Source of the DNA: Caldilineales bacterium
GTDB lineage: Bacteria > Chloroflexota > Anaerolineae > J102
Assembly (NCBI GenBank): GCA_019695115.1
Contig: JAIBAP010000049.1
Coordinates: 1-46,418, forward strand
Direction of reading: 5' to 3'
DNA: 46,418 nt
Shown here piece after piece: positions 1 through 46,418 of the stretch. Each line of letters begins with the position of its first letter. The first letter of the stretch is position 1. The notes beneath the pieces are model-generated. The model was not told where the DNA came from, did no database searches, and saw only the letters and a list, made by a program, of their open reading frames with translations. The translations under genes and the position numbers were made by a program.

Positions 1-200
1 TCATCCCTCCATGACTCAATAGACAGAGTGACCAGACGCCTCCATTCTACGCCGATTTTGTCCTTCTGTGCTCCCGACTATTCAGTTGTCAATGTGCTTT
101 ATATTACATTTCACTGCCAAAGTCGAGGTGTCAGTGTGTTGAACATGATGGCCTCCATAGGCAGAGACATAACAGCCTCATCTTATCGCACCGACACCCT
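1..200. other. non-coding left edge, downstream of herA
   Basis: I see no gene here. A short plus-strand reading frame that overlaps the end of herA has no recognisable protein features and is treated as chance. The stretch is less GC-rich than the flanking gene. No clear hairpin with a T-run that would mark the herA terminator was found. Confidence 0.5.
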
Positions 201-1955
201 TCACGTCAATCGATTCTTCTTCCGCCCATACATCTCCTGCTGGTTTTTGGCCGCCCGCGCTTGCAGTTCTTCGCCTTCGACATGCCCCATCTGCCGGTAG
301 AATTCGGCGTCGTAGGGCCGGGTCTTGATCACCACCGGCATGGGCACGGCATGGCCCAGGATCAGGGCCTGCTCGCGGGAATCCAGCCGGGCCAGCACCT
401 CGCGCAACTCCTGCCCCCCGCTGACCCCCATGAACACCGCCCGGATGTCTTCCTCGTTGTCCAGGGCCAGGGTGACGCGCGTGCCCACCTGCGACATCAC
501 TTCGGGGTCGATGCCGCTGGGCCGCTGGTCGACGATCAGCAGGGTGACGTTGTATTTGCGCAGCTCGCGGGCGATGACGCCGAAAATGGTGTCGGCGGCG
601 ATCTCCGGCTCCAGGAACTTGTGCGCTTCCTCGATCGTGATCACCAATGGTCGCGGGCCTTTGTTCTTGTCGCCGAACGCCTTTTCCTTCATCTCGACAT
701 ATTGCCGGTGAACGCGCCGGGTGAGGAAATTGGCCATCAGCAGGTAGGCCCCCAGGTCGCTGCCGTAGCGCCCGAACTCCAGCACCACACTGACGCCCGA
801 TTGCAGATACTCAAGGATGCGGCCCACCGAATCCTCCACCGCCTTGTCGGTGATGAAACTGTAGCGCCAGAAGCGCTCGAACTTGCGCCGCAGCGCCGCC
901 AGGGTCTGCTGGGGCTGGCCCAGGTCTTCGGCCAGCGCCTTCAGCCCCGAAACCGATTCGTCGGCGCTGAGATAGGCATCGACCCACTCATCGGTCATGA
1001 AATCGCCCAGCCACGTCTTGCCCAGCCGCCGGCGCATGGCATACATGGCCCCCACCTGCGCCTCCGAAAGATGCAGCACCCCGGCCAACATCTCCAAGTC
1101 TTCGGGATCGATGTGCTCGTAGCCGATGGCGACGGTGAAATCAGGGTTGGAGCCGCGACGCTGGCTGGATTCGTCATCCAGGGTGAAAATCGTCACTTTG
1201 CCGGGGAAGATTTGTTTCAGGCCTTTCACGTGTTGTGTGGCGCCCTCGGATGACCCCTCCCAACCGTACTCGTTGTGCATGTCGAAGATCAGGTTGACCG
1301 CGGCATCGTTCTGGATGATCCCGGCCAGCAGCAGCCGGCTGAGGAAGGTCTTGCCTGTGCCCGACTTGCCGAACACCGCCGACGAGCGTTCGACGAAGCG
1401 CTCGAGGTTGAGCGTGATCTTGACGTTCTCCATGTCCAGCGGCTCGCCGACATGGAAGAAGTGCACCGTGCGGTCGTTTTCGTCCTTGCCCTCGCCCTCG
1501 GCGCCAAAGATGATGCCCACCTCTTCGGCCGTGGCGGTGGCGACAGCGGCATAGTGGCTGGGGATGGTCTTGACCGGGCGGGGAACGTTGTCGTCCGCGT
1601 CCAACACCAGCAAGGGCGAGACATGGGCGCGGCCGAAGGTGCTGGTGCCCTGGTAGACCTGGCGGATGAAGTCGTTGCGCAGGTCGGGCGGGGTTTTCTC
1701 GAAGGCGGGGTTGGTGCTGTCGAGGGCGATGTCGGTGATCATGCCGAAGAACAGCCGGCCGCCGCCGTGGATGACCACATAGCGGCCCACGGCCAGTTCT
1801 TCCAGCGGCTGGTCGCGGTCGATCTGCACCTCCAGCCCGCTGCTGAGCGACCCGGCCACCACCTGGCCCAGGCGATTGGCGGCGTCGGTCGGGGCGGCCT
1901 CGGCGCGAAGAGACTCGAAGAAGGCGTCGGGGTGGGAGAAATCGGGGTCGTTCAT
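201..1955 (-). CDS. herA: HerA-like DNA translocase/helicase (HAS-barrel plus RecA-like ATPase)
   Basis: This 584-residue protein is a hexameric FtsK/HerA-family ATPase that, with the nuclease NurA, processes DNA ends. An N-terminal HAS-barrel (about residues 27-120) is followed by the ATPase core. Walker A is GKSGTGKT at 196-203, the Walker B strand LVITIEEAH is at about 437-445, and the stretch after RELRKYN (ending DQRPSGID, to about 483) fits the sensor/arginine region of the family. The start ATG overlaps the stop of the upstream DUF2442 gene in an ATGA, implying coupled translation. NurA lies upstream on the same strand, separated from herA by the inserted 2.0-3.1 kb material. The first 26 codons exist a second time at 2505-2585. 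HerA homologues also occur in anti-phage systems, so a defence role is possible. The family call is firm; the pairing with NurA is from context. Confidence 0.93.
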   Translation of the reverse strand: MNDPDFSHPDAFFESLRAEAAPTDAANRLGQVVAGSLSSGLEVQIDRDQPLEELAVGRYVVIHGGGRLFFGMITDIALDSTNPAFEKTPPDLRNDFIRQVYQGTSTFGRAHVSPLLVLDADDNVPRPVKTIPSHYAAVATATAEEVGIIFGAEGEGKDENDRTVHFFHVGEPLDMENVKITLNLERFVERSSAVFGKSGTGKTFLSRLLLAGIIQNDAAVNLIFDMHNEYGWEGSSEGATQHVKGLKQIFPGKVTIFTLDDESSQRRGSNPDFTVAIGYEHIDPEDLEMLAGVLHLSEAQVGAMYAMRRRLGKTWLGDFMTDEWVDAYLSADESVSGLKALAEDLGQPQQTLAALRRKFERFWRYSFITDKAVEDSVGRILEYLQSGVSVVLEFGRYGSDLGAYLLMANFLTRRVHRQYVEMKEKAFGDKNKGPRPLVITIEEAHKFLEPEIAADTIFGVIARELRKYNVTLLIVDQRPSGIDPEVMSQVGTRVTLALDNEEDIRAVFMGVSGGQELREVLARLDSREQALILGHAVPMPVVIKTRPYDAEFYRQMGHVEGEELQARAAKNQQEMYGRKKNRLT

Positions 1956-2233
1956 GCCGTGACCATCACCTCTGCCCCGACTCCTGCGGCGCCTGGGGCA
2001 GGCAGTCCGCGCAACAAGCCTTCAACGCTCAAATCCTCATCGATCTCTGGCCAATGAATGCCAAAGCCGCCACCAGCGACTTGCCAGATGGATCGTTGGT
2101 GCGGTGTAGCATGTAGTAGCCGCGGATACCATGCGAGCGGCACAATAATCGTGCGCCCATCTAGTAACTCAACGCGCAGCATGTCCTTTGTGCAACGGAC
2201 ATTTACAACTCTTTCACCTGGATGTACGTCCAT
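1952..2233 (-). CDS. DUF2442 domain protein (putative antitoxin partner)
   Basis: This 93-residue protein matches DUF2442. The diagnostic features are LDGRTIIVPLAWYPRL at about residues 29-44 and HWPEIDEDLSVEGLL at about 60-74. DUF2442 genes are commonly paired with DUF4160 genes and the pairs are predicted to act as toxin-antitoxin modules, but the biochemistry is not established. The DUF4160 partner lies immediately upstream, and its ancestral C-terminus would overlap the start of this gene. The last 20 or so residues are Gly/Ala/Pro-rich and lie outside the usual domain. The gene ends in a 4-nt overlap with herA, so it is now the promoter-proximal gene of a DUF2442-herA unit. Confidence 0.8.
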   Translation of the reverse strand: MDVHPGERVVNVRCTKDMLRVELLDGRTIIVPLAWYPRLLHATPHQRSIWQVAGGGFGIHWPEIDEDLSVEGLLRGLPAPGAAGVGAEVMVTA

Positions 2234-2462
2234 ATTCCTTGTACCACCTTTCCAGTAGTTCAGCTTATTGCTGGCTGATTATTCTTTCTATCCTGCGTAG
2301 TTCATTTCCGCTGAAGCCCAAGTTTCTGGCAAGGGCAACCGGGTTGAGCCAAAATTTGGCCGATAGCTCCTCGCGATCGACATGGACGTGAGGCGGCTCG
2401 CCAGCAAGATCGTGGCTGTAGAAATAGAAGCGATAAGGGCCAACGCGCAACACAGTGGGCAT
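2214..2462 (-). pseudogene. DUF4160 protein interrupted by an in-frame TAA
   Basis: The open part (2265-2462) encodes 65 residues with the DUF4160 signature: YRFYFYSHD at about 11-19, EPPHVHVDREE at 22-32, and AKFWLNPVALARNLGFSG at 35-52. It stops at a TAA after ISQQ. Reading the same frame past the TAA gives AELLERWYKEYGRTSR and then TGA at 2214-2216. That tail is the C-terminal helix expected for this family and brings the length to the normal ~82 residues. The gene is therefore broken by one nonsense codon, or it uses readthrough. The ancestral stop would overlap the first codons of DUF2442 (ATG at 2233), a typical coupled pair. A role as the toxin half is predicted for such pairs but not proven. 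Confidence 0.75.
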
Positions 2463-2504
2463 AGTGTGAATGGTAATTGTGGTGTGCGTCGCGTGTCAAT
2501 CGGA

Positions 2505-2585
2505 TCAGCGATTGGCGGCGTCGGTTGGGGCGGCCTCGGCGCGAAGGGATTCGAAGAAGGCGTCGGGATGGGAGAAATCGTGCAT
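2505..2585 (-). pseudogene. duplicated 5' end of herA (26-codon remnant)
   Basis: An ATG at 2585 opens 26 codons ending in TGA at 2505-2507. The peptide runs M-H-D-F-S-H-P-D and on to D-A-A-N-R. From the fourth herA residue onward it is identical to the HerA N-terminus encoded at 1872-1955. Within the shared codons I count four nucleotide differences (CAT/CAC, GAA/GAG, TCC/TCT, CCA/CCG), all synonymous. Similarity stops at codon AAT-CGC, after which this copy has TGA where herA continues CTG-GGC. It is a direct repeat that brackets the DUF4160/DUF2442 pair. It is probably non-functional now. Confidence 0.85.
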
Positions 2586-2588
2586 TTG

Positions 2589-2617
2589 TTGACAGTCAAG
2601 TATTAACGAGTTATACT
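2589..2617 (+). promoter_or_regulatory. consensus sigma-70 promoter (TTGACA-17-TATACT)
   Basis: TTGACA at 2589-2594 and TATACT at 2612-2617 are separated by exactly 17 bp. This is one of the best vegetative promoter matches in the window. It points to the plus strand, away from all neighbouring genes, and would start a transcript near 2624. The 140-bp surround is distinctly more AT-rich than its neighbours. Confidence 0.75.
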
Positions 2618-2623
2618 ATGCTT

Positions 2624-2720
2624 GAAAATAAACCAGTACGTCTGGTTTTCCCCGTCCCCGACGACAAGGTGGCCAGGTGAGGCCGCCTTCTCTCGCAAAG
2701 AGAGATAGTCGGGGATGTTT
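2624..2720 (+). ncRNA. candidate structured RNA next to a DUF3800 gene
   Basis: Downstream of the consensus promoter the sequence folds into nested hairpins. A 7-bp hairpin is formed by 2630-2636 with 2642-2648. An outer 8-bp stem TCCCCGAC (2655-2662) pairs perfectly with GTCGGGGA (2708-2715). It encloses two helices: a 9-bp one (2666-2674 with 2681-2689, one G-U pair) and a 5-6 bp one (2690-2694 with 2700-2704, loop GCAAA). The last stem is followed by a U-rich TGTTTTATT, which may end transcription. No open reading frame of note lies in it. The RNA converges on the DUF3800 gene, whose stop is at 2728. Families of RNA motifs found beside DUF3800 genes have been reported from comparative genomics (from memory). 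Membership here is an inference; a decayed transposon end is the main alternative. Confidence 0.6.
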
Positions 2721-2727
2721 TATTGCA

Positions 2728-3117
2728 TCAGAGGGTTGGTTGCCAGAGATCGACAACTTCCTTCGCTGGAGTGCGCATGGCAAGCCCGCAAATCGCCTCG
2801 ACCATGAAATGCTGGCTTGACATGCGCCGCCATCGCTGGCCGATGTAGGTCTTGTCGAAAACAGCTACACGAGCTATAAACTCGACCTGGCTCATGGCGG
2901 CAAAGAACGACCGCTTCTGTAAACTCGTCAGGCGATGAAACTTGAACTCGAAGGTCTCTCGCAAATGCAGCTTCTGGCGTAACGCTTTCATTTCGGGAAG
3001 AGGGGAGCGCTCAGGCAACCGAACCAACGCCAACACAAAATGGCTCGATGCCCCGTTGGCTACGTCAAAGCCTGGATCACCTGACTCGTCCAAGAAATAG
3101 TAGCGTCTCAAAGTCAC
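2728..3117 (-). CDS. DUF3800 domain protein, C-terminally truncated
   Basis: From a GTG at 3117 this encodes about 130 residues. The hallmark N-terminal strand YYFLDESGDPGF at about 5-16 holds the conserved Asp-Glu/Asp acidic cluster, followed by SSHFVLALVRL. DUF3800 proteins have an RNase H-like acidic motif pattern and are usually 200 residues or more. They are frequent in mobile and defence contexts and their function is unknown. The C-terminal half, including the second acidic motif, is absent: the frame ends after EVVDLWQPTL, only a few bases beyond the candidate RNA. It is probably decayed. It lies 16 bp after the HAS-barrel gene. An ATG-initiated longer frame exists, but it overlaps that gene and is rejected. 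Confidence 0.7.
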   Translation of the reverse strand: MTLRRYYFLDESGDPGFDVANGASSHFVLALVRLPERSPLPEMKALRQKLHLRETFEFKFHRLTSLQKRSFFAAMSQVEFIARVAVFDKTYIGQRWRRMSSQHFMVEAICGLAMRTPAKEVVDLWQPTL

Positions 3118-3133
3118 GCCTGAAATCGCTTGA

Positions 3134-3727
3134 TTACGCCAACCGGCGCAAGATGGCATCCAACCGCGGCAAATCCGCTGCCAGCAGCCGCGCCAGCTCG
3201 CGCCCGGCCCGGAGGAGAAAGGCGGTGTCTCGGCCCGGAAGCTGGCTCTCGGCCGCCCGGCGCAGGCCGGCCGCCAGCAGTTCTTCGGTCGGGCAGTGGG
3301 CGCTGTTGAGCACAGTGTGAAAATAGCTGAACGGCTCGCCCAAAACCTGCTGCCGTTCGACATCGCTGCAGCCATAGATGGGCTGCAAGGCGCCGGGCGG
3401 GCGCGGTGGGATGCGCTGGTAGATAAGCCCCTCCTGCTGGCAGGCGATGGCCAGGGCGCTGATCTCGACCGGCACCTGACGGCGTTGGCGCATGTCTTCG
3501 ATGCGTTCGGGTTGCAGTTCGGCCGAGGCGGCGACAATCTGGCGGACGAAGGGATCGTCCTCGATCAGAACTTCGTACACCAGCCCATACACCACCGCTC
3601 CACCGGCCTCGGCCCGCACCAATTCGCCAAAGGCGGGCAGGGCGGGCGTGTTTTCGGTGGCGCCGAAGGTGAAGGTGCTGGTGCTACTGCGCAGGGTGCG
3701 GCCCAGGAAGCCGGGGGGTTCGTTCAT
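3134..3727 (-). CDS. HAS-barrel-like protein of the HerA-NurA operon
   Basis: This 197-residue soluble protein begins with GFLGRTLRSSTSTFTFGAT and a small beta-rich domain (residues 5-75). The domain includes LVRAEAGGAVVYGLVYEVLIEDDP, which resembles the HAS-barrel fold at the N-terminus of HerA. The remainder (80-197) is helical, with no catalytic motif that I recognise. It lies between nurA and the insertion before herA, 60 bp after nurA, on the same strand. I infer an adaptor that helps HerA-NurA assembly. The fold assignment is by eye and moderate; the gene itself is well supported by its length and operon position. Confidence 0.65.
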   Translation of the reverse strand: MNEPPGFLGRTLRSSTSTFTFGATENTPALPAFGELVRAEAGGAVVYGLVYEVLIEDDPFVRQIVAASAELQPERIEDMRQRRQVPVEISALAIACQQEGLIYQRIPPRPPGALQPIYGCSDVERQQVLGEPFSYFHTVLNSAHCPTEELLAAGLRRAAESQLPGRDTAFLLRAGRELARLLAADLPRLDAILRRLA

Positions 3728-3787
3728 AGGAGTGCGTAGTGCGTATTCCGTGTTGCGTATTGCGTATTCGCGAAGAGATGATTCGTT

Positions 3788-4987
3788 CTATTTGTGTTTT
3801 GCCAATTTTTGTTTCAAAAAGGCTTTTTGCGATGATTCTGGCAACATGCCGTTGCGCATCATGGCGATGGATAGCATGTGCTCGAAATCCTGGCGTTCGC
3901 CGAATGAGACCAGGGCCAGTTCGTGGGCGCGGGCCAGGACATAAGGATACTCGGTCCCTTCGCAGTCGCGGTAGACGGCCTGCTGCACCTGGTCGAGCCA
4001 GTCGGGTCGGGCGGTGAGCCAGTTGGGGGCGTCGATACGGACGATGCGCGCTTCGTCTGACCCTGGCTTGCGGGCCACGTTCAGGTAGAAAAAGTGGATT
4101 TCCTGGCCGGCGGTGTTCAGGTCATCGCGATTCACCTTAGCCGTGCTACTGAAGATGGCCGAGCGTTCGTTGGGCGCCAGGAAATCGAACAACAGGCGGT
4201 CGGTCAGGCCCTGATAGCGGTGATTGCGCAACCGCTCCTTCTTGATCTCGCGCAGTTCCAACTGCGCCACGTCGAGCATGCGCAAGACGCTGGCCAGATG
4301 CGAACGATCGACATAGCCGATGGGGGCGACGCCGCTGGTCTCGAGCGCCCGCAGGTCGTCGATGTAGTCTCTGATCCGCTGCCGCACCTCGGCATCCATC
4401 TCCTTCTCGCCCAGCCAGATCAGCAGCGGCCCATCGCTCAGCGCCACCACCAGCCGGTCGAGGTCGCCGCCCCAAAAGGATCGCTCCTCTCTGGCCTGGC
4501 GCACCATCTCCTTCATCTCGGCCGTCTCGCGGGCTGCGTTCACCACCCGATTGTCCACCAGCTCTTTGCCATCGTCGTAGATGTCCTCGTGGCGATAGAA
4601 CACGGACGGGCGTGTGCTGGTGAGGGGGGCCTCGCCGCTGCCCTGGCGGAGGACGATGGCGCCGGTATTGATCAGATAGTAGATGGCCAGGCCGTGCCGG
4701 TCGGGATAGATCTGTGAGCCATCGACGCCGATCAAGCTGGCATCGACGGGCGGGGCTTCCGGCTGATGGCGTTCGTCCAGCCGGGCGCTGATGGGCAGCG
4801 CCCCGCGCCAACTCAGGTCCTCTTTGGCCGCTCGGTCGATCTTGTCAAGCAAAGCATCATCGACGATGGCGAATTCGGCCAATTTCTGCCGGGCTTCTGC
4901 GGCCCGCGCGCCAAGTTCTTGTTGACGCCCCGCCATGTCCCGGCTCATCGTCTCGACTTCATCCATCAATTTGCGCAGTTCGAGCAT
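3788..4987 (-). CDS. nurA: NurA nuclease domain protein
   Basis: This 399-residue nuclease is the partner of HerA. NurA resects 5' strands of DNA ends with metal-dependent exo- and endonuclease activity inside the HerA ring. After an N-terminal helical region, the motifs appear in order. GVDGSQIYPDRH at 87-98 holds the first metal-binding Asp (D89). LSDGPLLIWL at 183-192 and GYVDRSH at 224-230 follow. The C-terminal signature is YPYVLARAHELAL at about 347-359. The start ATG at 4987 has no good Shine-Dalgarno sequence. Thirteen bases upstream lies one copy of the 130-bp repeated element (5001-5129), which therefore supplies the leader and perhaps the promoter of the operon. About 60 bp of heptamer repeats separate it from the next gene. 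Confidence 0.9.
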   Translation of the reverse strand: MLELRKLMDEVETMSRDMAGRQQELGARAAEARQKLAEFAIVDDALLDKIDRAAKEDLSWRGALPISARLDERHQPEAPPVDASLIGVDGSQIYPDRHGLAIYYLINTGAIVLRQGSGEAPLTSTRPSVFYRHEDIYDDGKELVDNRVVNAARETAEMKEMVRQAREERSFWGGDLDRLVVALSDGPLLIWLGEKEMDAEVRQRIRDYIDDLRALETSGVAPIGYVDRSHLASVLRMLDVAQLELREIKKERLRNHRYQGLTDRLLFDFLAPNERSAIFSSTAKVNRDDLNTAGQEIHFFYLNVARKPGSDEARIVRIDAPNWLTARPDWLDQVQQAVYRDCEGTEYPYVLARAHELALVSFGERQDFEHMLSIAMMRNGMLPESSQKAFLKQKLAKHK

Positions 4988-5000
4988 TGGCGATCCATGA

Positions 5001-5129
5001 TTTATAGATGGCTAGCCAATGAAATGATACTCGGTCTTGAAACGTGATGCGTGATGCGTGAAAATCGTCGACGTTTTCTCACGTTTCACGGTTTACGACC
5101 TTCATAACAAATCAACCTAGCGGTCAATA
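5001..5129 (-). repeat. 130-bp element, copy 1, upstream of nurA
   Basis: This segment recurs in opposite orientation at 30342-30477 with only a handful of mismatches and one 7-bp indel. Read toward nurA it starts with TTGACC, N15, TATGAA, a possible but short-spaced promoter. A 10-bp stem follows (TGAAACGTGA pairing with TCACGTTTCA), and it ends with the palindrome TGGCTAGCCA and TATAAA, 13 bp before the nurA ATG. Both copies have the same orientation relative to the gene they precede. It encodes no protein. A MITE-like or promoter-carrying repeat is the likely nature. Confidence 0.8.
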
Positions 5130-5130
5130 G

Positions 5131-5405
5131 AACAAATTTTCGGGCGCATCCTATCACAGAAGCTCGGACGGCGGCAAGAGGGAGGGGAGTGGGAGGTCGC
5201 AGGTGGCAGGTGGCGGGTGGAAGAGCTTGTCCCTTCGCTCTGCTCAGGGCAGGCTCTGAGTGAAACGAAGGGTGGCGGGCTCGGCGGGGGGCTGGCCGCG
5301 CGGCTTCCAGCCGCGGCCAACCTTTAGGTCAAGGCCGCGCTGCTGGTGTACAATTTTTCGTCATCGGAACTTCAACCTGCCCCCCTTCGCCTGCAAGAGG
5401 TTCGC
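5131..5405. repeat. intergenic repeats upstream of the pseudophosphatase gene
   Basis: There is no gene in this gap. At about 5192-5220 there are heptamer repeats of the type GGTGGCA/GGTCGCA. At 5223-5271 lies a 49-bp imperfect palindrome (GAGCTTGTCCC...AACGAAGG) that recurs at 13461-13509 with three differences. The palindrome's arms contain CTTCG...CTCAG and CTGAG...CGAAG. The remaining bases before the start at 5406 presumably hold the promoter, but I see no convincing boxes. Confidence 0.65.
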
Positions 5406-7538
5406 ATGTCCCAAGCTCTTCAGACCGACGTCAGTATCCTCAACCTCATGGCTGGTCGCCGTGAGCGCAACGCCCCCACCGTTCGCATCGTCGAACCCGC
5501 CAGCGGCATAGCCCCCGCCGAGGGTAAGGGCAATCTTTATATCCTGATCGAACTGGCCGGGCCGGAATCGGGTCGGGGCCGGCTGATCCGCGAACTGCTC
5601 AACACCATCCAGGAGACCTACTACCAGCAGGCCGACGCCGTGCCCGAGGCATTGACATCGGCGCTGCAGGCGGCGCATGCGCAGCTTCGAGACCATAACC
5701 AATACTACGCCACCCACTTTAGCGGCGGCGCCACCTGCCTGGCCGTGAACGGAACTGAGATCGTCTCGGCCCAAGCCGGCCCTACCATCCTGGCCGTGCG
5801 CAGCCGCGGCGTGGTGCAGTGGTTTTCACCGCTCAACAACGAGTCCTACCTGTCTTTGGGCGACCAGACCATGCCTTCGGTCGAGATCGGCCGCGTGGCG
5901 GGGGAACCGGGCACGGTGGTGGTGGCGATGAACAGCGCCTGGGCCGACCATCTCGAAGTGCCGCTGATGAACGAGGCCCTGGCCATCCCCCAGGCCCAGG
6001 CTGTGGCCGACCAGCTGGCGGGGATCGGCATCGGCGTGGGCGAGGAACTGACCCTGATCGTCATCAGCCTCACGGCCGGCCCGGCTGCCCGCCCGGCTGC
6101 CCGCCCGGCCCCCCCCGCCCCTGTTGCCGACGCGTCGCTGCCAGAGACTGTCGCCGCCCATCGCCCGTCGCCGCCTACCGATGCTCCGGCCGGCAAAGAA
6201 GCCGGCGCAGCGGCGCCGCTCCCCGCCGTCCGCCCTGCACCCGTCCCCGCCAAAGCGCCGAGCGTCCCGGCCGCGCCCGACCGGCGCCCAGCCGCCATCC
6301 GTCGCGGCCCACCCTCGCGGCGGCTGCCCTACGCCCTGGCCATCGCCGGTGTCCTGCTCCTGGCCATCCTGGCCATCACGGCCGGCATGTGGTATGTGCA
6401 GGGGCGCCAGCGGGCGGAACTTTTCAACCAGTATCTGCAAGGCGCCAACATCCAGTATCAGGCGGCGGCAAACACCGGCGACGAAAACCAGAAGCGCCTA
6501 TACTTGCAGGCGGCCGATGAGCAACTGAACCAGGCCGCCCTCTTCTTCCCTGAGCACGAAGACCTGGTCAAGATGCGCAGCCAGATCGCCGAAGCCAAAG
6601 CCGCCGTCAACCACATCCAGCCGCTGTTGGTAGGTTTCGATCTGCCGCTGATCACCTTCGACGCCGCCAGCCGCGAACCACAGCGCGTTTTCGTCAACGG
6701 CCTCAGCGTCTTCGTGCTCGATGCGCAGGCGGGCCTGCTCGAACGCTATCAGATGGACGAAGGCACCGGCGACCGCTTGGCCGGCGACGGCGCGCCCGAG
6801 ATTCTGGCGCGCAGCGGCGCCGATGTCGGCGGGCGACGCCTGGGCGAACTGGCCGATGCCGTCTGGTCGCCGCCAGCAGGCAATCGTACAGCCACTGGCC
6901 CCCTGGTCATCGACCGCAGCAACCAGCTCTTTGGCTACAGCGAGGGCCTGGGAGCGGTCAACGTCACCCTGGCCGCCAATCCCGATCTGGGACTGGTGAC
7001 GGACATGGAGAACTACAACGGGAACCTTTACCTGCTGGATACGTCTCGATCACAATACTGGCGCTATCGGGCCAGCGGCGAGACCTACGAAAACCCGCCC
7101 GAAGCCTATTTCCCGCCCGAAGCCCAGGTCAACCTCAGCACCGTCATCGACTCGGCCATCGACGGCTCCGTCTGGATGCTGAACCCCAACGGCACGGTCT
7201 TCAAGTTCTTCAGCGGCGCCCAAGACGCCTTCGCCCTCGATGTCGTCGATCCGCCCCTCACGCAGGCCGTGACCATCTGGGTCAACGACGCCGACCCGCC
7301 CGACGGCCGCATCTTCATCGGCGACGCCGCCAGCAACCGCGTCCTCGTCTTCGACAAGCAAGGCAAGCTGCTCAGCCAGCTGATGCCGGCCGGCCATCCA
7401 GGCGCTCTCAACACCCTGCGCAGCCTGTTCGTGGACGAAACCAACAACTACCTCTACCTGCTCACCGACTCGGCCCTCTACCAGACGCCGCTGCCGACCA
7501 TCCCCAACCCCAGTCCGCAGGAACAGCCCGCGAACTGA
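5406..7538 (+). CDS. membrane-anchored PP2C-like pseudophosphatase with C-terminal propeller-like domain
   Basis: I chose the ATG at 5406 because AAGAGG sits 5 bp upstream; the product is 710 residues. Residues 20-225 resemble a PP2C/SpoIIE-type phosphatase domain: FSGGATCLAVNG at about 105-116 fits the GaT motif. However, the positions that bind metal in the family (usual GDS and SDG) read AGP (124-126) and NSA (176-178), so it is probably inactive. Residues 225-305 are Pro/Ala-rich. One membrane helix follows at 307-330 (LPYALAIAGVLLLAILAITA), and then a large extracellular beta-rich domain with NHL/propeller-like character to the end. It precedes an LCP gene by 15 bp, which suggests a role in sensing or controlling envelope assembly. 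Exact function is unknown. Confidence 0.7.
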   Translation: MSQALQTDVSILNLMAGRRERNAPTVRIVEPASGIAPAEGKGNLYILIELAGPESGRGRLIRELLNTIQETYYQQADAVPEALTSALQAAHAQLRDHNQYYATHFSGGATCLAVNGTEIVSAQAGPTILAVRSRGVVQWFSPLNNESYLSLGDQTMPSVEIGRVAGEPGTVVVAMNSAWADHLEVPLMNEALAIPQAQAVADQLAGIGIGVGEELTLIVISLTAGPAARPAARPAPPAPVADASLPETVAAHRPSPPTDAPAGKEAGAAAPLPAVRPAPVPAKAPSVPAAPDRRPAAIRRGPPSRRLPYALAIAGVLLLAILAITAGMWYVQGRQRAELFNQYLQGANIQYQAAANTGDENQKRLYLQAADEQLNQAALFFPEHEDLVKMRSQIAEAKAAVNHIQPLLVGFDLPLITFDAASREPQRVFVNGLSVFVLDAQAGLLERYQMDEGTGDRLAGDGAPEILARSGADVGGRRLGELADAVWSPPAGNRTATGPLVIDRSNQLFGYSEGLGAVNVTLAANPDLGLVTDMENYNGNLYLLDTSRSQYWRYRASGETYENPPEAYFPPEAQVNLSTVIDSAIDGSVWMLNPNGTVFKFFSGAQDAFALDVVDPPLTQAVTIWVNDADPPDGRIFIGDAASNRVLVFDKQGKLLSQLMPAGHPGALNTLRSLFVDETNNYLYLLTDSALYQTPLPTIPNPSPQEQPAN

Positions 7539-7553
7539 AACCAGCGCCAGCTC

Positions 7554-8993
7554 GTGACCCGACTCCAACCTCCTCAACCCCAAAGGCGCGCCCCCGCCCT
7601 TTTTTCGGGCGCGCTGCTGGGCTTCCTCCTCGTCGTCTTTCTGGCAGCCTTCGGCTATGCCAGCTATTTGTTCTTCCAGGCTGCCCGCGCCATCGCCCTC
7701 AGCACGCCGCAGCTTGCCCAAAGCGATGATCGGCCGGGCGACAGCCAGGCCGGGTCGGGCGCAGGTGCGGACGAACTGTCCGGCGGCCCCGATGGCAATG
7801 CCTTCCAGCCAGCTGACGAGACGGACCTGGCTTTTCCGGCCTGGAACACGCCGGGACGCATCAACATCCTCTTTCTGGGCATCGATCAACGTCCTCAGCA
7901 GCAGGGCTACTTCCGCACCGACACCATGATCGTGCTCACGGCCGACCCCTCGACCGGCGATGTGGGCATGCTCTCGCTCCCGCGCGACCTGTGGGTGACC
8001 ATCCCCGGCCGGGGCGAGGAACGCATCAACACCGCCCATGTCTACGGCTACCTGGACAAATACCCTGGCGGCGGCCCCGGCCTGGCCAAAGAGACCGTCT
8101 CGCAGTTGCTCAACCAACCGATCCACTACTATGTGCGCATGAACTTCGAGGGCTTCCGCAAGATCATCGAGGAGATCGGCTGCATCGAGGTGGATGTGCC
8201 CAGAGACATCGACGACCCCACCTTCCCCGACGATAACTTTGGCTACGACCCCTTCTTCATTGCCGCCGGACACTACTGCATGGATGCCGACACGGCCTTG
8301 AAGTATGCCCGCACCCGCCATGCCGATAGCGATTTCGGGCGCATGGATCGCCAGCAACAGGTCATCCTGGCCATCAAGGACAAGGTGCTCGACACCGGCC
8401 AGCTACCCCGGCTCATCGCCCGCGCCCCGGCCTTGCTCTCGGCCCTCTCGGAATCATTTCAGAGCGACCTGCCCGCCGGCCAGTTGATCACCCTGGCCAG
8501 CATGGCCCGACGATTGAACACCGACAACATACGCCGTCTCGTCATCGACCGCACCATGGCCGTGGGCACCCTCACCTCGACCGGGGCCAGTGTGTTGGTG
8601 CCGCAGATGGATGTCATTCGCCCGGCCGTGGCTGCTTTCTTCAACCCCGCCCCGGTTCCCACCCCCACCCCCATTGCCGATCTGGCCGTGCGCGACCAGC
8701 TGGCCCTGGAACAGGCGCGCGTGGCCGTGCTCAACGGCAGCTCGGACCCGGAGTTGGGGCGATTGGCGGCCGAATGGCTCAGCAGCCAGGGCTATCAGGT
8801 GGTCGGTTTTGCCGACGCCGACCGCAACGACTACGCTCAGACGCAGATCATCATCCGCAGCGACAAACCCTTCACCACCCGCCAACTGATCGATCGGTTG
8901 GCAATCGGGGACGAGAACATCCGCCCGGCCACCGACGCCAACCCGTCCGTGGACATCCAACTCATCCTGGGCGCCGATTTCCGCCTGCCCTGA
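7554..8993 (+). CDS. LCP (LytR-CpsA-Psr) family cell-envelope glycopolymer transferase
   Basis: This 479-residue protein starts at a GTG 15 bp after the previous gene. One N-terminal membrane helix (about 17-42) anchors an external LCP domain (about 100-290). The domain opens with INILFLGIDQRP and carries RTDTMIVLTAD, SLPRDLWVTIPG and YARTRHADSDFGRMDRQQQ, the arginine/aspartate clusters that bind polyprenyl pyrophosphate and metal. LCP enzymes transfer lipid-linked glycopolymers to the wall or to proteins. The C-terminus (about 390-475, starting ARVAVLNGSS) is a LytR_C domain. A Pro/Thr-rich linker separates the two. It is probably co-transcribed with the upstream pseudophosphatase-like gene. 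Confidence 0.9.
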   Translation: MTRLQPPQPQRRAPALFSGALLGFLLVVFLAAFGYASYLFFQAARAIALSTPQLAQSDDRPGDSQAGSGAGADELSGGPDGNAFQPADETDLAFPAWNTPGRINILFLGIDQRPQQQGYFRTDTMIVLTADPSTGDVGMLSLPRDLWVTIPGRGEERINTAHVYGYLDKYPGGGPGLAKETVSQLLNQPIHYYVRMNFEGFRKIIEEIGCIEVDVPRDIDDPTFPDDNFGYDPFFIAAGHYCMDADTALKYARTRHADSDFGRMDRQQQVILAIKDKVLDTGQLPRLIARAPALLSALSESFQSDLPAGQLITLASMARRLNTDNIRRLVIDRTMAVGTLTSTGASVLVPQMDVIRPAVAAFFNPAPVPTPTPIADLAVRDQLALEQARVAVLNGSSDPELGRLAAEWLSSQGYQVVGFADADRNDYAQTQIIIRSDKPFTTRQLIDRLAIGDENIRPATDANPSVDIQLILGADFRLP

Positions 8994-9015
8994 AATCGGC
9001 AAGAAGCCCGTATGG

Positions 9016-9033
9016 ACATGACCTGCGTCATGT
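9016..9033. promoter_or_regulatory. perfect palindrome upstream of the CBS genes (possible operator)
   Basis: ACATGAC and GTCATGT form a perfect 7-bp inverted repeat around CTGC, 47 bp before the start of the first CBS gene. Size and symmetry resemble sites of Crp/Fnr-superfamily dimers, but I cannot assign a regulator. Confidence 0.4.
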
Positions 9034-9080
9034 ACAAAGCCACGAAGTCGTGCGACAATGCCGACTAGGAGGCAACGACC

Positions 9081-9521
9081 ATGCTTGTTCGCGATGTCAT
9101 GACGCCCAAACCGATCACCATCGGCCCGCAGCAATCCATCGGTGCTGCCCTGGCGCGGATGCGCCGCGGCAATTTCCGCCGCCTGCCGGTGGTGGAAAAC
9201 GGCAAGCTGGTGGGGATTGTCACCGACCGCGACTTGCGACTGGCCATGAACTCGCCCTATGTGCTACGGGAAGGCTGGTACGACACCTATCTGATGGAAC
9301 ACATCGAGGTGCGAACGTGCATGACGCCCAACCCGGTGGTTGTGGCGCCCACCTGCGATCTGATCGAGGCCGTCCATCTCATGCGCAGCCAGAAGTTCGG
9401 CGGTCTGCCCGTGGTGGAAGACGGCGCCCTCGTTGGCATTGTCACCGAAACCGACCTGCTCGACTGCCTGATCCGGCTCCTGGAGCAACAGGCGACGCCG
9501 GCCAAAGCGCCACCAGCCTGA
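9081..9521 (+). CDS. CBS-pair domain protein
   Basis: This 146-residue cytosolic protein consists almost only of two CBS repeats (residues 1-60 and 75-135). The repeats show VRDVMTPKPITIGPQQS, RRLPVVENGKLVGIVTDRDL, MTPNPVVVAPT and GGLPVVEDGALVGIVTETDL. CBS pairs bind adenine nucleotides and usually regulate a partner. AGGAGG lies just before the ATG. A second CBS-pair gene follows 59 bp downstream; the two differ enough to be an old duplication. No partner enzyme is adjacent, so the target is unknown. Confidence 0.88.
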   Translation: MLVRDVMTPKPITIGPQQSIGAALARMRRGNFRRLPVVENGKLVGIVTDRDLRLAMNSPYVLREGWYDTYLMEHIEVRTCMTPNPVVVAPTCDLIEAVHLMRSQKFGGLPVVEDGALVGIVTETDLLDCLIRLLEQQATPAKAPPA

Positions 9522-9580
9522 TTGGGCGCCGCTGGCGGCTGTCTTGCCGGCTCATCTGAAAGACCAGACGGAGGAACACC

Positions 9581-10009
9581 ATGCGTCCGCATCTTGTGCG
9601 CGAGATCATGTCGCAACCTGCCATCACCATCGCCTGGGATCGCTCGATCCTGGCGGCGTCGGGTCTGATGGAGTCGAACAACATCCGCCGGCTGCCGGTG
9701 GTGGACGAGGATGGGCTACTGATCGGCATCGTCAGCCTGGGCGATGTGCGCGAAGCCATGTCGGTCTATCAGACGGCCAATCCCTACGCGCCTGACTCCG
9801 ATGACATCCTCCTGGCGGTGGATGAAATCATGACCACCCCCGCCATCACCGTCGGCCCAGACGCCCGTCTGCTCGATGTCGTCCGCCTGATGCTAGAGCA
9901 CAAGATCGGCGGCGTCCCGGTGGTGGACGAGGTCGGGCATCCCGCGGGCATGGTCACAGAATCCGACCTCTTCCGGTTGATGATCGATCTTTGGGAACAG
10001 GACGAGTAG
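9581..10009 (+). CDS. CBS-pair domain protein
   Basis: This is the second stand-alone CBS-pair protein of the locus (142 residues). The repeats are at about 1-55 and 80-140, with VREIMSQPAITIAWDRS, RRLPVVDEDGLLIGIVSLGD, MTTPAITVGPDARLLDV and GGVPVVDEVGHPAGMVTESD. GGAGG precedes the ATG. It probably binds ATP/AMP as a homodimer or as a heterodimer with its neighbour. It ends 3 bp from the stop of the convergent Asp-box gene, so no room for a terminator exists between them. Confidence 0.88.
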   Translation: MRPHLVREIMSQPAITIAWDRSILAASGLMESNNIRRLPVVDEDGLLIGIVSLGDVREAMSVYQTANPYAPDSDDILLAVDEIMTTPAITVGPDARLLDVVRLMLEHKIGGVPVVDEVGHPAGMVTESDLFRLMIDLWEQDE

Positions 10010-10012
10010 GAC

Positions 10013-13000
10013 TCAGGGCGGCAGGGGGCCGAGGACGAAGACCCCGCCGTCGCTGCCAACGAACAGACGGGCGGGCGCAACATCCAGCAGGAGCAGCTCC
10101 CGCACGGCCCAGGCATCGAAAGACTGAGGCGAGAGCTTGCGCCAGTCCAGATGGCCGGGGTCGCGGGTAGAGAGTCCGCGCACCGTCCCCAGATACAGCC
10201 GGTGGTCGAGGCCGCCGCCGGGGGAGAGCGGGCTTTCGGCCAGGGCGAAGAGACCGTAGCTGCGACCGGCCGGCCCTGGCTCGATCACATCGCCCAGCCC
10301 GGCCGAATGGCTGAACCAGTGGAGACCGTCGTCGCTGGTCTCGTAGAAGCCGTAGACCTGCCCGACATGGATGCGCCCTGGCTGGAAGCGGCTTGCTTGC
10401 AGCCCGCCGATCCAGCCCCAGTCCGGGTCGAGCGGCGTCGTGCGCGCCCAGGTCTCGCCGCTATCCCGGCTGACCAGGACCACCCCACCGCCGCCCTCGC
10501 TGATGCCGCTGGCCCAGATCGTCGTCCAATCCGGGTCGACCGGGGCCAGGTGGTAGATGCCGTAGGTGGGGAACAGCGGGTCGGGCTGATGATGCCAGCT
10601 CTGGCCGTTGTCGGTGCTGCGGTAGGGGCCGTCGCAGCCGGCGGCATAGACCCACGGCCGGGTCGGGTGGCTGGCCAGGGGTTTGAGATCCTCGCCTGCG
10701 GCCAAGACCTGCCAACTGGCCCCGCCATCGGTGCTGCGCCAGAATGGCGTGGGCGGCCCGCCCATGAAGCACGGATAGCCCTGGCCGGCGAAAAGCACGT
10801 CCGGGCCGTTGCCCATCAGGGCGGAAACCGGCGGGATCGTCCCCGCCGGCGACCAACTGACCCCGGCATCGTTGGAGCGATAGAGGGCGCCGTTCACATC
10901 GGCAAAGACGGTGGCCGATTCGGGCCGCCCCACCACCCGCTGCGCCCAGCCGTCGGGCAACACCAGCGCCCCCGGCGGCGGGCAGAGGGTCAGGCGGGCG
11001 TCGTCCACATAGGTGGTGCTGCGGCCGCCAGCGCCGGTGTTGTAGGTGCCGAACTGTAAGCGCACCGTCTGCCCGGCCAGGCCGCGCAGATCCAGGTCGG
11101 CCTCGCGCCAGGCGGGGTCATTCAGCCGCTCGACCAGCAGCCAGACAATGGCGCCGTTGGCGCGAATGGCCAGGACATAGAAGAAATCGGTGTCGAGGGC
11201 GGCATTGGGGAGTTCGGCTTCGGTGGCGGGGAGGGCGAGCGGGGCCGAGGCGGCGGCGCCATCCCCCCACAGCCGGTAGCGCCAGAAGTGCAGCCGGGCC
11301 GTGCTGACCCCGGCCGGGATCGCCACCGTCTGTTCGATGGGCGAGTAGCTGCGCAGGTTGGCGCCGCCGGGAGCGATGCCGGTGCGCATGGCTCGCGCCC
11401 CATCGTGCACGGGCGAGGTGACATAACCGGCCAACACCGGGTTGTCCTTGATCAGCCAGGCGTCGTTGCTCTCGAAACCGCCGTTGTGCAGGCCGTCGTA
11501 GCAGGCGGGCGGCGGGATGGGCGTAGGGGTCGGCGTGGGCGTCGGCGGCGGCGAGAAGGTGCGCAACAGCACGGGCAGATAGAGGCGCGGGCCGGGCGCA
11601 GGCTGCCAGCAGACCACCAATGACACATCATCGGCATAGAGGGCCGTCCTCTTGCCGTCGCCGTCGTTGAAGGCGCCGATGTGAAGCTGAACCGTGCGGC
11701 CGGCGTAGGCCGAGAGGTCAAAGCTGAGCGGCTGCCAGGCGACGGTGTTGGCTCGTTCCCAGGCCAGCGTCTTCAGCGTCTCACCGTCTTCGTCCAGCAG
11801 GAGGATGTATTGGGCGTCGTCTTCCAGTTCGACGCCGGGCGCGCGGCCGTCGGCGATGCTTTGGGGGTCGGCGGGGGGCAGGGCGAGGCCGCTTTCCTGC
11901 GAGAGCGGAAGCCACCACAGGCTGAGGGTGGCGTTTGTGACGTCGGCGGGGATGGTGAGCGTTTGGCGGGCAGAGGAGTAGCTGCGGAGGTCGGCGTCGG
12001 CGACGATGCCGGCGCGCAGGCTACGATGGCCGGTGTGGGCCAGGGCAACGCTGTAGTCGGCGGGATAGGGCGTGTTCGGGAAGACCCAGGCGGCGTCGGT
12101 CTCGAAGCCGCCGTTGACCAGTCGTTCCTCGCACGCCCCCCCGTACTCCCACACCCCGCGTTCGGTGGCGACATGGGCGACGATGCCCTCGGCCCCGCCG
12201 GTGACGGCAAGGGCGAAGGCGTTGGGGTTTCCGGGCGCGGGGCCGAGATCGACCCAGCTCTCGCCGCCGTCATACGAACGGAAGAGGCTGTGCTGATCCC
12301 AGCCCAGGAACTGGCCCCGCAGGGCGGTGAAGAGCGAGCGGTCGTTAGCGAAGCCGGGCGAAACCGCAATAGAGGCCGGGAAAGGCTCGTAGACGCCCGG
12401 CAGCCCCTCGCTGCTGAGCCGCCAACTGCCGCCGCCATCGGTCGAGCCGATGACCCCGGCCTCGGGTGTGCCGTCGCCGATGCCCTCGATCAGCCGGTAG
12501 CCGCTCCAGAGGGTGCGATCTTGGCTGAAGGCGGGCGAGACGGCCAGGGCGTGGGAGGGGTTGTAGCTGGGGAGAACCTGCCAGCTGAGGCCGGCGTCGG
12601 TGCTGCGCTGGGTGGGGCCGTAGCCGCCGGCAAAGAGGGTGTGGTCGGCGGCGAAGTCGGGCGAGATGGCCAGGTCGAAGACATCGAGCGGGTGCTGGGC
12701 GGTGGGGAAGGGCAATGGCTGCCAGGTGATGCCGCCGTCGGTCGAGCGGTTCAGCGACCCTTCGACCATGACGAACACGGTCTGGTCGCTGGCGAAGGCG
12801 GGCGAGAGGACGAAGGCGCCGATCTGCATCCGGGCCAGGGCGACGCCCCAGGTTTCGCCGCGGTCGGTCGAGCGATAGAGCGTGCCATAGGGGGCTTGTG
12901 GGGCCATCCCTGCCTGGCCGGTAGGGGAGAGATTGCCGTTGTAGCTGGCGAAGACGGTGGTGGCCGGGCCGGAGGGCGCTTGAGCAGCTGCCACCCGCCG

Positions 13001-13330
13001 GAACCAACCGCCGGAAAACGGGCCGGGCGGGGTGGGATAGAAGATCTCGGCCCAGCCCCCGCCGCCATCGGTGCTGCGGTAGAGGCTGCCATAGCCCCGG
13101 CCGTTGCCAGCGGCAAAGAGCGTGGCATCGTTGGCGTAGTTGGGCGAGGCGGCGACCGCCGTCATTGTGATCGGCTGCCCGCCCTCGTTCAGCGGCCCGC
13201 CGCTCCGCCAGACCCCACCCGCCGCCGGCCCCGCTCCCTCGCGCCCCGGCGATGCTGCTGACCCGACGACGCCCGCGACAAACACCACCAGCCAGCTGAT
13301 GGCCATCCAGACTGTGAATCGCCTGCTCAT
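10013..13330 (-). CDS. secreted Asp-box/sialidase-like repeat protein with two carbohydrate-binding-like modules
   Basis: I chose the ATG at 13330 because AGGAGG lies at the right distance; a start 23 codons earlier would precede the signal peptide with charged sequence. The product is 1105 residues. A signal peptide (FTVWMAISWLVVFVAGVVGS) leads into Asp-box repeats of the type YRSTDGGxxW over roughly 50-410 and again at 800-1105. These build beta-propellers as in sortilin-like and sialidase-like proteins. Between them are two related modules starting NGGFE (about 415-590 and 620-790), probably jelly-roll carbohydrate-binding folds, split by a PTPTPTPTP linker. No catalytic sialidase residues are obvious. 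It follows nagA on the same strand, so a role in glycan binding or degradation outside the cell is plausible. Confidence 0.75.
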   Translation of the reverse strand: MSRRFTVWMAISWLVVFVAGVVGSAASPGREGAGPAAGGVWRSGGPLNEGGQPITMTAVAASPNYANDATLFAAGNGRGYGSLYRSTDGGGGWAEIFYPTPPGPFSGGWFRRVAAAQAPSGPATTVFASYNGNLSPTGQAGMAPQAPYGTLYRSTDRGETWGVALARMQIGAFVLSPAFASDQTVFVMVEGSLNRSTDGGITWQPLPFPTAQHPLDVFDLAISPDFAADHTLFAGGYGPTQRSTDAGLSWQVLPSYNPSHALAVSPAFSQDRTLWSGYRLIEGIGDGTPEAGVIGSTDGGGSWRLSSEGLPGVYEPFPASIAVSPGFANDRSLFTALRGQFLGWDQHSLFRSYDGGESWVDLGPAPGNPNAFALAVTGGAEGIVAHVATERGVWEYGGACEERLVNGGFETDAAWVFPNTPYPADYSVALAHTGHRSLRAGIVADADLRSYSSARQTLTIPADVTNATLSLWWLPLSQESGLALPPADPQSIADGRAPGVELEDDAQYILLLDEDGETLKTLAWERANTVAWQPLSFDLSAYAGRTVQLHIGAFNDGDGKRTALYADDVSLVVCWQPAPGPRLYLPVLLRTFSPPPTPTPTPTPIPPPACYDGLHNGGFESNDAWLIKDNPVLAGYVTSPVHDGARAMRTGIAPGGANLRSYSPIEQTVAIPAGVSTARLHFWRYRLWGDGAAASAPLALPATEAELPNAALDTDFFYVLAIRANGAIVWLLVERLNDPAWREADLDLRGLAGQTVRLQFGTYNTGAGGRSTTYVDDARLTLCPPPGALVLPDGWAQRVVGRPESATVFADVNGALYRSNDAGVSWSPAGTIPPVSALMGNGPDVLFAGQGYPCFMGGPPTPFWRSTDGGASWQVLAAGEDLKPLASHPTRPWVYAAGCDGPYRSTDNGQSWHHQPDPLFPTYGIYHLAPVDPDWTTIWASGISEGGGGVVLVSRDSGETWARTTPLDPDWGWIGGLQASRFQPGRIHVGQVYGFYETSDDGLHWFSHSAGLGDVIEPGPAGRSYGLFALAESPLSPGGGLDHRLYLGTVRGLSTRDPGHLDWRKLSPQSFDAWAVRELLLLDVAPARLFVGSDGGVFVLGPLPP

Positions 13331-13353
13331 GGCAAGCCTCCTGCGTTGTCCAA

Positions 13354-14802
13354 TCAACGCGTCAAAAGGGCAAGATCGACGGTGATCTGGCCCACACATG
13401 ATGACGTTCTGCCCCGGTGGAGGTTACGAGGGGGGGGCAAGTCGCAGGTGGCAGGTGGCAGAGCTTGTCCCTTCACTCCGTTCAGGGCAGGCTCTGAGTG
13501 AAACGAAGGATCGCAGGTGGCAGGTCGCAGATGGCAGAGCTTGTCCTGAGTGAAACGAAGGATCGCAAGTGGCAGGTTCTTCGTTGACTGTTGATTGTTG
13601 ACTGTTGATTGTTGACTGTTCTGCCTTGTTTCCTTGTCTACCTGTTTCCTTGTCTCCTTATCTCCGAACACCACCTCTCCCTCCACCACCGTCGCCCGCA
13701 CCCGCAGGTCGGGCGTGAGGAGGACGAGGTCGGCCAGATAGCCGGGGGCGATGCGGCCGCGCTCGCGGCCCAGGCCCAGCAGGTCGGCGGGGGTGGTGGT
13801 GATGGTCGCCAGAGCCGCGGGCAGGGGGCAATCCGTCCAGGCGACCAGGTTGCGCAGGGCCTGGTCCATAGCCAGGATGCTTCCGGCCAGGGTGCCATCG
13901 GCCAGGCGGCAGCTGATCTCGTCCACATAGACAGCGTAATCGCCCAGCAGGTGCGTGCCCGGCGGCACACCCAAGGCGGCCATTGCATCCGTCACCAGGT
14001 TGAGCCGCGGCCCCAGGCTCTTCCAGGCCAGATCGACCATAGAAAGATGGGTGTGAATGCCGTCATTGATGTAACCGACTACGGGGCGCGGGTCGGTGAG
14101 GAGGGCGCCCGCCAGCCCCGGTTGGCGATGGTTGAGCGGCGGCATGGCGTTGAAAAGGTGGGTGCCATAGCGGATGCCGGCAGCGAAACCGGCCGTCGCT
14201 TCCTCCCAGGTGGCCATGCTGTGCCCGGCGCTGACCACCACCCCGCGGCCAACCAGCGCCTCGACCAGGTCCAGCGCGCCCGGCAGTTCCGGGGCCAGCG
14301 TCACCAGCCGCACGTGGTTCTCCACCGACCAGCCGGCGATGGCGCCCAGGTCGGGCCGGCGCAGGTAGGAGGGGTTGTGGGCGCCTTTTTTCTGCGGGTT
14401 GAGGAAAGGGCCTTCGAGATGCAGGCCGAGCGGGGTCGCGCCCGACCAGCCGGGATCGGGGCCGTCGGCCATCACCTCCTGGGCGCCGGTCATGCGGTCG
14501 AGGGGGGAAGTGATGATGGTGGGGAGGAAGGCGGTGACGCCGTAGCGGGGCAGCCCGGCTGCCACCGGCCAGATGCTGGTCGGGTCGGCGGTGAAGTCGT
14601 AGCCGAAGGCGCCGTTGAACTGCAGGTCGATGAAGCCAGGAGCCAGGATCAGCCCGGCTCCCTCCACAACCCAGGCGCCGGGCGGGCAGGGCGTCTCGCC
14701 GACCGGCCCCACCGCCGCAATCCGCTTGCCATCGACAATGACCGCCGCATCATCGAGCCGCCGGTCGGGCGTGTAAAGCACGGCATTTTGTATGTATAGC
14801 AT
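13354..14802 (-). CDS. nagA: N-acetylglucosamine-6-phosphate deacetylase with a repeat-derived C-terminal tail
   Basis: NagA removes acetate from GlcNAc-6-phosphate to give glucosamine-6-phosphate. The start ATG at 14802 ([10 protein letters not shown]) fits the family N-terminus; the longer frame upstream is minisatellite sequence. Family motifs are [70 protein letters not shown] and [10 protein letters not shown], covering the metal and substrate residues. The conserved protein ends near [10 protein letters not shown]. After this the frame runs on for about 80 codons through tandem repeats and two copies of a palindromic repeat to a stop 23 bp before the next gene. This tail is probably an accident of repeat insertion. 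The gene lies between the ROK-type gene and the Asp-box gene in one minus-strand unit. Confidence 0.9.
13439..13640. repeat. heptamer repeats and two copies of a 49-bp palindrome inside the nagA 3' end
   Basis: GGTGGCA/GGTCGCA heptamers flank a 49-bp palindrome at 13461-13509 (also at 5223-5271). A shortened copy at 13537-13561 lacks its middle 24 bp. GTTGACT/GTTGATT heptamers follow at about 13583-13620. All of these are translated as the extra C-terminal tail of nagA. Confidence 0.8.
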
Positions 14803-15091
14803 GGGGAGTAGGGAGGGGGGAGTAAGGAGTAGGGAGGGGGGAGTAAGGAGTAAGGAGTAGGAAGTAGGGAGTAGGAAGTAGGAAGTAGGGAGTAGGAAGT
14901 AGGGAGCGTGGTGAAGTAGTGTATTCTGTAGGTAGAATACCACCACCCACATGCAAACAGTAGATTATGAACAACCAGGAACGCGAATAAACACGAATAA
15001 CCAATCTCCAATAACCAATCTCCAATAACCAATCTCCAATAACCAATCTCCAATAACCAATCTCCAATCCCCATTCGCCCTCTTCGCGGCC
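14803..15091. repeat. two minisatellites between nagA and the ROK-type gene
   Basis: At about 14803-14907 there are degenerate AGTAGGG/AGTAGGA units. At about 14998-15068 there are five units of a 14-bp repeat made of two related heptamers (CCAATCT-type and CCAATAA-type). No gene is present. Spurious reading frames here translate to LEIGDW-like peptides. Confidence 0.85.
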
Positions 15092-16486
15092 TTAGCGGAT
15101 CACCTCCGGCAGGCTGGCGGCGGCGATGGATTGGCCGACGCGGCGGCTTTTCTCGTCGGGCAGTTGGAGGTTGATGTGGGTCAGTTCGGGGAATTCGGCG
15201 GCGAGGACGGCTTTGGCCCCATCGAGGATGATCTCGCCCCCGCGCCCGGATGTGACCCGGCCGAGGATGAGCAGGTGTCGCAGGTCATAGAAATCGGCGT
15301 AGTGGGCGATGGTGTAGCCCAGGTAGATACCGATGCTCTCCCAGATCTGCCGCGCCCCCTCGTGCCCGGCCTCCAAGTATTTCTGGACATGCTTCAGCCG
15401 CTCGGCGTCGGTCACAGCGGTCGGAAGCTCGACCCCGGCCGGCGGCGCCAGCCGGAAGACGCACTGCTGCGAGAAATATAGCGCCCCATTGCCCTTATCG
15501 CCCGACCATTCGTCCACCGGCGCTTCCTGGCTGTAATCGACCGGCGCGAAAGCCAGTTCGTTCAGCCAATCGGTGAGATTGCCCCGCAAAGTGACATAGC
15601 CGGCCGCCTCGCTCGACCCCATGGCCACACCCAAGACGCCGTTATCCTCCAACGACATCGACCCGGCCAGCGCCGTCACTTCGCCGTCGTTGACGGCCAC
15701 CAATGGCACGCCGAACTCATCGCGAAGCCGCGAGAAAAGGCTGCGAACTTCGTCGAAACGCTCGGCCGGGACGCTGCGGAAGAGCGATGCCACCATCGGC
15801 CGGCTATCGACGATCACACCCGCCGAACTGCCGCCGATGGCATCGAGCCGGGGCATCTTGCTGGCTGCCGTTCGCACCGCTGCCGCAAGATAATGGTAGT
15901 GATAGGCCGGGTCGGTCTGTTTGCGCGGCTCCCAGACGATCTCATCGCTGTAAATGGCCTGGCCATCCACCACCGCCGAGACTTTGAGATCGGAGGCGCC
16001 CAGGTCGAAACCAACGCGGCAGCCATCCAGATGCCGCCCAAGCGCCTGTTCTGGCTCGTGCTGGGCGGGGACATCGGCCGCCTGGCAGACGACGACGGTG
16101 AAGGGATGCTGGTAGACCGTCGCGCCCATAAAGTCGTGGTCGAAGCCGCGGGCGCCCTCGGCGGCATAGACGCTGGCAATGTGCCGGCCGATGCTTTCCG
16201 GCCCACCCACATACACCCTCCAGCCCCCGCGCTGCCACAGCAAGAATTTGACCAGCCGTTCGACGTAGAACAGGTTGGCCTCGGCGCGGGGATGATCTTC
16301 GGGGAAGACGATGGTCTCGTAGCGCGAGAGGGCGCCGTTGACGCGTTCGAGGCCGATGACAAGCGGGACGCCAGCGCCGGAAGCAGCGACTTCGGCCCGG
16401 AACGCGCGGTTGGCCAGGGCGGCAGGGCGAAAGCCTTTGTCAAGCGGGGGAACAAAGCGGGGTGGGATGAGGGTGAAGGAGGGCAT
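15092..16486 (-). CDS. ROK-type sugar kinase-like (ASKHA) protein
   Basis: The start ATG at 16486 (MPSFTLIPPRF) was preferred because the longer frame upstream is repeat sequence; the product is 464 residues. The N-terminal 170 residues are unusual. The ASKHA nucleotide-binding signature begins at about 184 (CRVGFDLGASDLKVSAVVDG), with a second phosphate motif at GGSSAGVIVD and an adenosine-type motif around GVLGVAMGSSEAAGY. The distance to NagA suggests phosphorylation of an amino sugar or related hexose, but the protein is longer than typical ROK kinases (about 300 residues) and the substrate is not readable. The usual ROK zinc-binding cysteines are not seen. The gene is divergent from the MalT-type regulator, which could control it. 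Confidence 0.7.
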   Translation of the reverse strand: MPSFTLIPPRFVPPLDKGFRPAALANRAFRAEVAASGAGVPLVIGLERVNGALSRYETIVFPEDHPRAEANLFYVERLVKFLLWQRGGWRVYVGGPESIGRHIASVYAAEGARGFDHDFMGATVYQHPFTVVVCQAADVPAQHEPEQALGRHLDGCRVGFDLGASDLKVSAVVDGQAIYSDEIVWEPRKQTDPAYHYHYLAAAVRTAASKMPRLDAIGGSSAGVIVDSRPMVASLFRSVPAERFDEVRSLFSRLRDEFGVPLVAVNDGEVTALAGSMSLEDNGVLGVAMGSSEAAGYVTLRGNLTDWLNELAFAPVDYSQEAPVDEWSGDKGNGALYFSQQCVFRLAPPAGVELPTAVTDAERLKHVQKYLEAGHEGARQIWESIGIYLGYTIAHYADFYDLRHLLILGRVTSGRGGEIILDGAKAVLAAEFPELTHINLQLPDEKSRRVGQSIAAASLPEVIR

Positions 16487-16734
16487 AGGGATGTGCTGAT
16501 GATGAGAGGTTTGTGTGGGTAGGGTGTTGCGTGGTGCGTGGTGCGTGGTGCGTGGTGCGTAACGAACACGGAACACGGAACACGGAACACGGAACACCTA
16601 AACGCCAGGTTCGTTCGCCAGCATCACAGTGTAAAAACTCTGTTTGCGCTTGGCAAGTGGGCGATCCGAAAGCAGGCCCTGGAGCTTCGGCGCCACCTTC
16701 GGCGTCTGCTGCTGGGTCTGGTATGATTTGCTGC
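16487..16734. repeat. divergent intergenic region with heptamer repeats
   Basis: This gap separates the ROK-type gene and the MalT-type regulator. GTGCGTG heptamers (four units, about 16525-16560) are followed by AACACGG heptamers (four units, about 16561-16598). Both promoters must lie here, but I see no consensus boxes. Confidence 0.75.
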
Positions 16735-19464
16735 ATGGCCGGCGAACCCTCTGTGCTCTGGACGAAGCTCGCGATGCCGTCGCTGCGCGAACGTCTGGTT
16801 TCGCGCCCGCGCTTGCTCGACCTCCTGGAGCGTGGGCTGAACAGCCGGCTGATCCTGGTGGCGGCAGGGGTTGGCTACGGCAAGACGACCCTATTGAGCG
16901 AGTGGAGCCACCGCCATCGCCAGCAGGTGGCCTGGGTTTCGATCGATGAGCGGGATAACGACCTTGCCCGTTTTCTAAACCACCTCATTCACTCGCTGCA
17001 GGCCATCTGGAGTGGTTTAGGGGAAGCGGTGCTGGCGCTGATGCAGACGCCGAAACCTCCGCCGCCGCCGGAGCTGTTGACGAGTCTGGTCAACGATCTG
17101 CTTGCCGCCAATGGGGGGCAGCCGGCCCGAAGCGACGTCATTCTCGTTCTCGATGACTACCATCTTGTCGATGATGCGGGCGTTCACCAGGCCATCACCT
17201 TCCTGCTCGAACAGGCGCCGCCCTGGTTCCACCTTTGCCTCGCGACTCGCTCCGACCCGCCTTTGCCCATCGCCCGCTTGCGGGCGCGTGAGCAACTGAC
17301 CGAGATTCGCGAGGCTGATTTGCGCTTCACCTTCGCTGAGGTCGCCGCCTTTCTCGGCCAGACCATGGGCCTGACCCTGTTCACCGATGACATCGCCATC
17401 CTGGAAGAACGCACCGAGGGCTGGATTGCCGGCCTGCAACTGGCGGCGCTGTCGATGCGCGGGCGCAGCGATCCCAGCGCCTTTGTGCGCCAGTTTAGCG
17501 GCGAACATCGCCATATCTTCGACTATCTCACCGACGAAGTGTTGGCGCGGCAACCGGCAGACGTGCAAGGATTTCTGCTCGATACCTCCATTCTCGATCG
17601 GCTAACCGCCGACCTGTGCGACGCCGTCAGCGGACGAGCGGGCAGCCAGGCGATGTTGGAGCGGCTGGAGCGCGAGAACCTCTTCGTGGTGCCCCTGGAT
17701 GACGAACGTCATTGGTATCGCTACCATCATCTGTTCTCCGAGCAATTGCGGCATCGGTTGCAGGCCACGATGCCCGCACGAGCGCCACAGTTGCATCTGC
17801 GAGCCAGCGAGTGGTACGCGACCCACGCCCGGGCCTACGAGGCCATCGGCCACGCCCTGGCGGCCGAGCACAGCGAGCGCGTGATCGAGCTGATCGAGCA
17901 TGAAGGGCCTACCCTCGTCATGCGGGGTGAGGTGGCCACCCTGCTTGGCTGGCTGAACGCGCTGCCTCCCGCCGTCGTTCAGGCCCGCCCCCGTCTTTCC
18001 CTCACCTATGCCTGGGCGCACTTCGTCACCACCCAAATCGAAGGCATTCGCCCGCACATCGCCGCCGTCTTTCGTTCCCTGGATCTGACGCCCGACCAGG
18101 TTCGCGAGCGATCGGCATCGCTCTCAGCGCAAGAACGAGGGCAAGTGGGCGAGGCGCTGGCGCTGGCGGCGTTGGTGGCAACCTATGAGGGCGAGCAACG
18201 AGGCGCGGTGCGTCTGGCCGAGCAGGCCTTCGATATCCTGCCCCGTGAGGCCACAGCCCCGCGCATCGTCGTCAGCCTGGCCCTGGGCGACGCCACCCGC
18301 GACCTGGATGATGTTGCAGCCGCCAGCCAGCACTATGCGCAGGCGATTGGCATGAGCCAGGAGATCGGCAACACCCTGGCGGCCATGGTGATGGCCAACG
18401 ATCTGGCGCGGCTGCAACTGGCGCAAGGGCGGCTGCACCTGGCGGCCAATACCTATCGTCAGGTGTTGGAGTGGGGGCAGAATCGGCTGCAGCCGCACTA
18501 CGCCATCGGCCAGGCGCTGGTGGGCTACGGCAACATTTTGCGCGAGTGGAACCGTCTCGATCAGGCCGAAGGCCATCTGCTGCAAGGGATTCGACAGTGC
18601 GAGCGAGGGGGCTATCTGCGCTATCAGATTTTTGGGCAGGCGGCGCTGGCGCGGCTCCGGCTGGCCCAGCATGACCACGAAGGGATGCTGGCTGCGGCCG
18701 GCCGGGCGCGCGACCTGGCGCTGCGAGCCGGTGTTGGCCGCGACATTGCCTATGTGGAGGCGTTGCAGGCCCGTCTCTATTTGGTCACCCCGCAACCGCA
18801 GTTGGCCAGGGCGCTGGCTTGGGTCGAGAAAGCCGGCGTGGCTACAGCCGACCAGCCGTCGATCCTGCACGAGTTCGCCCATCTTACCCTGGCTCGCGTC
18901 CTGCTGATGCAGGCCACCCACCAACCCAGCAGCCGCAGGATCGCCGAGGTCGTCGCCCTGCTGGAACGTCTGTTGGCCAGAGCCGAAAAGTCAGGTCGTA
19001 TCCACAGCGTGATCGAAATCCTCGCCCTGCAGAGTATGGCGCGGCATCTCGCCGGCGACATCCCCAAGGCCATGCTCACCATCGAGCGCAGCCTGGCCCT
19101 GGCCGAGCCGGAGGGCTACGTGCGGCTGTTCGTGGACGAAGGGCTGCCGATGGCGCAGGTGCTGCGCCATGCCAGCTCGCGACGCATCCTGCCCGACTAT
19201 GTGGCGGCCCTGCTGGCCGAATTTGGCGAGCACCCGCGCTCGTCCGAGGTCGGGGCGCCGTCGGTGGCGGCGCCGCTCAGCCCGCGCGAGCTTGAGGTGC
19301 TGCACCTGTTGGCGGCGGGACTTTCCAATCGCGAGATCGGCGAAACGTTATTCATCTCGCCGGGCACCGTGAATACCCACACACGCAAGATCTACGAGAA
19401 GCTGGAGGTGGGGAATCGAACCCAAGCGGTGGCGCGGGCGCGGGGGCTGAAGCTGCTTCAGTAG
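16735..19464 (+). CDS. MalT-type LuxR family transcriptional regulator (STAND ATPase)
   Basis: The product is 909 residues from the ATG at 16735; an in-frame ATG at 16723 is equally possible. A STAND NTPase core begins with Walker A (GVGYGKTTLL, about 45-54) and continues with the conserved ATRSDPPLPIARLRAR segment. A long TPR-like helical region (about 330-830) is the presumed sensor arm. The C-terminal LuxR HTH (about 845-905) shows LSPRELEVLHLLAAGLSNRE and IFISPGTVNTHT-like recognition-helix sequence. MalT binds maltotriose and ATP to activate transcription; the ligand here is unknown. Its position between the amino-sugar unit (divergent) and the peptide-catabolic island (downstream, same strand) makes it a candidate regulator of either. 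Confidence 0.9.
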   Translation: MAGEPSVLWTKLAMPSLRERLVSRPRLLDLLERGLNSRLILVAAGVGYGKTTLLSEWSHRHRQQVAWVSIDERDNDLARFLNHLIHSLQAIWSGLGEAVLALMQTPKPPPPPELLTSLVNDLLAANGGQPARSDVILVLDDYHLVDDAGVHQAITFLLEQAPPWFHLCLATRSDPPLPIARLRAREQLTEIREADLRFTFAEVAAFLGQTMGLTLFTDDIAILEERTEGWIAGLQLAALSMRGRSDPSAFVRQFSGEHRHIFDYLTDEVLARQPADVQGFLLDTSILDRLTADLCDAVSGRAGSQAMLERLERENLFVVPLDDERHWYRYHHLFSEQLRHRLQATMPARAPQLHLRASEWYATHARAYEAIGHALAAEHSERVIELIEHEGPTLVMRGEVATLLGWLNALPPAVVQARPRLSLTYAWAHFVTTQIEGIRPHIAAVFRSLDLTPDQVRERSASLSAQERGQVGEALALAALVATYEGEQRGAVRLAEQAFDILPREATAPRIVVSLALGDATRDLDDVAAASQHYAQAIGMSQEIGNTLAAMVMANDLARLQLAQGRLHLAANTYRQVLEWGQNRLQPHYAIGQALVGYGNILREWNRLDQAEGHLLQGIRQCERGGYLRYQIFGQAALARLRLAQHDHEGMLAAAGRARDLALRAGVGRDIAYVEALQARLYLVTPQPQLARALAWVEKAGVATADQPSILHEFAHLTLARVLLMQATHQPSSRRIAEVVALLERLLARAEKSGRIHSVIEILALQSMARHLAGDIPKAMLTIERSLALAEPEGYVRLFVDEGLPMAQVLRHASSRRILPDYVAALLAEFGEHPRSSEVGAPSVAAPLSPRELEVLHLLAAGLSNREIGETLFISPGTVNTHTRKIYEKLEVGNRTQAVARARGLKLLQ

Positions 19465-19688
19465 ACCGACGCCCGTTGGACGATTTCGGCTTCGTGATCG
19501 AACGGGCAAATGGGGGGCAGACGGTAGAACGAAGGGGAAGCAAATCATATCCCGAATCATACGTTCGGTAGATCACGCCGCCAGGGCAGGGGGGTATGCT
19601 GCAAGAACAATCTGTCCCGTAGCATCGGCGGCAGCGGCTACCGATAGCGCCGCCGACCTCATCCGATCCCTTCCACGGAGGCTTCCTC
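19465..19688. other. intergenic region before the catabolic island
   Basis: No gene is present. It should contain the promoter of the long plus-strand gene series. A small inverted repeat (CCGAA...TTCGG, 19552-19568) could be an operator but is too short to assign. GGAGG lies just before the next start codon. Confidence 0.45.
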
Positions 19689-21059
19689 ATGGCCCATCCC
19701 GTTGTCGAACACATCAGCCAACGCTATCTCGACCGCACCCCCGGCTCGCGCCATAGCGACGAACAGGCCAAACGCTACCTGCCCGGTGGCGACACCCGTT
19801 TCTCGACCTATTACTTCCCCTACCCCACCTACATGGCGCGGGGCGATGGCTATCGCCTCTACGACATCGACGGCAACGAGTACCTCGATTTCGTCAACAA
19901 CTACACCACCCTCATCCACGGCCACGCCTACCCGCCGGTGGTGGAGATCATCCGCGAGCAGGCGCCGGAGGGGCTGGTCTTCTCCTCGGCGGCGACCATC
20001 CAGGCCGAGCTGGCCCAGGTGCTGTGCGAGCGCGTGCCCTGCTACGACCTGGTGCGCTTCACCAACTCAGGCACCGAGGCGACGATGATGGCCATGCGCG
20101 CGGCCCGCGCCTTCACCGGCAAGGATGTCATCCTCAAGATCGACGGCGGCTATCATGGCACCCACGATTTCGCCGAGGTCAACCAGATGCCCGACCTGCA
20201 CAGCAACGGCCTGCCGCAGCCGCATGTGGAGGGCGCCGGCATCCCGGCCTGCGTGCTCGACGGCATCATGGTCATGCCCTACAACGACCTGGACGCAACC
20301 GAGACCATCCTCAGCCAGCACGCCGGCAAGATCGCCGCCATCATCGTCGAGCCGATCCTGGGCGCGGGCGGCGGCATCACCCCCAAGCCCGGCTATTTGC
20401 AGGGGCTGCGCGACCTGGCCGACCGCTTCGGCGTGCTGCTCATCTTCGACGAGATCATCTCCTTCCGCTTCAGCCTGGGCGGGTTCCAGGCCATCGAGGG
20501 GGTCATGCCCGACCTGACCACCCTGGGCAAGATCATCGGCGGCGGCTTCGCCATCGGCGCCTTCGGCGGCAAGCGTGAGATCATGGCCCGCTTCGACCCG
20601 GCCCACCCCCAGGTCATCCGCCACGCCGGCACCTTCAACGGCCACAACCTGACCATGGCCGCCGGCCTGGCTACCCTGCAGGGCTACGACCAGGCCGCCG
20701 TCGACCACATCAACCATTTGGGCGAGCGCCTGAAGGCCGGCTTCAACCAGGCGTTCCAGGAGATGGGCATTGTCGGCCAGGCGGTGGGCTTCGGGTCGGT
20801 GCTGATCCTCCACTGGACCGGCCAGCCGCTCTCCAACTCGCGCGAGTGGGTGACCAGCGCCATCGCGGCCAAAGAACTGCCCAAACTGCTGTTGCTGGAG
20901 ATGCTCAACCAGGGCGTGTTCTCGGTCAGCCGCGGCATGTTCGCCCTCTCCACCCCCATGACCGAGGCGGTCATCGACCGGGCCGTTGAAGCCTTCGCCC
21001 GCACCCTGGCCACGGTCAAACCCTACGTGGCCGATGTCACGCCGCACCTGCTGATGTAG
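19689..21059 (+). CDS. class III PLP aminotransferase (GSA-aminomutase / beta-amino acid transaminase type)
   Basis: This 456-residue fold-type I PLP enzyme has the N-terminal block YLPGGDTRFSTYYFPYPTY (30-48) and DIDGNEYLDFVNNYT (59-73). Both resemble beta-phenylalanine-type transaminases more than housekeeping HemL. FTNSGTEATM (124-133) binds the PLP phosphate, D254 (LIFDEI) contacts the pyridine nitrogen, and K281 (TLGKIIGGG) is the Schiff-base lysine. It opens the island and is followed after 28 bp by an amidohydrolase. I infer conversion of a beta-amino acid to a beta-keto acid, which the downstream BKACE could cleave. An aminomutase role is the alternative. Heme biosynthesis genes are not nearby, which argues against HemL. 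Confidence 0.85.
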   Translation: MAHPVVEHISQRYLDRTPGSRHSDEQAKRYLPGGDTRFSTYYFPYPTYMARGDGYRLYDIDGNEYLDFVNNYTTLIHGHAYPPVVEIIREQAPEGLVFSSAATIQAELAQVLCERVPCYDLVRFTNSGTEATMMAMRAARAFTGKDVILKIDGGYHGTHDFAEVNQMPDLHSNGLPQPHVEGAGIPACVLDGIMVMPYNDLDATETILSQHAGKIAAIIVEPILGAGGGITPKPGYLQGLRDLADRFGVLLIFDEIISFRFSLGGFQAIEGVMPDLTTLGKIIGGGFAIGAFGGKREIMARFDPAHPQVIRHAGTFNGHNLTMAAGLATLQGYDQAAVDHINHLGERLKAGFNQAFQEMGIVGQAVGFGSVLILHWTGQPLSNSREWVTSAIAAKELPKLLLLEMLNQGVFSVSRGMFALSTPMTEAVIDRAVEAFARTLATVKPYVADVTPHLLM

Positions 21060-21087
21060 CGCCAGTTGTCCATCTTGCGCCCCACCC

Positions 21088-22305
21088 ATGCCCGCTGACC
21101 TCGTCATCCACGGCGGCGTCCTCATCGACCCCGCCCACGGCATCTACGGCCCCCACGACCTCGCCATCACCGGCGGCAGGGTGAGCGAGGTGACGGCGGC
21201 CGCTATCCCGCCAACAGCCGGCCGCCAGAGCCTCGACGCCCGCGGCCTGCTGGTCACGCCCGGCCTGATCGACCTGCACGCCCATGTGGCCGAGACGATC
21301 ATCGACCTGGGCGTGGCCCCCGACCGGGCCGGGGTGCAGGCCGGGGTGACGACGGTGGTGGACGCTGGCAGCACCGGCTACGCCACCTTCGCCGCTTTCC
21401 GTCGCTTCGTCCTGTCGCCGGCCAGCAGCGATGTCTTCTGTTTCCTGCACCTCTCGCCGGTGGGCGAGGCCGTGTTGCCGGAGGTCGGCTACCAGGCCAT
21501 CGACCAGGCCGCCATGCTGGCCGTCATCGACCGCAACCGCGAGGTCATCAAGGGCATCAAGCTGCGGGCGGTGGCCAATGTGATCGGCCGGGCGGACTTC
21601 GATGCCGTGGCCACGGCCCGCGCGCTGGCCGACGCCGCCGGCCTGCCGCTGATGGTGCACCTGGGCATCGGCCTGGACGAACGAACGCCGCCGGATGAGG
21701 TGATCACGGCCTTCCTGCGGCGGCTGCTGGCGGCGCTGCGCCCCGGCGACATCCTCACCCACGTCTATACGCCCAAACCGGGCGGCGTCATCGGCCCGGA
21801 CGGCGCCACCCTGCCGGAGTTCAGGCAGGCGGTGGCGCGGGGCGTGCTGCTGGATGTGGCCGCAGCTGCGGGGCACCTGAGCTTCGAGACGGCGCGGGCC
21901 GGCTTGGCCCAGGGCCTCTTGCCCACCACGCTCAGCACCGATATCACGTCCCTGATCGCCGGCCGGCCCCACTTTGCCAGCCTGACCGTGCTGATGTCCA
22001 AGTTCCTGGCCCTGGGCCTGAGCCTGGAGCAGGTCGTGGCCATGACCACCCTCGGCCCCGCCCGCGCCCTGAACGAGACCCACCGCCGCGGCAGCCTGGG
22101 CATCGGCATGCCGGCCGACATCACCCTGCTGGAGCGACTGACAGGCGAGTTCGTCTTCGCCGACGGCCGGGCCGGCCACGCCATCGCCGGCCGGGAAATG
22201 CTCATCCCCCGGCTGGTGATCAAGGCCGGGGTCCCGCACGAGATCGCCCCCGATCTGCGCGACCCGAACAACCTGCTTCTCACTGACCCAAGGATGCACC
22301 CATGA
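21088..22305 (+). CDS. amidohydrolase/deacetylase family metallohydrolase
   Basis: This 405-residue TIM-barrel amidohydrolase has the first metal motif LHAHVAE (H64, H66), a lysine likely to be the carboxylated bridge in REVIKGIKLR (K155 or K158), H191 (LMVHLGIG), H225 (ILTHVYTPK) and the catalytic D285 (LSTDIT). It belongs with the dihydroorotase-like deacetylases annotated as amidohydrolase/deacetylase family, which cleave N-acyl or O-acyl groups of small substrates. It ends in an ATGA overlap with the BKACE gene. In this setting it may deacylate an N-acylated amino acid before transamination; the substrate is inferred only. Confidence 0.85.
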   Translation: MPADLVIHGGVLIDPAHGIYGPHDLAITGGRVSEVTAAAIPPTAGRQSLDARGLLVTPGLIDLHAHVAETIIDLGVAPDRAGVQAGVTTVVDAGSTGYATFAAFRRFVLSPASSDVFCFLHLSPVGEAVLPEVGYQAIDQAAMLAVIDRNREVIKGIKLRAVANVIGRADFDAVATARALADAAGLPLMVHLGIGLDERTPPDEVITAFLRRLLAALRPGDILTHVYTPKPGGVIGPDGATLPEFRQAVARGVLLDVAAAAGHLSFETARAGLAQGLLPTTLSTDITSLIAGRPHFASLTVLMSKFLALGLSLEQVVAMTTLGPARALNETHRRGSLGIGMPADITLLERLTGEFVFADGRAGHAIAGREMLIPRLVIKAGVPHEIAPDLRDPNNLLLTDPRMHP

Positions 22306-23180
22306 AAGACAAAGTCGTCATCACCTGCGCCCTGACCGGTGGGGCGCCGATCAAACAGACCAATCCCGCCGCACCCTACACCACCGCCGAATATGTGCGC
22401 GAGGCAAAACGGGCCGAAGAAGCCGGCGCCGCCGTCCTCCACCTCCACTTCCGCCAGCCCGACACCGGCGACCCCACCAGCGAACCGGCCATCATGCAAG
22501 AGGTGTTGGACGCCATCAGCGCCGAGACGAAGATGCTGATCAACCTGAGCACGGGCATCATCCCCATCGCCCCCCTCACCGAGCGCAAGCGGCCCATCCA
22601 ATATCACGCCCCCGACCTGGCCTCGCTCAACCCCGGCTCGATGAACTTTTGCATCGTCAACCACCGCGACGGCGGCATCATCTACGACTGGACCTATGTC
22701 AATCCCTTTGCCGCCACCATCGAATTCGGCACGCTGATGAAGGAGAAGGGGATCAAACCGGAATTGGAGTGTTTCGACATCGGGCACATCCACAACGTTC
22801 ACTTCTTCATCAAACATTACGATTTTCTGGTCTTCCCGCTGCATTTCTCGTTCGTGTTCGGGGTGGCGGGCGGCATGGCCTTTGCGCCCGATGTGCTCAG
22901 CGCCTGCATCCACGCCCTGCCGCCCGGCTCCACCTGGCAGGGCATCGGCATTGGGCCGTTCTCCTTCCCGGTGGCTATGGCCTCGGCCATCCACGGCGGC
23001 CATCTCCGCGTCGGCTTCGAGGACAGCATCTTCGTCGATTACACGACCAAGCGGCTGGCGAAGAGCAACGGCGAGTTGGTAGAGAAAGCGGTGGAGATCG
23101 CCCGGCTGGCCGGTCGCGAGGTCGCCTCGCCCGACGAAGCGCGGCTCATCCTCAACCTGCCGTCGCGGAACGGCGCCTGA
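22302..23180 (+). CDS. BKACE (DUF849) beta-keto acid cleavage enzyme
   Basis: This 292-residue protein belongs to the DUF849 family. It uses acetyl-CoA to split beta-keto acids into acetoacetate and an acyl-CoA (Kce and relatives). The family start is KVVITCALTGGAPIKQTNPA. The zinc pair lies in LHLHFRQ (H47, H49), and the barrel strands INLSTGI and SLNPGSMNF carry substrate-carboxylate residues. Its start overlaps the preceding stop by 4 nt and the next gene begins 2 bp after its end. The partner aminotransferase two genes upstream could make its beta-keto substrate. Substrate specificity within BKACE is broad and cannot be read from sequence by eye. Confidence 0.88.
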   Translation: MKDKVVITCALTGGAPIKQTNPAAPYTTAEYVREAKRAEEAGAAVLHLHFRQPDTGDPTSEPAIMQEVLDAISAETKMLINLSTGIIPIAPLTERKRPIQYHAPDLASLNPGSMNFCIVNHRDGGIIYDWTYVNPFAATIEFGTLMKEKGIKPELECFDIGHIHNVHFFIKHYDFLVFPLHFSFVFGVAGGMAFAPDVLSACIHALPPGSTWQGIGIGPFSFPVAMASAIHGGHLRVGFEDSIFVDYTTKRLAKSNGELVEKAVEIARLAGREVASPDEARLILNLPSRNGA

Positions 23181-23182
23181 CC

Positions 23183-24403
23183 ATGATCGAGATCCGTTGG
23201 CGCGCCTGGCATGGCGACGCAACCCTCCCCCTCGATTTCCCGGCTGGCTGGCAGGTGACCGCGGCGCCCATGCCCGACGCGCCGGCGCTCACCCCGGCCG
23301 AGGTCGAGGCTGCCCTGCGCCACCCCATCGGCAGCCTGCCGCTGGCCGAGTTGGCCGCCGGCCGGCGCCGTGCCGTGATCGTGGTCGAAGACATCACCCG
23401 CCCGCTAGAGACCGCCGCCCTGCTGCCGCTCATCCTGGCCGACTTGTCAGCTGCCGGGCTGCGCCACGACGACATCAGCCTGCTGATCGCCCTCGGCAGC
23501 CACACGCCCCTGGAACGGCCCGATCTGGTGGCCAAGTTGGGCCGCGAGACGCTGGCCCGGCACGTCGTCCGCCAGAACTCGCCGCACGAGAACCAACACT
23601 ATCTGGGCCAGACGACCCGCGGCACCCCGATCCATCTCAGCGGCTTCTACCTGCAAGCCGACCTGCGCCTGGCCCTGGGCAGCATTACGCCGCAGGCCTA
23701 CGCCGGTTTCGGCGGCGGGGCCAAGACGGTGGCCGTGGGCGCCGCCGGGATCGAGACCCTCCACGCCAACCATCGGGCCGCCTTGCAGGACGGCCCCCAC
23801 GCCGGTCAGGTCGGGGATGTCGCCTGCCGGCTGGACCTGGAGGAGATCGCCGGCGTCGCCGGCGTCGATTTCATCATCGATGGCGTCGTCAACTCCCGCC
23901 GCCAACTGGCCGGGCTGTTTGCCGGCGATGTCGTTGCCGCCCACCGCGCCGGCGTCGCCTTTGCCCAGCGCATCTATGCCACACCCCTGCCGCCGCCGGC
24001 CGACATCGCCATCTTCAACGCCTATCCCAAAGACACCAACCTGCTGCAATCGGTCAACGCCTTCAACATTGCCAACTTCGACCCCGACCGGGTGATGCAC
24101 AGACACGGCTCGGCCGTGGTCATCACCGCCGCCTGCGATGGGGCCGGGCTAAACTACCTGGAAAGCCCCGGCATGCGCGGCGAGCTGCGCCTGAGCAAGG
24201 AGATGATGCGGCTGGGGCCGCACGGGCTGATCATCTTCTCGCCCAACCTGGCCAGCCTGGAAGCCCGCCATCTCTATCCCGACGACACGGTTGTGTTCGA
24301 GACCTGGCCCCAGGTCGTGGCCGAACTCGAGCGCCGCCATGGCCCGTCCGCCACAGTCAACGTCTATCCCTACTCGGCTTTGCAGGTAGCATCAGTCCCG
24401 TAG
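23183..24403 (+). CDS. LarA-like (nickel-pincer lactate racemase family) protein lacking one catalytic His
   Basis: The ATG at 23183 lies 2 bp after the BKACE stop; the product is 406 residues. LarA racemases use a nickel-pincer nucleotide for hydride transfer. EDITRP (70-75), GSHTP (105-109, H107), GFGGGAK (175-181, K181 as cofactor-linking Lys) and NHRAA (H197, the nickel ligand position) fit the family spacing. The second acid/base His, which should sit ten residues before the Lys, is Gln171 (codon CAG at 23693-23695). The family includes racemases and epimerases of many 2-hydroxy acids, and this residue change suggests altered chemistry. No cofactor-synthesis genes (larB, larC, larE) are in the window. 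Confidence 0.85.
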   Translation: MIEIRWRAWHGDATLPLDFPAGWQVTAAPMPDAPALTPAEVEAALRHPIGSLPLAELAAGRRRAVIVVEDITRPLETAALLPLILADLSAAGLRHDDISLLIALGSHTPLERPDLVAKLGRETLARHVVRQNSPHENQHYLGQTTRGTPIHLSGFYLQADLRLALGSITPQAYAGFGGGAKTVAVGAAGIETLHANHRAALQDGPHAGQVGDVACRLDLEEIAGVAGVDFIIDGVVNSRRQLAGLFAGDVVAAHRAGVAFAQRIYATPLPPPADIAIFNAYPKDTNLLQSVNAFNIANFDPDRVMHRHGSAVVITAACDGAGLNYLESPGMRGELRLSKEMMRLGPHGLIIFSPNLASLEARHLYPDDTVVFETWPQVVAELERRHGPSATVNVYPYSALQVASVP

Positions 24404-24546
24404 CTACTTGGAGGCTACGAAATTGGAGACCCTTCACTTGCTGATCGAAGAGACAGAACACCAGCTTGACCCGTTCAGGGTGACAAACATGAGGGGTCTT
24501 CGTTCCAACGCACTCGTCATCCATCCATTCACACAGGAGAAGAACC

Positions 24547-26178
24547 ATGAAAGCTCTCACTTCGTTGCTCATCATCGTCCTTGTCGCCGTCCTGCTGGCG
24601 GCCTGCGGCGGCGCCCAGGCCACTCCGACGCCCGTCCCCGCCCCTACCAGCCCGCCTGAACCCACCGCGCCGCCGCAGCCGGCCGTGGGCGGCAAGATGG
24701 TCATCGCCCTGGCCACCGAACCCACCTCGCTCGACGTGCACCGCGCCAGCGACCTCTACCCCGTCATGCAGTTCGTGGGCGCCAGCCTGCTGACCAAAGA
24801 CCCGGACAGCGGCGAGTACCTGCCCTACCTGGCCACCGAGTGGTCGGTGGCGGAGGACGGCCTGAGCTATGAGTTCAAGCTGCGCGACGACGTCAAGTTC
24901 CACGACGGCACGCCGCTGACCGCCCAGGACTACGCCTACACGTTCAACCGGGCCATCGCCCAGCAGCCGCCGTCCACAGCCGGCGCCGTCCTCTTGGGCC
25001 TGGCCCAGGCCGAGGCGGTCGACGACCACACCCTCAAGTTGACCATGGCCCAGCCCAACTCCACCCTGCTCGACGTTCTCTCGCGGCCCACCTATCACCA
25101 GCCTCTGCCCCAGGCCGCGACCGAAAAGCTGGGCGATGACTTCGGCCGCCAGCCCATCAGCGTCGGCCCGTTCAAGTTCAAGGAGTGGGTGACGGGCGAG
25201 AAGATCGTGTTGGAACGCAACCCCGATTTCGCCTGGGGGCCATCCTTCAGTCGGGGCGCCGCGCCCTACATCGAGACGATCGAGTTCCGCTTCCTGCCCG
25301 AATACGCCACCCGGCTGGCCGGCCTGGAAGCCGGCGAGGTGGACTACATGATGCTGGAGGCGAAGGACATCGAGCGCCTGGGGGCCGACGGCAAGTATCA
25401 GATGTTGCCGCGGCTCGACCAGGGATCGGGCGAGACGATCCTCATGAACGTCACCAAAGCGCCTTTCGATGACGTGAACGTGCGCAAGGCCATCAACCTG
25501 GCCATCGACCGCGAGGTGCTGGTGAAGGTCGTGCAACAGGGCCAGGCGCAGGTGGACAAAGGCCCCATCACGGCCGCCACCTACGGCTATTGGCCGGGCG
25601 TCGAGCAGATCGGCTATGGTTATGACCTGGAGCAGGCCAAGAAGTTGATGACCGACGCCGGTTACACCGCCAGCGCCGACGGCATCCTGCAAAAGGACGG
25701 CAAGCCGCTTTCGCTGACGTTGATGACCTCGGCTCGCAACGCCAAGGACGCTGAGATCATCCAGCAGCAATTGCGCCAGCTGGGCATCGATGTCAAGATC
25801 CAGCAGGCCGAGTACGGCATCATGCAGGCCGACCTGACCAAGGGCAACTACGACTTCGCCCTCAACCGCCTGGGCTGGCAGGATTACGGCCTCATGTTCG
25901 CCATGTACCACCCGGCCATGCTCGGCGTCTTCAACCAGACCCAGCTCAACGATGAGGCGCTCAACAACCTCCTGCTGCCCATGATCGGCGCGCCCGTGCC
26001 CGCGGTCGTGCAGGACTTCGCCAACAAATCGCAACAATACCTCGTCGAGCAAGCCTACTCGGCCCCGCTCTACGGCGTGATGACCACCTACGCCCTCGAC
26101 AACCGCATCCACGACGCCAGGTTTGCGCCCCTATTCGACGCCATCTGGCTGTTCGACGCCTACATCGACACCAAGTAG
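24547..26178 (+). CDS. peptide/oligopeptide-binding lipoprotein of an ABC transporter (family 5)
   Basis: This 543-residue extracytoplasmic solute-binding protein has a lipoprotein signal with lipobox LLAAC (C20), then a Pro/Thr-rich tether (PTPVPAPTSPPEPTAPP). The family 5 domain begins at GGKMVIALATEPTSLD and contains YEFKLRDDVKFHDGTPLTA and the typical ALDNRI near the end. Such proteins deliver peptides or other oligomers to Dpp/Opp permeases, which are encoded at 33.5-37.4 kb in the same series. AGGAG precedes the ATG. The 143-bp gap upstream is the largest among the first genes of the island and may hold a promoter. Confidence 0.92.
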   Translation: MKALTSLLIIVLVAVLLAACGGAQATPTPVPAPTSPPEPTAPPQPAVGGKMVIALATEPTSLDVHRASDLYPVMQFVGASLLTKDPDSGEYLPYLATEWSVAEDGLSYEFKLRDDVKFHDGTPLTAQDYAYTFNRAIAQQPPSTAGAVLLGLAQAEAVDDHTLKLTMAQPNSTLLDVLSRPTYHQPLPQAATEKLGDDFGRQPISVGPFKFKEWVTGEKIVLERNPDFAWGPSFSRGAAPYIETIEFRFLPEYATRLAGLEAGEVDYMMLEAKDIERLGADGKYQMLPRLDQGSGETILMNVTKAPFDDVNVRKAINLAIDREVLVKVVQQGQAQVDKGPITAATYGYWPGVEQIGYGYDLEQAKKLMTDAGYTASADGILQKDGKPLSLTLMTSARNAKDAEIIQQQLRQLGIDVKIQQAEYGIMQADLTKGNYDFALNRLGWQDYGLMFAMYHPAMLGVFNQTQLNDEALNNLLLPMIGAPVPAVVQDFANKSQQYLVEQAYSAPLYGVMTTYALDNRIHDARFAPLFDAIWLFDAYIDTK

Positions 26179-26305
26179 CCGTCCTCCCCCGCCCCTGATC
26201 TCCAACCTCCAATCTCCAATCTCTAATCTCCAATCTCCAATCTCCAATTACCAATCTCCAATTACCAATTACCGATCACTGCCCACTGACCACCGCCCAC
26301 TGCCC
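26179..26305. repeat. heptamer tandem repeat (CTCCAAT type)
   Basis: About ten degenerate units of CTCCAAT with variants ending TTACCAAT fill about 26199-26275, between the binding-protein gene and the S9 peptidase. The same unit occurs at 14998-15068 and 31648-31676. Confidence 0.85.
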
Positions 26306-28267
26306 ATGACCCCCACCCCACCCCTCCCGCCCATCGCCCCGGAAGACCTCTTCCGGCTGCACTTCGTGCAGAACGGCCGCCTGTCGCCCGACGCTTCGGC
26401 CGTGGCCTACAGCGTTTCGTTCACCGATCCGGCCAGCGACGCCGACCGGGCGGCGATCTGGCTGCAAGCGTTGGCAGGCGGCGAACCCCGCCAACTGACG
26501 ACCGGCCGCGCCTACGACACCAACCCGCAATGGTCGCCCGACGGCAGCACCCTGGCTTTCCGCTCCAATCGCGAGGGCAGGATGCAGATCTACCTGCTGC
26601 CGGCCGATGGCGGCGAGGCCCGGCAACTGACCTACCTGCCGCAGGGGGTGGGCGACGACTTCGCCTGGTCGCCCGATGGCCGCTGGATGGCCTTCAGCGC
26701 CGGCCCAAGCCGGCCGGCTTTCGACCCCAACCGGCCGTATCGCCTCACCCGCGCCATGTACCGGCTCGACGGCATGGGCTATGTCGACAACGCCATCCAT
26801 GACCTCTACGCCATCGCCTCTGCCGGCGGCGAGCCGGTTCAACTGACGCACGACGCCTGCCACAACACCCGCCCGGTCTGGTCGCCTGACGGCAAGGGCA
26901 TTCTCTACGAGGTGACGCTGTTCCCCAACTCGTATCGCTTCTTCCCGGCCCTGTGGCTGGTTGGCTTCGAGGATGGCCGGGCGGGTGAGAAGTGGCCGCT
27001 GGTGGAGGAGTGGGGCTTTGTCCGCGCCGCCGCCTGGCTGCCCGACGGCAGCCGCGTGGCCTTCATCGGCAACCGCCACGTGCCCTTCGGCACGCCCAGT
27101 CACCTGTGGCTGATCGACCGTGGCGGCGGCGAGCCGGAGTGCCGCACGGCCGCCATTCCCTACGACGTGGGCAAGGAGCTCCAGCCCGACATGCCCTGCC
27201 TGGAACTGGCCGAGCCGCTCCTGCTGGTCGCGCCCGACGGTCACTTTGCGTTCATGCGCGTCAGCACCGGCGGCCGAATGCGCACCTTCCGCGTCGCCCT
27301 GGCCGGGCCGGAAAGCTGGGAGGAGGTGTTGCCAGAGGGCGAGCGCAGCGATCTGCCGCTGGACTTGCAGAGCGGGCGGCTGCTCATGGCCGTCTCGACC
27401 CTGCACGACCCCAACGACCTGATCGTGGCCGATGCCTGGGGCAAGGACGAACGGCGGTTGACCTGTGTCAACGCCGACTTTCTGGCCTCCCGCGCCCTGC
27501 CCTCGGCCGAGCGCCTGAGTTTCGCCAGCAGCGACGGCCAGGCCATCGAGGGCTGGTTCCTGCGGCCGGCGCTGGCTGAGCCGCCCTACCCCACCGTCCT
27601 GCTCATCCACGGCGGGCCGCACCAAAGCTGGGGTCACATCTACGGCTTCGACGCCCAGATGCTGGCCGGGGCCGGCTACGGCGTCTTGCTGATCAACTAC
27701 CGCGGCTCGGCCGGCTACGGCGGCGATTTCAGCACCCAGATCAACGGCAACCTGGGCGAGCTGGAATACGCCGACCTGATGGCGGGCGTCGATTACGCCA
27801 TCGCCCTGGGTCTGGCCGACCCCGACCGCCTGGGCGTGTGCGGTCTCTCCTATGGCGGCTTCCTCTCCTGCTGGATCGTCGGCCACACCGACCGTTTCAA
27901 GGCGGCTGTGCCCGAAAACCCGATCGCTAATCGCATCAGCTGGTACGGCGTGGCCGACATGGGGCTGAGCCATCTCGAGTCGGTGGGCGGGCATCTGCAT
28001 GATGTCCCGGAGCGATACTGGGCCTGCTCACCCATCACCTATGCCCAACGCTGCACCACTCCCACCCTGCTGATCCAAAGCGAACACGACTGGCGCTGCC
28101 CGGCCGAGCAGTCCGAGCAGTTCTACACCATCCTCAGAAGCCACGGCTGCGTGGCCGAGATGCTGCGTCTGCCCCACATGCCGCATATGGCCTCGGCCGG
28201 CGGCCCACCCTTCATCCGCCGCGCCCAGAACGAGGCGCTGCTGGACTGGATGCAACGCTATCTGTGA
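26306..28267 (+). CDS. S9 family serine peptidase (acylaminoacyl-peptidase type)
   Basis: I chose the ATG at 26306 because the frame before it is repeat sequence; the product is 653 residues. Residues 10-390 form a seven-bladed WD/TolB-like propeller (LTTGRAYDTNPQWSPDG, YLPQGVGDDFAWSPDGRW). The alpha/beta hydrolase domain follows. The nucleophile is S515 in GLSYGG, the acid is D595 (SEHDWRCP), and the base is H624 or H627 (LPHMPHM). The oxyanion region is LLIHGGPHQSWG. These cytosolic enzymes cleave short peptides or remove N-acylated residues. No signal peptide is present, so it would act on imported peptides. It overlaps or abuts the M28 gene. Confidence 0.9.
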   Translation: MTPTPPLPPIAPEDLFRLHFVQNGRLSPDASAVAYSVSFTDPASDADRAAIWLQALAGGEPRQLTTGRAYDTNPQWSPDGSTLAFRSNREGRMQIYLLPADGGEARQLTYLPQGVGDDFAWSPDGRWMAFSAGPSRPAFDPNRPYRLTRAMYRLDGMGYVDNAIHDLYAIASAGGEPVQLTHDACHNTRPVWSPDGKGILYEVTLFPNSYRFFPALWLVGFEDGRAGEKWPLVEEWGFVRAAAWLPDGSRVAFIGNRHVPFGTPSHLWLIDRGGGEPECRTAAIPYDVGKELQPDMPCLELAEPLLLVAPDGHFAFMRVSTGGRMRTFRVALAGPESWEEVLPEGERSDLPLDLQSGRLLMAVSTLHDPNDLIVADAWGKDERRLTCVNADFLASRALPSAERLSFASSDGQAIEGWFLRPALAEPPYPTVLLIHGGPHQSWGHIYGFDAQMLAGAGYGVLLINYRGSAGYGGDFSTQINGNLGELEYADLMAGVDYAIALGLADPDRLGVCGLSYGGFLSCWIVGHTDRFKAAVPENPIANRISWYGVADMGLSHLESVGGHLHDVPERYWACSPITYAQRCTTPTLLIQSEHDWRCPAEQSEQFYTILRSHGCVAEMLRLPHMPHMASAGGPPFIRRAQNEALLDWMQRYL

Positions 28268-28272
28268 CGCCC

Positions 28273-29499
28273 ATGGACATCACCGCCCTGCTCGAACAGG
28301 TCGATCCCGAAGCCATCTACCGCCACGTGCTACGACTTGAGGGTGTGCGCCATCCGATCGAGACGCCCGACCGCCTGGCCGCCGCCGCCGAGACCATCGC
28401 CGCCGAGATGAACGCCTGTGGCCTGGCCGTGCGCCGGCAGGAGGTGCGGGTGGCGGGCTGGGAGGGTCTGTTCTGGAACATCGAAGGCCGGCTTGGGCCT
28501 GAAGACGAGCCGGCCGCCGTGCTCATCAACCACTACGATACGGTGTGGAACACGCCCGGCGCCAACGACAACGCCGTCTCGGTGGCCGTGGCGCTGGAGG
28601 CGGCGCGGGTGCTGGCGCAGCTGCCTTCCCCGCCCGCCCTCGCCTTCGTCAGCGCCACGCTGGAGGAGGGCAACCCGGCCATCGAGAGCCAGGCGCGGGC
28701 GCTGGCCATCCAGTACGGGCTGCGCGATGAAGGCCGTCGCTATCGCAGCCACCGGCTCGCCCGCCTGGCCAGGCAGCACACCGCCCGCTTCGAGGCCGCC
28801 CGGCTGGACGGCCAAGCCTATGGCGCCGCCATCTCAACAGCCGCTGCCGAGCTGGCCGCTGAGATGCCCGACGCCATGCGGGACTACTACCGCGACCTCG
28901 CCCGCCTCTACACCGCCCCTGACGACGCCGCCAACATCGGCCTGACCAGCAAGATCGGCAGCACGGCCTGGCTGGCCGAGGCCCTGAGCCAGGGCCGGCC
29001 GCTCCGCTTCTGCATCTGCCTGGACGAGATCGGCACAGTCAGCAAACAGCCGTACTCACAGCACTTCCCCGATGCCATCCGTTACGACATGCTGCACACC
29101 TACCGGGTGGACGCCGAGCGGGAAATCGGCGATTTCGTCCTCCTGCTGACCAATGCCCCGGCGGCCGGCCTGGCCGAGCGCTTCGCCGCGGCCTGCCGTC
29201 GCGACGATATCGACCTGCCCCATGCCTGGCTGCATTTCGACCTGCCCTTCGCCGAGATCGTCCGTCAGGTCCCGCGCAGTCTAGGCTCGGACCATGCCGC
29301 CTTCTGGCAGGCGGGCATCCCCGGCCTGTTCGTCTTCGACACAGCCGATTTTCGCAATCCCTTCGGCCACAGCATGGCCGACACCATCGACAAGGTGGAT
29401 TTCGACCAGGTCGCCCGCATCTGCCGGGCGGTCGTGGCCACCATCGCCGATCCCACCGTTTCAGGCGGCGTCCTCACCGCCGAGGGTTCTTCACCATGA
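28273..29499 (+). CDS. M28-type zinc metallopeptidase
   Basis: This 408-residue protein has the co-catalytic zinc arrangement of M28 aminopeptidases: INHYDTVWNTPGANDNAVS at about 86-104 (His/Asp ligands and the bridging Asp), FVSATLEEGNPA (Glu pair, catalytic base and ligand), LDEIGT, and the late GHSMADTIDKVDF (His ligand). It lacks a signal peptide, unlike many M28 enzymes, so it is probably cytosolic. I prefer the ATG at 28273; a GTG at 28264 overlapping the preceding TGA is possible. The end overlaps the M55 gene in ATGA. An amidase or carboxypeptidase role is not excluded. Confidence 0.85.
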   Translation: MDITALLEQVDPEAIYRHVLRLEGVRHPIETPDRLAAAAETIAAEMNACGLAVRRQEVRVAGWEGLFWNIEGRLGPEDEPAAVLINHYDTVWNTPGANDNAVSVAVALEAARVLAQLPSPPALAFVSATLEEGNPAIESQARALAIQYGLRDEGRRYRSHRLARLARQHTARFEAARLDGQAYGAAISTAAAELAAEMPDAMRDYYRDLARLYTAPDDAANIGLTSKIGSTAWLAEALSQGRPLRFCICLDEIGTVSKQPYSQHFPDAIRYDMLHTYRVDAEREIGDFVLLLTNAPAAGLAERFAAACRRDDIDLPHAWLHFDLPFAEIVRQVPRSLGSDHAAFWQAGIPGLFVFDTADFRNPFGHSMADTIDKVDFDQVARICRAVVATIADPTVSGGVLTAEGSSP

Positions 29500-30338
29500 A
29501 AGTCTTCATCTCTGCCGACATCGAAGGCGTGGCCTGCGTGGCCCACATCGCCGAGATCTTCGCCGAGGCCGGCGGCGAGTACCAGATGGCCCGTCGCTGG
29601 ATGACGGCCGAGGTCAATGCCGCCGCCCTGGGCGCATTCGAGGCCGGAGCCAGCGAGGTGGTGGTGGCCGACTCGCACTCCAGCTTCCGCAACCTCCTGC
29701 CCGACGAATTGCACGAGGACGTGGTGCTGGTGCGCGGGACGCCGCGACCGATGTTCATGATGCAGGGCCTGGACGCCAGCTTCGACGCCGTCTTCTTCAT
29801 CGGCTATCACGCCCGCCACAACGACCCCGGCGGCGTCCTCGGCCACACCTTCATGGAGCAGGTCGCGGCCATCCGGCTCAACGGCCAGACCATCGCCGAG
29901 GCCCATTTCAACGCCGCCATTGCCGGGCACCTGGGCGTGCCCGTGGCCCTGGTCAGCGGCGACCACGTGATCGCCGAGGCCGTGCGGACGGCGTTGCCCT
30001 GGGCCGAGCGGGTGGTGGTCAAACAGGGGCTGGGCGTGCTGGCCACGCAGAGCCTGACCCCGCGCAAGGCGCAGGCGCGCATCCGCGCGGGCGCGCGGGC
30101 TGCCCTGGCCCGCCTGGGCGAGATGCAGCCCTTCGTCCTCGCCCGGCCCATCACCCTGGAAGTAGATTTTGGCATCGGCCAATGGGCGCAACTCTCGGCC
30201 GACTTGCCCGGCGCCGAGCTGATCGGCGAGCACAGCGTGCGCTATTTGGCAGCCGACATGCTCGAAGCGCAGCGCATCCTCCGCCTGATGCTCAACCTGA
30301 CCATGAACCACCCCCGCACCGGCGGGAAGTCGTATTGA
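29496..30338 (+). CDS. M55 family D-aminopeptidase (DppA type)
   Basis: This 280-residue enzyme releases N-terminal D-amino acids from peptides. The residues that define DppA are in place: D8 and E10 in ISADIEGV, H61 in ADSHSSF, H105 in GYHAR, the probable nucleophile H117 in LGHTF, and E135 in TIAEAHFN. In Bacillus, dppA sits beside a dipeptide permease, and here it lies in the same series as a full Dpp transporter. Its start overlaps the M28 stop. It ends directly before the second copy of the 130-bp element. It is strong evidence that D-amino-acid-containing peptides are substrates. Confidence 0.92.
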   Translation: MKVFISADIEGVACVAHIAEIFAEAGGEYQMARRWMTAEVNAAALGAFEAGASEVVVADSHSSFRNLLPDELHEDVVLVRGTPRPMFMMQGLDASFDAVFFIGYHARHNDPGGVLGHTFMEQVAAIRLNGQTIAEAHFNAAIAGHLGVPVALVSGDHVIAEAVRTALPWAERVVVKQGLGVLATQSLTPRKAQARIRAGARAALARLGEMQPFVLARPITLEVDFGIGQWAQLSADLPGAELIGEHSVRYLAADMLEAQRILRLMLNLTMNHPRTGGKSY

Positions 30339-30341
30339 TTG

Positions 30342-30477
30342 TATTGACCGCTAGGTTGATTTGTTATGAAGGTCGTAAACCGTGAACCGTGAACCGTGAG
30401 ATAACGTCGGCGATTTTCACGCATCACGCATCACGTTTCAGGACCGAGTATCATTTCTTTGGCTAGCCATCTATAAA
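30342..30477 (+). repeat. 130-bp element, copy 2, upstream of the C45 gene
   Basis: This is the inverted counterpart of 5001-5129, longer by one GGTTCAC heptamer. It starts at TATTGACCG immediately after the M55 gene and ends in GGCTAGCCATCTATAAA, six bases before the C45 start codon. There is no Shine-Dalgarno sequence between the element and the ATG, so TATAAA could be the -10 box of a leaderless transcript. It interrupts an otherwise tightly packed series. Confidence 0.8.
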
Positions 30478-30483
30478 ACCTGC

Positions 30484-31656
30484 ATGGAGACGAAACGAGT
30501 GCGCAGTTCTGATATTCCTGTGCTGCATCTGAAAGGCCCGGCCCGCGAACGGGGCCGCGCCCACGGCGAAACCCTGCGGGCCAGCATCCACAGCATGATC
30601 GAGAAGTGGCAGGCCAACATCGCCGCCGACCTGGGCACGGACCCGGACCTCTTCCTGCGCCAACTGGTCGAGGAGACCGACTTCTTCCCGGCCGTGCGCC
30701 GCTGGACGCCCGACCTGTTGGAGGAGGTGGAAGGCATCGCCGAAGGCGCGGCCGCGCCCTTCCACATCATCTTTGCCCGCCAACTGAGCGACGAAGAGCC
30801 GTGGTTCCGCTGGGAGAAGAAGCTGGGCCGGGGCTGGGGGTGGAGGGAACCGTCCGGGCAGGCCGAGCGCTGCACATCGTTGGGCGTGCAGCCTGCGGCC
30901 GGCCGGCCCGCCATCGCCGCCCAGAACATGGACAGCCCCGCCTACTACGACGGCCACCAGGTGCTGCTGCACATCACCTACCCCGATAGCGACCTGGAAG
31001 CGCTGATCTTCACCATCGGCGGCAAGATCTCGCTGGCCGGGATGAACAACGCCCCCCTGGCCATGTGCTGCAACACCGTGCTGCAGCTCGACTACGCCAA
31101 AGACGGCCTGCCCGAAGACTTCATCGTGCGCGGCTTTCTGGGCCAGCGCCATTGGCAGGACGGACTGGCGTTTCTGCGCCGGGTCAAGCACGCCTCCGGC
31201 CAAAACTACATCGTCGCCGGCCAGGATCAGGTGCTGAGCCTGGAATGCTCGGCCGGCGGCATCGCCGACTTCGTCCCCTATCCCGGCGCCGACCGCACCT
31301 TTCACACCAACCATCCCCTGGCCAACGACGACCAGGGCATCCACCGGCAGCGGCTGGCCGCCATGACCCCGGCCCAGGTTGCGGCCTACCACGCCAGCCT
31401 GACCACCCATGCCCGTTTCGAGGCCTTGCAGCGGCGCTTTGGCCGCCCCGAGGCGCCGGTCACGGTCGAGGCCATCGAAGAAGCCCTGAGCACACACGAA
31501 GGCCCGGTCTGCATCGACGGCGCCGGGGACAAGATCACCCTCGGCTGCCTGATCATGGCGATGACCCCGGCCCCCACCCTGTCCCTGGCCCCCGGCCCGC
31601 CCTGCTCCACCGCCTTCGCCACCCACCCCCTGCCGCCCCTGCGCAATCTCCAATAA
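30484..31656 (+). CDS. C45 family acyltransferase/amidase (isopenicillin N acyltransferase-like)
   Basis: This 390-residue member of the Ntn-hydrolase-fold C45 family includes isopenicillin-N acyltransferase and N-acyl amide hydrolases. The N-terminal GPARERGRAHGETL (18-31) and the nucleophile C130 in AERCTSLG are visible, followed by AAQNMDS, which is the strand conserved after the nucleophile. Maturation by cleavage before Cys130 would give a small alpha and a large beta chain. The last 30 residues are Pro-rich and end in repeat-derived sequence. It is expected to cleave or form amide bonds of N-acylated or cyclic peptides. Its leader is supplied by the 130-bp element. Confidence 0.85.
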   Translation: METKRVRSSDIPVLHLKGPARERGRAHGETLRASIHSMIEKWQANIAADLGTDPDLFLRQLVEETDFFPAVRRWTPDLLEEVEGIAEGAAAPFHIIFARQLSDEEPWFRWEKKLGRGWGWREPSGQAERCTSLGVQPAAGRPAIAAQNMDSPAYYDGHQVLLHITYPDSDLEALIFTIGGKISLAGMNNAPLAMCCNTVLQLDYAKDGLPEDFIVRGFLGQRHWQDGLAFLRRVKHASGQNYIVAGQDQVLSLECSAGGIADFVPYPGADRTFHTNHPLANDDQGIHRQRLAAMTPAQVAAYHASLTTHARFEALQRRFGRPEAPVTVEAIEEALSTHEGPVCIDGAGDKITLGCLIMAMTPAPTLSLAPGPPCSTAFATHPLPPLRNLQ

Positions 31657-31689
31657 CCAATCTCCAATCTCCAATTACTGACCTCCCCC
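31657..31689. repeat. heptamer repeat (CTCCAAT type), short
   Basis: A short array of the CCAATCT/CCAATAA heptamers overlaps the last codons of the C45 gene and the gap before the ThDP enzyme. Confidence 0.7.
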
Positions 31690-33378
31690 ATGTCCCCACC
31701 CACCAACCCACCCACCGCCGCCCGTTTCCTGGCCGAAACGCTGACAAACTATGGCGTCACCCACGTTTTCTACGTGGACGCCATCCTGCGCAAGACGATG
31801 GTCGAGCTGGAAGCGCTGGGCGTCCGCCGCGTCGTCACCCACTCCGAGAAGGCGGCTGCCTACATGGCCGACGGCTACGCCCGCATCGCCCGCCGCGCCG
31901 GCGTCTGCCTGGCGCAGTCGGTGGGCGCGGCCAACCTGGCCGCCGGCCTGCAAGACGCCTGGCTGGGCCATTCGCCTGTGATCGCGCTCACCGGTAAAAA
32001 ACCGCCCGCTTTCCAGCACCGCCACGCCTACCAGGAAATCGACCACACGCCGCCCTTTACGGCAGTGACCAAGTTCAACGCCGATGTGACGACGCCGGCG
32101 CAGTTGCCGCAGCTGTTGCGGCAGGCATTCCGGTCGGCGCTCTCCGCCACGCCGGGGCCGGTGCACCTGGATCTGTTGGGGCACAACGGCCGGGCGCTGG
32201 AGGCGGCCACGGTCGAGTTCGGGCCGGCTGGGGCCGAGCAGCCGGTCGCCATCCCCCTCCGTCGCCCTCGCCCCGACCCGGACGAAGTGACCCAGGCCGC
32301 CGCCGCCATCGCCGCCGCCAAGAGGCCGGTGATCGTGGCCGGCGGCGGCGTCACCCTCGGCTCGGCTGCGCAGAGCGAGCTGATAGCCCTGGCCGAGAAA
32401 CTGTCCATCCCCGTGGCCACCTCGGTCAACGGCAAAGGCGCCATCCTCGATACGCACCCCCTCAGCGTCGGCGTCGTCGGCTCCTACTCGGCCCGCTGCG
32501 CCAACCAGGTGGTGGCCGAGGCCGACCTGGTCATCTTCATCGGCAGCGCGACCGGCGACCAGACCACGCACGACTGGCGCCTGCCCCGACCCGGCGCGGC
32601 GGTGGTGCAGATCGACCTCGACCCAGCCGAGATCGGCCGCAACTATCCGGGCGCGGTCGGCGTCGTCGGCGACGCCAAAGCCGCCCTGACCATGCTGCTC
32701 GAAGTCTGCCAGCCGACCCCAGCCGACCCTGGCTGGCTGCCGCGGGTGCGCCAGCTGGTGGCAGCCTGGCAGCAGGAGATCGAGCCGCTGCGTTGCTCCG
32801 CTGCCATCCCGATCCGCCCCGAGCGGCTGTGCAAAGACCTGAGCGACGCCCTCCCCGCCGACGCCGTGCTGGTCTCGGACACCGGCTATGCGGCCATCTG
32901 GACGGCGACGATGGTGCAGCTCAGGCAGCCCGGCCAGACCTACCTGCGCGCGGCCGGCTCGCTGGGCTGGGCCTTTCCGGCGGCGTTGGGCGTCAAGTGC
33001 GCGACGCCGGAGCGGCCGGTGCTCTGTTTCAGCGGCGACGGCGGGTTCTGGTATCACCTGGCCGAGTTGGAGACGGCGCGGCGGCACGGCATCGCCACCG
33101 TCACGGTCGTCAACAACAACGGCGGCTTTGCCCAGGGCATCGACGACATCCACGCCCAATACGGCGACCGGCCCGGCCGCCCGGAGGAACTCTATCGCTT
33201 TGCGCCGGTCGATTTCGCCCGCCTGGCCACCGACATCGGTTGCCTGGGCCTGCGCGTCGAAGACCCCGCCGACCTGGCCCCGGCCCTGCGCCAGGCCCTG
33301 GCCGCCAACCGGCCCGCCGTCATCGATGTCGTCACCGACCTTTCCTACCGCGCCCCGGCGCCGTGGACGCCGAATTGA
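31690..33378 (+). CDS. thiamine diphosphate-dependent enzyme (acetolactate synthase-like)
   Basis: This 562-residue protein has three domains. The PYR domain carries the catalytic E53 in VTHSEKAAAYMADGYAR. A central FAD/nucleotide-like domain starts near KRPVIVAGGGVTLGS. The PP domain carries the ThDP motif from CFSGDGGFWYHL to VVNNN, about 30 residues apart. Acetolactate synthase, glyoxylate carboligase and 2-oxo acid decarboxylases share this plan. No regulatory small subunit is adjacent, so a catabolic role is more likely than branched-chain amino acid synthesis. It may act on a 2-oxo or 3-oxo acid from the pathway. The substrate cannot be named. Confidence 0.85.
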   Translation: MSPPTNPPTAARFLAETLTNYGVTHVFYVDAILRKTMVELEALGVRRVVTHSEKAAAYMADGYARIARRAGVCLAQSVGAANLAAGLQDAWLGHSPVIALTGKKPPAFQHRHAYQEIDHTPPFTAVTKFNADVTTPAQLPQLLRQAFRSALSATPGPVHLDLLGHNGRALEAATVEFGPAGAEQPVAIPLRRPRPDPDEVTQAAAAIAAAKRPVIVAGGGVTLGSAAQSELIALAEKLSIPVATSVNGKGAILDTHPLSVGVVGSYSARCANQVVAEADLVIFIGSATGDQTTHDWRLPRPGAAVVQIDLDPAEIGRNYPGAVGVVGDAKAALTMLLEVCQPTPADPGWLPRVRQLVAAWQQEIEPLRCSAAIPIRPERLCKDLSDALPADAVLVSDTGYAAIWTATMVQLRQPGQTYLRAAGSLGWAFPAALGVKCATPERPVLCFSGDGGFWYHLAELETARRHGIATVTVVNNNGGFAQGIDDIHAQYGDRPGRPEELYRFAPVDFARLATDIGCLGLRVEDPADLAPALRQALAANRPAVIDVVTDLSYRAPAPWTPN

Positions 33379-33545
33379 GCACGTGAAGCGTGAAACGTGA
33401 GGCGTGAAACGTGAAGCGTGAAACGTGAAACGTGAAGCGTGAAACGTGAAGCGTGAAGCGTGAAGGCGCTGGCCCACGCACCACGGAACACGAAACACGA
33501 AACACGCACCACGAAACCCGGAACCCGGAACCCCAAACCCACCCC
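33379..33545. repeat. heptamer repeats (CGTGAAA/CGTGAAG and ACACGAA types)
   Basis: About eleven CGTGAAA/CGTGAAG/CGTGAGG heptamers at 33380-33464 are followed by a block of ACGAAAC/CACGAAA and CCGGAAC units at 33484-33541. No gene is present. It splits the ThDP-enzyme gene from the permease genes. Confidence 0.85.
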
Positions 33546-34466
33546 ATGCTTCTCTACACCATCCGCCGCCTGCTGACCCTGATCCCCGTCCTCTTGGGTG
33601 TGTCGTTCCTGACCTTCGCCATCGCCCAGGTGACGCCGGGCGACCCGGCCGCGCTGGCGCTGGGCACCAACGCCACACCCGAGGCCATCGCCGCCCTGCG
33701 CCAGCAGCTCGGCCTGGACGACCCCTTCCTGGTGCAGTACGGCCGCTATGTCTGGAACGCCCTGCACGGCGACCTGGGCACCTCGATCCGGGGCCAGACG
33801 CCGGTGTTGCAAGAGATCTTGCAGCGGCTGCCCAGCACGGTCGAGTTGACGGTGGCGGCCATGCTGATCGCCATCGTCCTGGGGGTGGGCGCCGGCATCA
33901 TCGCCGCCACCACCCGCCATCGCTCGCTCGACGGCGCCACCATGGTCACCTCGCTGGTGGGCCTCTCCATCCCCAACTTCTGGCTGGCGATCCTCCTGAT
34001 CATCGTTTTCGGCGTCAACCTGAAGTGGATCTCCGTCACCGGCGGCGAGGGCCTGGCCGACCTGCTCCTGCCGGCCTTCGTGCTGGCCCTGGCACCGGCG
34101 GCGGTGCTGGCCCGGCTCACGCGTTCGAGCATCAAAGAGGTGGTGCGCGAGGATTATGTGCGCACGGCGCGGGCCAAAGGCCTGAGCCTGCGCCAGGTGA
34201 TCCGGGTGCACGTGGTGCGCAACTCGCTCATCCCGGTCATCACCGTCATCGGTCTGCAGACGGCGGCCCTGTTGGGCGGGGCGGTGTTCATCGAGGCCGT
34301 GTTCGCCCGGCCCGGCCTGGGCCGTTTTGCCGTCAACGCCATCGCCAACCGCGACTATCCGCAGGTGCAGGGCGTGGTGCTGTTTGCGGCGCTCGTGTAT
34401 GTTCTCGTCAATTTGGGCGTCGATCTCCTCTACGGCGTCCTCGACCCGCGCATCCGCTATGACTGA
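33546..34466 (+). CDS. peptide ABC transporter permease (DppB type)
   Basis: This 306-residue inner-membrane permease starts at MLLYTIRRLLTLIPVLLGVS, the typical DppB N-terminus. It has six membrane helices and the EAA-type loop around LTRSSIKEVVREDYVRTARAKGLS, which contacts the ATPases. The longer upstream frame is repeat sequence and was excluded. It forms the transporter with the next three genes and, in all likelihood, the lipoprotein at 24.5 kb. The gap to the next gene is 6 bp. Confidence 0.93.
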   Translation: MLLYTIRRLLTLIPVLLGVSFLTFAIAQVTPGDPAALALGTNATPEAIAALRQQLGLDDPFLVQYGRYVWNALHGDLGTSIRGQTPVLQEILQRLPSTVELTVAAMLIAIVLGVGAGIIAATTRHRSLDGATMVTSLVGLSIPNFWLAILLIIVFGVNLKWISVTGGEGLADLLLPAFVLALAPAAVLARLTRSSIKEVVREDYVRTARAKGLSLRQVIRVHVVRNSLIPVITVIGLQTAALLGGAVFIEAVFARPGLGRFAVNAIANRDYPQVQGVVLFAALVYVLVNLGVDLLYGVLDPRIRYD

Positions 34467-34472
34467 GGCCCT

Positions 34473-35366
34473 ATGAGCGCCATCGCCACGCCTGCCGTCT
34501 CCATCGCCGACCAGCCGGCCCGCAGCGAAAGCCTGTGGCGCACAGCCTGGCGCTCGCTGCGCCGCAATCCCGTGGGGATGTTCGGGCTGGTGGGCTTTCT
34601 GGCCCTGGTGGGGCTGGTGCTGCTGGCGCCGGCCCTGGCGCCGGCTGACCCCACGGCCATGGATTTCGAGCACATCCTCGAAGGCCCCAGCCATAGCCAT
34701 CTCTTTGGCACCGACGATCTGGGCCGCGACATCCTCAGCCGGGTGCTTTATGGCGGGCGCGAGTCGCTCAGCGTGGCCCTGCTGGCGGTGGCCGTGGCCG
34801 GCATCGGCGGTGTGGTCTTTGGCCTGATCAGCGGCTACTACGGCGGCGCCGTGGACAACACCATCATGCGGCTGGTCGATATCCTGCTGGCCTTCCCCGC
34901 CATCCTCCTGGCCCTGAGCATCGTGGCCGCGCTCGGCCCCAGCCTGGGCACGGTGTTGATCGCCCTGGGCCTGTCCTCGATCCCGGCCGTGATCCGTTTC
35001 GTGCGCGGCACGGTGTTGGCGGCCAAGAACAACGAATACGTGCTGGCCGCGCGCGTCTTGGGCGCCGGCGACGCCACCATCATGTTCACCCAGATCCTGC
35101 CCAACATCTTCGCCCCGCTCATCGTCTACAGCACCCTCGGCCTGGCCAGCGCCATCCTGGCCACCGCCGGCCTCAGCTACATCGGCCTGGGCGCGCAGCC
35201 GCCCTCGCCCGAATGGGGCGCCATGCTGAACGCCGGCCGCACCTACCTGCGCGACGCCTGGTGGATGTCGGTCTTCCCCGGCCTGGCCATCTTCTTCGCC
35301 GTGCTCTGCATCAACCTGCTGGGCGACGGCCTGCGCGATGCGCTCGACCCCAAGCTGCGCGTCTGA
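34473..35366 (+). CDS. peptide ABC transporter permease (DppC type)
   Basis: This is a 297-residue permease. After a short cytoplasmic N-terminus comes a DppC-type helix (MFGLVGFLALVGLVLLAPAL). The family block is HLFGTDDLGRDILSRVLYGG, with an EAA loop around VRGTVLAAKNNEYVLAARVLGAGD. The C-terminal GLSYIGLGAQPPSPEWGAML is highly typical. It pairs with the DppB-type permease to make the channel. Confidence 0.94.
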   Translation: MSAIATPAVSIADQPARSESLWRTAWRSLRRNPVGMFGLVGFLALVGLVLLAPALAPADPTAMDFEHILEGPSHSHLFGTDDLGRDILSRVLYGGRESLSVALLAVAVAGIGGVVFGLISGYYGGAVDNTIMRLVDILLAFPAILLALSIVAALGPSLGTVLIALGLSSIPAVIRFVRGTVLAAKNNEYVLAARVLGAGDATIMFTQILPNIFAPLIVYSTLGLASAILATAGLSYIGLGAQPPSPEWGAMLNAGRTYLRDAWWMSVFPGLAIFFAVLCINLLGDGLRDALDPKLRV

Positions 35367-35378
35367 GGAGCCGCCGCC

Positions 35379-36362
35379 ATGCCTACCCTGCTGGAAATCT
35401 GCAACCTGACGACCCAGTTCCACACCCGCGAGGGGGTGATCATGGCCGTCGCTGACGTCTCCTTCAGCCTGGAGGAGGGCGAGGTGGCGGCCATCGTGGG
35501 CGAGAGCGGCAGCGGCAAGAGCGTGACCATGCTCTCGGTCCTGCGCCTGATCCCAGAGCCGCCGGGCCGGATCAGCGCCGGGCAGGTATTGTTCAAGGGC
35601 CGCGACCTGGTGCAACTGCGCGAGGAGGAGATGGAGCGCGTGCGCGGGGCCGAGATCGCCATGATCTTCCAGGACCCGCTTTCGTCGCTGAACCCCACCC
35701 TCACCATCGGCTTTCAGATCGGCGAGGCGCTCAAGCTGCACCAGGGGATGAGCGACGAGCAGGCGCAGAGGCGGGCGGCCGAGCTATTGACGATGGTCGG
35801 CATCCCCAACGCCGGCGAGCGGCTGCAGGACTACCCACACCAGTTCTCCGGCGGCATGCGCCAGCGGGCGATGATCGCCATGGGGCTATCGTGCAACCCC
35901 CAACTGCTGATCGCCGATGAGCCGACCACGGCCCTCGATGTGACCATCCAGGCCCAGATCGTCGACCTGATCCAGCGCTTACAGGCCGAGATGGGGATGA
36001 CGGTCATCTGGATCACCCACGATCTGGGGGTGGTGGCGCGGCTGGCCGAGCGGGTCATCGTCATGTACGCCGGCGCCATCGTCGAGGATGCGCCGGTGGA
36101 CGAGCTCTTCGCTGCGCCCGGCCATCCCTACACCCTGGGCCTGCTGGCTTCGCTACCCCATCTGGATGCGGCCGACGATGCCCGCCTGGTTTCGATCCCC
36201 GGCCAGCCGCCGCACCTGGCCAACCTGCGGCCCGGCTGCCCCTTTGCCCCGCGCTGCGGCTACACCATGGACCGCTGCACCCGCGAGAAGCCGGCCCTGG
36301 AAATCGTGGCCCCGCGCCATCGTGTGGCCTGCTGGAAAGCCGCCTCACCGACCGGAGCGTGA
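35379..36362 (+). CDS. peptide ABC transporter ATP-binding protein (DppD type)
   Basis: This 327-residue ATPase has Walker A GESGSGKS, the Q-loop at [11 protein letters not shown], signature [15 protein letters not shown], Walker [13 protein letters not shown] and the H-loop at WITHDLGVV. The C-terminal oligopeptide-transporter extension carries the cysteine cluster near [14 protein letters not shown], which in this subfamily can hold an iron-sulfur cluster. Twelve bases separate it from the DppC-type gene and 4 bp from the next ATPase. Confidence 0.95.
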
Positions 36363-36366
36363 TGCC

Positions 36367-37368
36367 GTGACCGACAACCGACCACTTGATCCCAACGACC
36401 GGCCCTTGATCGAAGTCCGCAACCTGACCAAATACTTCCCCATCACCCGCGGCTTTTGGCAGCGCAAGGTGGGCGAGGTCAAGGCCGTGGACGGCCTCAG
36501 CTTCGAGATCCGGCAGGGCGAGACCCTGGGGCTGGTGGGCGAGAGCGGCTGCGGCAAATCGACCACCGGCCGCGCCATCCTGCGCTTGTACCCGCTCACC
36601 GCCGGCTCGGTCGCATTCGCTGGCATCGACCTCAGCGCGCTCAAACCGGCCCAACTGCGACCGCTGCGCCGGCGGATGCAGATGATCTTCCAGGACCCCT
36701 ACGCCTCGCTCAACCCGCGCATGACCGTGAGCGCCATCATCGCCGCGCCGCTGCGCATCCACCGCATCGGCAACGCCAGAGAGCGGCAAGCGCGCGTGCG
36801 CGAGCTGCTGGATCTGGTGGGGCTGAACCCCGGCTTCGCCAACCGCTTTCCGCACGAATTCTCCGGCGGCCAGCGCCAGCGCATCGGCATCGCCCGCGCC
36901 CTGGCCCTGAACCCGGAGTTCATCGTCTGCGACGAGCCGATCGCCGCCCTCGATGTCTCCATCCAGGCCCAGGTCGTCAACCTGCTGATGGATTTGCAGG
37001 CCCGGCTCGGCCTCACCTATCTGTTCATCGCCCACGACCTCAGCATGGTGCGCCACATCAGCAACAGGGTGGCGGTGATGTACCTGGGCAAGATCGTGGA
37101 GTTGACCGGCAGCCGCGAGATGGTCGCCGCCCCCTTGCATCCCTACACCCAGGCCTTGCTCTCGGCCGCGCCCATCCCCAACCCGCGCCTGGAGCGCAGC
37201 CGCCAGCGCATCGTGCTGCAAGGCGACCTGCCCAGCCCGGCCAACCCGCCGGCCGGCTGCAACTTCAGCACCCGCTGCCCGCTCGCCCAGGAGATCTGCG
37301 CTCGCGTCGAACCCGATTTCAAGTCGGTGACGCCCGGCCATGCCGTAGCCTGCCATCTGGTTTCGTGA
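36367..37368 (+). CDS. peptide ABC transporter ATP-binding protein (DppF type)
   Basis: I chose the GTG at 36367, directly after the preceding gene; the product is 333 residues beginning [20 protein letters not shown]. Walker A is GESGCGKS, the signature [15 protein letters not shown], Walker [13 protein letters not shown] and the H-loop FIAHDLSMV. The C-terminal extension again has the cysteine pattern ([14 protein letters not shown]). It completes the transporter as a heterodimer with the DppD-type ATPase. A long frame that starts earlier overlaps dppD and is a shadow. Confidence 0.94.
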
Positions 37369-37388
37369 TCCTTTCCCAGGAGCCTGCC

Positions 37389-38435
37389 ATGTCCGCTGAT
37401 TACTTCCACCGCCTTCATGCCCAAACTCTCACCCGTTTCTGGGTGAACAACCCCTCGCCCGCCGAAACCGGCCTGGCCCTGGCCGCCGGCGCCATCAACT
37501 GCACCACCAACCCGGCCTTCTGCTCCAAGCTGCTGCAAAGCGACCCGACCTACCTGCGCGGCGCCATCGACGAGGTGGTGCAAGAAACCAAAGACCACGA
37601 CACGGCCGCCGCCCTCACCTACCGCCGGGTGGCCCAAGACCTGCTGGACGCCTTCCGGCCGCTGTACGACGGCAGCGGCGGGCAATGCGGCTTCGTCACC
37701 ATGCAGGATGACCCGCGCTGCGACCACGACGCCGAGGCCACCATCCAGGCCGCGCTGCGCAACCGCTGGCTCGGCCCCAACCTGATGGCCAAGATCCCGG
37801 TCATCGCCGGCGGCATCGAGGCCATCGAAGCCTGCGTCGAAGCCAACATCCCCATCTGCGCCACCGAGATCTTCGCCGTCGCCCAGGCCGTCGACATCTG
37901 CGAGCGTTACGAGGCGGCAGCCCGGCGCACCGGCAACCGCCCGCCTTTCTTCGTCACCCACATTTCCGGCATCTTCGACGAATACCTGGGCAAGGTGGCC
38001 CGGCGCCAGGGCATCGCCATCCGGCCGGAGGTGCTCGACCAGGCCGGCTGCGCCATCGCCCGCAAGCAATACCGGCTGCTGCGTGAGCGCGGCTACCCTG
38101 GCATCTTGCTCGGCGGCGGCGCCCGTGGTATACATCATTTCACCGAAATGGTTGGCGGCGCTGCGCACGTGACGATCAACTGGAGCACGGCCGAGGAGAT
38201 CATGCGGGATGGCATCGAGGTGGCCCCGCGCATGGACGCCGAAACCCCGCCGGAGGTGGTGGCCGAGCTGTGCGACACGTTCGCCGACTTCCGCCGCGCC
38301 TACGAGGAAGACGGCCTCTCGCTGCCAGAATACGCCGGTTTCGGCCCGGTGCAGCTGTTCCGCAACGCCTTCCTCAAGGGCTGGTATCTGCTGCTGGCCG
38401 AGGTCGCCTCCCGCCGCCACGCCCACGCTGTCTAG
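37389..38435 (+). CDS. transaldolase family protein
   Basis: This 348-residue TIM-barrel aldolase family protein has the family start TNPAFC at 40-45 and the Schiff-base lysine K135 in GPNLMAKIPVIAGG, followed by the strand PICATEIFAVAQAVD. Transaldolases move a dihydroxyacetone unit between sugar phosphates. The position at the end of a peptide catabolic series suggests a different aldol substrate. AGGAG precedes the ATG. It is longer than fructose-6-phosphate aldolases (about 220 residues) and shorter than bifunctional forms. The reaction here is not known. Confidence 0.82.
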   Translation: MSADYFHRLHAQTLTRFWVNNPSPAETGLALAAGAINCTTNPAFCSKLLQSDPTYLRGAIDEVVQETKDHDTAAALTYRRVAQDLLDAFRPLYDGSGGQCGFVTMQDDPRCDHDAEATIQAALRNRWLGPNLMAKIPVIAGGIEAIEACVEANIPICATEIFAVAQAVDICERYEAAARRTGNRPPFFVTHISGIFDEYLGKVARRQGIAIRPEVLDQAGCAIARKQYRLLRERGYPGILLGGGARGIHHFTEMVGGAAHVTINWSTAEEIMRDGIEVAPRMDAETPPEVVAELCDTFADFRRAYEEDGLSLPEYAGFGPVQLFRNAFLKGWYLLLAEVASRRHAHAV

Positions 38436-38476
38436 CGCCAGATGGCATCTTACCCTACGCCGCAGGAAAGACACCG

Positions 38477-39265
38477 ATGAATGACTTGATCCGCCTCACC
38501 CAGGACGGGGCCGTGGCCCAGCTCGTCCTCAACCGGCCCGAAAAACGCAACGCCATCAACCTGCCTCTGCTCGAAGACCTTGACGCCGCCCTGCGCCAGG
38601 TCGAGCGCATGGCCGGCCTGCGCACGCTGATCGTGCGCGGCGAGGGCAAAACCTTCTCGGCCGGCGTCGATCCGGCCCTTTTCGCCGCCCAGGCCGAGCG
38701 TTTTGGTCCCGATTGGCGGCTGCACAGCCGCGCCATCACGGCCGGGGCGCAGGCCATCTTCGGCCGGCTGGAGCGGCTGGAACTCCCCACCCTCTGCCTG
38801 ATCCACGGCCATTGCCTGGGCATGGCGCTGGAACTGGCCCTGGCCTGCGACATCCGCATCGCCGCCGAGGGCGCCATCCTGGGGCTGCCCGAGACGCGCA
38901 TCGGCCTCCTGCCCGATGTCGGCGGGACCACACGGCTGACCCGGCTGGTCGGCCCGGCGCGGGCCAAAGAGCTGATCTTCAGCGGCCGCCAGTTCGACGC
39001 TGCCCTGGCCGAGCGTTGGGGCATCGTCAACTACGTCACACCGCTCGACCAATTGGAGGCCAGGGCGATGGAGTTGGCGGCGGAAATCGGCCAGGCGGCG
39101 CCGCTGGCCGTGGGCATGGCCAAGCGGGTGATCGACGGGCTGAGCGACCTGGAGCGGGGCCAGCAGTTGGAGGCCTGGGCGCAGAGCCTGCTGTTCCAGA
39201 GCGAGGATTTTCAAGAGGCGATGGCGAGCTTCATGCAGCGCCCGCCGCACTTCAAAGGACGATGA
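38477..39265 (+). CDS. enoyl-CoA hydratase/isomerase family protein
   Basis: This 262-residue crotonase-fold enzyme has LNRPEKRNAIN at about 18-28 and the CoA-binding GKTFSAGVDPALF. The oxyanion-hole strand is GHCLGMALELALACD. Both acid/base glutamates of hydratases are present: E119 in the MALELALACD motif and E139 in LPETRIGLLPDVGGTTRL. It would hydrate or isomerise an acyl-CoA, perhaps the acyl-CoA released by BKACE. The stop overlaps the next gene's ATG by 4 nt. Confidence 0.9.
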   Translation: MNDLIRLTQDGAVAQLVLNRPEKRNAINLPLLEDLDAALRQVERMAGLRTLIVRGEGKTFSAGVDPALFAAQAERFGPDWRLHSRAITAGAQAIFGRLERLELPTLCLIHGHCLGMALELALACDIRIAAEGAILGLPETRIGLLPDVGGTTRLTRLVGPARAKELIFSGRQFDAALAERWGIVNYVTPLDQLEARAMELAAEIGQAAPLAVGMAKRVIDGLSDLERGQQLEAWAQSLLFQSEDFQEAMASFMQRPPHFKGR

Positions 39266-40809
39266 CCATGAGCGAAACGACGAAGGTTGATGTAGTGGTG
39301 ATCGGGGCCGGGTTGGGCGGCCTCAGCGCTGCCGCCTATCTGGCGCAGGCGGGCAAGCGCGTGTTGGTGCTCGAACATCATACGGTGCCGGGCGGCTATG
39401 CCCACGAGTTCCGCCGCGGGCGCTATCGCTTCGAGGTGTCGTTGCACAACCTGGACGGGGCCGGGCCGGGCGGCTGGGTCTACCGCTGCTTCCGGGAATT
39501 GGGCGTGTTCGACCGGGTGCGCTTCCACCGCCTGGATCCGCTGTATGCGGTCAAGTTCCCTGGCCGCGAGGTCGCCGCTCACGCCGACATCGGCGCCTAT
39601 GAGGAAGAATTGCTGCGCCAGTTCCCGCACGAGCGCGCCGGCATCCGCGGGCTGTTCGACGCCATGATACAGGTGCAGCGCGAGACGCGGCGCTTCACGG
39701 CTGACCGCGACCTGGGCCTGCGGCTATCGCGAGCCGAGGTTGCCAGCCACTACCCGGCCATGGTGGGCAGCATGACCCAAAGTTGGGGCGATTTCATGGC
39801 CCGCTATGTGAGCGACCCGCAGTTGCAGGGCGTGCTCTCGACGCTGTGCCCGTATTACGGCCTGCCGCCCTCGCAGCTCAGCGCCGGCGTCTTCGTCCTG
39901 GGCTGGGTCAGCTACCACCTGTTTGGCGGCTACTATCCCGAAGGTGGCAGCATGGCGGTGAGCCGGGCGTTGGAACGGGCCATCGTGCAGCGCGGTGGCG
40001 AGGTGCGCTACCGCCAGACCGTGTGTGGGATCGAGCTGCGCGACGGGCGGGCGGCAGCGGTGGAGACCGAGAAGGGGCTGCGGGTCGAGGCGGATGCGGT
40101 CATCAGCAACGCCAACCCCCGCGACACCCTGCTGCAGTTCGTGGGCCGCGAGCACTTGCCTCCTGACTATGTGGGCAAGATCGACGGCGACCGGGTCTCG
40201 GCCTCGAACCTGGTTGTCTACCTGGGCCTGGAGCGCGACCTGGTGGCCGAGGGCTGGCCGCACCACGAGCTTTTCCTTTGCGCAGGCTATGACGGCGAGG
40301 CATCGTACCGGGCGGCGCTGGAGGGGCGCTTCGAGCAAACGGACCTGGTGGTGGCATATTACAATCACGCCGACCCCACCTGCGCGCCGCCGGGCGGCAG
40401 CGTGCTCAGCATCACGGCTCTGGCGGCGTGGGACTATGCCGACCAGTGGGGCACGGGCGGGCGCCTGGATCACTACGGCAAAAACCCCGGCTATCTGGAA
40501 CTGAAGCAGGATGCCGGCGACAAGCTCATCGCCCGCGTCGAACGGCTGATCCCCGGCCTGCGCAGCGCCATCAAACACCTGGATGTGGCCACGCCGCTGA
40601 CCAACCACCGCTACAGCCTGAACCCGGCCGGGGCCATCTACGGCTCGGAGCAGACGGTGGAGAACATGTTCGGCGGCCGGCTGCGGGCCACGACCCCCAT
40701 CCCCAACCTGTTCCTGGCCGGGGCCTGGGTTGCGGGCGGCGGGCAGAGCGTGGCCGTGTTGTCGGGCCGGACGGCGGCGCAGTTGGCGCGAGCGTATTTG
40801 GGAGTCTGA
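39262..40809 (+). CDS. FAD-dependent oxidoreductase (phytoene desaturase / CrtI-like)
   Basis: The product is 515 residues from the overlapping ATG at 39262. The N-terminal Rossmann motif is VVIGAGLGGLSAAAYLAQAG, then LEHHTVPGGYAHEF. The second FAD segment is near the C-terminus (LFLAGAWVAGGGQSVAVLSG). The middle resembles carotenoid desaturases/isomerases and related NAD(P)/FAD proteins. No crtB or other carotenoid genes are nearby, so a redox step in the catabolic pathway (an unusual amine or acyl substrate) is at least as likely as carotenoid work. It is the last gene of the island. Confidence 0.85.
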   Translation: MTMSETTKVDVVVIGAGLGGLSAAAYLAQAGKRVLVLEHHTVPGGYAHEFRRGRYRFEVSLHNLDGAGPGGWVYRCFRELGVFDRVRFHRLDPLYAVKFPGREVAAHADIGAYEEELLRQFPHERAGIRGLFDAMIQVQRETRRFTADRDLGLRLSRAEVASHYPAMVGSMTQSWGDFMARYVSDPQLQGVLSTLCPYYGLPPSQLSAGVFVLGWVSYHLFGGYYPEGGSMAVSRALERAIVQRGGEVRYRQTVCGIELRDGRAAAVETEKGLRVEADAVISNANPRDTLLQFVGREHLPPDYVGKIDGDRVSASNLVVYLGLERDLVAEGWPHHELFLCAGYDGEASYRAALEGRFEQTDLVVAYYNHADPTCAPPGGSVLSITALAAWDYADQWGTGGRLDHYGKNPGYLELKQDAGDKLIARVERLIPGLRSAIKHLDVATPLTNHRYSLNPAGAIYGSEQTVENMFGGRLRATTPIPNLFLAGAWVAGGGQSVAVLSGRTAAQLARAYLGV

Positions 40810-40909
40810 GGCTTAAAACGCGAAGTGTGAGCACGCCGGTCAGGAGACCATCTCGAAGTACGGGCCTGCGCTTTGGTATGACGGCATCCCCCTACTTCCC
40901 CATCTGTTT

Positions 40910-41110
40910 TCAATGCAATCGTTGCTTTCCGGGGATACTGCCAGTTTCGCGCATGACCTCGATCAGGTCATGGGCAATGTCAGGCGCCAGCCGGATGACT
41001 TCTTCGGGCGTATCGGCCTGAATGATGAGCCCGGGGAGGTCGGGGCTTGTTCCCAAATAGGGGCCTTCGGGCAGGTGCTCGATGTCCAGGGTGATATTGT
41101 ATGTGGTCAT
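40910..41110 (-). CDS. HicB-like antitoxin without a HicA partner
   Basis: The start ATG at 41110 has GGAGG just upstream; the product is 66 residues. TYNITLDIEHLPEGPYLGTS followed by PDLPGLIIQADTPEEVIRLA is the HicB/DUF1902 partial RNase H-like fold. HicB antitoxins normally pair with the small dsRBD-type toxin HicA, but none is encoded on either side. No C-terminal DNA-binding domain is present. It may be a solitary remnant or a different regulator. It is convergent with the FAD oxidoreductase, with about 100 bp between the stops. Confidence 0.75.
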   Translation of the reverse strand: MTTYNITLDIEHLPEGPYLGTSPDLPGLIIQADTPEEVIRLAPDIAHDLIEVMRETGSIPGKQRLH

Positions 41111-41329
41111 TGCATTCCTCCGACCCGAATGATAGCACATATCTGCTTGGTTCTGGAGTCATCACAACGGCAGCCGGGCGCTGACCCGCGTCCCGCCCTC
41201 TGGCCGACGCTCGAGCCGGCAGGCCGGCGCCAGCCCCACCAGGCCAGGCGGTATGCGCCAGGGGAAGAGCGGCTGTCATCTCACACCTCACGCTTCACGT
41301 TTCACGGAACACGCAACACGGAACACGCC
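41111..41329. other. intergenic region with a short heptamer block
   Basis: No gene is supported. Heptamer blocks CACGCTT/CACGTTT and ACACGGA/ACACGCA lie at about 41277-41325, next to the DinB-like gene's stop. The promoter of the HicB-like gene must be here, but I see no clear boxes. Confidence 0.5.
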
Positions 41330-42451
41330 TCACCCCCCCATCGCCAACGCCTGTATCTGATGCATGTGGGTGGATTCGTGAGCGGCGAAGTAGCTGATCT
41401 GCTGGCGCAGGGTGACGACGCCGAACTCCTCATGCCGGCCGGTGCGCCACCAGGCGGCCAGGGGCAGGGCCTCCAGCCGGGCAAGCAGTTTTTCCCGGCC
41501 CGCGCGATAAGAGGCGAAGACCTCGCGCGCCGTGGGCGGCTTTTCGGTGGCCTGATTGGCCCACTCGAACACGGCCAGCGAAGCCAGTTCGGGATTGTCG
41601 TGATCCAGGATGAGCGTCATGCGGTGGTCGAGCACGCCCTGGGCGTCGCGCAGATGCCCCAGCGCCTGCTGCACCGACCAGCCTCCTGCCTCCGGCTTGC
41701 GGTCGAGGATGGCGTCGTCCACGCCTTCGATCACAGCGGCGATAGCTTGCGGCGTCTGGCGGAGGCGGGCGATGGCGGCGAACGGCTCCAGGTCGTTCAG
41801 CCAGTAGACGGGCGGGAACTGCTGGAAGGTTTCGGGCCAGGCGCCACATCTGGGACAGGGGGCGGCGGGTTGGAGTAGGGTGACAAAGCCGCAGGTGCGG
41901 CAGACCCAGGGGTTGGGCGTCTCGTCGATGTGGGTAAGGCGGCCGGCGGCCAAAGCGCTTGCGCCCACGGCCAGCGCCGCGGCCAGATCGTCGCCCACGC
42001 CCAACTGCTGGGCGGAGTCGGCGGCGCCGGCGACGGCGGCAGAGAGGCGCTCTTTGTCGGTAGGGAGGTCCTGCGGACGGCCGGCCTGCCGGGCCAGGGC
42101 GTCGGCGGCGGCGCGGGCCAGTTTGGCGATGTTGTATTGGCCTTCGGTTTCCAGCCGGGCGGCCAGGGCGACGAGGTCGATCAGGGTGGCGGCCCAGTCA
42201 GGGCGGGGTGAGGTCATGGGTGGGGTCTCCGGTGAGGCTGGTTCATGAGTTTGAGTATCAGTGTCTTGCCATTCACCTTTCACAAGTTGACGACGCCAGT
42301 AGTCAGCGCGATGTTGCCAGGCCAGTTCTTCGGCATCGGGTTCATCGGCATAAGCGGCATTGATTTGCGCTAACAGCAGGCGGTCTTGCCGGCGGCGAAG
42401 GTGATTTTTCAAGACGACAAGTAGACGACAATGCGATAGCTTCACATCCAT
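41330..42451 (-). CDS. DinB-like protein with zinc-ribbon and antitoxin-like N-terminal extension
   Basis: The frame from ATG 42451 gives 373 residues. The C-terminal half (about 225-373) is a DinB/DUF664-like four-helix bundle (WSVQQALGHLRDAQGVLDHR; histidine AAHESTHMHQIQAL). A rubredoxin-like zinc ribbon precedes it (CRTCGFVTLLQPAAPCPRCG, 189-208). Residues about 84-170 form a helical domain that starts at a second ATG (42217, MTSPRPDWAA), the more likely original start. The first 78 residues look like a MazE/type II antitoxin tail (LLLAQINAAYADEPDAEELA then LVKGEW), fused in frame with no intervening stop. The function is unknown; DinB proteins often bind metal and thiol cofactors. Confidence 0.6.
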   Translation of the reverse strand: MDVKLSHCRLLVVLKNHLRRRQDRLLLAQINAAYADEPDAEELAWQHRADYWRRQLVKGEWQDTDTQTHEPASPETPPMTSPRPDWAATLIDLVALAARLETEGQYNIAKLARAAADALARQAGRPQDLPTDKERLSAAVAGAADSAQQLGVGDDLAAALAVGASALAAGRLTHIDETPNPWVCRTCGFVTLLQPAAPCPRCGAWPETFQQFPPVYWLNDLEPFAAIARLRQTPQAIAAVIEGVDDAILDRKPEAGGWSVQQALGHLRDAQGVLDHRMTLILDHDNPELASLAVFEWANQATEKPPTAREVFASYRAGREKLLARLEALPLAAWWRTGRHEEFGVVTLRQQISYFAAHESTHMHQIQALAMGG

Positions 42452-42485
42452 AAGGAGGCAAGGGTTTCGGTCGGCAGACAGCGGC

Positions 42486-43781
42486 TCATGCGACTATAGG
42501 GGCATCAAGGGGATACGCATCGACCACAGGTTGCCCCATCCGCCGCGCCGAGAGCCAGAAACCAAACGGCAGGAGCAGCCAGGGCACGAGGTAGGGGAAG
42601 AAAGCCAGCGGTGTCGCCAGGGGCGGCAAGCTGCGGGCGCGTAGCTCAGGATACACCATCTGCGCCAGCCAGACCAAGAGGTAACAGGACAGAACGAAGG
42701 TGAGGGCGAGGGCGACCGGCCGCCGGACGAAGCGATCGGCGGCATCGGCCTGCCGATAGCCCTGCCACTGCCCGGCCAGCCCTGTGAGCAGCCCGCCCGC
42801 CACGGCCAGCAGCAGGACGGGTTCGGGCAGGACGATGGGATGAAAGCCGAACAGGGGGAGCACGAACCAAACCAGGAGCCAGATGCCGCCCCAGACCGCC
42901 AGCGCCAGACGACCCCAGGCCGGGCGGAAGACGCCATCCGACCACAGCAACATGGACGCCAGCAGCCCGCTCAACCCGGTCGCCCGCAGCAGCCCGGTGA
43001 GCGCCTGTCCCAGGCCGAGGAAATCGAGGGCGTTGGTCAAGGCCCGGCCGCTCTGCATGAACCCGGCCGCAAACAAGAGTAAGCTCATCGTCGCCAGGGC
43101 GCCGGCCTGGCCGACCGCCCGGTTGCCGCCGCTGTGCCAGAAAAGCAGGGTGCAGAGGCCGGCGTAGGCCAGGGCGAAGAGCGCCACCGCCAGGGCGTGG
43201 GCATTGCGATAGCCAACCCAACCCATGCTGCCCAGGAAGCGGGCCATGAGCGGCGGCAGGGACAGTGACTCGGAAGCCAGCGTGAACATGCTGATCATTG
43301 CTACTATCAGACAGAGGCCGAAAAGGCCCAACTGCCCCAATCCCACCTGGCGAGTGTTCGCCCTGGCCAGGCGCGGCTCCAGGCGGGCGTACAGCCAGCC
43401 GGTCGCCACTCCCCAGACCAGCGGAATCCAGGCAAAGAGGGCGGCCCTCACCGGCGGCGCCGCCAGATCAAGCTCGCCGCCGCTTACCCGCAAGAAGAGG
43501 ATCGCCACCAGCACAGTTACTATCCCGCCGAAGGTCGCGCCCTTGACCAGCGCCCGCCCCGGCAGCCAGCGCCAGACCAGCCCCAGCAACACGCCGCCCA
43601 GGAGACCGAGGATGGCGCCCATGATGCCGATCACCAGCGTGCCGCCCAGGGTGAAGGACGGCTCCATACGGCCGATGAGGGCGACGCCGCGCATGGCCAG
43701 GCGGGCGCCGAGGCCGCCGACAACGGCGCCAGTGAGCGCGCCCGAAAGTGCAGACGCAGCCAGTCGGTTCAAATCGATCAT
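42486..43781 (-). CDS. polytopic membrane protein of unknown function
   Basis: I chose the ATG at 43781 because GGAGGAAGG precedes it; the product is 431 residues. About eleven to twelve hydrophobic helices span the length, including ALTGAVVGGLGARLAMRGVA, LVIGIMGAILGLLGGVLLGL and LAVWGGIWLLVWFVLPLFGF. I see no transporter signature or catalytic motif. The arrangement of Gly-rich helices resembles uncharacterised membrane families of high-GC bacteria. It lies downstream of upp on the same strand, separated by a perfect palindrome, so co-transcription is uncertain. Confidence 0.75.
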   Translation of the reverse strand: MIDLNRLAASALSGALTGAVVGGLGARLAMRGVALIGRMEPSFTLGGTLVIGIMGAILGLLGGVLLGLVWRWLPGRALVKGATFGGIVTVLVAILFLRVSGGELDLAAPPVRAALFAWIPLVWGVATGWLYARLEPRLARANTRQVGLGQLGLFGLCLIVAMISMFTLASESLSLPPLMARFLGSMGWVGYRNAHALAVALFALAYAGLCTLLFWHSGGNRAVGQAGALATMSLLLFAAGFMQSGRALTNALDFLGLGQALTGLLRATGLSGLLASMLLWSDGVFRPAWGRLALAVWGGIWLLVWFVLPLFGFHPIVLPEPVLLLAVAGGLLTGLAGQWQGYRQADAADRFVRRPVALALTFVLSCYLLVWLAQMVYPELRARSLPPLATPLAFFPYLVPWLLLPFGFWLSARRMGQPVVDAYPLDAPIVA

Positions 43782-43809
43782 GGCCTTCCTCCATCGTATC
43801 TGCAGTGGC

Positions 43810-43842
43810 AGAGTTGCCAACTTTCCAAAAGTTGGCAACTCT
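43810..43842. repeat. 15-bp perfect inverted repeat
   Basis: AGAGTTGCCAACTTT and AAAGTTGGCAACTCT form a perfect 15-bp stem with loop CCA, between the upp stop and the membrane-protein start. It has no T-run on either strand, so it is not a classical intrinsic terminator. A repetitive palindromic element or a hairpin-only terminator is likely. Confidence 0.85.
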
Positions 43843-43854
43843 ACTATACGCCCG

Positions 43855-44508
43855 TCATCCTGTCCCGAATTGCCGGTCGCCGGCGTCGCCCAGGCCGGGG
43901 ACGATGAAGCCGCGCGGGGGATCGCCCGGCTTCTGCGGCTCCGGCGTCAGGTGGCTGTCCAGCGCCGCCAGATAGATTTCTACGTCGGGATGCGCTTCCG
44001 AAAGCGTCTTCACGCCCTCCGGCGCGCCGATGATGCCCAGATACTTGATTCGTCCCGCCCCCCATCGTTTGAGCACATCCACCGTGGCCGTGGCCGAACC
44101 GCCCGTGGCCAGCATCGGGTCCAGCACCAGCACCACCTGCACGGTGGCGGCGGCGGGCAGCTTGTTGTAATACTCCACCGGCTTGAGCGTGCGCTCGTCG
44201 CGATACAGCCCGATATGCCAGACCTCTGCCTGCGGCATCAGCTCCCAGATCCCGTTCACCATCCCCAGTCCGGCGCGCAGGATGGGCACCAGGCCGATGC
44301 GTTCCTCCAGCTTGAAGCCATCGGCCTCGGCCAGCGGCGTCGGCACCTTCAGGGGCGAAAGGGCCAGGTCGGCGGTGGCTTCGTAGGCCAGGAGGATGGT
44401 GATCTCGCGGATAAGGTCGCGGAATTTGCGCGGTTCGGTGGTGTGGTTGCGGAGCAGCGTGACTTTGTGGCGGATGAGCGGGTGGGTCGAGACAACAATT
44501 TGGGACAT
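43855..44508 (-). CDS. upp: uracil phosphoribosyltransferase
   Basis: UPRT makes UMP from uracil and PRPP in pyrimidine salvage. The product is 217 residues from ATG 44508; AAGGA lies upstream, and an ATG three codons earlier (44517) would lack it. Motifs are HPLIRHKVTLLRN near the N-terminus, EERIGLVPILRAGLGM for the flexible loop region, the PRPP-binding LDPMLATGGSATATVD (129-144), and the uracil-binding C-terminal GFIVPGLGDAGDRQFGTG. Length and motifs are normal. The 224-bp upstream gap to the FAD monooxygenase gene should hold the promoter. Confidence 0.96.
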   Translation of the reverse strand: MSQIVVSTHPLIRHKVTLLRNHTTEPRKFRDLIREITILLAYEATADLALSPLKVPTPLAEADGFKLEERIGLVPILRAGLGMVNGIWELMPQAEVWHIGLYRDERTLKPVEYYNKLPAAATVQVVLVLDPMLATGGSATATVDVLKRWGAGRIKYLGIIGAPEGVKTLSEAHPDVEIYLAALDSHLTPEPQKPGDPPRGFIVPGLGDAGDRQFGTG

Positions 44509-44732
44509 GGAAAGCATCCTTTGGGCAGGTGGCAGAGGGCAGGGTGAGGTGGGTGTTGGGCGCGCGTGTGGCAGCCAGGATTGTAGACGCGCGTCCGCGG
44601 CGGCGTCAATGCAGCGAGGAGGCGATGACGCCGCGAAACCATGCCCTGCCCCTGGCCTGACCATGGACGAAGGCAAGCTCTTCGTCCTTCGTCAAATCAG
44701 AAGCGGAACCATGTTTTCGGAGCGACTTGGGT
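44509..44732. other. intergenic region upstream of upp
   Basis: No gene is supported. A short frame from ATG near 44663 on the plus strand is antisense to the monooxygenase and lacks family features. An imperfect inverted repeat around CGAAGGCAAGCTCTTCGTCCTTCG (44669-44692) is visible and may fold, but I cannot assign it. Confidence 0.4.
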
Positions 44733-45917
44733 TTAGATCCATCGCTCCATCATCGAGAGTTCCAACAAATAGGCCCGCGCTCGCACGGGGTCGGCGGCAA
44801 GGGCGCGCAGGGCCAGGTTGCGCGCCTGTCGCTGGCCGCGTTGGCGTTCGCTCATGTCGGCATAGAAGCGGCGGGCGGAGGTTTGCACGCGCTCGCTGGC
44901 AATGCGGCGGCGGATGCGGCTGTACTCGTCCAACAAAGTCGTGGGGCCGCCGGCCAGCACGCCGGCCAGGGCTGCGGCCAGGTGGTGGGCGTCATGGATG
45001 CCGCTGTTCATGCCCATGCTGCCGATGGGGTTGTTGATGTGGGCGGCGTCGCCCAACAACAGCGCCCGCCCCAGGCGGAAGCTTTCGGCCACGCGCTGGT
45101 GCACCCGATAGATCTGCCAGCTCTCGATCACGAACTCAGGCTCGGCCGCCAAAAAGCGCCACAACCGCCGGCGGAGGGCGTCGGGATGGGCGGCCTCGGT
45201 CTCGTCCTCGTCGCTCCCCAGGCGAAAGATGACGCGGGTGAAGGTGGGAAAAGTGAGGGCGATGACCCATTCGTCGGGGTCGAAGATGTAATTGACCAGC
45301 CCGATGCCGGGATAGAACGGGGCCAGATCGAGGCCGATATCGATCTGCAGAAAGCGGTCCTCGTAGGTCATGCCTTCGAATCCCAGGCCCAGCCGCCGGC
45401 GCAGGCTGCTTTGGGCGCCATCCGCGCCACACAGGTAGGCGCCGGCCGCCTGGCAGAGACCCTGCGGCGTCTCGAACCAGGCCACGACGCGGTCGCCCTG
45501 CTCGACAAAGTCGATGAAACGGTGCTCCATGTGCACCCGACCAAAACCCGTGGCCTCGATCGCCGGCTTGAGCAGGCGCGTCAGCAGGTGTTGGGGCAAC
45601 AAGAGGCGAAACGGATAGGGCGTATTGCCGGCAATGAGACGAAAATCGAAGTCGGCCACCAGTTGACGGCTGGATCGCTCCCAATACAGCAGCCGGTCGA
45701 CGCGTTGGCCCCGCGCCAGAACTTCGTCGATCACGCCCCATTCGGCCAACATCTCCAGCGTGGGCGGGTGCAGGGTGCTGGCTCGGGCCTCGTGGCTGAG
45801 TTCGGTTTCGGCTTCGTAGACGCGCACAGGCGCCTGCCGGCGCGCCAGAGCCAGGGCCAGAGAGAGGCCCACCGGGCCGGCGCCGATGATGAGGACGGGA
45901 AGACGGGGATCTTTCAC
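44733..45917 (-). CDS. FAD-dependent aromatic/flavin monooxygenase (UbiH/PHBH family)
   Basis: I chose the GTG at 45917, giving 394 residues that start VKDPRLPVLIIGAGPVGLS; a TTG at 45956 would add 13 residues. The family fingerprints are GxGxxG in GAGPVGLSLALALARR, the DG-type motif in GAYLCGADGAQSSLRRRLG, and the second FAD motif GRALLLGDAAHINNPIGSMG followed by MNSGIHDAHHLA. Such enzymes hydroxylate aromatic rings or quinone precursors. The neighbours give no pathway hint. It is opposite in direction to the main island. Confidence 0.88.
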   Translation of the reverse strand: MKDPRLPVLIIGAGPVGLSLALALARRQAPVRVYEAETELSHEARASTLHPPTLEMLAEWGVIDEVLARGQRVDRLLYWERSSRQLVADFDFRLIAGNTPYPFRLLLPQHLLTRLLKPAIEATGFGRVHMEHRFIDFVEQGDRVVAWFETPQGLCQAAGAYLCGADGAQSSLRRRLGLGFEGMTYEDRFLQIDIGLDLAPFYPGIGLVNYIFDPDEWVIALTFPTFTRVIFRLGSDEDETEAAHPDALRRRLWRFLAAEPEFVIESWQIYRVHQRVAESFRLGRALLLGDAAHINNPIGSMGMNSGIHDAHHLAAALAGVLAGGPTTLLDEYSRIRRRIASERVQTSARRFYADMSERQRGQRQARNLALRALAADPVRARAYLLELSMMERWI

Positions 45918-46080
45918 GTGGTTGAACTCTATCGATACCGTACAAACGCGCCACAAACGGCGCTATCTTCCCTTAAGACGGGCAAACCTGTCAAGACAGG
46001 TCGCGCGGATGCGAGCTATCTGCACGCCCTGGCCACCTGGCCCGCCCGGCGCTGCACCACGGCCGCCCCCACCGGCCATC

Positions 46081-46293
46081 TCACGACCTGGGACTGCGAC
46101 CCCCACCACCGGTTTTGGCCCGGCCTGCGCTGGGATGCGGGCGCACCGACGCTTCGGCCAGCAGCCTGAAGACGCCGAGTCGGTTCGTGGCCTCGACCCA
46201 CTCATCCAGCCGCGCGGTCAGGGCGGTGTACTCGCCCGCGCTCGCGGCCAGCGCCCGGCTGCGATCCTCCGCCGTTTCCCAGACTTCCATCAC
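46081..46293 (-). CDS. unassigned fragment at the right edge
   Basis: A minus-strand frame encodes MEVWETAEDRSRALAASAGE and then LDEWVEATNRLGVFRLLAEA, which looks protein-like and helical. The same frame remains open upstream with FSSPSYRKLKV-like sequence but has no start before a TGA near 46392. The last 20 residues look random. It may be a decayed or partial small protein, possibly with a ferredoxin-like ABM-type fold. I do not recognise the family. The rest of 45918-46418 holds nothing else I can support. Confidence 0.25.
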   Translation of the reverse strand: MMEVWETAEDRSRALAASAGEYTALTARLDEWVEATNRLGVFRLLAEASVRPHPSAGRAKTGGGGRSPRS

Positions 46294-46418
46294 CTTTAGT
46301 TTCCGGTAACTCGGTGACGAGTTGAAGCGCCGCGATTTCGGTATTGCGGTTCTGAACCTTACAAAAGCGATAGAAAAGGATGAGGAATGAGGTCAGGGAT
46401 GCCGTTTACGACGGCGAT

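Follow-up and report, generated by a model that had tools for sequence, protein, structure and literature searches.

A stretch of 46,418 nucleotides from a Caldilineales bacterium (contig JAIBAP010000049.1, called the window throughout) contains an operon for HerA and NurA, and within this operon a candidate small-RNA gene meets a DUF3800 gene tail to tail. The locus raises the questions of what the RNA is, whether it belongs to the DUF3800 protein, and how the two came to lie in this operon. An earlier note, made from the sequence, had proposed a TTGACA-17-TATACT promoter on the plus strand, followed by a hairpin, an outer stem around two helices, a U-rich end, and an RNA end close to the DUF3800 stop codon on the other strand. 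All of these elements were recovered. The promoter agrees with the consensus at 11 of 12 positions and is the top of three promoter-like sites in 3.5 kb, where 1.0 was expected. Folding yielded the outer stem arms TCCCCGAC and GTCGGGGA, which enclose two helices, the 3′ end reads GTTTTA, and the opposing stop codon (2728-2730) lies 5 nt past the RNA 3′ end.

A covariance search against the Rfam DUF3800 families, as the note had recommended, assigned positions 2652-2722 of the plus strand to RF02968 (DUF3800-IX) with 47.7 bits at a gathering cut-off of 36.8, covering model positions 1-67 of 67 (E 2.7e-7, computed for the whole window). The small-RNA gene is a real member of this known family, and the genome has four copies of the RNA. 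The 7-bp 5′ hairpin lies outside the 67-position model; read on the minus strand, it precedes a T-rich tract and might serve as the terminator of the opposing DUF3800 gene. Positions 2652-2721 also weakly resemble the DUF1874 RNA family (20.2 bits, cut-off 42), which likewise is laid out as one outer stem with two hairpins, and identity with that family was rejected because the score is below its cut-off. The features of the locus are collected in Table 1.

Table 1. Features of the RNA-DUF3800 locus and the surrounding operon (window coordinates).
Feature	Position	Strand	Evidence
herA	201..1955	-	PF01935
Second insertion, DUF4160 (2265-2462) + DUF2442 (1952-2233), overlapping present herA start	1952..2462	-	ORFs and profile search
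Remnant of original herA start (ATGCACGATTTC...)	2508..2585	-	Comparison with relatives, duplication at 1872-1944
Sigma70-type promoter of RNA gene, TTGACA (2589-2594) / 17 nt / TATACT (2612-2617)	2589..2617	+	11/12 consensus match
5′ hairpin AAACCAG-TACGT-CTGGTTT, 7 bp	2630..2648	+	Folding; stem seen across copies
DUF3800-IX RNA core: outer stem, two inner hairpins, U-rich 3′ end	2652..2722	+	RF02968 match and covariation
DUF3800 gene, internally deleted	2728..3117 (start GTG 3117 or TTG 3111)	-	PF12686 profile positions 1-75 of 149
HAS-barrel gene, upstream in operon	3134..3727	-	Match under Pfam cut-off
nurA	3788..4987	-	PF09376

The fold was analyzed in two sets of copies. In 14 Chloroflexota copies, the alignment of which was not fitted to the RNA model, 80% of the cells of the three helices were paired, compared with 63% in shuffled and at most 52% in slid controls. 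In 102 copies, mostly from Chloroflexota with some from other phyla, the alignment was fitted to the model and was therefore biased towards the structure; here 84.8% of the cells were paired versus 65.7% after shuffling. Compensatory changes, the lack of which the earlier note would have counted against the RNA, were abundant, with 490 cells altered on both sides of a pair versus 166 in the shuffled control. In columns 2-16 of the outer stem (summed by hand from the table) G-U cells numbered 68 and A-C cells 7, and this large excess of G-U identifies the plus strand as the folding strand. A promoter with at least 9 of 12 matches was present upstream of the RNA in 71% of the copies versus 3% of random genomic stretches, and one with at least 10 of 12 in 55% versus 0%. 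The 5′ hairpin, of variable sequence, lies immediately 5′ of the core in most class-level copies; a stem of at least 6 bp was found in 76% of 68 such copies versus 13% after shuffling, with 39 distinct arm sequences. The RNA copies also share conserved unpaired bases.

The arrangement seen in the window was found to be conserved. At 50 of 100 loci, which contain a few near-identical records, a DUF3800 gene was convergent with the RNA, and the position of the gene's stop codon relative to the 3′ end of the RNA ranged from -18 to +37 nt; an adjacent DUF3800 gene in any other orientation was not seen among the 100 loci. Paired copies were also present in records of Actinomycetota, Acidobacteriota, Nitrospira and Alphaproteobacteria. 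A pattern scan of the genome contigs gave, among the matches listed, mostly loci without a match to the RNA model, and thus its yield is no figure of prevalence. Among 41 intact pairs, the distances between the RNAs were correlated with those between the proteins (Mantel r 0.82, 0 of 5000 permutations), which shows joint travel, not contact, because linkage alone could produce such a correlation. The homology between paired copies extended only from about -70 (the promoter) to about +630 (the DUF3800 start), i.e., over about 770 bp, and that of solo copies only from about -70 to the RNA end (promoter and RNA, about 140 bp). Reading by eye, the DUF3800 start was often near the stop codon of the upstream gene or overlapped it. 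Some RNAs converge on unrelated genes, namely glyoxalase, arginase, nuoL, DUF3368, DUF2442 and Eco57I genes, and therefore the RNA is not strictly linked to DUF3800. At one further locus (L035), which lacks a DUF3800 gene in the vicinity, the RNA is convergent with a DUF1828 gene at a distance of 27 nt.

The conserved positions of the RNA-paired DUF3800 proteins include D6, D10, E55, D126 and D168. The structure of one of them, from a Brevundimonas relative (L164), was predicted with a pLDDT of 87.5, and its best structural match was an archaeal RNase HII (Foldseek E 4e-5; VIA-align Z 13.4, 156 residues, rmsd 2.6). The RNA-paired DUF3800 proteins are thus predicted to be RNase HII-like. Sequence searches of NCBIfam and the PDB with DUF3800 gave no match, and PADLOC gave none for the window protein and weak matches to PDC-M04A, PDC-S51 and DUF3800_VII for its relatives; a viral scan for relatives of L142 confirmed none. 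The window gene has lost about 73-80 codons internally, the last conserved acidic motif included: the N-terminal approximately 115 residues are joined to the terminal residues VDLWQPTL, S158, Q165 and D168 are absent, and the protein lacks the full PF12686 domain with all conserved acidic motifs. Because of the loss of these three residues it is probably inactive. Only the RNA gene in the window looks intact, with promoter and fold kept, while the enzyme gene looks decayed.

These results can be read as a mobile RNA-nuclease module, with the RNA as a partner dedicated to the nuclease, and this reading was favored, at slightly less than an even chance, over an antitoxin, a cassette marker and a terminator. 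A separately transcribed small RNA would consist of the DUF3800-IX core and the 5′ hairpin. It would be part of a compact cassette in which the RNA and its promoter are combined with a convergent DUF3800 gene encoding an RNase HII-like nuclease; this gene would end on the U-tract of the RNA and start just after, or overlapping, the stop codon of the upstream gene. The pair would enter operons between genes as a single unit of about 0.77 kb, and further units would then pile up in tandem. The RNA would bind or restrain its cognate nuclease, and the pair would maintain or spread itself. In the window, the internal deletion has removed the last conserved acidic motif of the nuclease, and the RNA gene has retained its promoter and fold. 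Counting against this reading are the RNAs that face unrelated genes, and the fact that neither a transposase nor a target-site rule was found.

Several of the same observations would also be expected of an RNA antitoxin that neutralizes a toxic DUF3800 nuclease, either through base pairing to the overlapping 3′ end of the mRNA or by binding the protein, with solo RNAs protecting against incoming pairs. The overlap at the stop codons, the RNA's own promoter, its small size and the co-segregation would fit this role, as would the intact RNA beside a decayed nuclease and the DUF3368, DUF2442 or Phd-type genes in other units. However, a single convergent RNA copy is unlike the organization of type III systems, and housekeeping genes, too, are found opposite this RNA type. 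An antitoxin was regarded as rather unlikely.

How the module might have reached the HerA operon was addressed by comparison with relatives. The HAS-barrel gene and herA are separated by 15-173 nt in 12 same-family genomes and by 1182 nt in the window. The proposal of the earlier note that the pair had landed between nurA and herA was correct with respect to the operon; the actual neighbors of the pair are the HAS-barrel gene and herA, so that nurA does not border on it. Immediately behind the promoter of the RNA, at a distance of 3 nt from the -35 box, is the old herA start (ATGCACGATTTC). The 5′ end of herA is duplicated (2508-2580 versus 1872-1944, 94.5% identity over 73 nt), and the present herA start overlaps the end of the DUF2442 gene. 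The DUF4160-DUF2442 pair is a second insertion, which brought a second herA 5′ end along. A 7-bp repeat flanking the window unit, CGATTTC, was considered as a target-site duplication; it is probably due to chance, because its left copy is part of herA in relatives. The homology between copies stops at the promoter and the DUF3800 start, the window unit contains no transposase, and no transposon end was recognized in these comparisons with copies and relatives. No target-site rule was found for cassette insertion.

Cassettes recur at certain operon junctions: nine loci were at argB-argD, seven at the 3′ side of nuoL and four beside herA. At HAS-herA the window and a second locus (L249) hold different RNA types, each nearer to copies elsewhere, which suggests separate insertions. 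An RNA subtype of about 101-103 nt, in which the first hairpin is enlarged, was observed at the argB-argD junction (L273, L275, L276, L285, L286, L290 and L292). Tandem arrays also occur. Two loci (L252 and L290) have two DUF3800-RNA units each, and a third (L270, G443:C409) has three gene-RNA units, in which the RNAs lie at the stop codons of three different small genes (two DUF3368 genes and one that is retropepsin-like by eye). At the nuoL 3′ end, three promoter-hairpin-RNA units without DUF3800 follow each other with a period of 145 nt (L274:2706-3064). The occurrence is patchy: within the class, 33 of 396 genomes have the element, and among the other same-family genomes listed only G303 carries it. 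An empty site was sought for two copies. The glyoxalase gene of the glyoxalase-type copy is closely shared only by G000 and G303, and the flanks of one solo copy (L268) are a mosaic with dispersed repeats. One such repeat of about 97 nt (L268 positions 1984-2080), unrelated to the RNA, is present in G368 in more than 10 copies that are up to 100% identical. The patchy distribution, the co-segregation and the cassette arrays support the mobile two-part element that the earlier note had suspected; the window pair itself is incomplete, since its protein lacks the last conserved acidic motif.

The arrays also bear on a role as an integron-like cassette marker, in which the RNA unit at the 3′ end of mobile cassettes would guide or template insertion together with DUF3800, and solo RNAs would be non-autonomous. 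Tandem gene-RNA units at one site, solo RNA arrays with the 145-nt period and the recurrent operon junctions would be in line with such a marker, and the promoter-RNA unit is all that solo and paired copies have in common. Yet the outer stem is freely variable and no conserved core sites were seen, the conserved promoter indicates an RNA product, and one orthologous site (L264 versus L299) fits a simple loss of DUF3800. A cassette marker was considered improbable. A broader version was given an equally low rating: an RNA-marked gene-cassette system, in which a gene with a convergent RNA at its stop codon would be gained and lost at fixed operon junctions, and the RNase HII-like DUF3800 protein with its RNA would be the moving or protecting machine.

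The fate of the RNA without DUF3800 was followed in two orthologous pairs of loci, L042/L044 and L005/L251. In the first pair, whose DUF3800 gene is broken or missing, the RNA was 86% and the 5′ hairpin 88% identical, versus 42% for the promoter region, 34-60% downstream and 72-80% at a greater distance upstream. In the second pair (L005/L251) the identity was 94% for the RNA, 74% for the promoter region, 78% for the 50 nt past the RNA and 88-100% for the wider flanks. L291 versus L296 was left out because DUF3800 is intact there, which makes it irrelevant to retention of the RNA alone, and L273/L285 was dropped. The comparison suggests that the RNA is conserved in its own right after the loss of DUF3800; a terminator role could also account for this conservation. 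A locus retained chiefly as a bidirectional terminator between genes, with an RNA without function in trans, was considered very improbable. The 5′ hairpin and the T-rich tract behind it on the minus strand, the stem with U-run on the plus strand, the position at stop codons and the retention after DUF3800 loss would fit such a role. A conserved promoter and conserved unpaired bases would be superfluous for it, and the location inside operons argues against it.

Several questions have become testable, i.e., binding of the RNA by the nuclease, toxicity in the absence of the RNA, and mobility of the unit, because the tail-to-tail overlap is fixed, the promoter is dedicated, RNA and gene co-segregate, the predicted fold is RNase HII-like, and both intact and naturally decayed pairs are available.

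The RNA family is already known; the DUF3800-IX motif was reportedly described in an earlier paper, and parts of the cassette arrangement may have been reported already. No assigned function for DUF3800-associated RNAs was found in the literature searched. The window RNA agrees with RF02968 in scoring above gathering, in all 67 positions, in the same three helices with covariation and in the adjoining DUF3800 gene. Compared with the model, the class-level copies add a covarying 5′ hairpin, a promoter and the fixed convergent overlap with the gene, and the window differs in its internally deleted DUF3800 partner. Retrons of type VII have a DUF3800 effector and share with the present pair the combination of a DUF3800 protein with a structured RNA; no reverse transcriptase is encoded at the locus, and contigs 71 and 92 were the only ones in the genome with RVT_1, which contig 49 lacks. 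The RNA of type III toxin-antitoxin systems consists of tandem repeats upstream of the toxin gene, whereas the window RNA is single, convergent and downstream of the gene. In integron gene cassettes, every gene has a folded element at its stop codon, and the cassettes form tandem arrays with toxin-antitoxin-like genes; these features are shared. In contrast, the DUF3800-IX element possesses a promoter and folds as RNA, and conserved core sites as in integron cassettes were not seen, the outer stem sequences differing between copies. Some DUF3800 (PF12686) nucleases are linked to Cas12a2, and an association with ncRNA has been noted (PMC10910872). They have in common with the proteins described here the RNase H-type fold and the ncRNA association, whereas the latter are stand-alone proteins of about 205 aa, next to which neither a CRISPR array nor a TPR domain was seen. 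According to Foldseek and VIA-align, the nearest solved fold of the RNA-paired DUF3800 proteins is that of RNase HII.

Follow-up and report, generated by a model that had tools for sequence, protein, structure and literature searches.

A dispersed 130-bp hairpin repeat with heptamer arms in a Caldilineales genome is probably a non-autonomous, TA-targeted insertion element

The stretch of DNA analysed here, 46,418 nucleotides of a Caldilineales draft assembly (GCA_019695115.1, contig JAIBAP010000049.1) and called the window below, carries a herA-like gene (201-1955) close to nurA (3788-4987; NurA, PF09376). Between the nurA start codon and a conserved upstream box lies the first of two copies of a repeat, copy A. 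Copy B spans the gap from the stop codon of an M55 peptidase gene (30338) to ATG 30484 of a C45/AAT-like gene whose product matches PF03417. No gene was called inside either copy. The features of these two regions are as follows.

5003-5129, + strand: copy A, 127 bp including the TA at each end
5003-5042, + strand: left end of copy A, from the alignment of copies; TA, then TAGATGGCTAGCC..ATGATACTCGGTC..TTGAAA
5043-5090, + strand: heptamer arms and spacer of copy A; CGTGATG units and the reverse complement of CGTGAAA units
5091-5129, + strand: right end of copy A, from the alignment of copies; GTTTACGACCTTCATAACAAATCAACCTAGCGGTCAA, then TA
5130-5159, − strand: conserved box upstream of nurA, common to three species and outside the element
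30342-30475, − strand: copy B, 134 bp including the TA at each end

A 73-bp stretch close to the herA-like gene's start (1872-1944) is repeated 636 bp upstream, at 2508-2580, with 95% identity, which suggests a partial duplication.

Within the window, BLASTN aligns copies A and B with 89% identity over 147 columns, and because the E value is 6e-53 this likeness is not a chance one. The initial annotation had described a 130-bp element in two inverted copies and was correct within a few bases; the palindrome that it had pointed out, TGGCTAGCCA, is found in both. Copy B differs from copy A by one extra 7-bp unit and scattered substitutions. The same end had been said to face a start codon in each case, and this holds. 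The left end, TATAGATGGCTAGCC, is the one nearest the start codon in both copies, at 15 bp from the nurA ATG (4987) in copy A and at 8 bp from ATG 30484 of the C45/acyltransferase-like gene in copy B, or at 44 bp in the latter if GTG 30520, the start favoured by our simple home-made gene caller, is used.

The two window copies belong to a larger set. In the genome of origin (G000), a 6.0 Mb draft in 135 contigs from which multi-copy IS elements may be missing, BLASTN gave 57 matches, many of them to heptamer arrays only. From these matches, a covariance-model search (51 matches, some of them on the reverse strand or to the core only) and inspection we count 24 copies, together with at least five further decayed remnants that keep one end or a part of one end (C62, C17, C50:28281, C7:87073 and C34). 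Both ends are present in 20 of the 24 copies (L001-L017, C72, C46:15938 and C13) and one end is clear in three (C3, C12, C5), while the remaining one is apparently split by an insertion, its halves lying at two contig ends (C16/C45) that we presume to join. This split copy (L018 at the end of C16, L023 at the start of C45) seems to be interrupted in a heptamer arm by an insert with AATTTTGCGCAAAATTT-like ends. All 24 copies are intergenic, overlapping called gene ends by some 26 bases at most; about 18% of TA dinucleotides in sampled DNA are intergenic in the same sense. Sixty other genomes of the class, two of them of the same genus, gave no BLASTN match of comparable length, only the heptamer core, and an 18-base exact scan of a collection of genome contigs, from which the record of this genome may be absent, returned four stretches, three in records of Bacteroidota type and one in a Nitrospira record.

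At the nurA site the insertion itself can be read. Two sister species, G001 and G002, have AAGCATTTTGCCTGCCACACGCGTAGAACAAATTTTCG and GAGCATAGGAGTAGAACAAATTTTCG at this position, both without the element, while G000 has GAGCATTGGCGATCCATGATTTA, then the element, then TAGAACAAATTTTCG. The element has thus entered at a TA and is bordered by TA on either side. The earlier suggestion that it is mobile is borne out by the 24 copies, by the cleanly empty nurA site of both sister species and by the TA on both sides. Around intact ends the TA is preceded by Y in 14 of 16 cases and followed by R in 16 of 18. Y-TA-R occurs jointly in 11 of 13 copies, a count that leaves out ends with a changed or missing TA and thereby drops 11 of the 24 copies; among 446 background TA readings the share is 9.9% (p = 6e-10). 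A Y-TA-R context is what would be expected of an IS630 derivative; IS630 reportedly prefers the TA in CTAG, which is a Y-TA-R site (a title cited in PMC2170065).

When the flanks of L003 and L006 are rejoined they read, by our own inspection, ATC TAG and AAT TAA, and the TA had therefore been part of a stop codon in both. The right end restores the stop as TAT TGA. An insertion at a stop codon's TA (TAG in L003, TAA in L006) would thus be tolerated because the right end supplies an in-frame TAT TGA, and the element provides a case of an insertion that strikes a stop codon and replaces it at once. At L010 the upstream gene likewise ends inside the element and the orthologous spacers of both sisters are element-free; the left end is too changed for the original target to be read. 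The genes flanking L006 are split between contigs in the sister genomes, and a DNA search with 24500-35800 gave no match over copy B in G001 or G002.

Over its full length the element forms an imperfect inverted repeat. Its ends, TAGATGGCTAG and TTGACCGCTAG, are only partly inverted repeats of each other, with a GCTAG/CTAGC core and shared short blocks, imperfect pairing and no clean terminal repeat. In the arms, 7-bp units (CGTGATG and the reverse complement of CGTGAAA among them) surround a spacer. Lengths of 127, 134, 141, 183, 253 and 330 bp are found among the copies and differ mostly by added heptamers, and in three copies (L016, L017 and C72) the expansion is mostly in the left arm with no counterpart on the right. 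Such one-sided arm growth fits slippage, not maintenance of a perfect hairpin. Either strand of the element folds as one long hairpin (z = −2.8 and −2.4 relative to shuffles). The consensus fold has a two-sided change in only one of its 37 pairs and therefore no covariation, and the fold may be no more than a consequence of the inverted-repeat composition. This, together with the absence of any match of the element in Rfam 15, rules against an RNA regulator, and a scan that found no terminator-like site at the copy A or copy B regions does the same for a terminator. The sole Rfam match in the window lies outside the element, at 2652-2722 on the + strand, and corresponds to DUF3800-IX RNA (RF02968, 47.7 bits, above the gathering score).

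We consider it highly probable, at roughly 0.87, that the 130-bp repeat belongs to the non-autonomous, MITE-like insertion elements, with a TA target and heptamer arms. It is short, multicopy, dispersed and non-coding (24 copies, 127-330 bp), shows a target duplication and an unfilled site as a bacterial MITE does, and contains head-to-tail 7-bp units in its arms and expanded copies as heptanucleotide arrays do. A transposase encoded elsewhere would act on its ends, either one of the IS630/Tc1-mariner type or one from a TA-duplicating branch of the IS5 family; some IS5-family branches use TA-type targets. Heptamer units in the arms would be gained and lost, most simply via replication slippage, and some old copies would lose one end and persist as heptamer arrays. 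Within a 5′ leader such as that of nurA, the element would most likely form an untranslated hairpin downstream of the native promoter and ahead of the gene, not a new promoter. An IS630 derivative should be accompanied by a DDE_3 transposase with similar ends, and the IS630-type DDE_3 domain (PF13358) has no match in G000, with matches in 3 of 14 control genomes. The places elsewhere in the assembly that carry the right-end 13-mer point to no longer element (L085, L086, L088 and L091 were inspected), nor did we find an autonomous element sharing the ends in the 135-contig draft, from which a partner may be missing. Many MITEs have been reported without a known partner (PMC2229807).

The same review describes ERIC/IRU, Correia/NEMIS and RUP as elements of less than 200 bp with TA at both ends and a target duplication, which encode no protein of their own and whose transcripts would form long stem-loops, all of which applies to the present element (PMC2229807). 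Unlike in these families, to which we liken it by description and not by sequence, its arms are made of heptanucleotide repeats in variable number. RUP is linked to IS630-Spn1, and the effect of ERIC on upstream transcripts depends on orientation (PMC2229807); for our element no partner IS was found in the assembly. Duplication of a TA target is shared with IS630/Tc1-mariner elements, as outlined for ISY100 in PMC2170065, but the assembly is without an IS630-type transposase. MITEPsy1 of Pseudomonas syringae, a MITE of about 100 nt, targets CTAG or YTAA, which resembles the Y-TA-R context seen here, and one of its copies lies 14 nt upstream of a start codon (PMC3189936). It is listed there as "IS5?", which makes it a lead toward the IS5 family, and differs in having a 4-nt duplication and 18-nt terminal repeats, whereas our element has only TA on both sides.

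The initial annotation had gone further and proposed a mobile promoter or leader that wires unrelated genes to one signal, the element thus acting on genes next to its left end. The positions of the copies are in part what this would predict. Fifteen copies lie between tandem genes, 12 with the left end toward a start and the right end toward a stop and three the other way round (two-sided p 0.035; 13:4 and p 0.049 with two decayed copies; 9:2 and p 0.065 in the best-preserved copies). In 6 of 24 copies by the gene caller the left end comes within 20 bp of a start, with 6.1% of usable TAs expected (p 0.003), or in 7 of 24 if ATG 30484 is taken for copy B (p 0.0004), compared with only 2 of 24 for the right end. 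This bias in start proximity is suggestive only, because the gene caller that supplied the starts is simple and home-made and the 20-bp cut-off was picked after the window copies had been seen; without those two copies it stands at 5 of 22 (p 0.009). Moreover, five copies are divergent and four convergent in context, the latter four without any facing start codon, so the stronger claim that the element always precedes a start in one orientation does not hold and only this weaker form of it survives. We rejected an immediate in-frame stop supplied by the right end as the cause of the orientation bias, because only L003 and L006 agree with it. Signals for transcription argue against a promoter. 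A sigma-70-type scan found no site reading outward from the left end of copy A or B; it did find two sites elsewhere, one inside copy A that is directed from the left into the element and one at copy B's right end that points away from the C45-type gene. The terminal TATAAA noted earlier does exist, but it consists of the element's TATA plus flanking bases. Over 21 left ends the outward hexamer reads TATAAA in three and TATAAT in one, and the best −35 matches 3 of 6 positions, so no consistent promoter emerges. The lack of covariation in the fold speaks against a leader, as does the absence of the element upstream of nurA in the sister species. On the nurA strand, the box at 5130-5159 contains GAACAAATTTTC and a −10-like TAGGAT hexamer and is still upstream of the insertion; it is probably the native nurA promoter/operator, or an SOS-type box to judge by consensus sequences. 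A promoter or leader role is therefore unlikely, and the two unrelated genes of the window are not a regulon on present evidence, which matters for their annotation. The 25 kb separating the inverted copies had also been thought open to inversion by recombination. That the pair is kept in order to flip this segment is hardly credible, however, given that these are two of 24 dispersed copies, and no inversion is fixed at copy A since gene order across it equals that of G001.

A palindromic, intergenic repeat in a genome with three Y1_Tnp matches also brings to mind REP-like sequences, which a RAYT (Y1 transposase) would move as single-stranded DNA. This is very improbable. At 127-330 bp the element is far from the 20-40 bp palindromes given for REPs in PMC3733652, it has TA on both sides and partly inverted ends, and among the matches to the element none of the copies falls on any of the three Y1_Tnp sites, to which the closest match is a heptamer-only one about 3 kb off on C6. 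An alternative that would be compatible with a MITE-like element is that the heptamer hairpin is the primary unit, spreading or arising alone and captured by several unrelated repeat families. Its abundance would fit. A three-heptamer pattern has 736 matches in the genome compared with one for the reversed control, far above the 33 sites within three mismatches of the spacer CGTGARRATCGCCGACGTYTTCTCACG (none for its reversed control in G000), and in other genera of the family the hairpin occurs inside different repeats or without a shared flank. The pattern is present in 8 of 151 genomes of the phylum. On the other hand, some arrays preserve a trace of the element. For 17 arrays without full ends, the 300 bp on either side were searched for the element ends by alignment, and the scores were compared with 200 shuffles that keep base composition only. 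Five arrays keep one end outside the array, the left in C62 and C17 and the right in C5, C50 and C7, each scoring above all 200 shuffles; C5 is already among the 24 copies, so that only four of these cases are additional. The remaining 12 have no clear end, including C28 and C12 (right-end score 11, shuffle maximum 12) and C24 (left-end score 12, shuffle maximum 13). Some arrays therefore derive from the element, and we regard a primary hairpin as possible yet rather unlikely. With 736 pattern matches in the genome, most heptamer runs are not shown to be derived from the element. The element may seed arrays or may have captured one, and both may hold.

Returning to the MITE-like element, we propose tentatively, and at less than even odds, that it acts as a bacterial foldback-type transposon that seeds arrays: inverted arms are planted, slippage expands them, the ends decay and intergenic 7-bp arrays like those frequent in this genome remain. 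If true, this would account for at least some of the excess of heptameric repeats noted in bacteria. Tetris, a foldback transposon of Drosophila virilis, is likewise apparently non-autonomous and has tandem repeats in inverted arms, which gave rise to satellite DNA with longer arrays also outside the element (PMC4079207); it differs in being eukaryotic, with 220-bp units and kb arrays, and no homology is suggested. The heptanucleotide arrays described in PMC4679880 and PMC4692102 for Beggiatoaceae, cyanobacteria, Xanthomonas and Nostoc are also intergenic, with 7-bp units and indels in steps of seven, and in Cand. Maribeggiatoa they lie mostly just upstream of starts. There, a single unit is mainly repeated in direct orientation, in contrast to the paired inverted arms found here in a mobile element. 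Bacterial MITEs and heptanucleotide arrays are thus each already known, and a mobile hairpin with expandable heptamer arms joins both and offers a testable origin for some 7-bp arrays. Within the open-licence literature searched we found no MITE with heptamer arms, nor any paper that brings heptanucleotide repeats and Chloroflexi together.

Other repeats of related design were seen alongside the element. A different hairpin repeat, CGTAGTAGCGACTTTAGTCGCT..., with tandem copies about 76 bp apart, lies at approximately 1400-1650 of L085 (contig C13), and a genome of another genus (G015, L092-L101) contains a modular repeat of greater length in which CTATTTTCAAAGCAG and GCTCGCCGATACGAATGAAAACGCCTCGCGGCCAGGCTGGCG occur and whose middle part carries the heptamer hairpin. 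The window itself contains further tandem arrays:

3733-3768, 13583-13620, 14804-14906, 14996-15073, 16524-16597, 26198-26306, 31644-31686, 33382-33540 and 41303-41327: tandem arrays

The intergenic ones are mostly of period 7 with differing units (TGCGTAT, GTTGACT, GGGAGTA, CCAATCT, GTGGTGC, CGTGAAG and others), and some period-7 arrays form inverted pairs, for example at 16524-16597 and 33382-33540.
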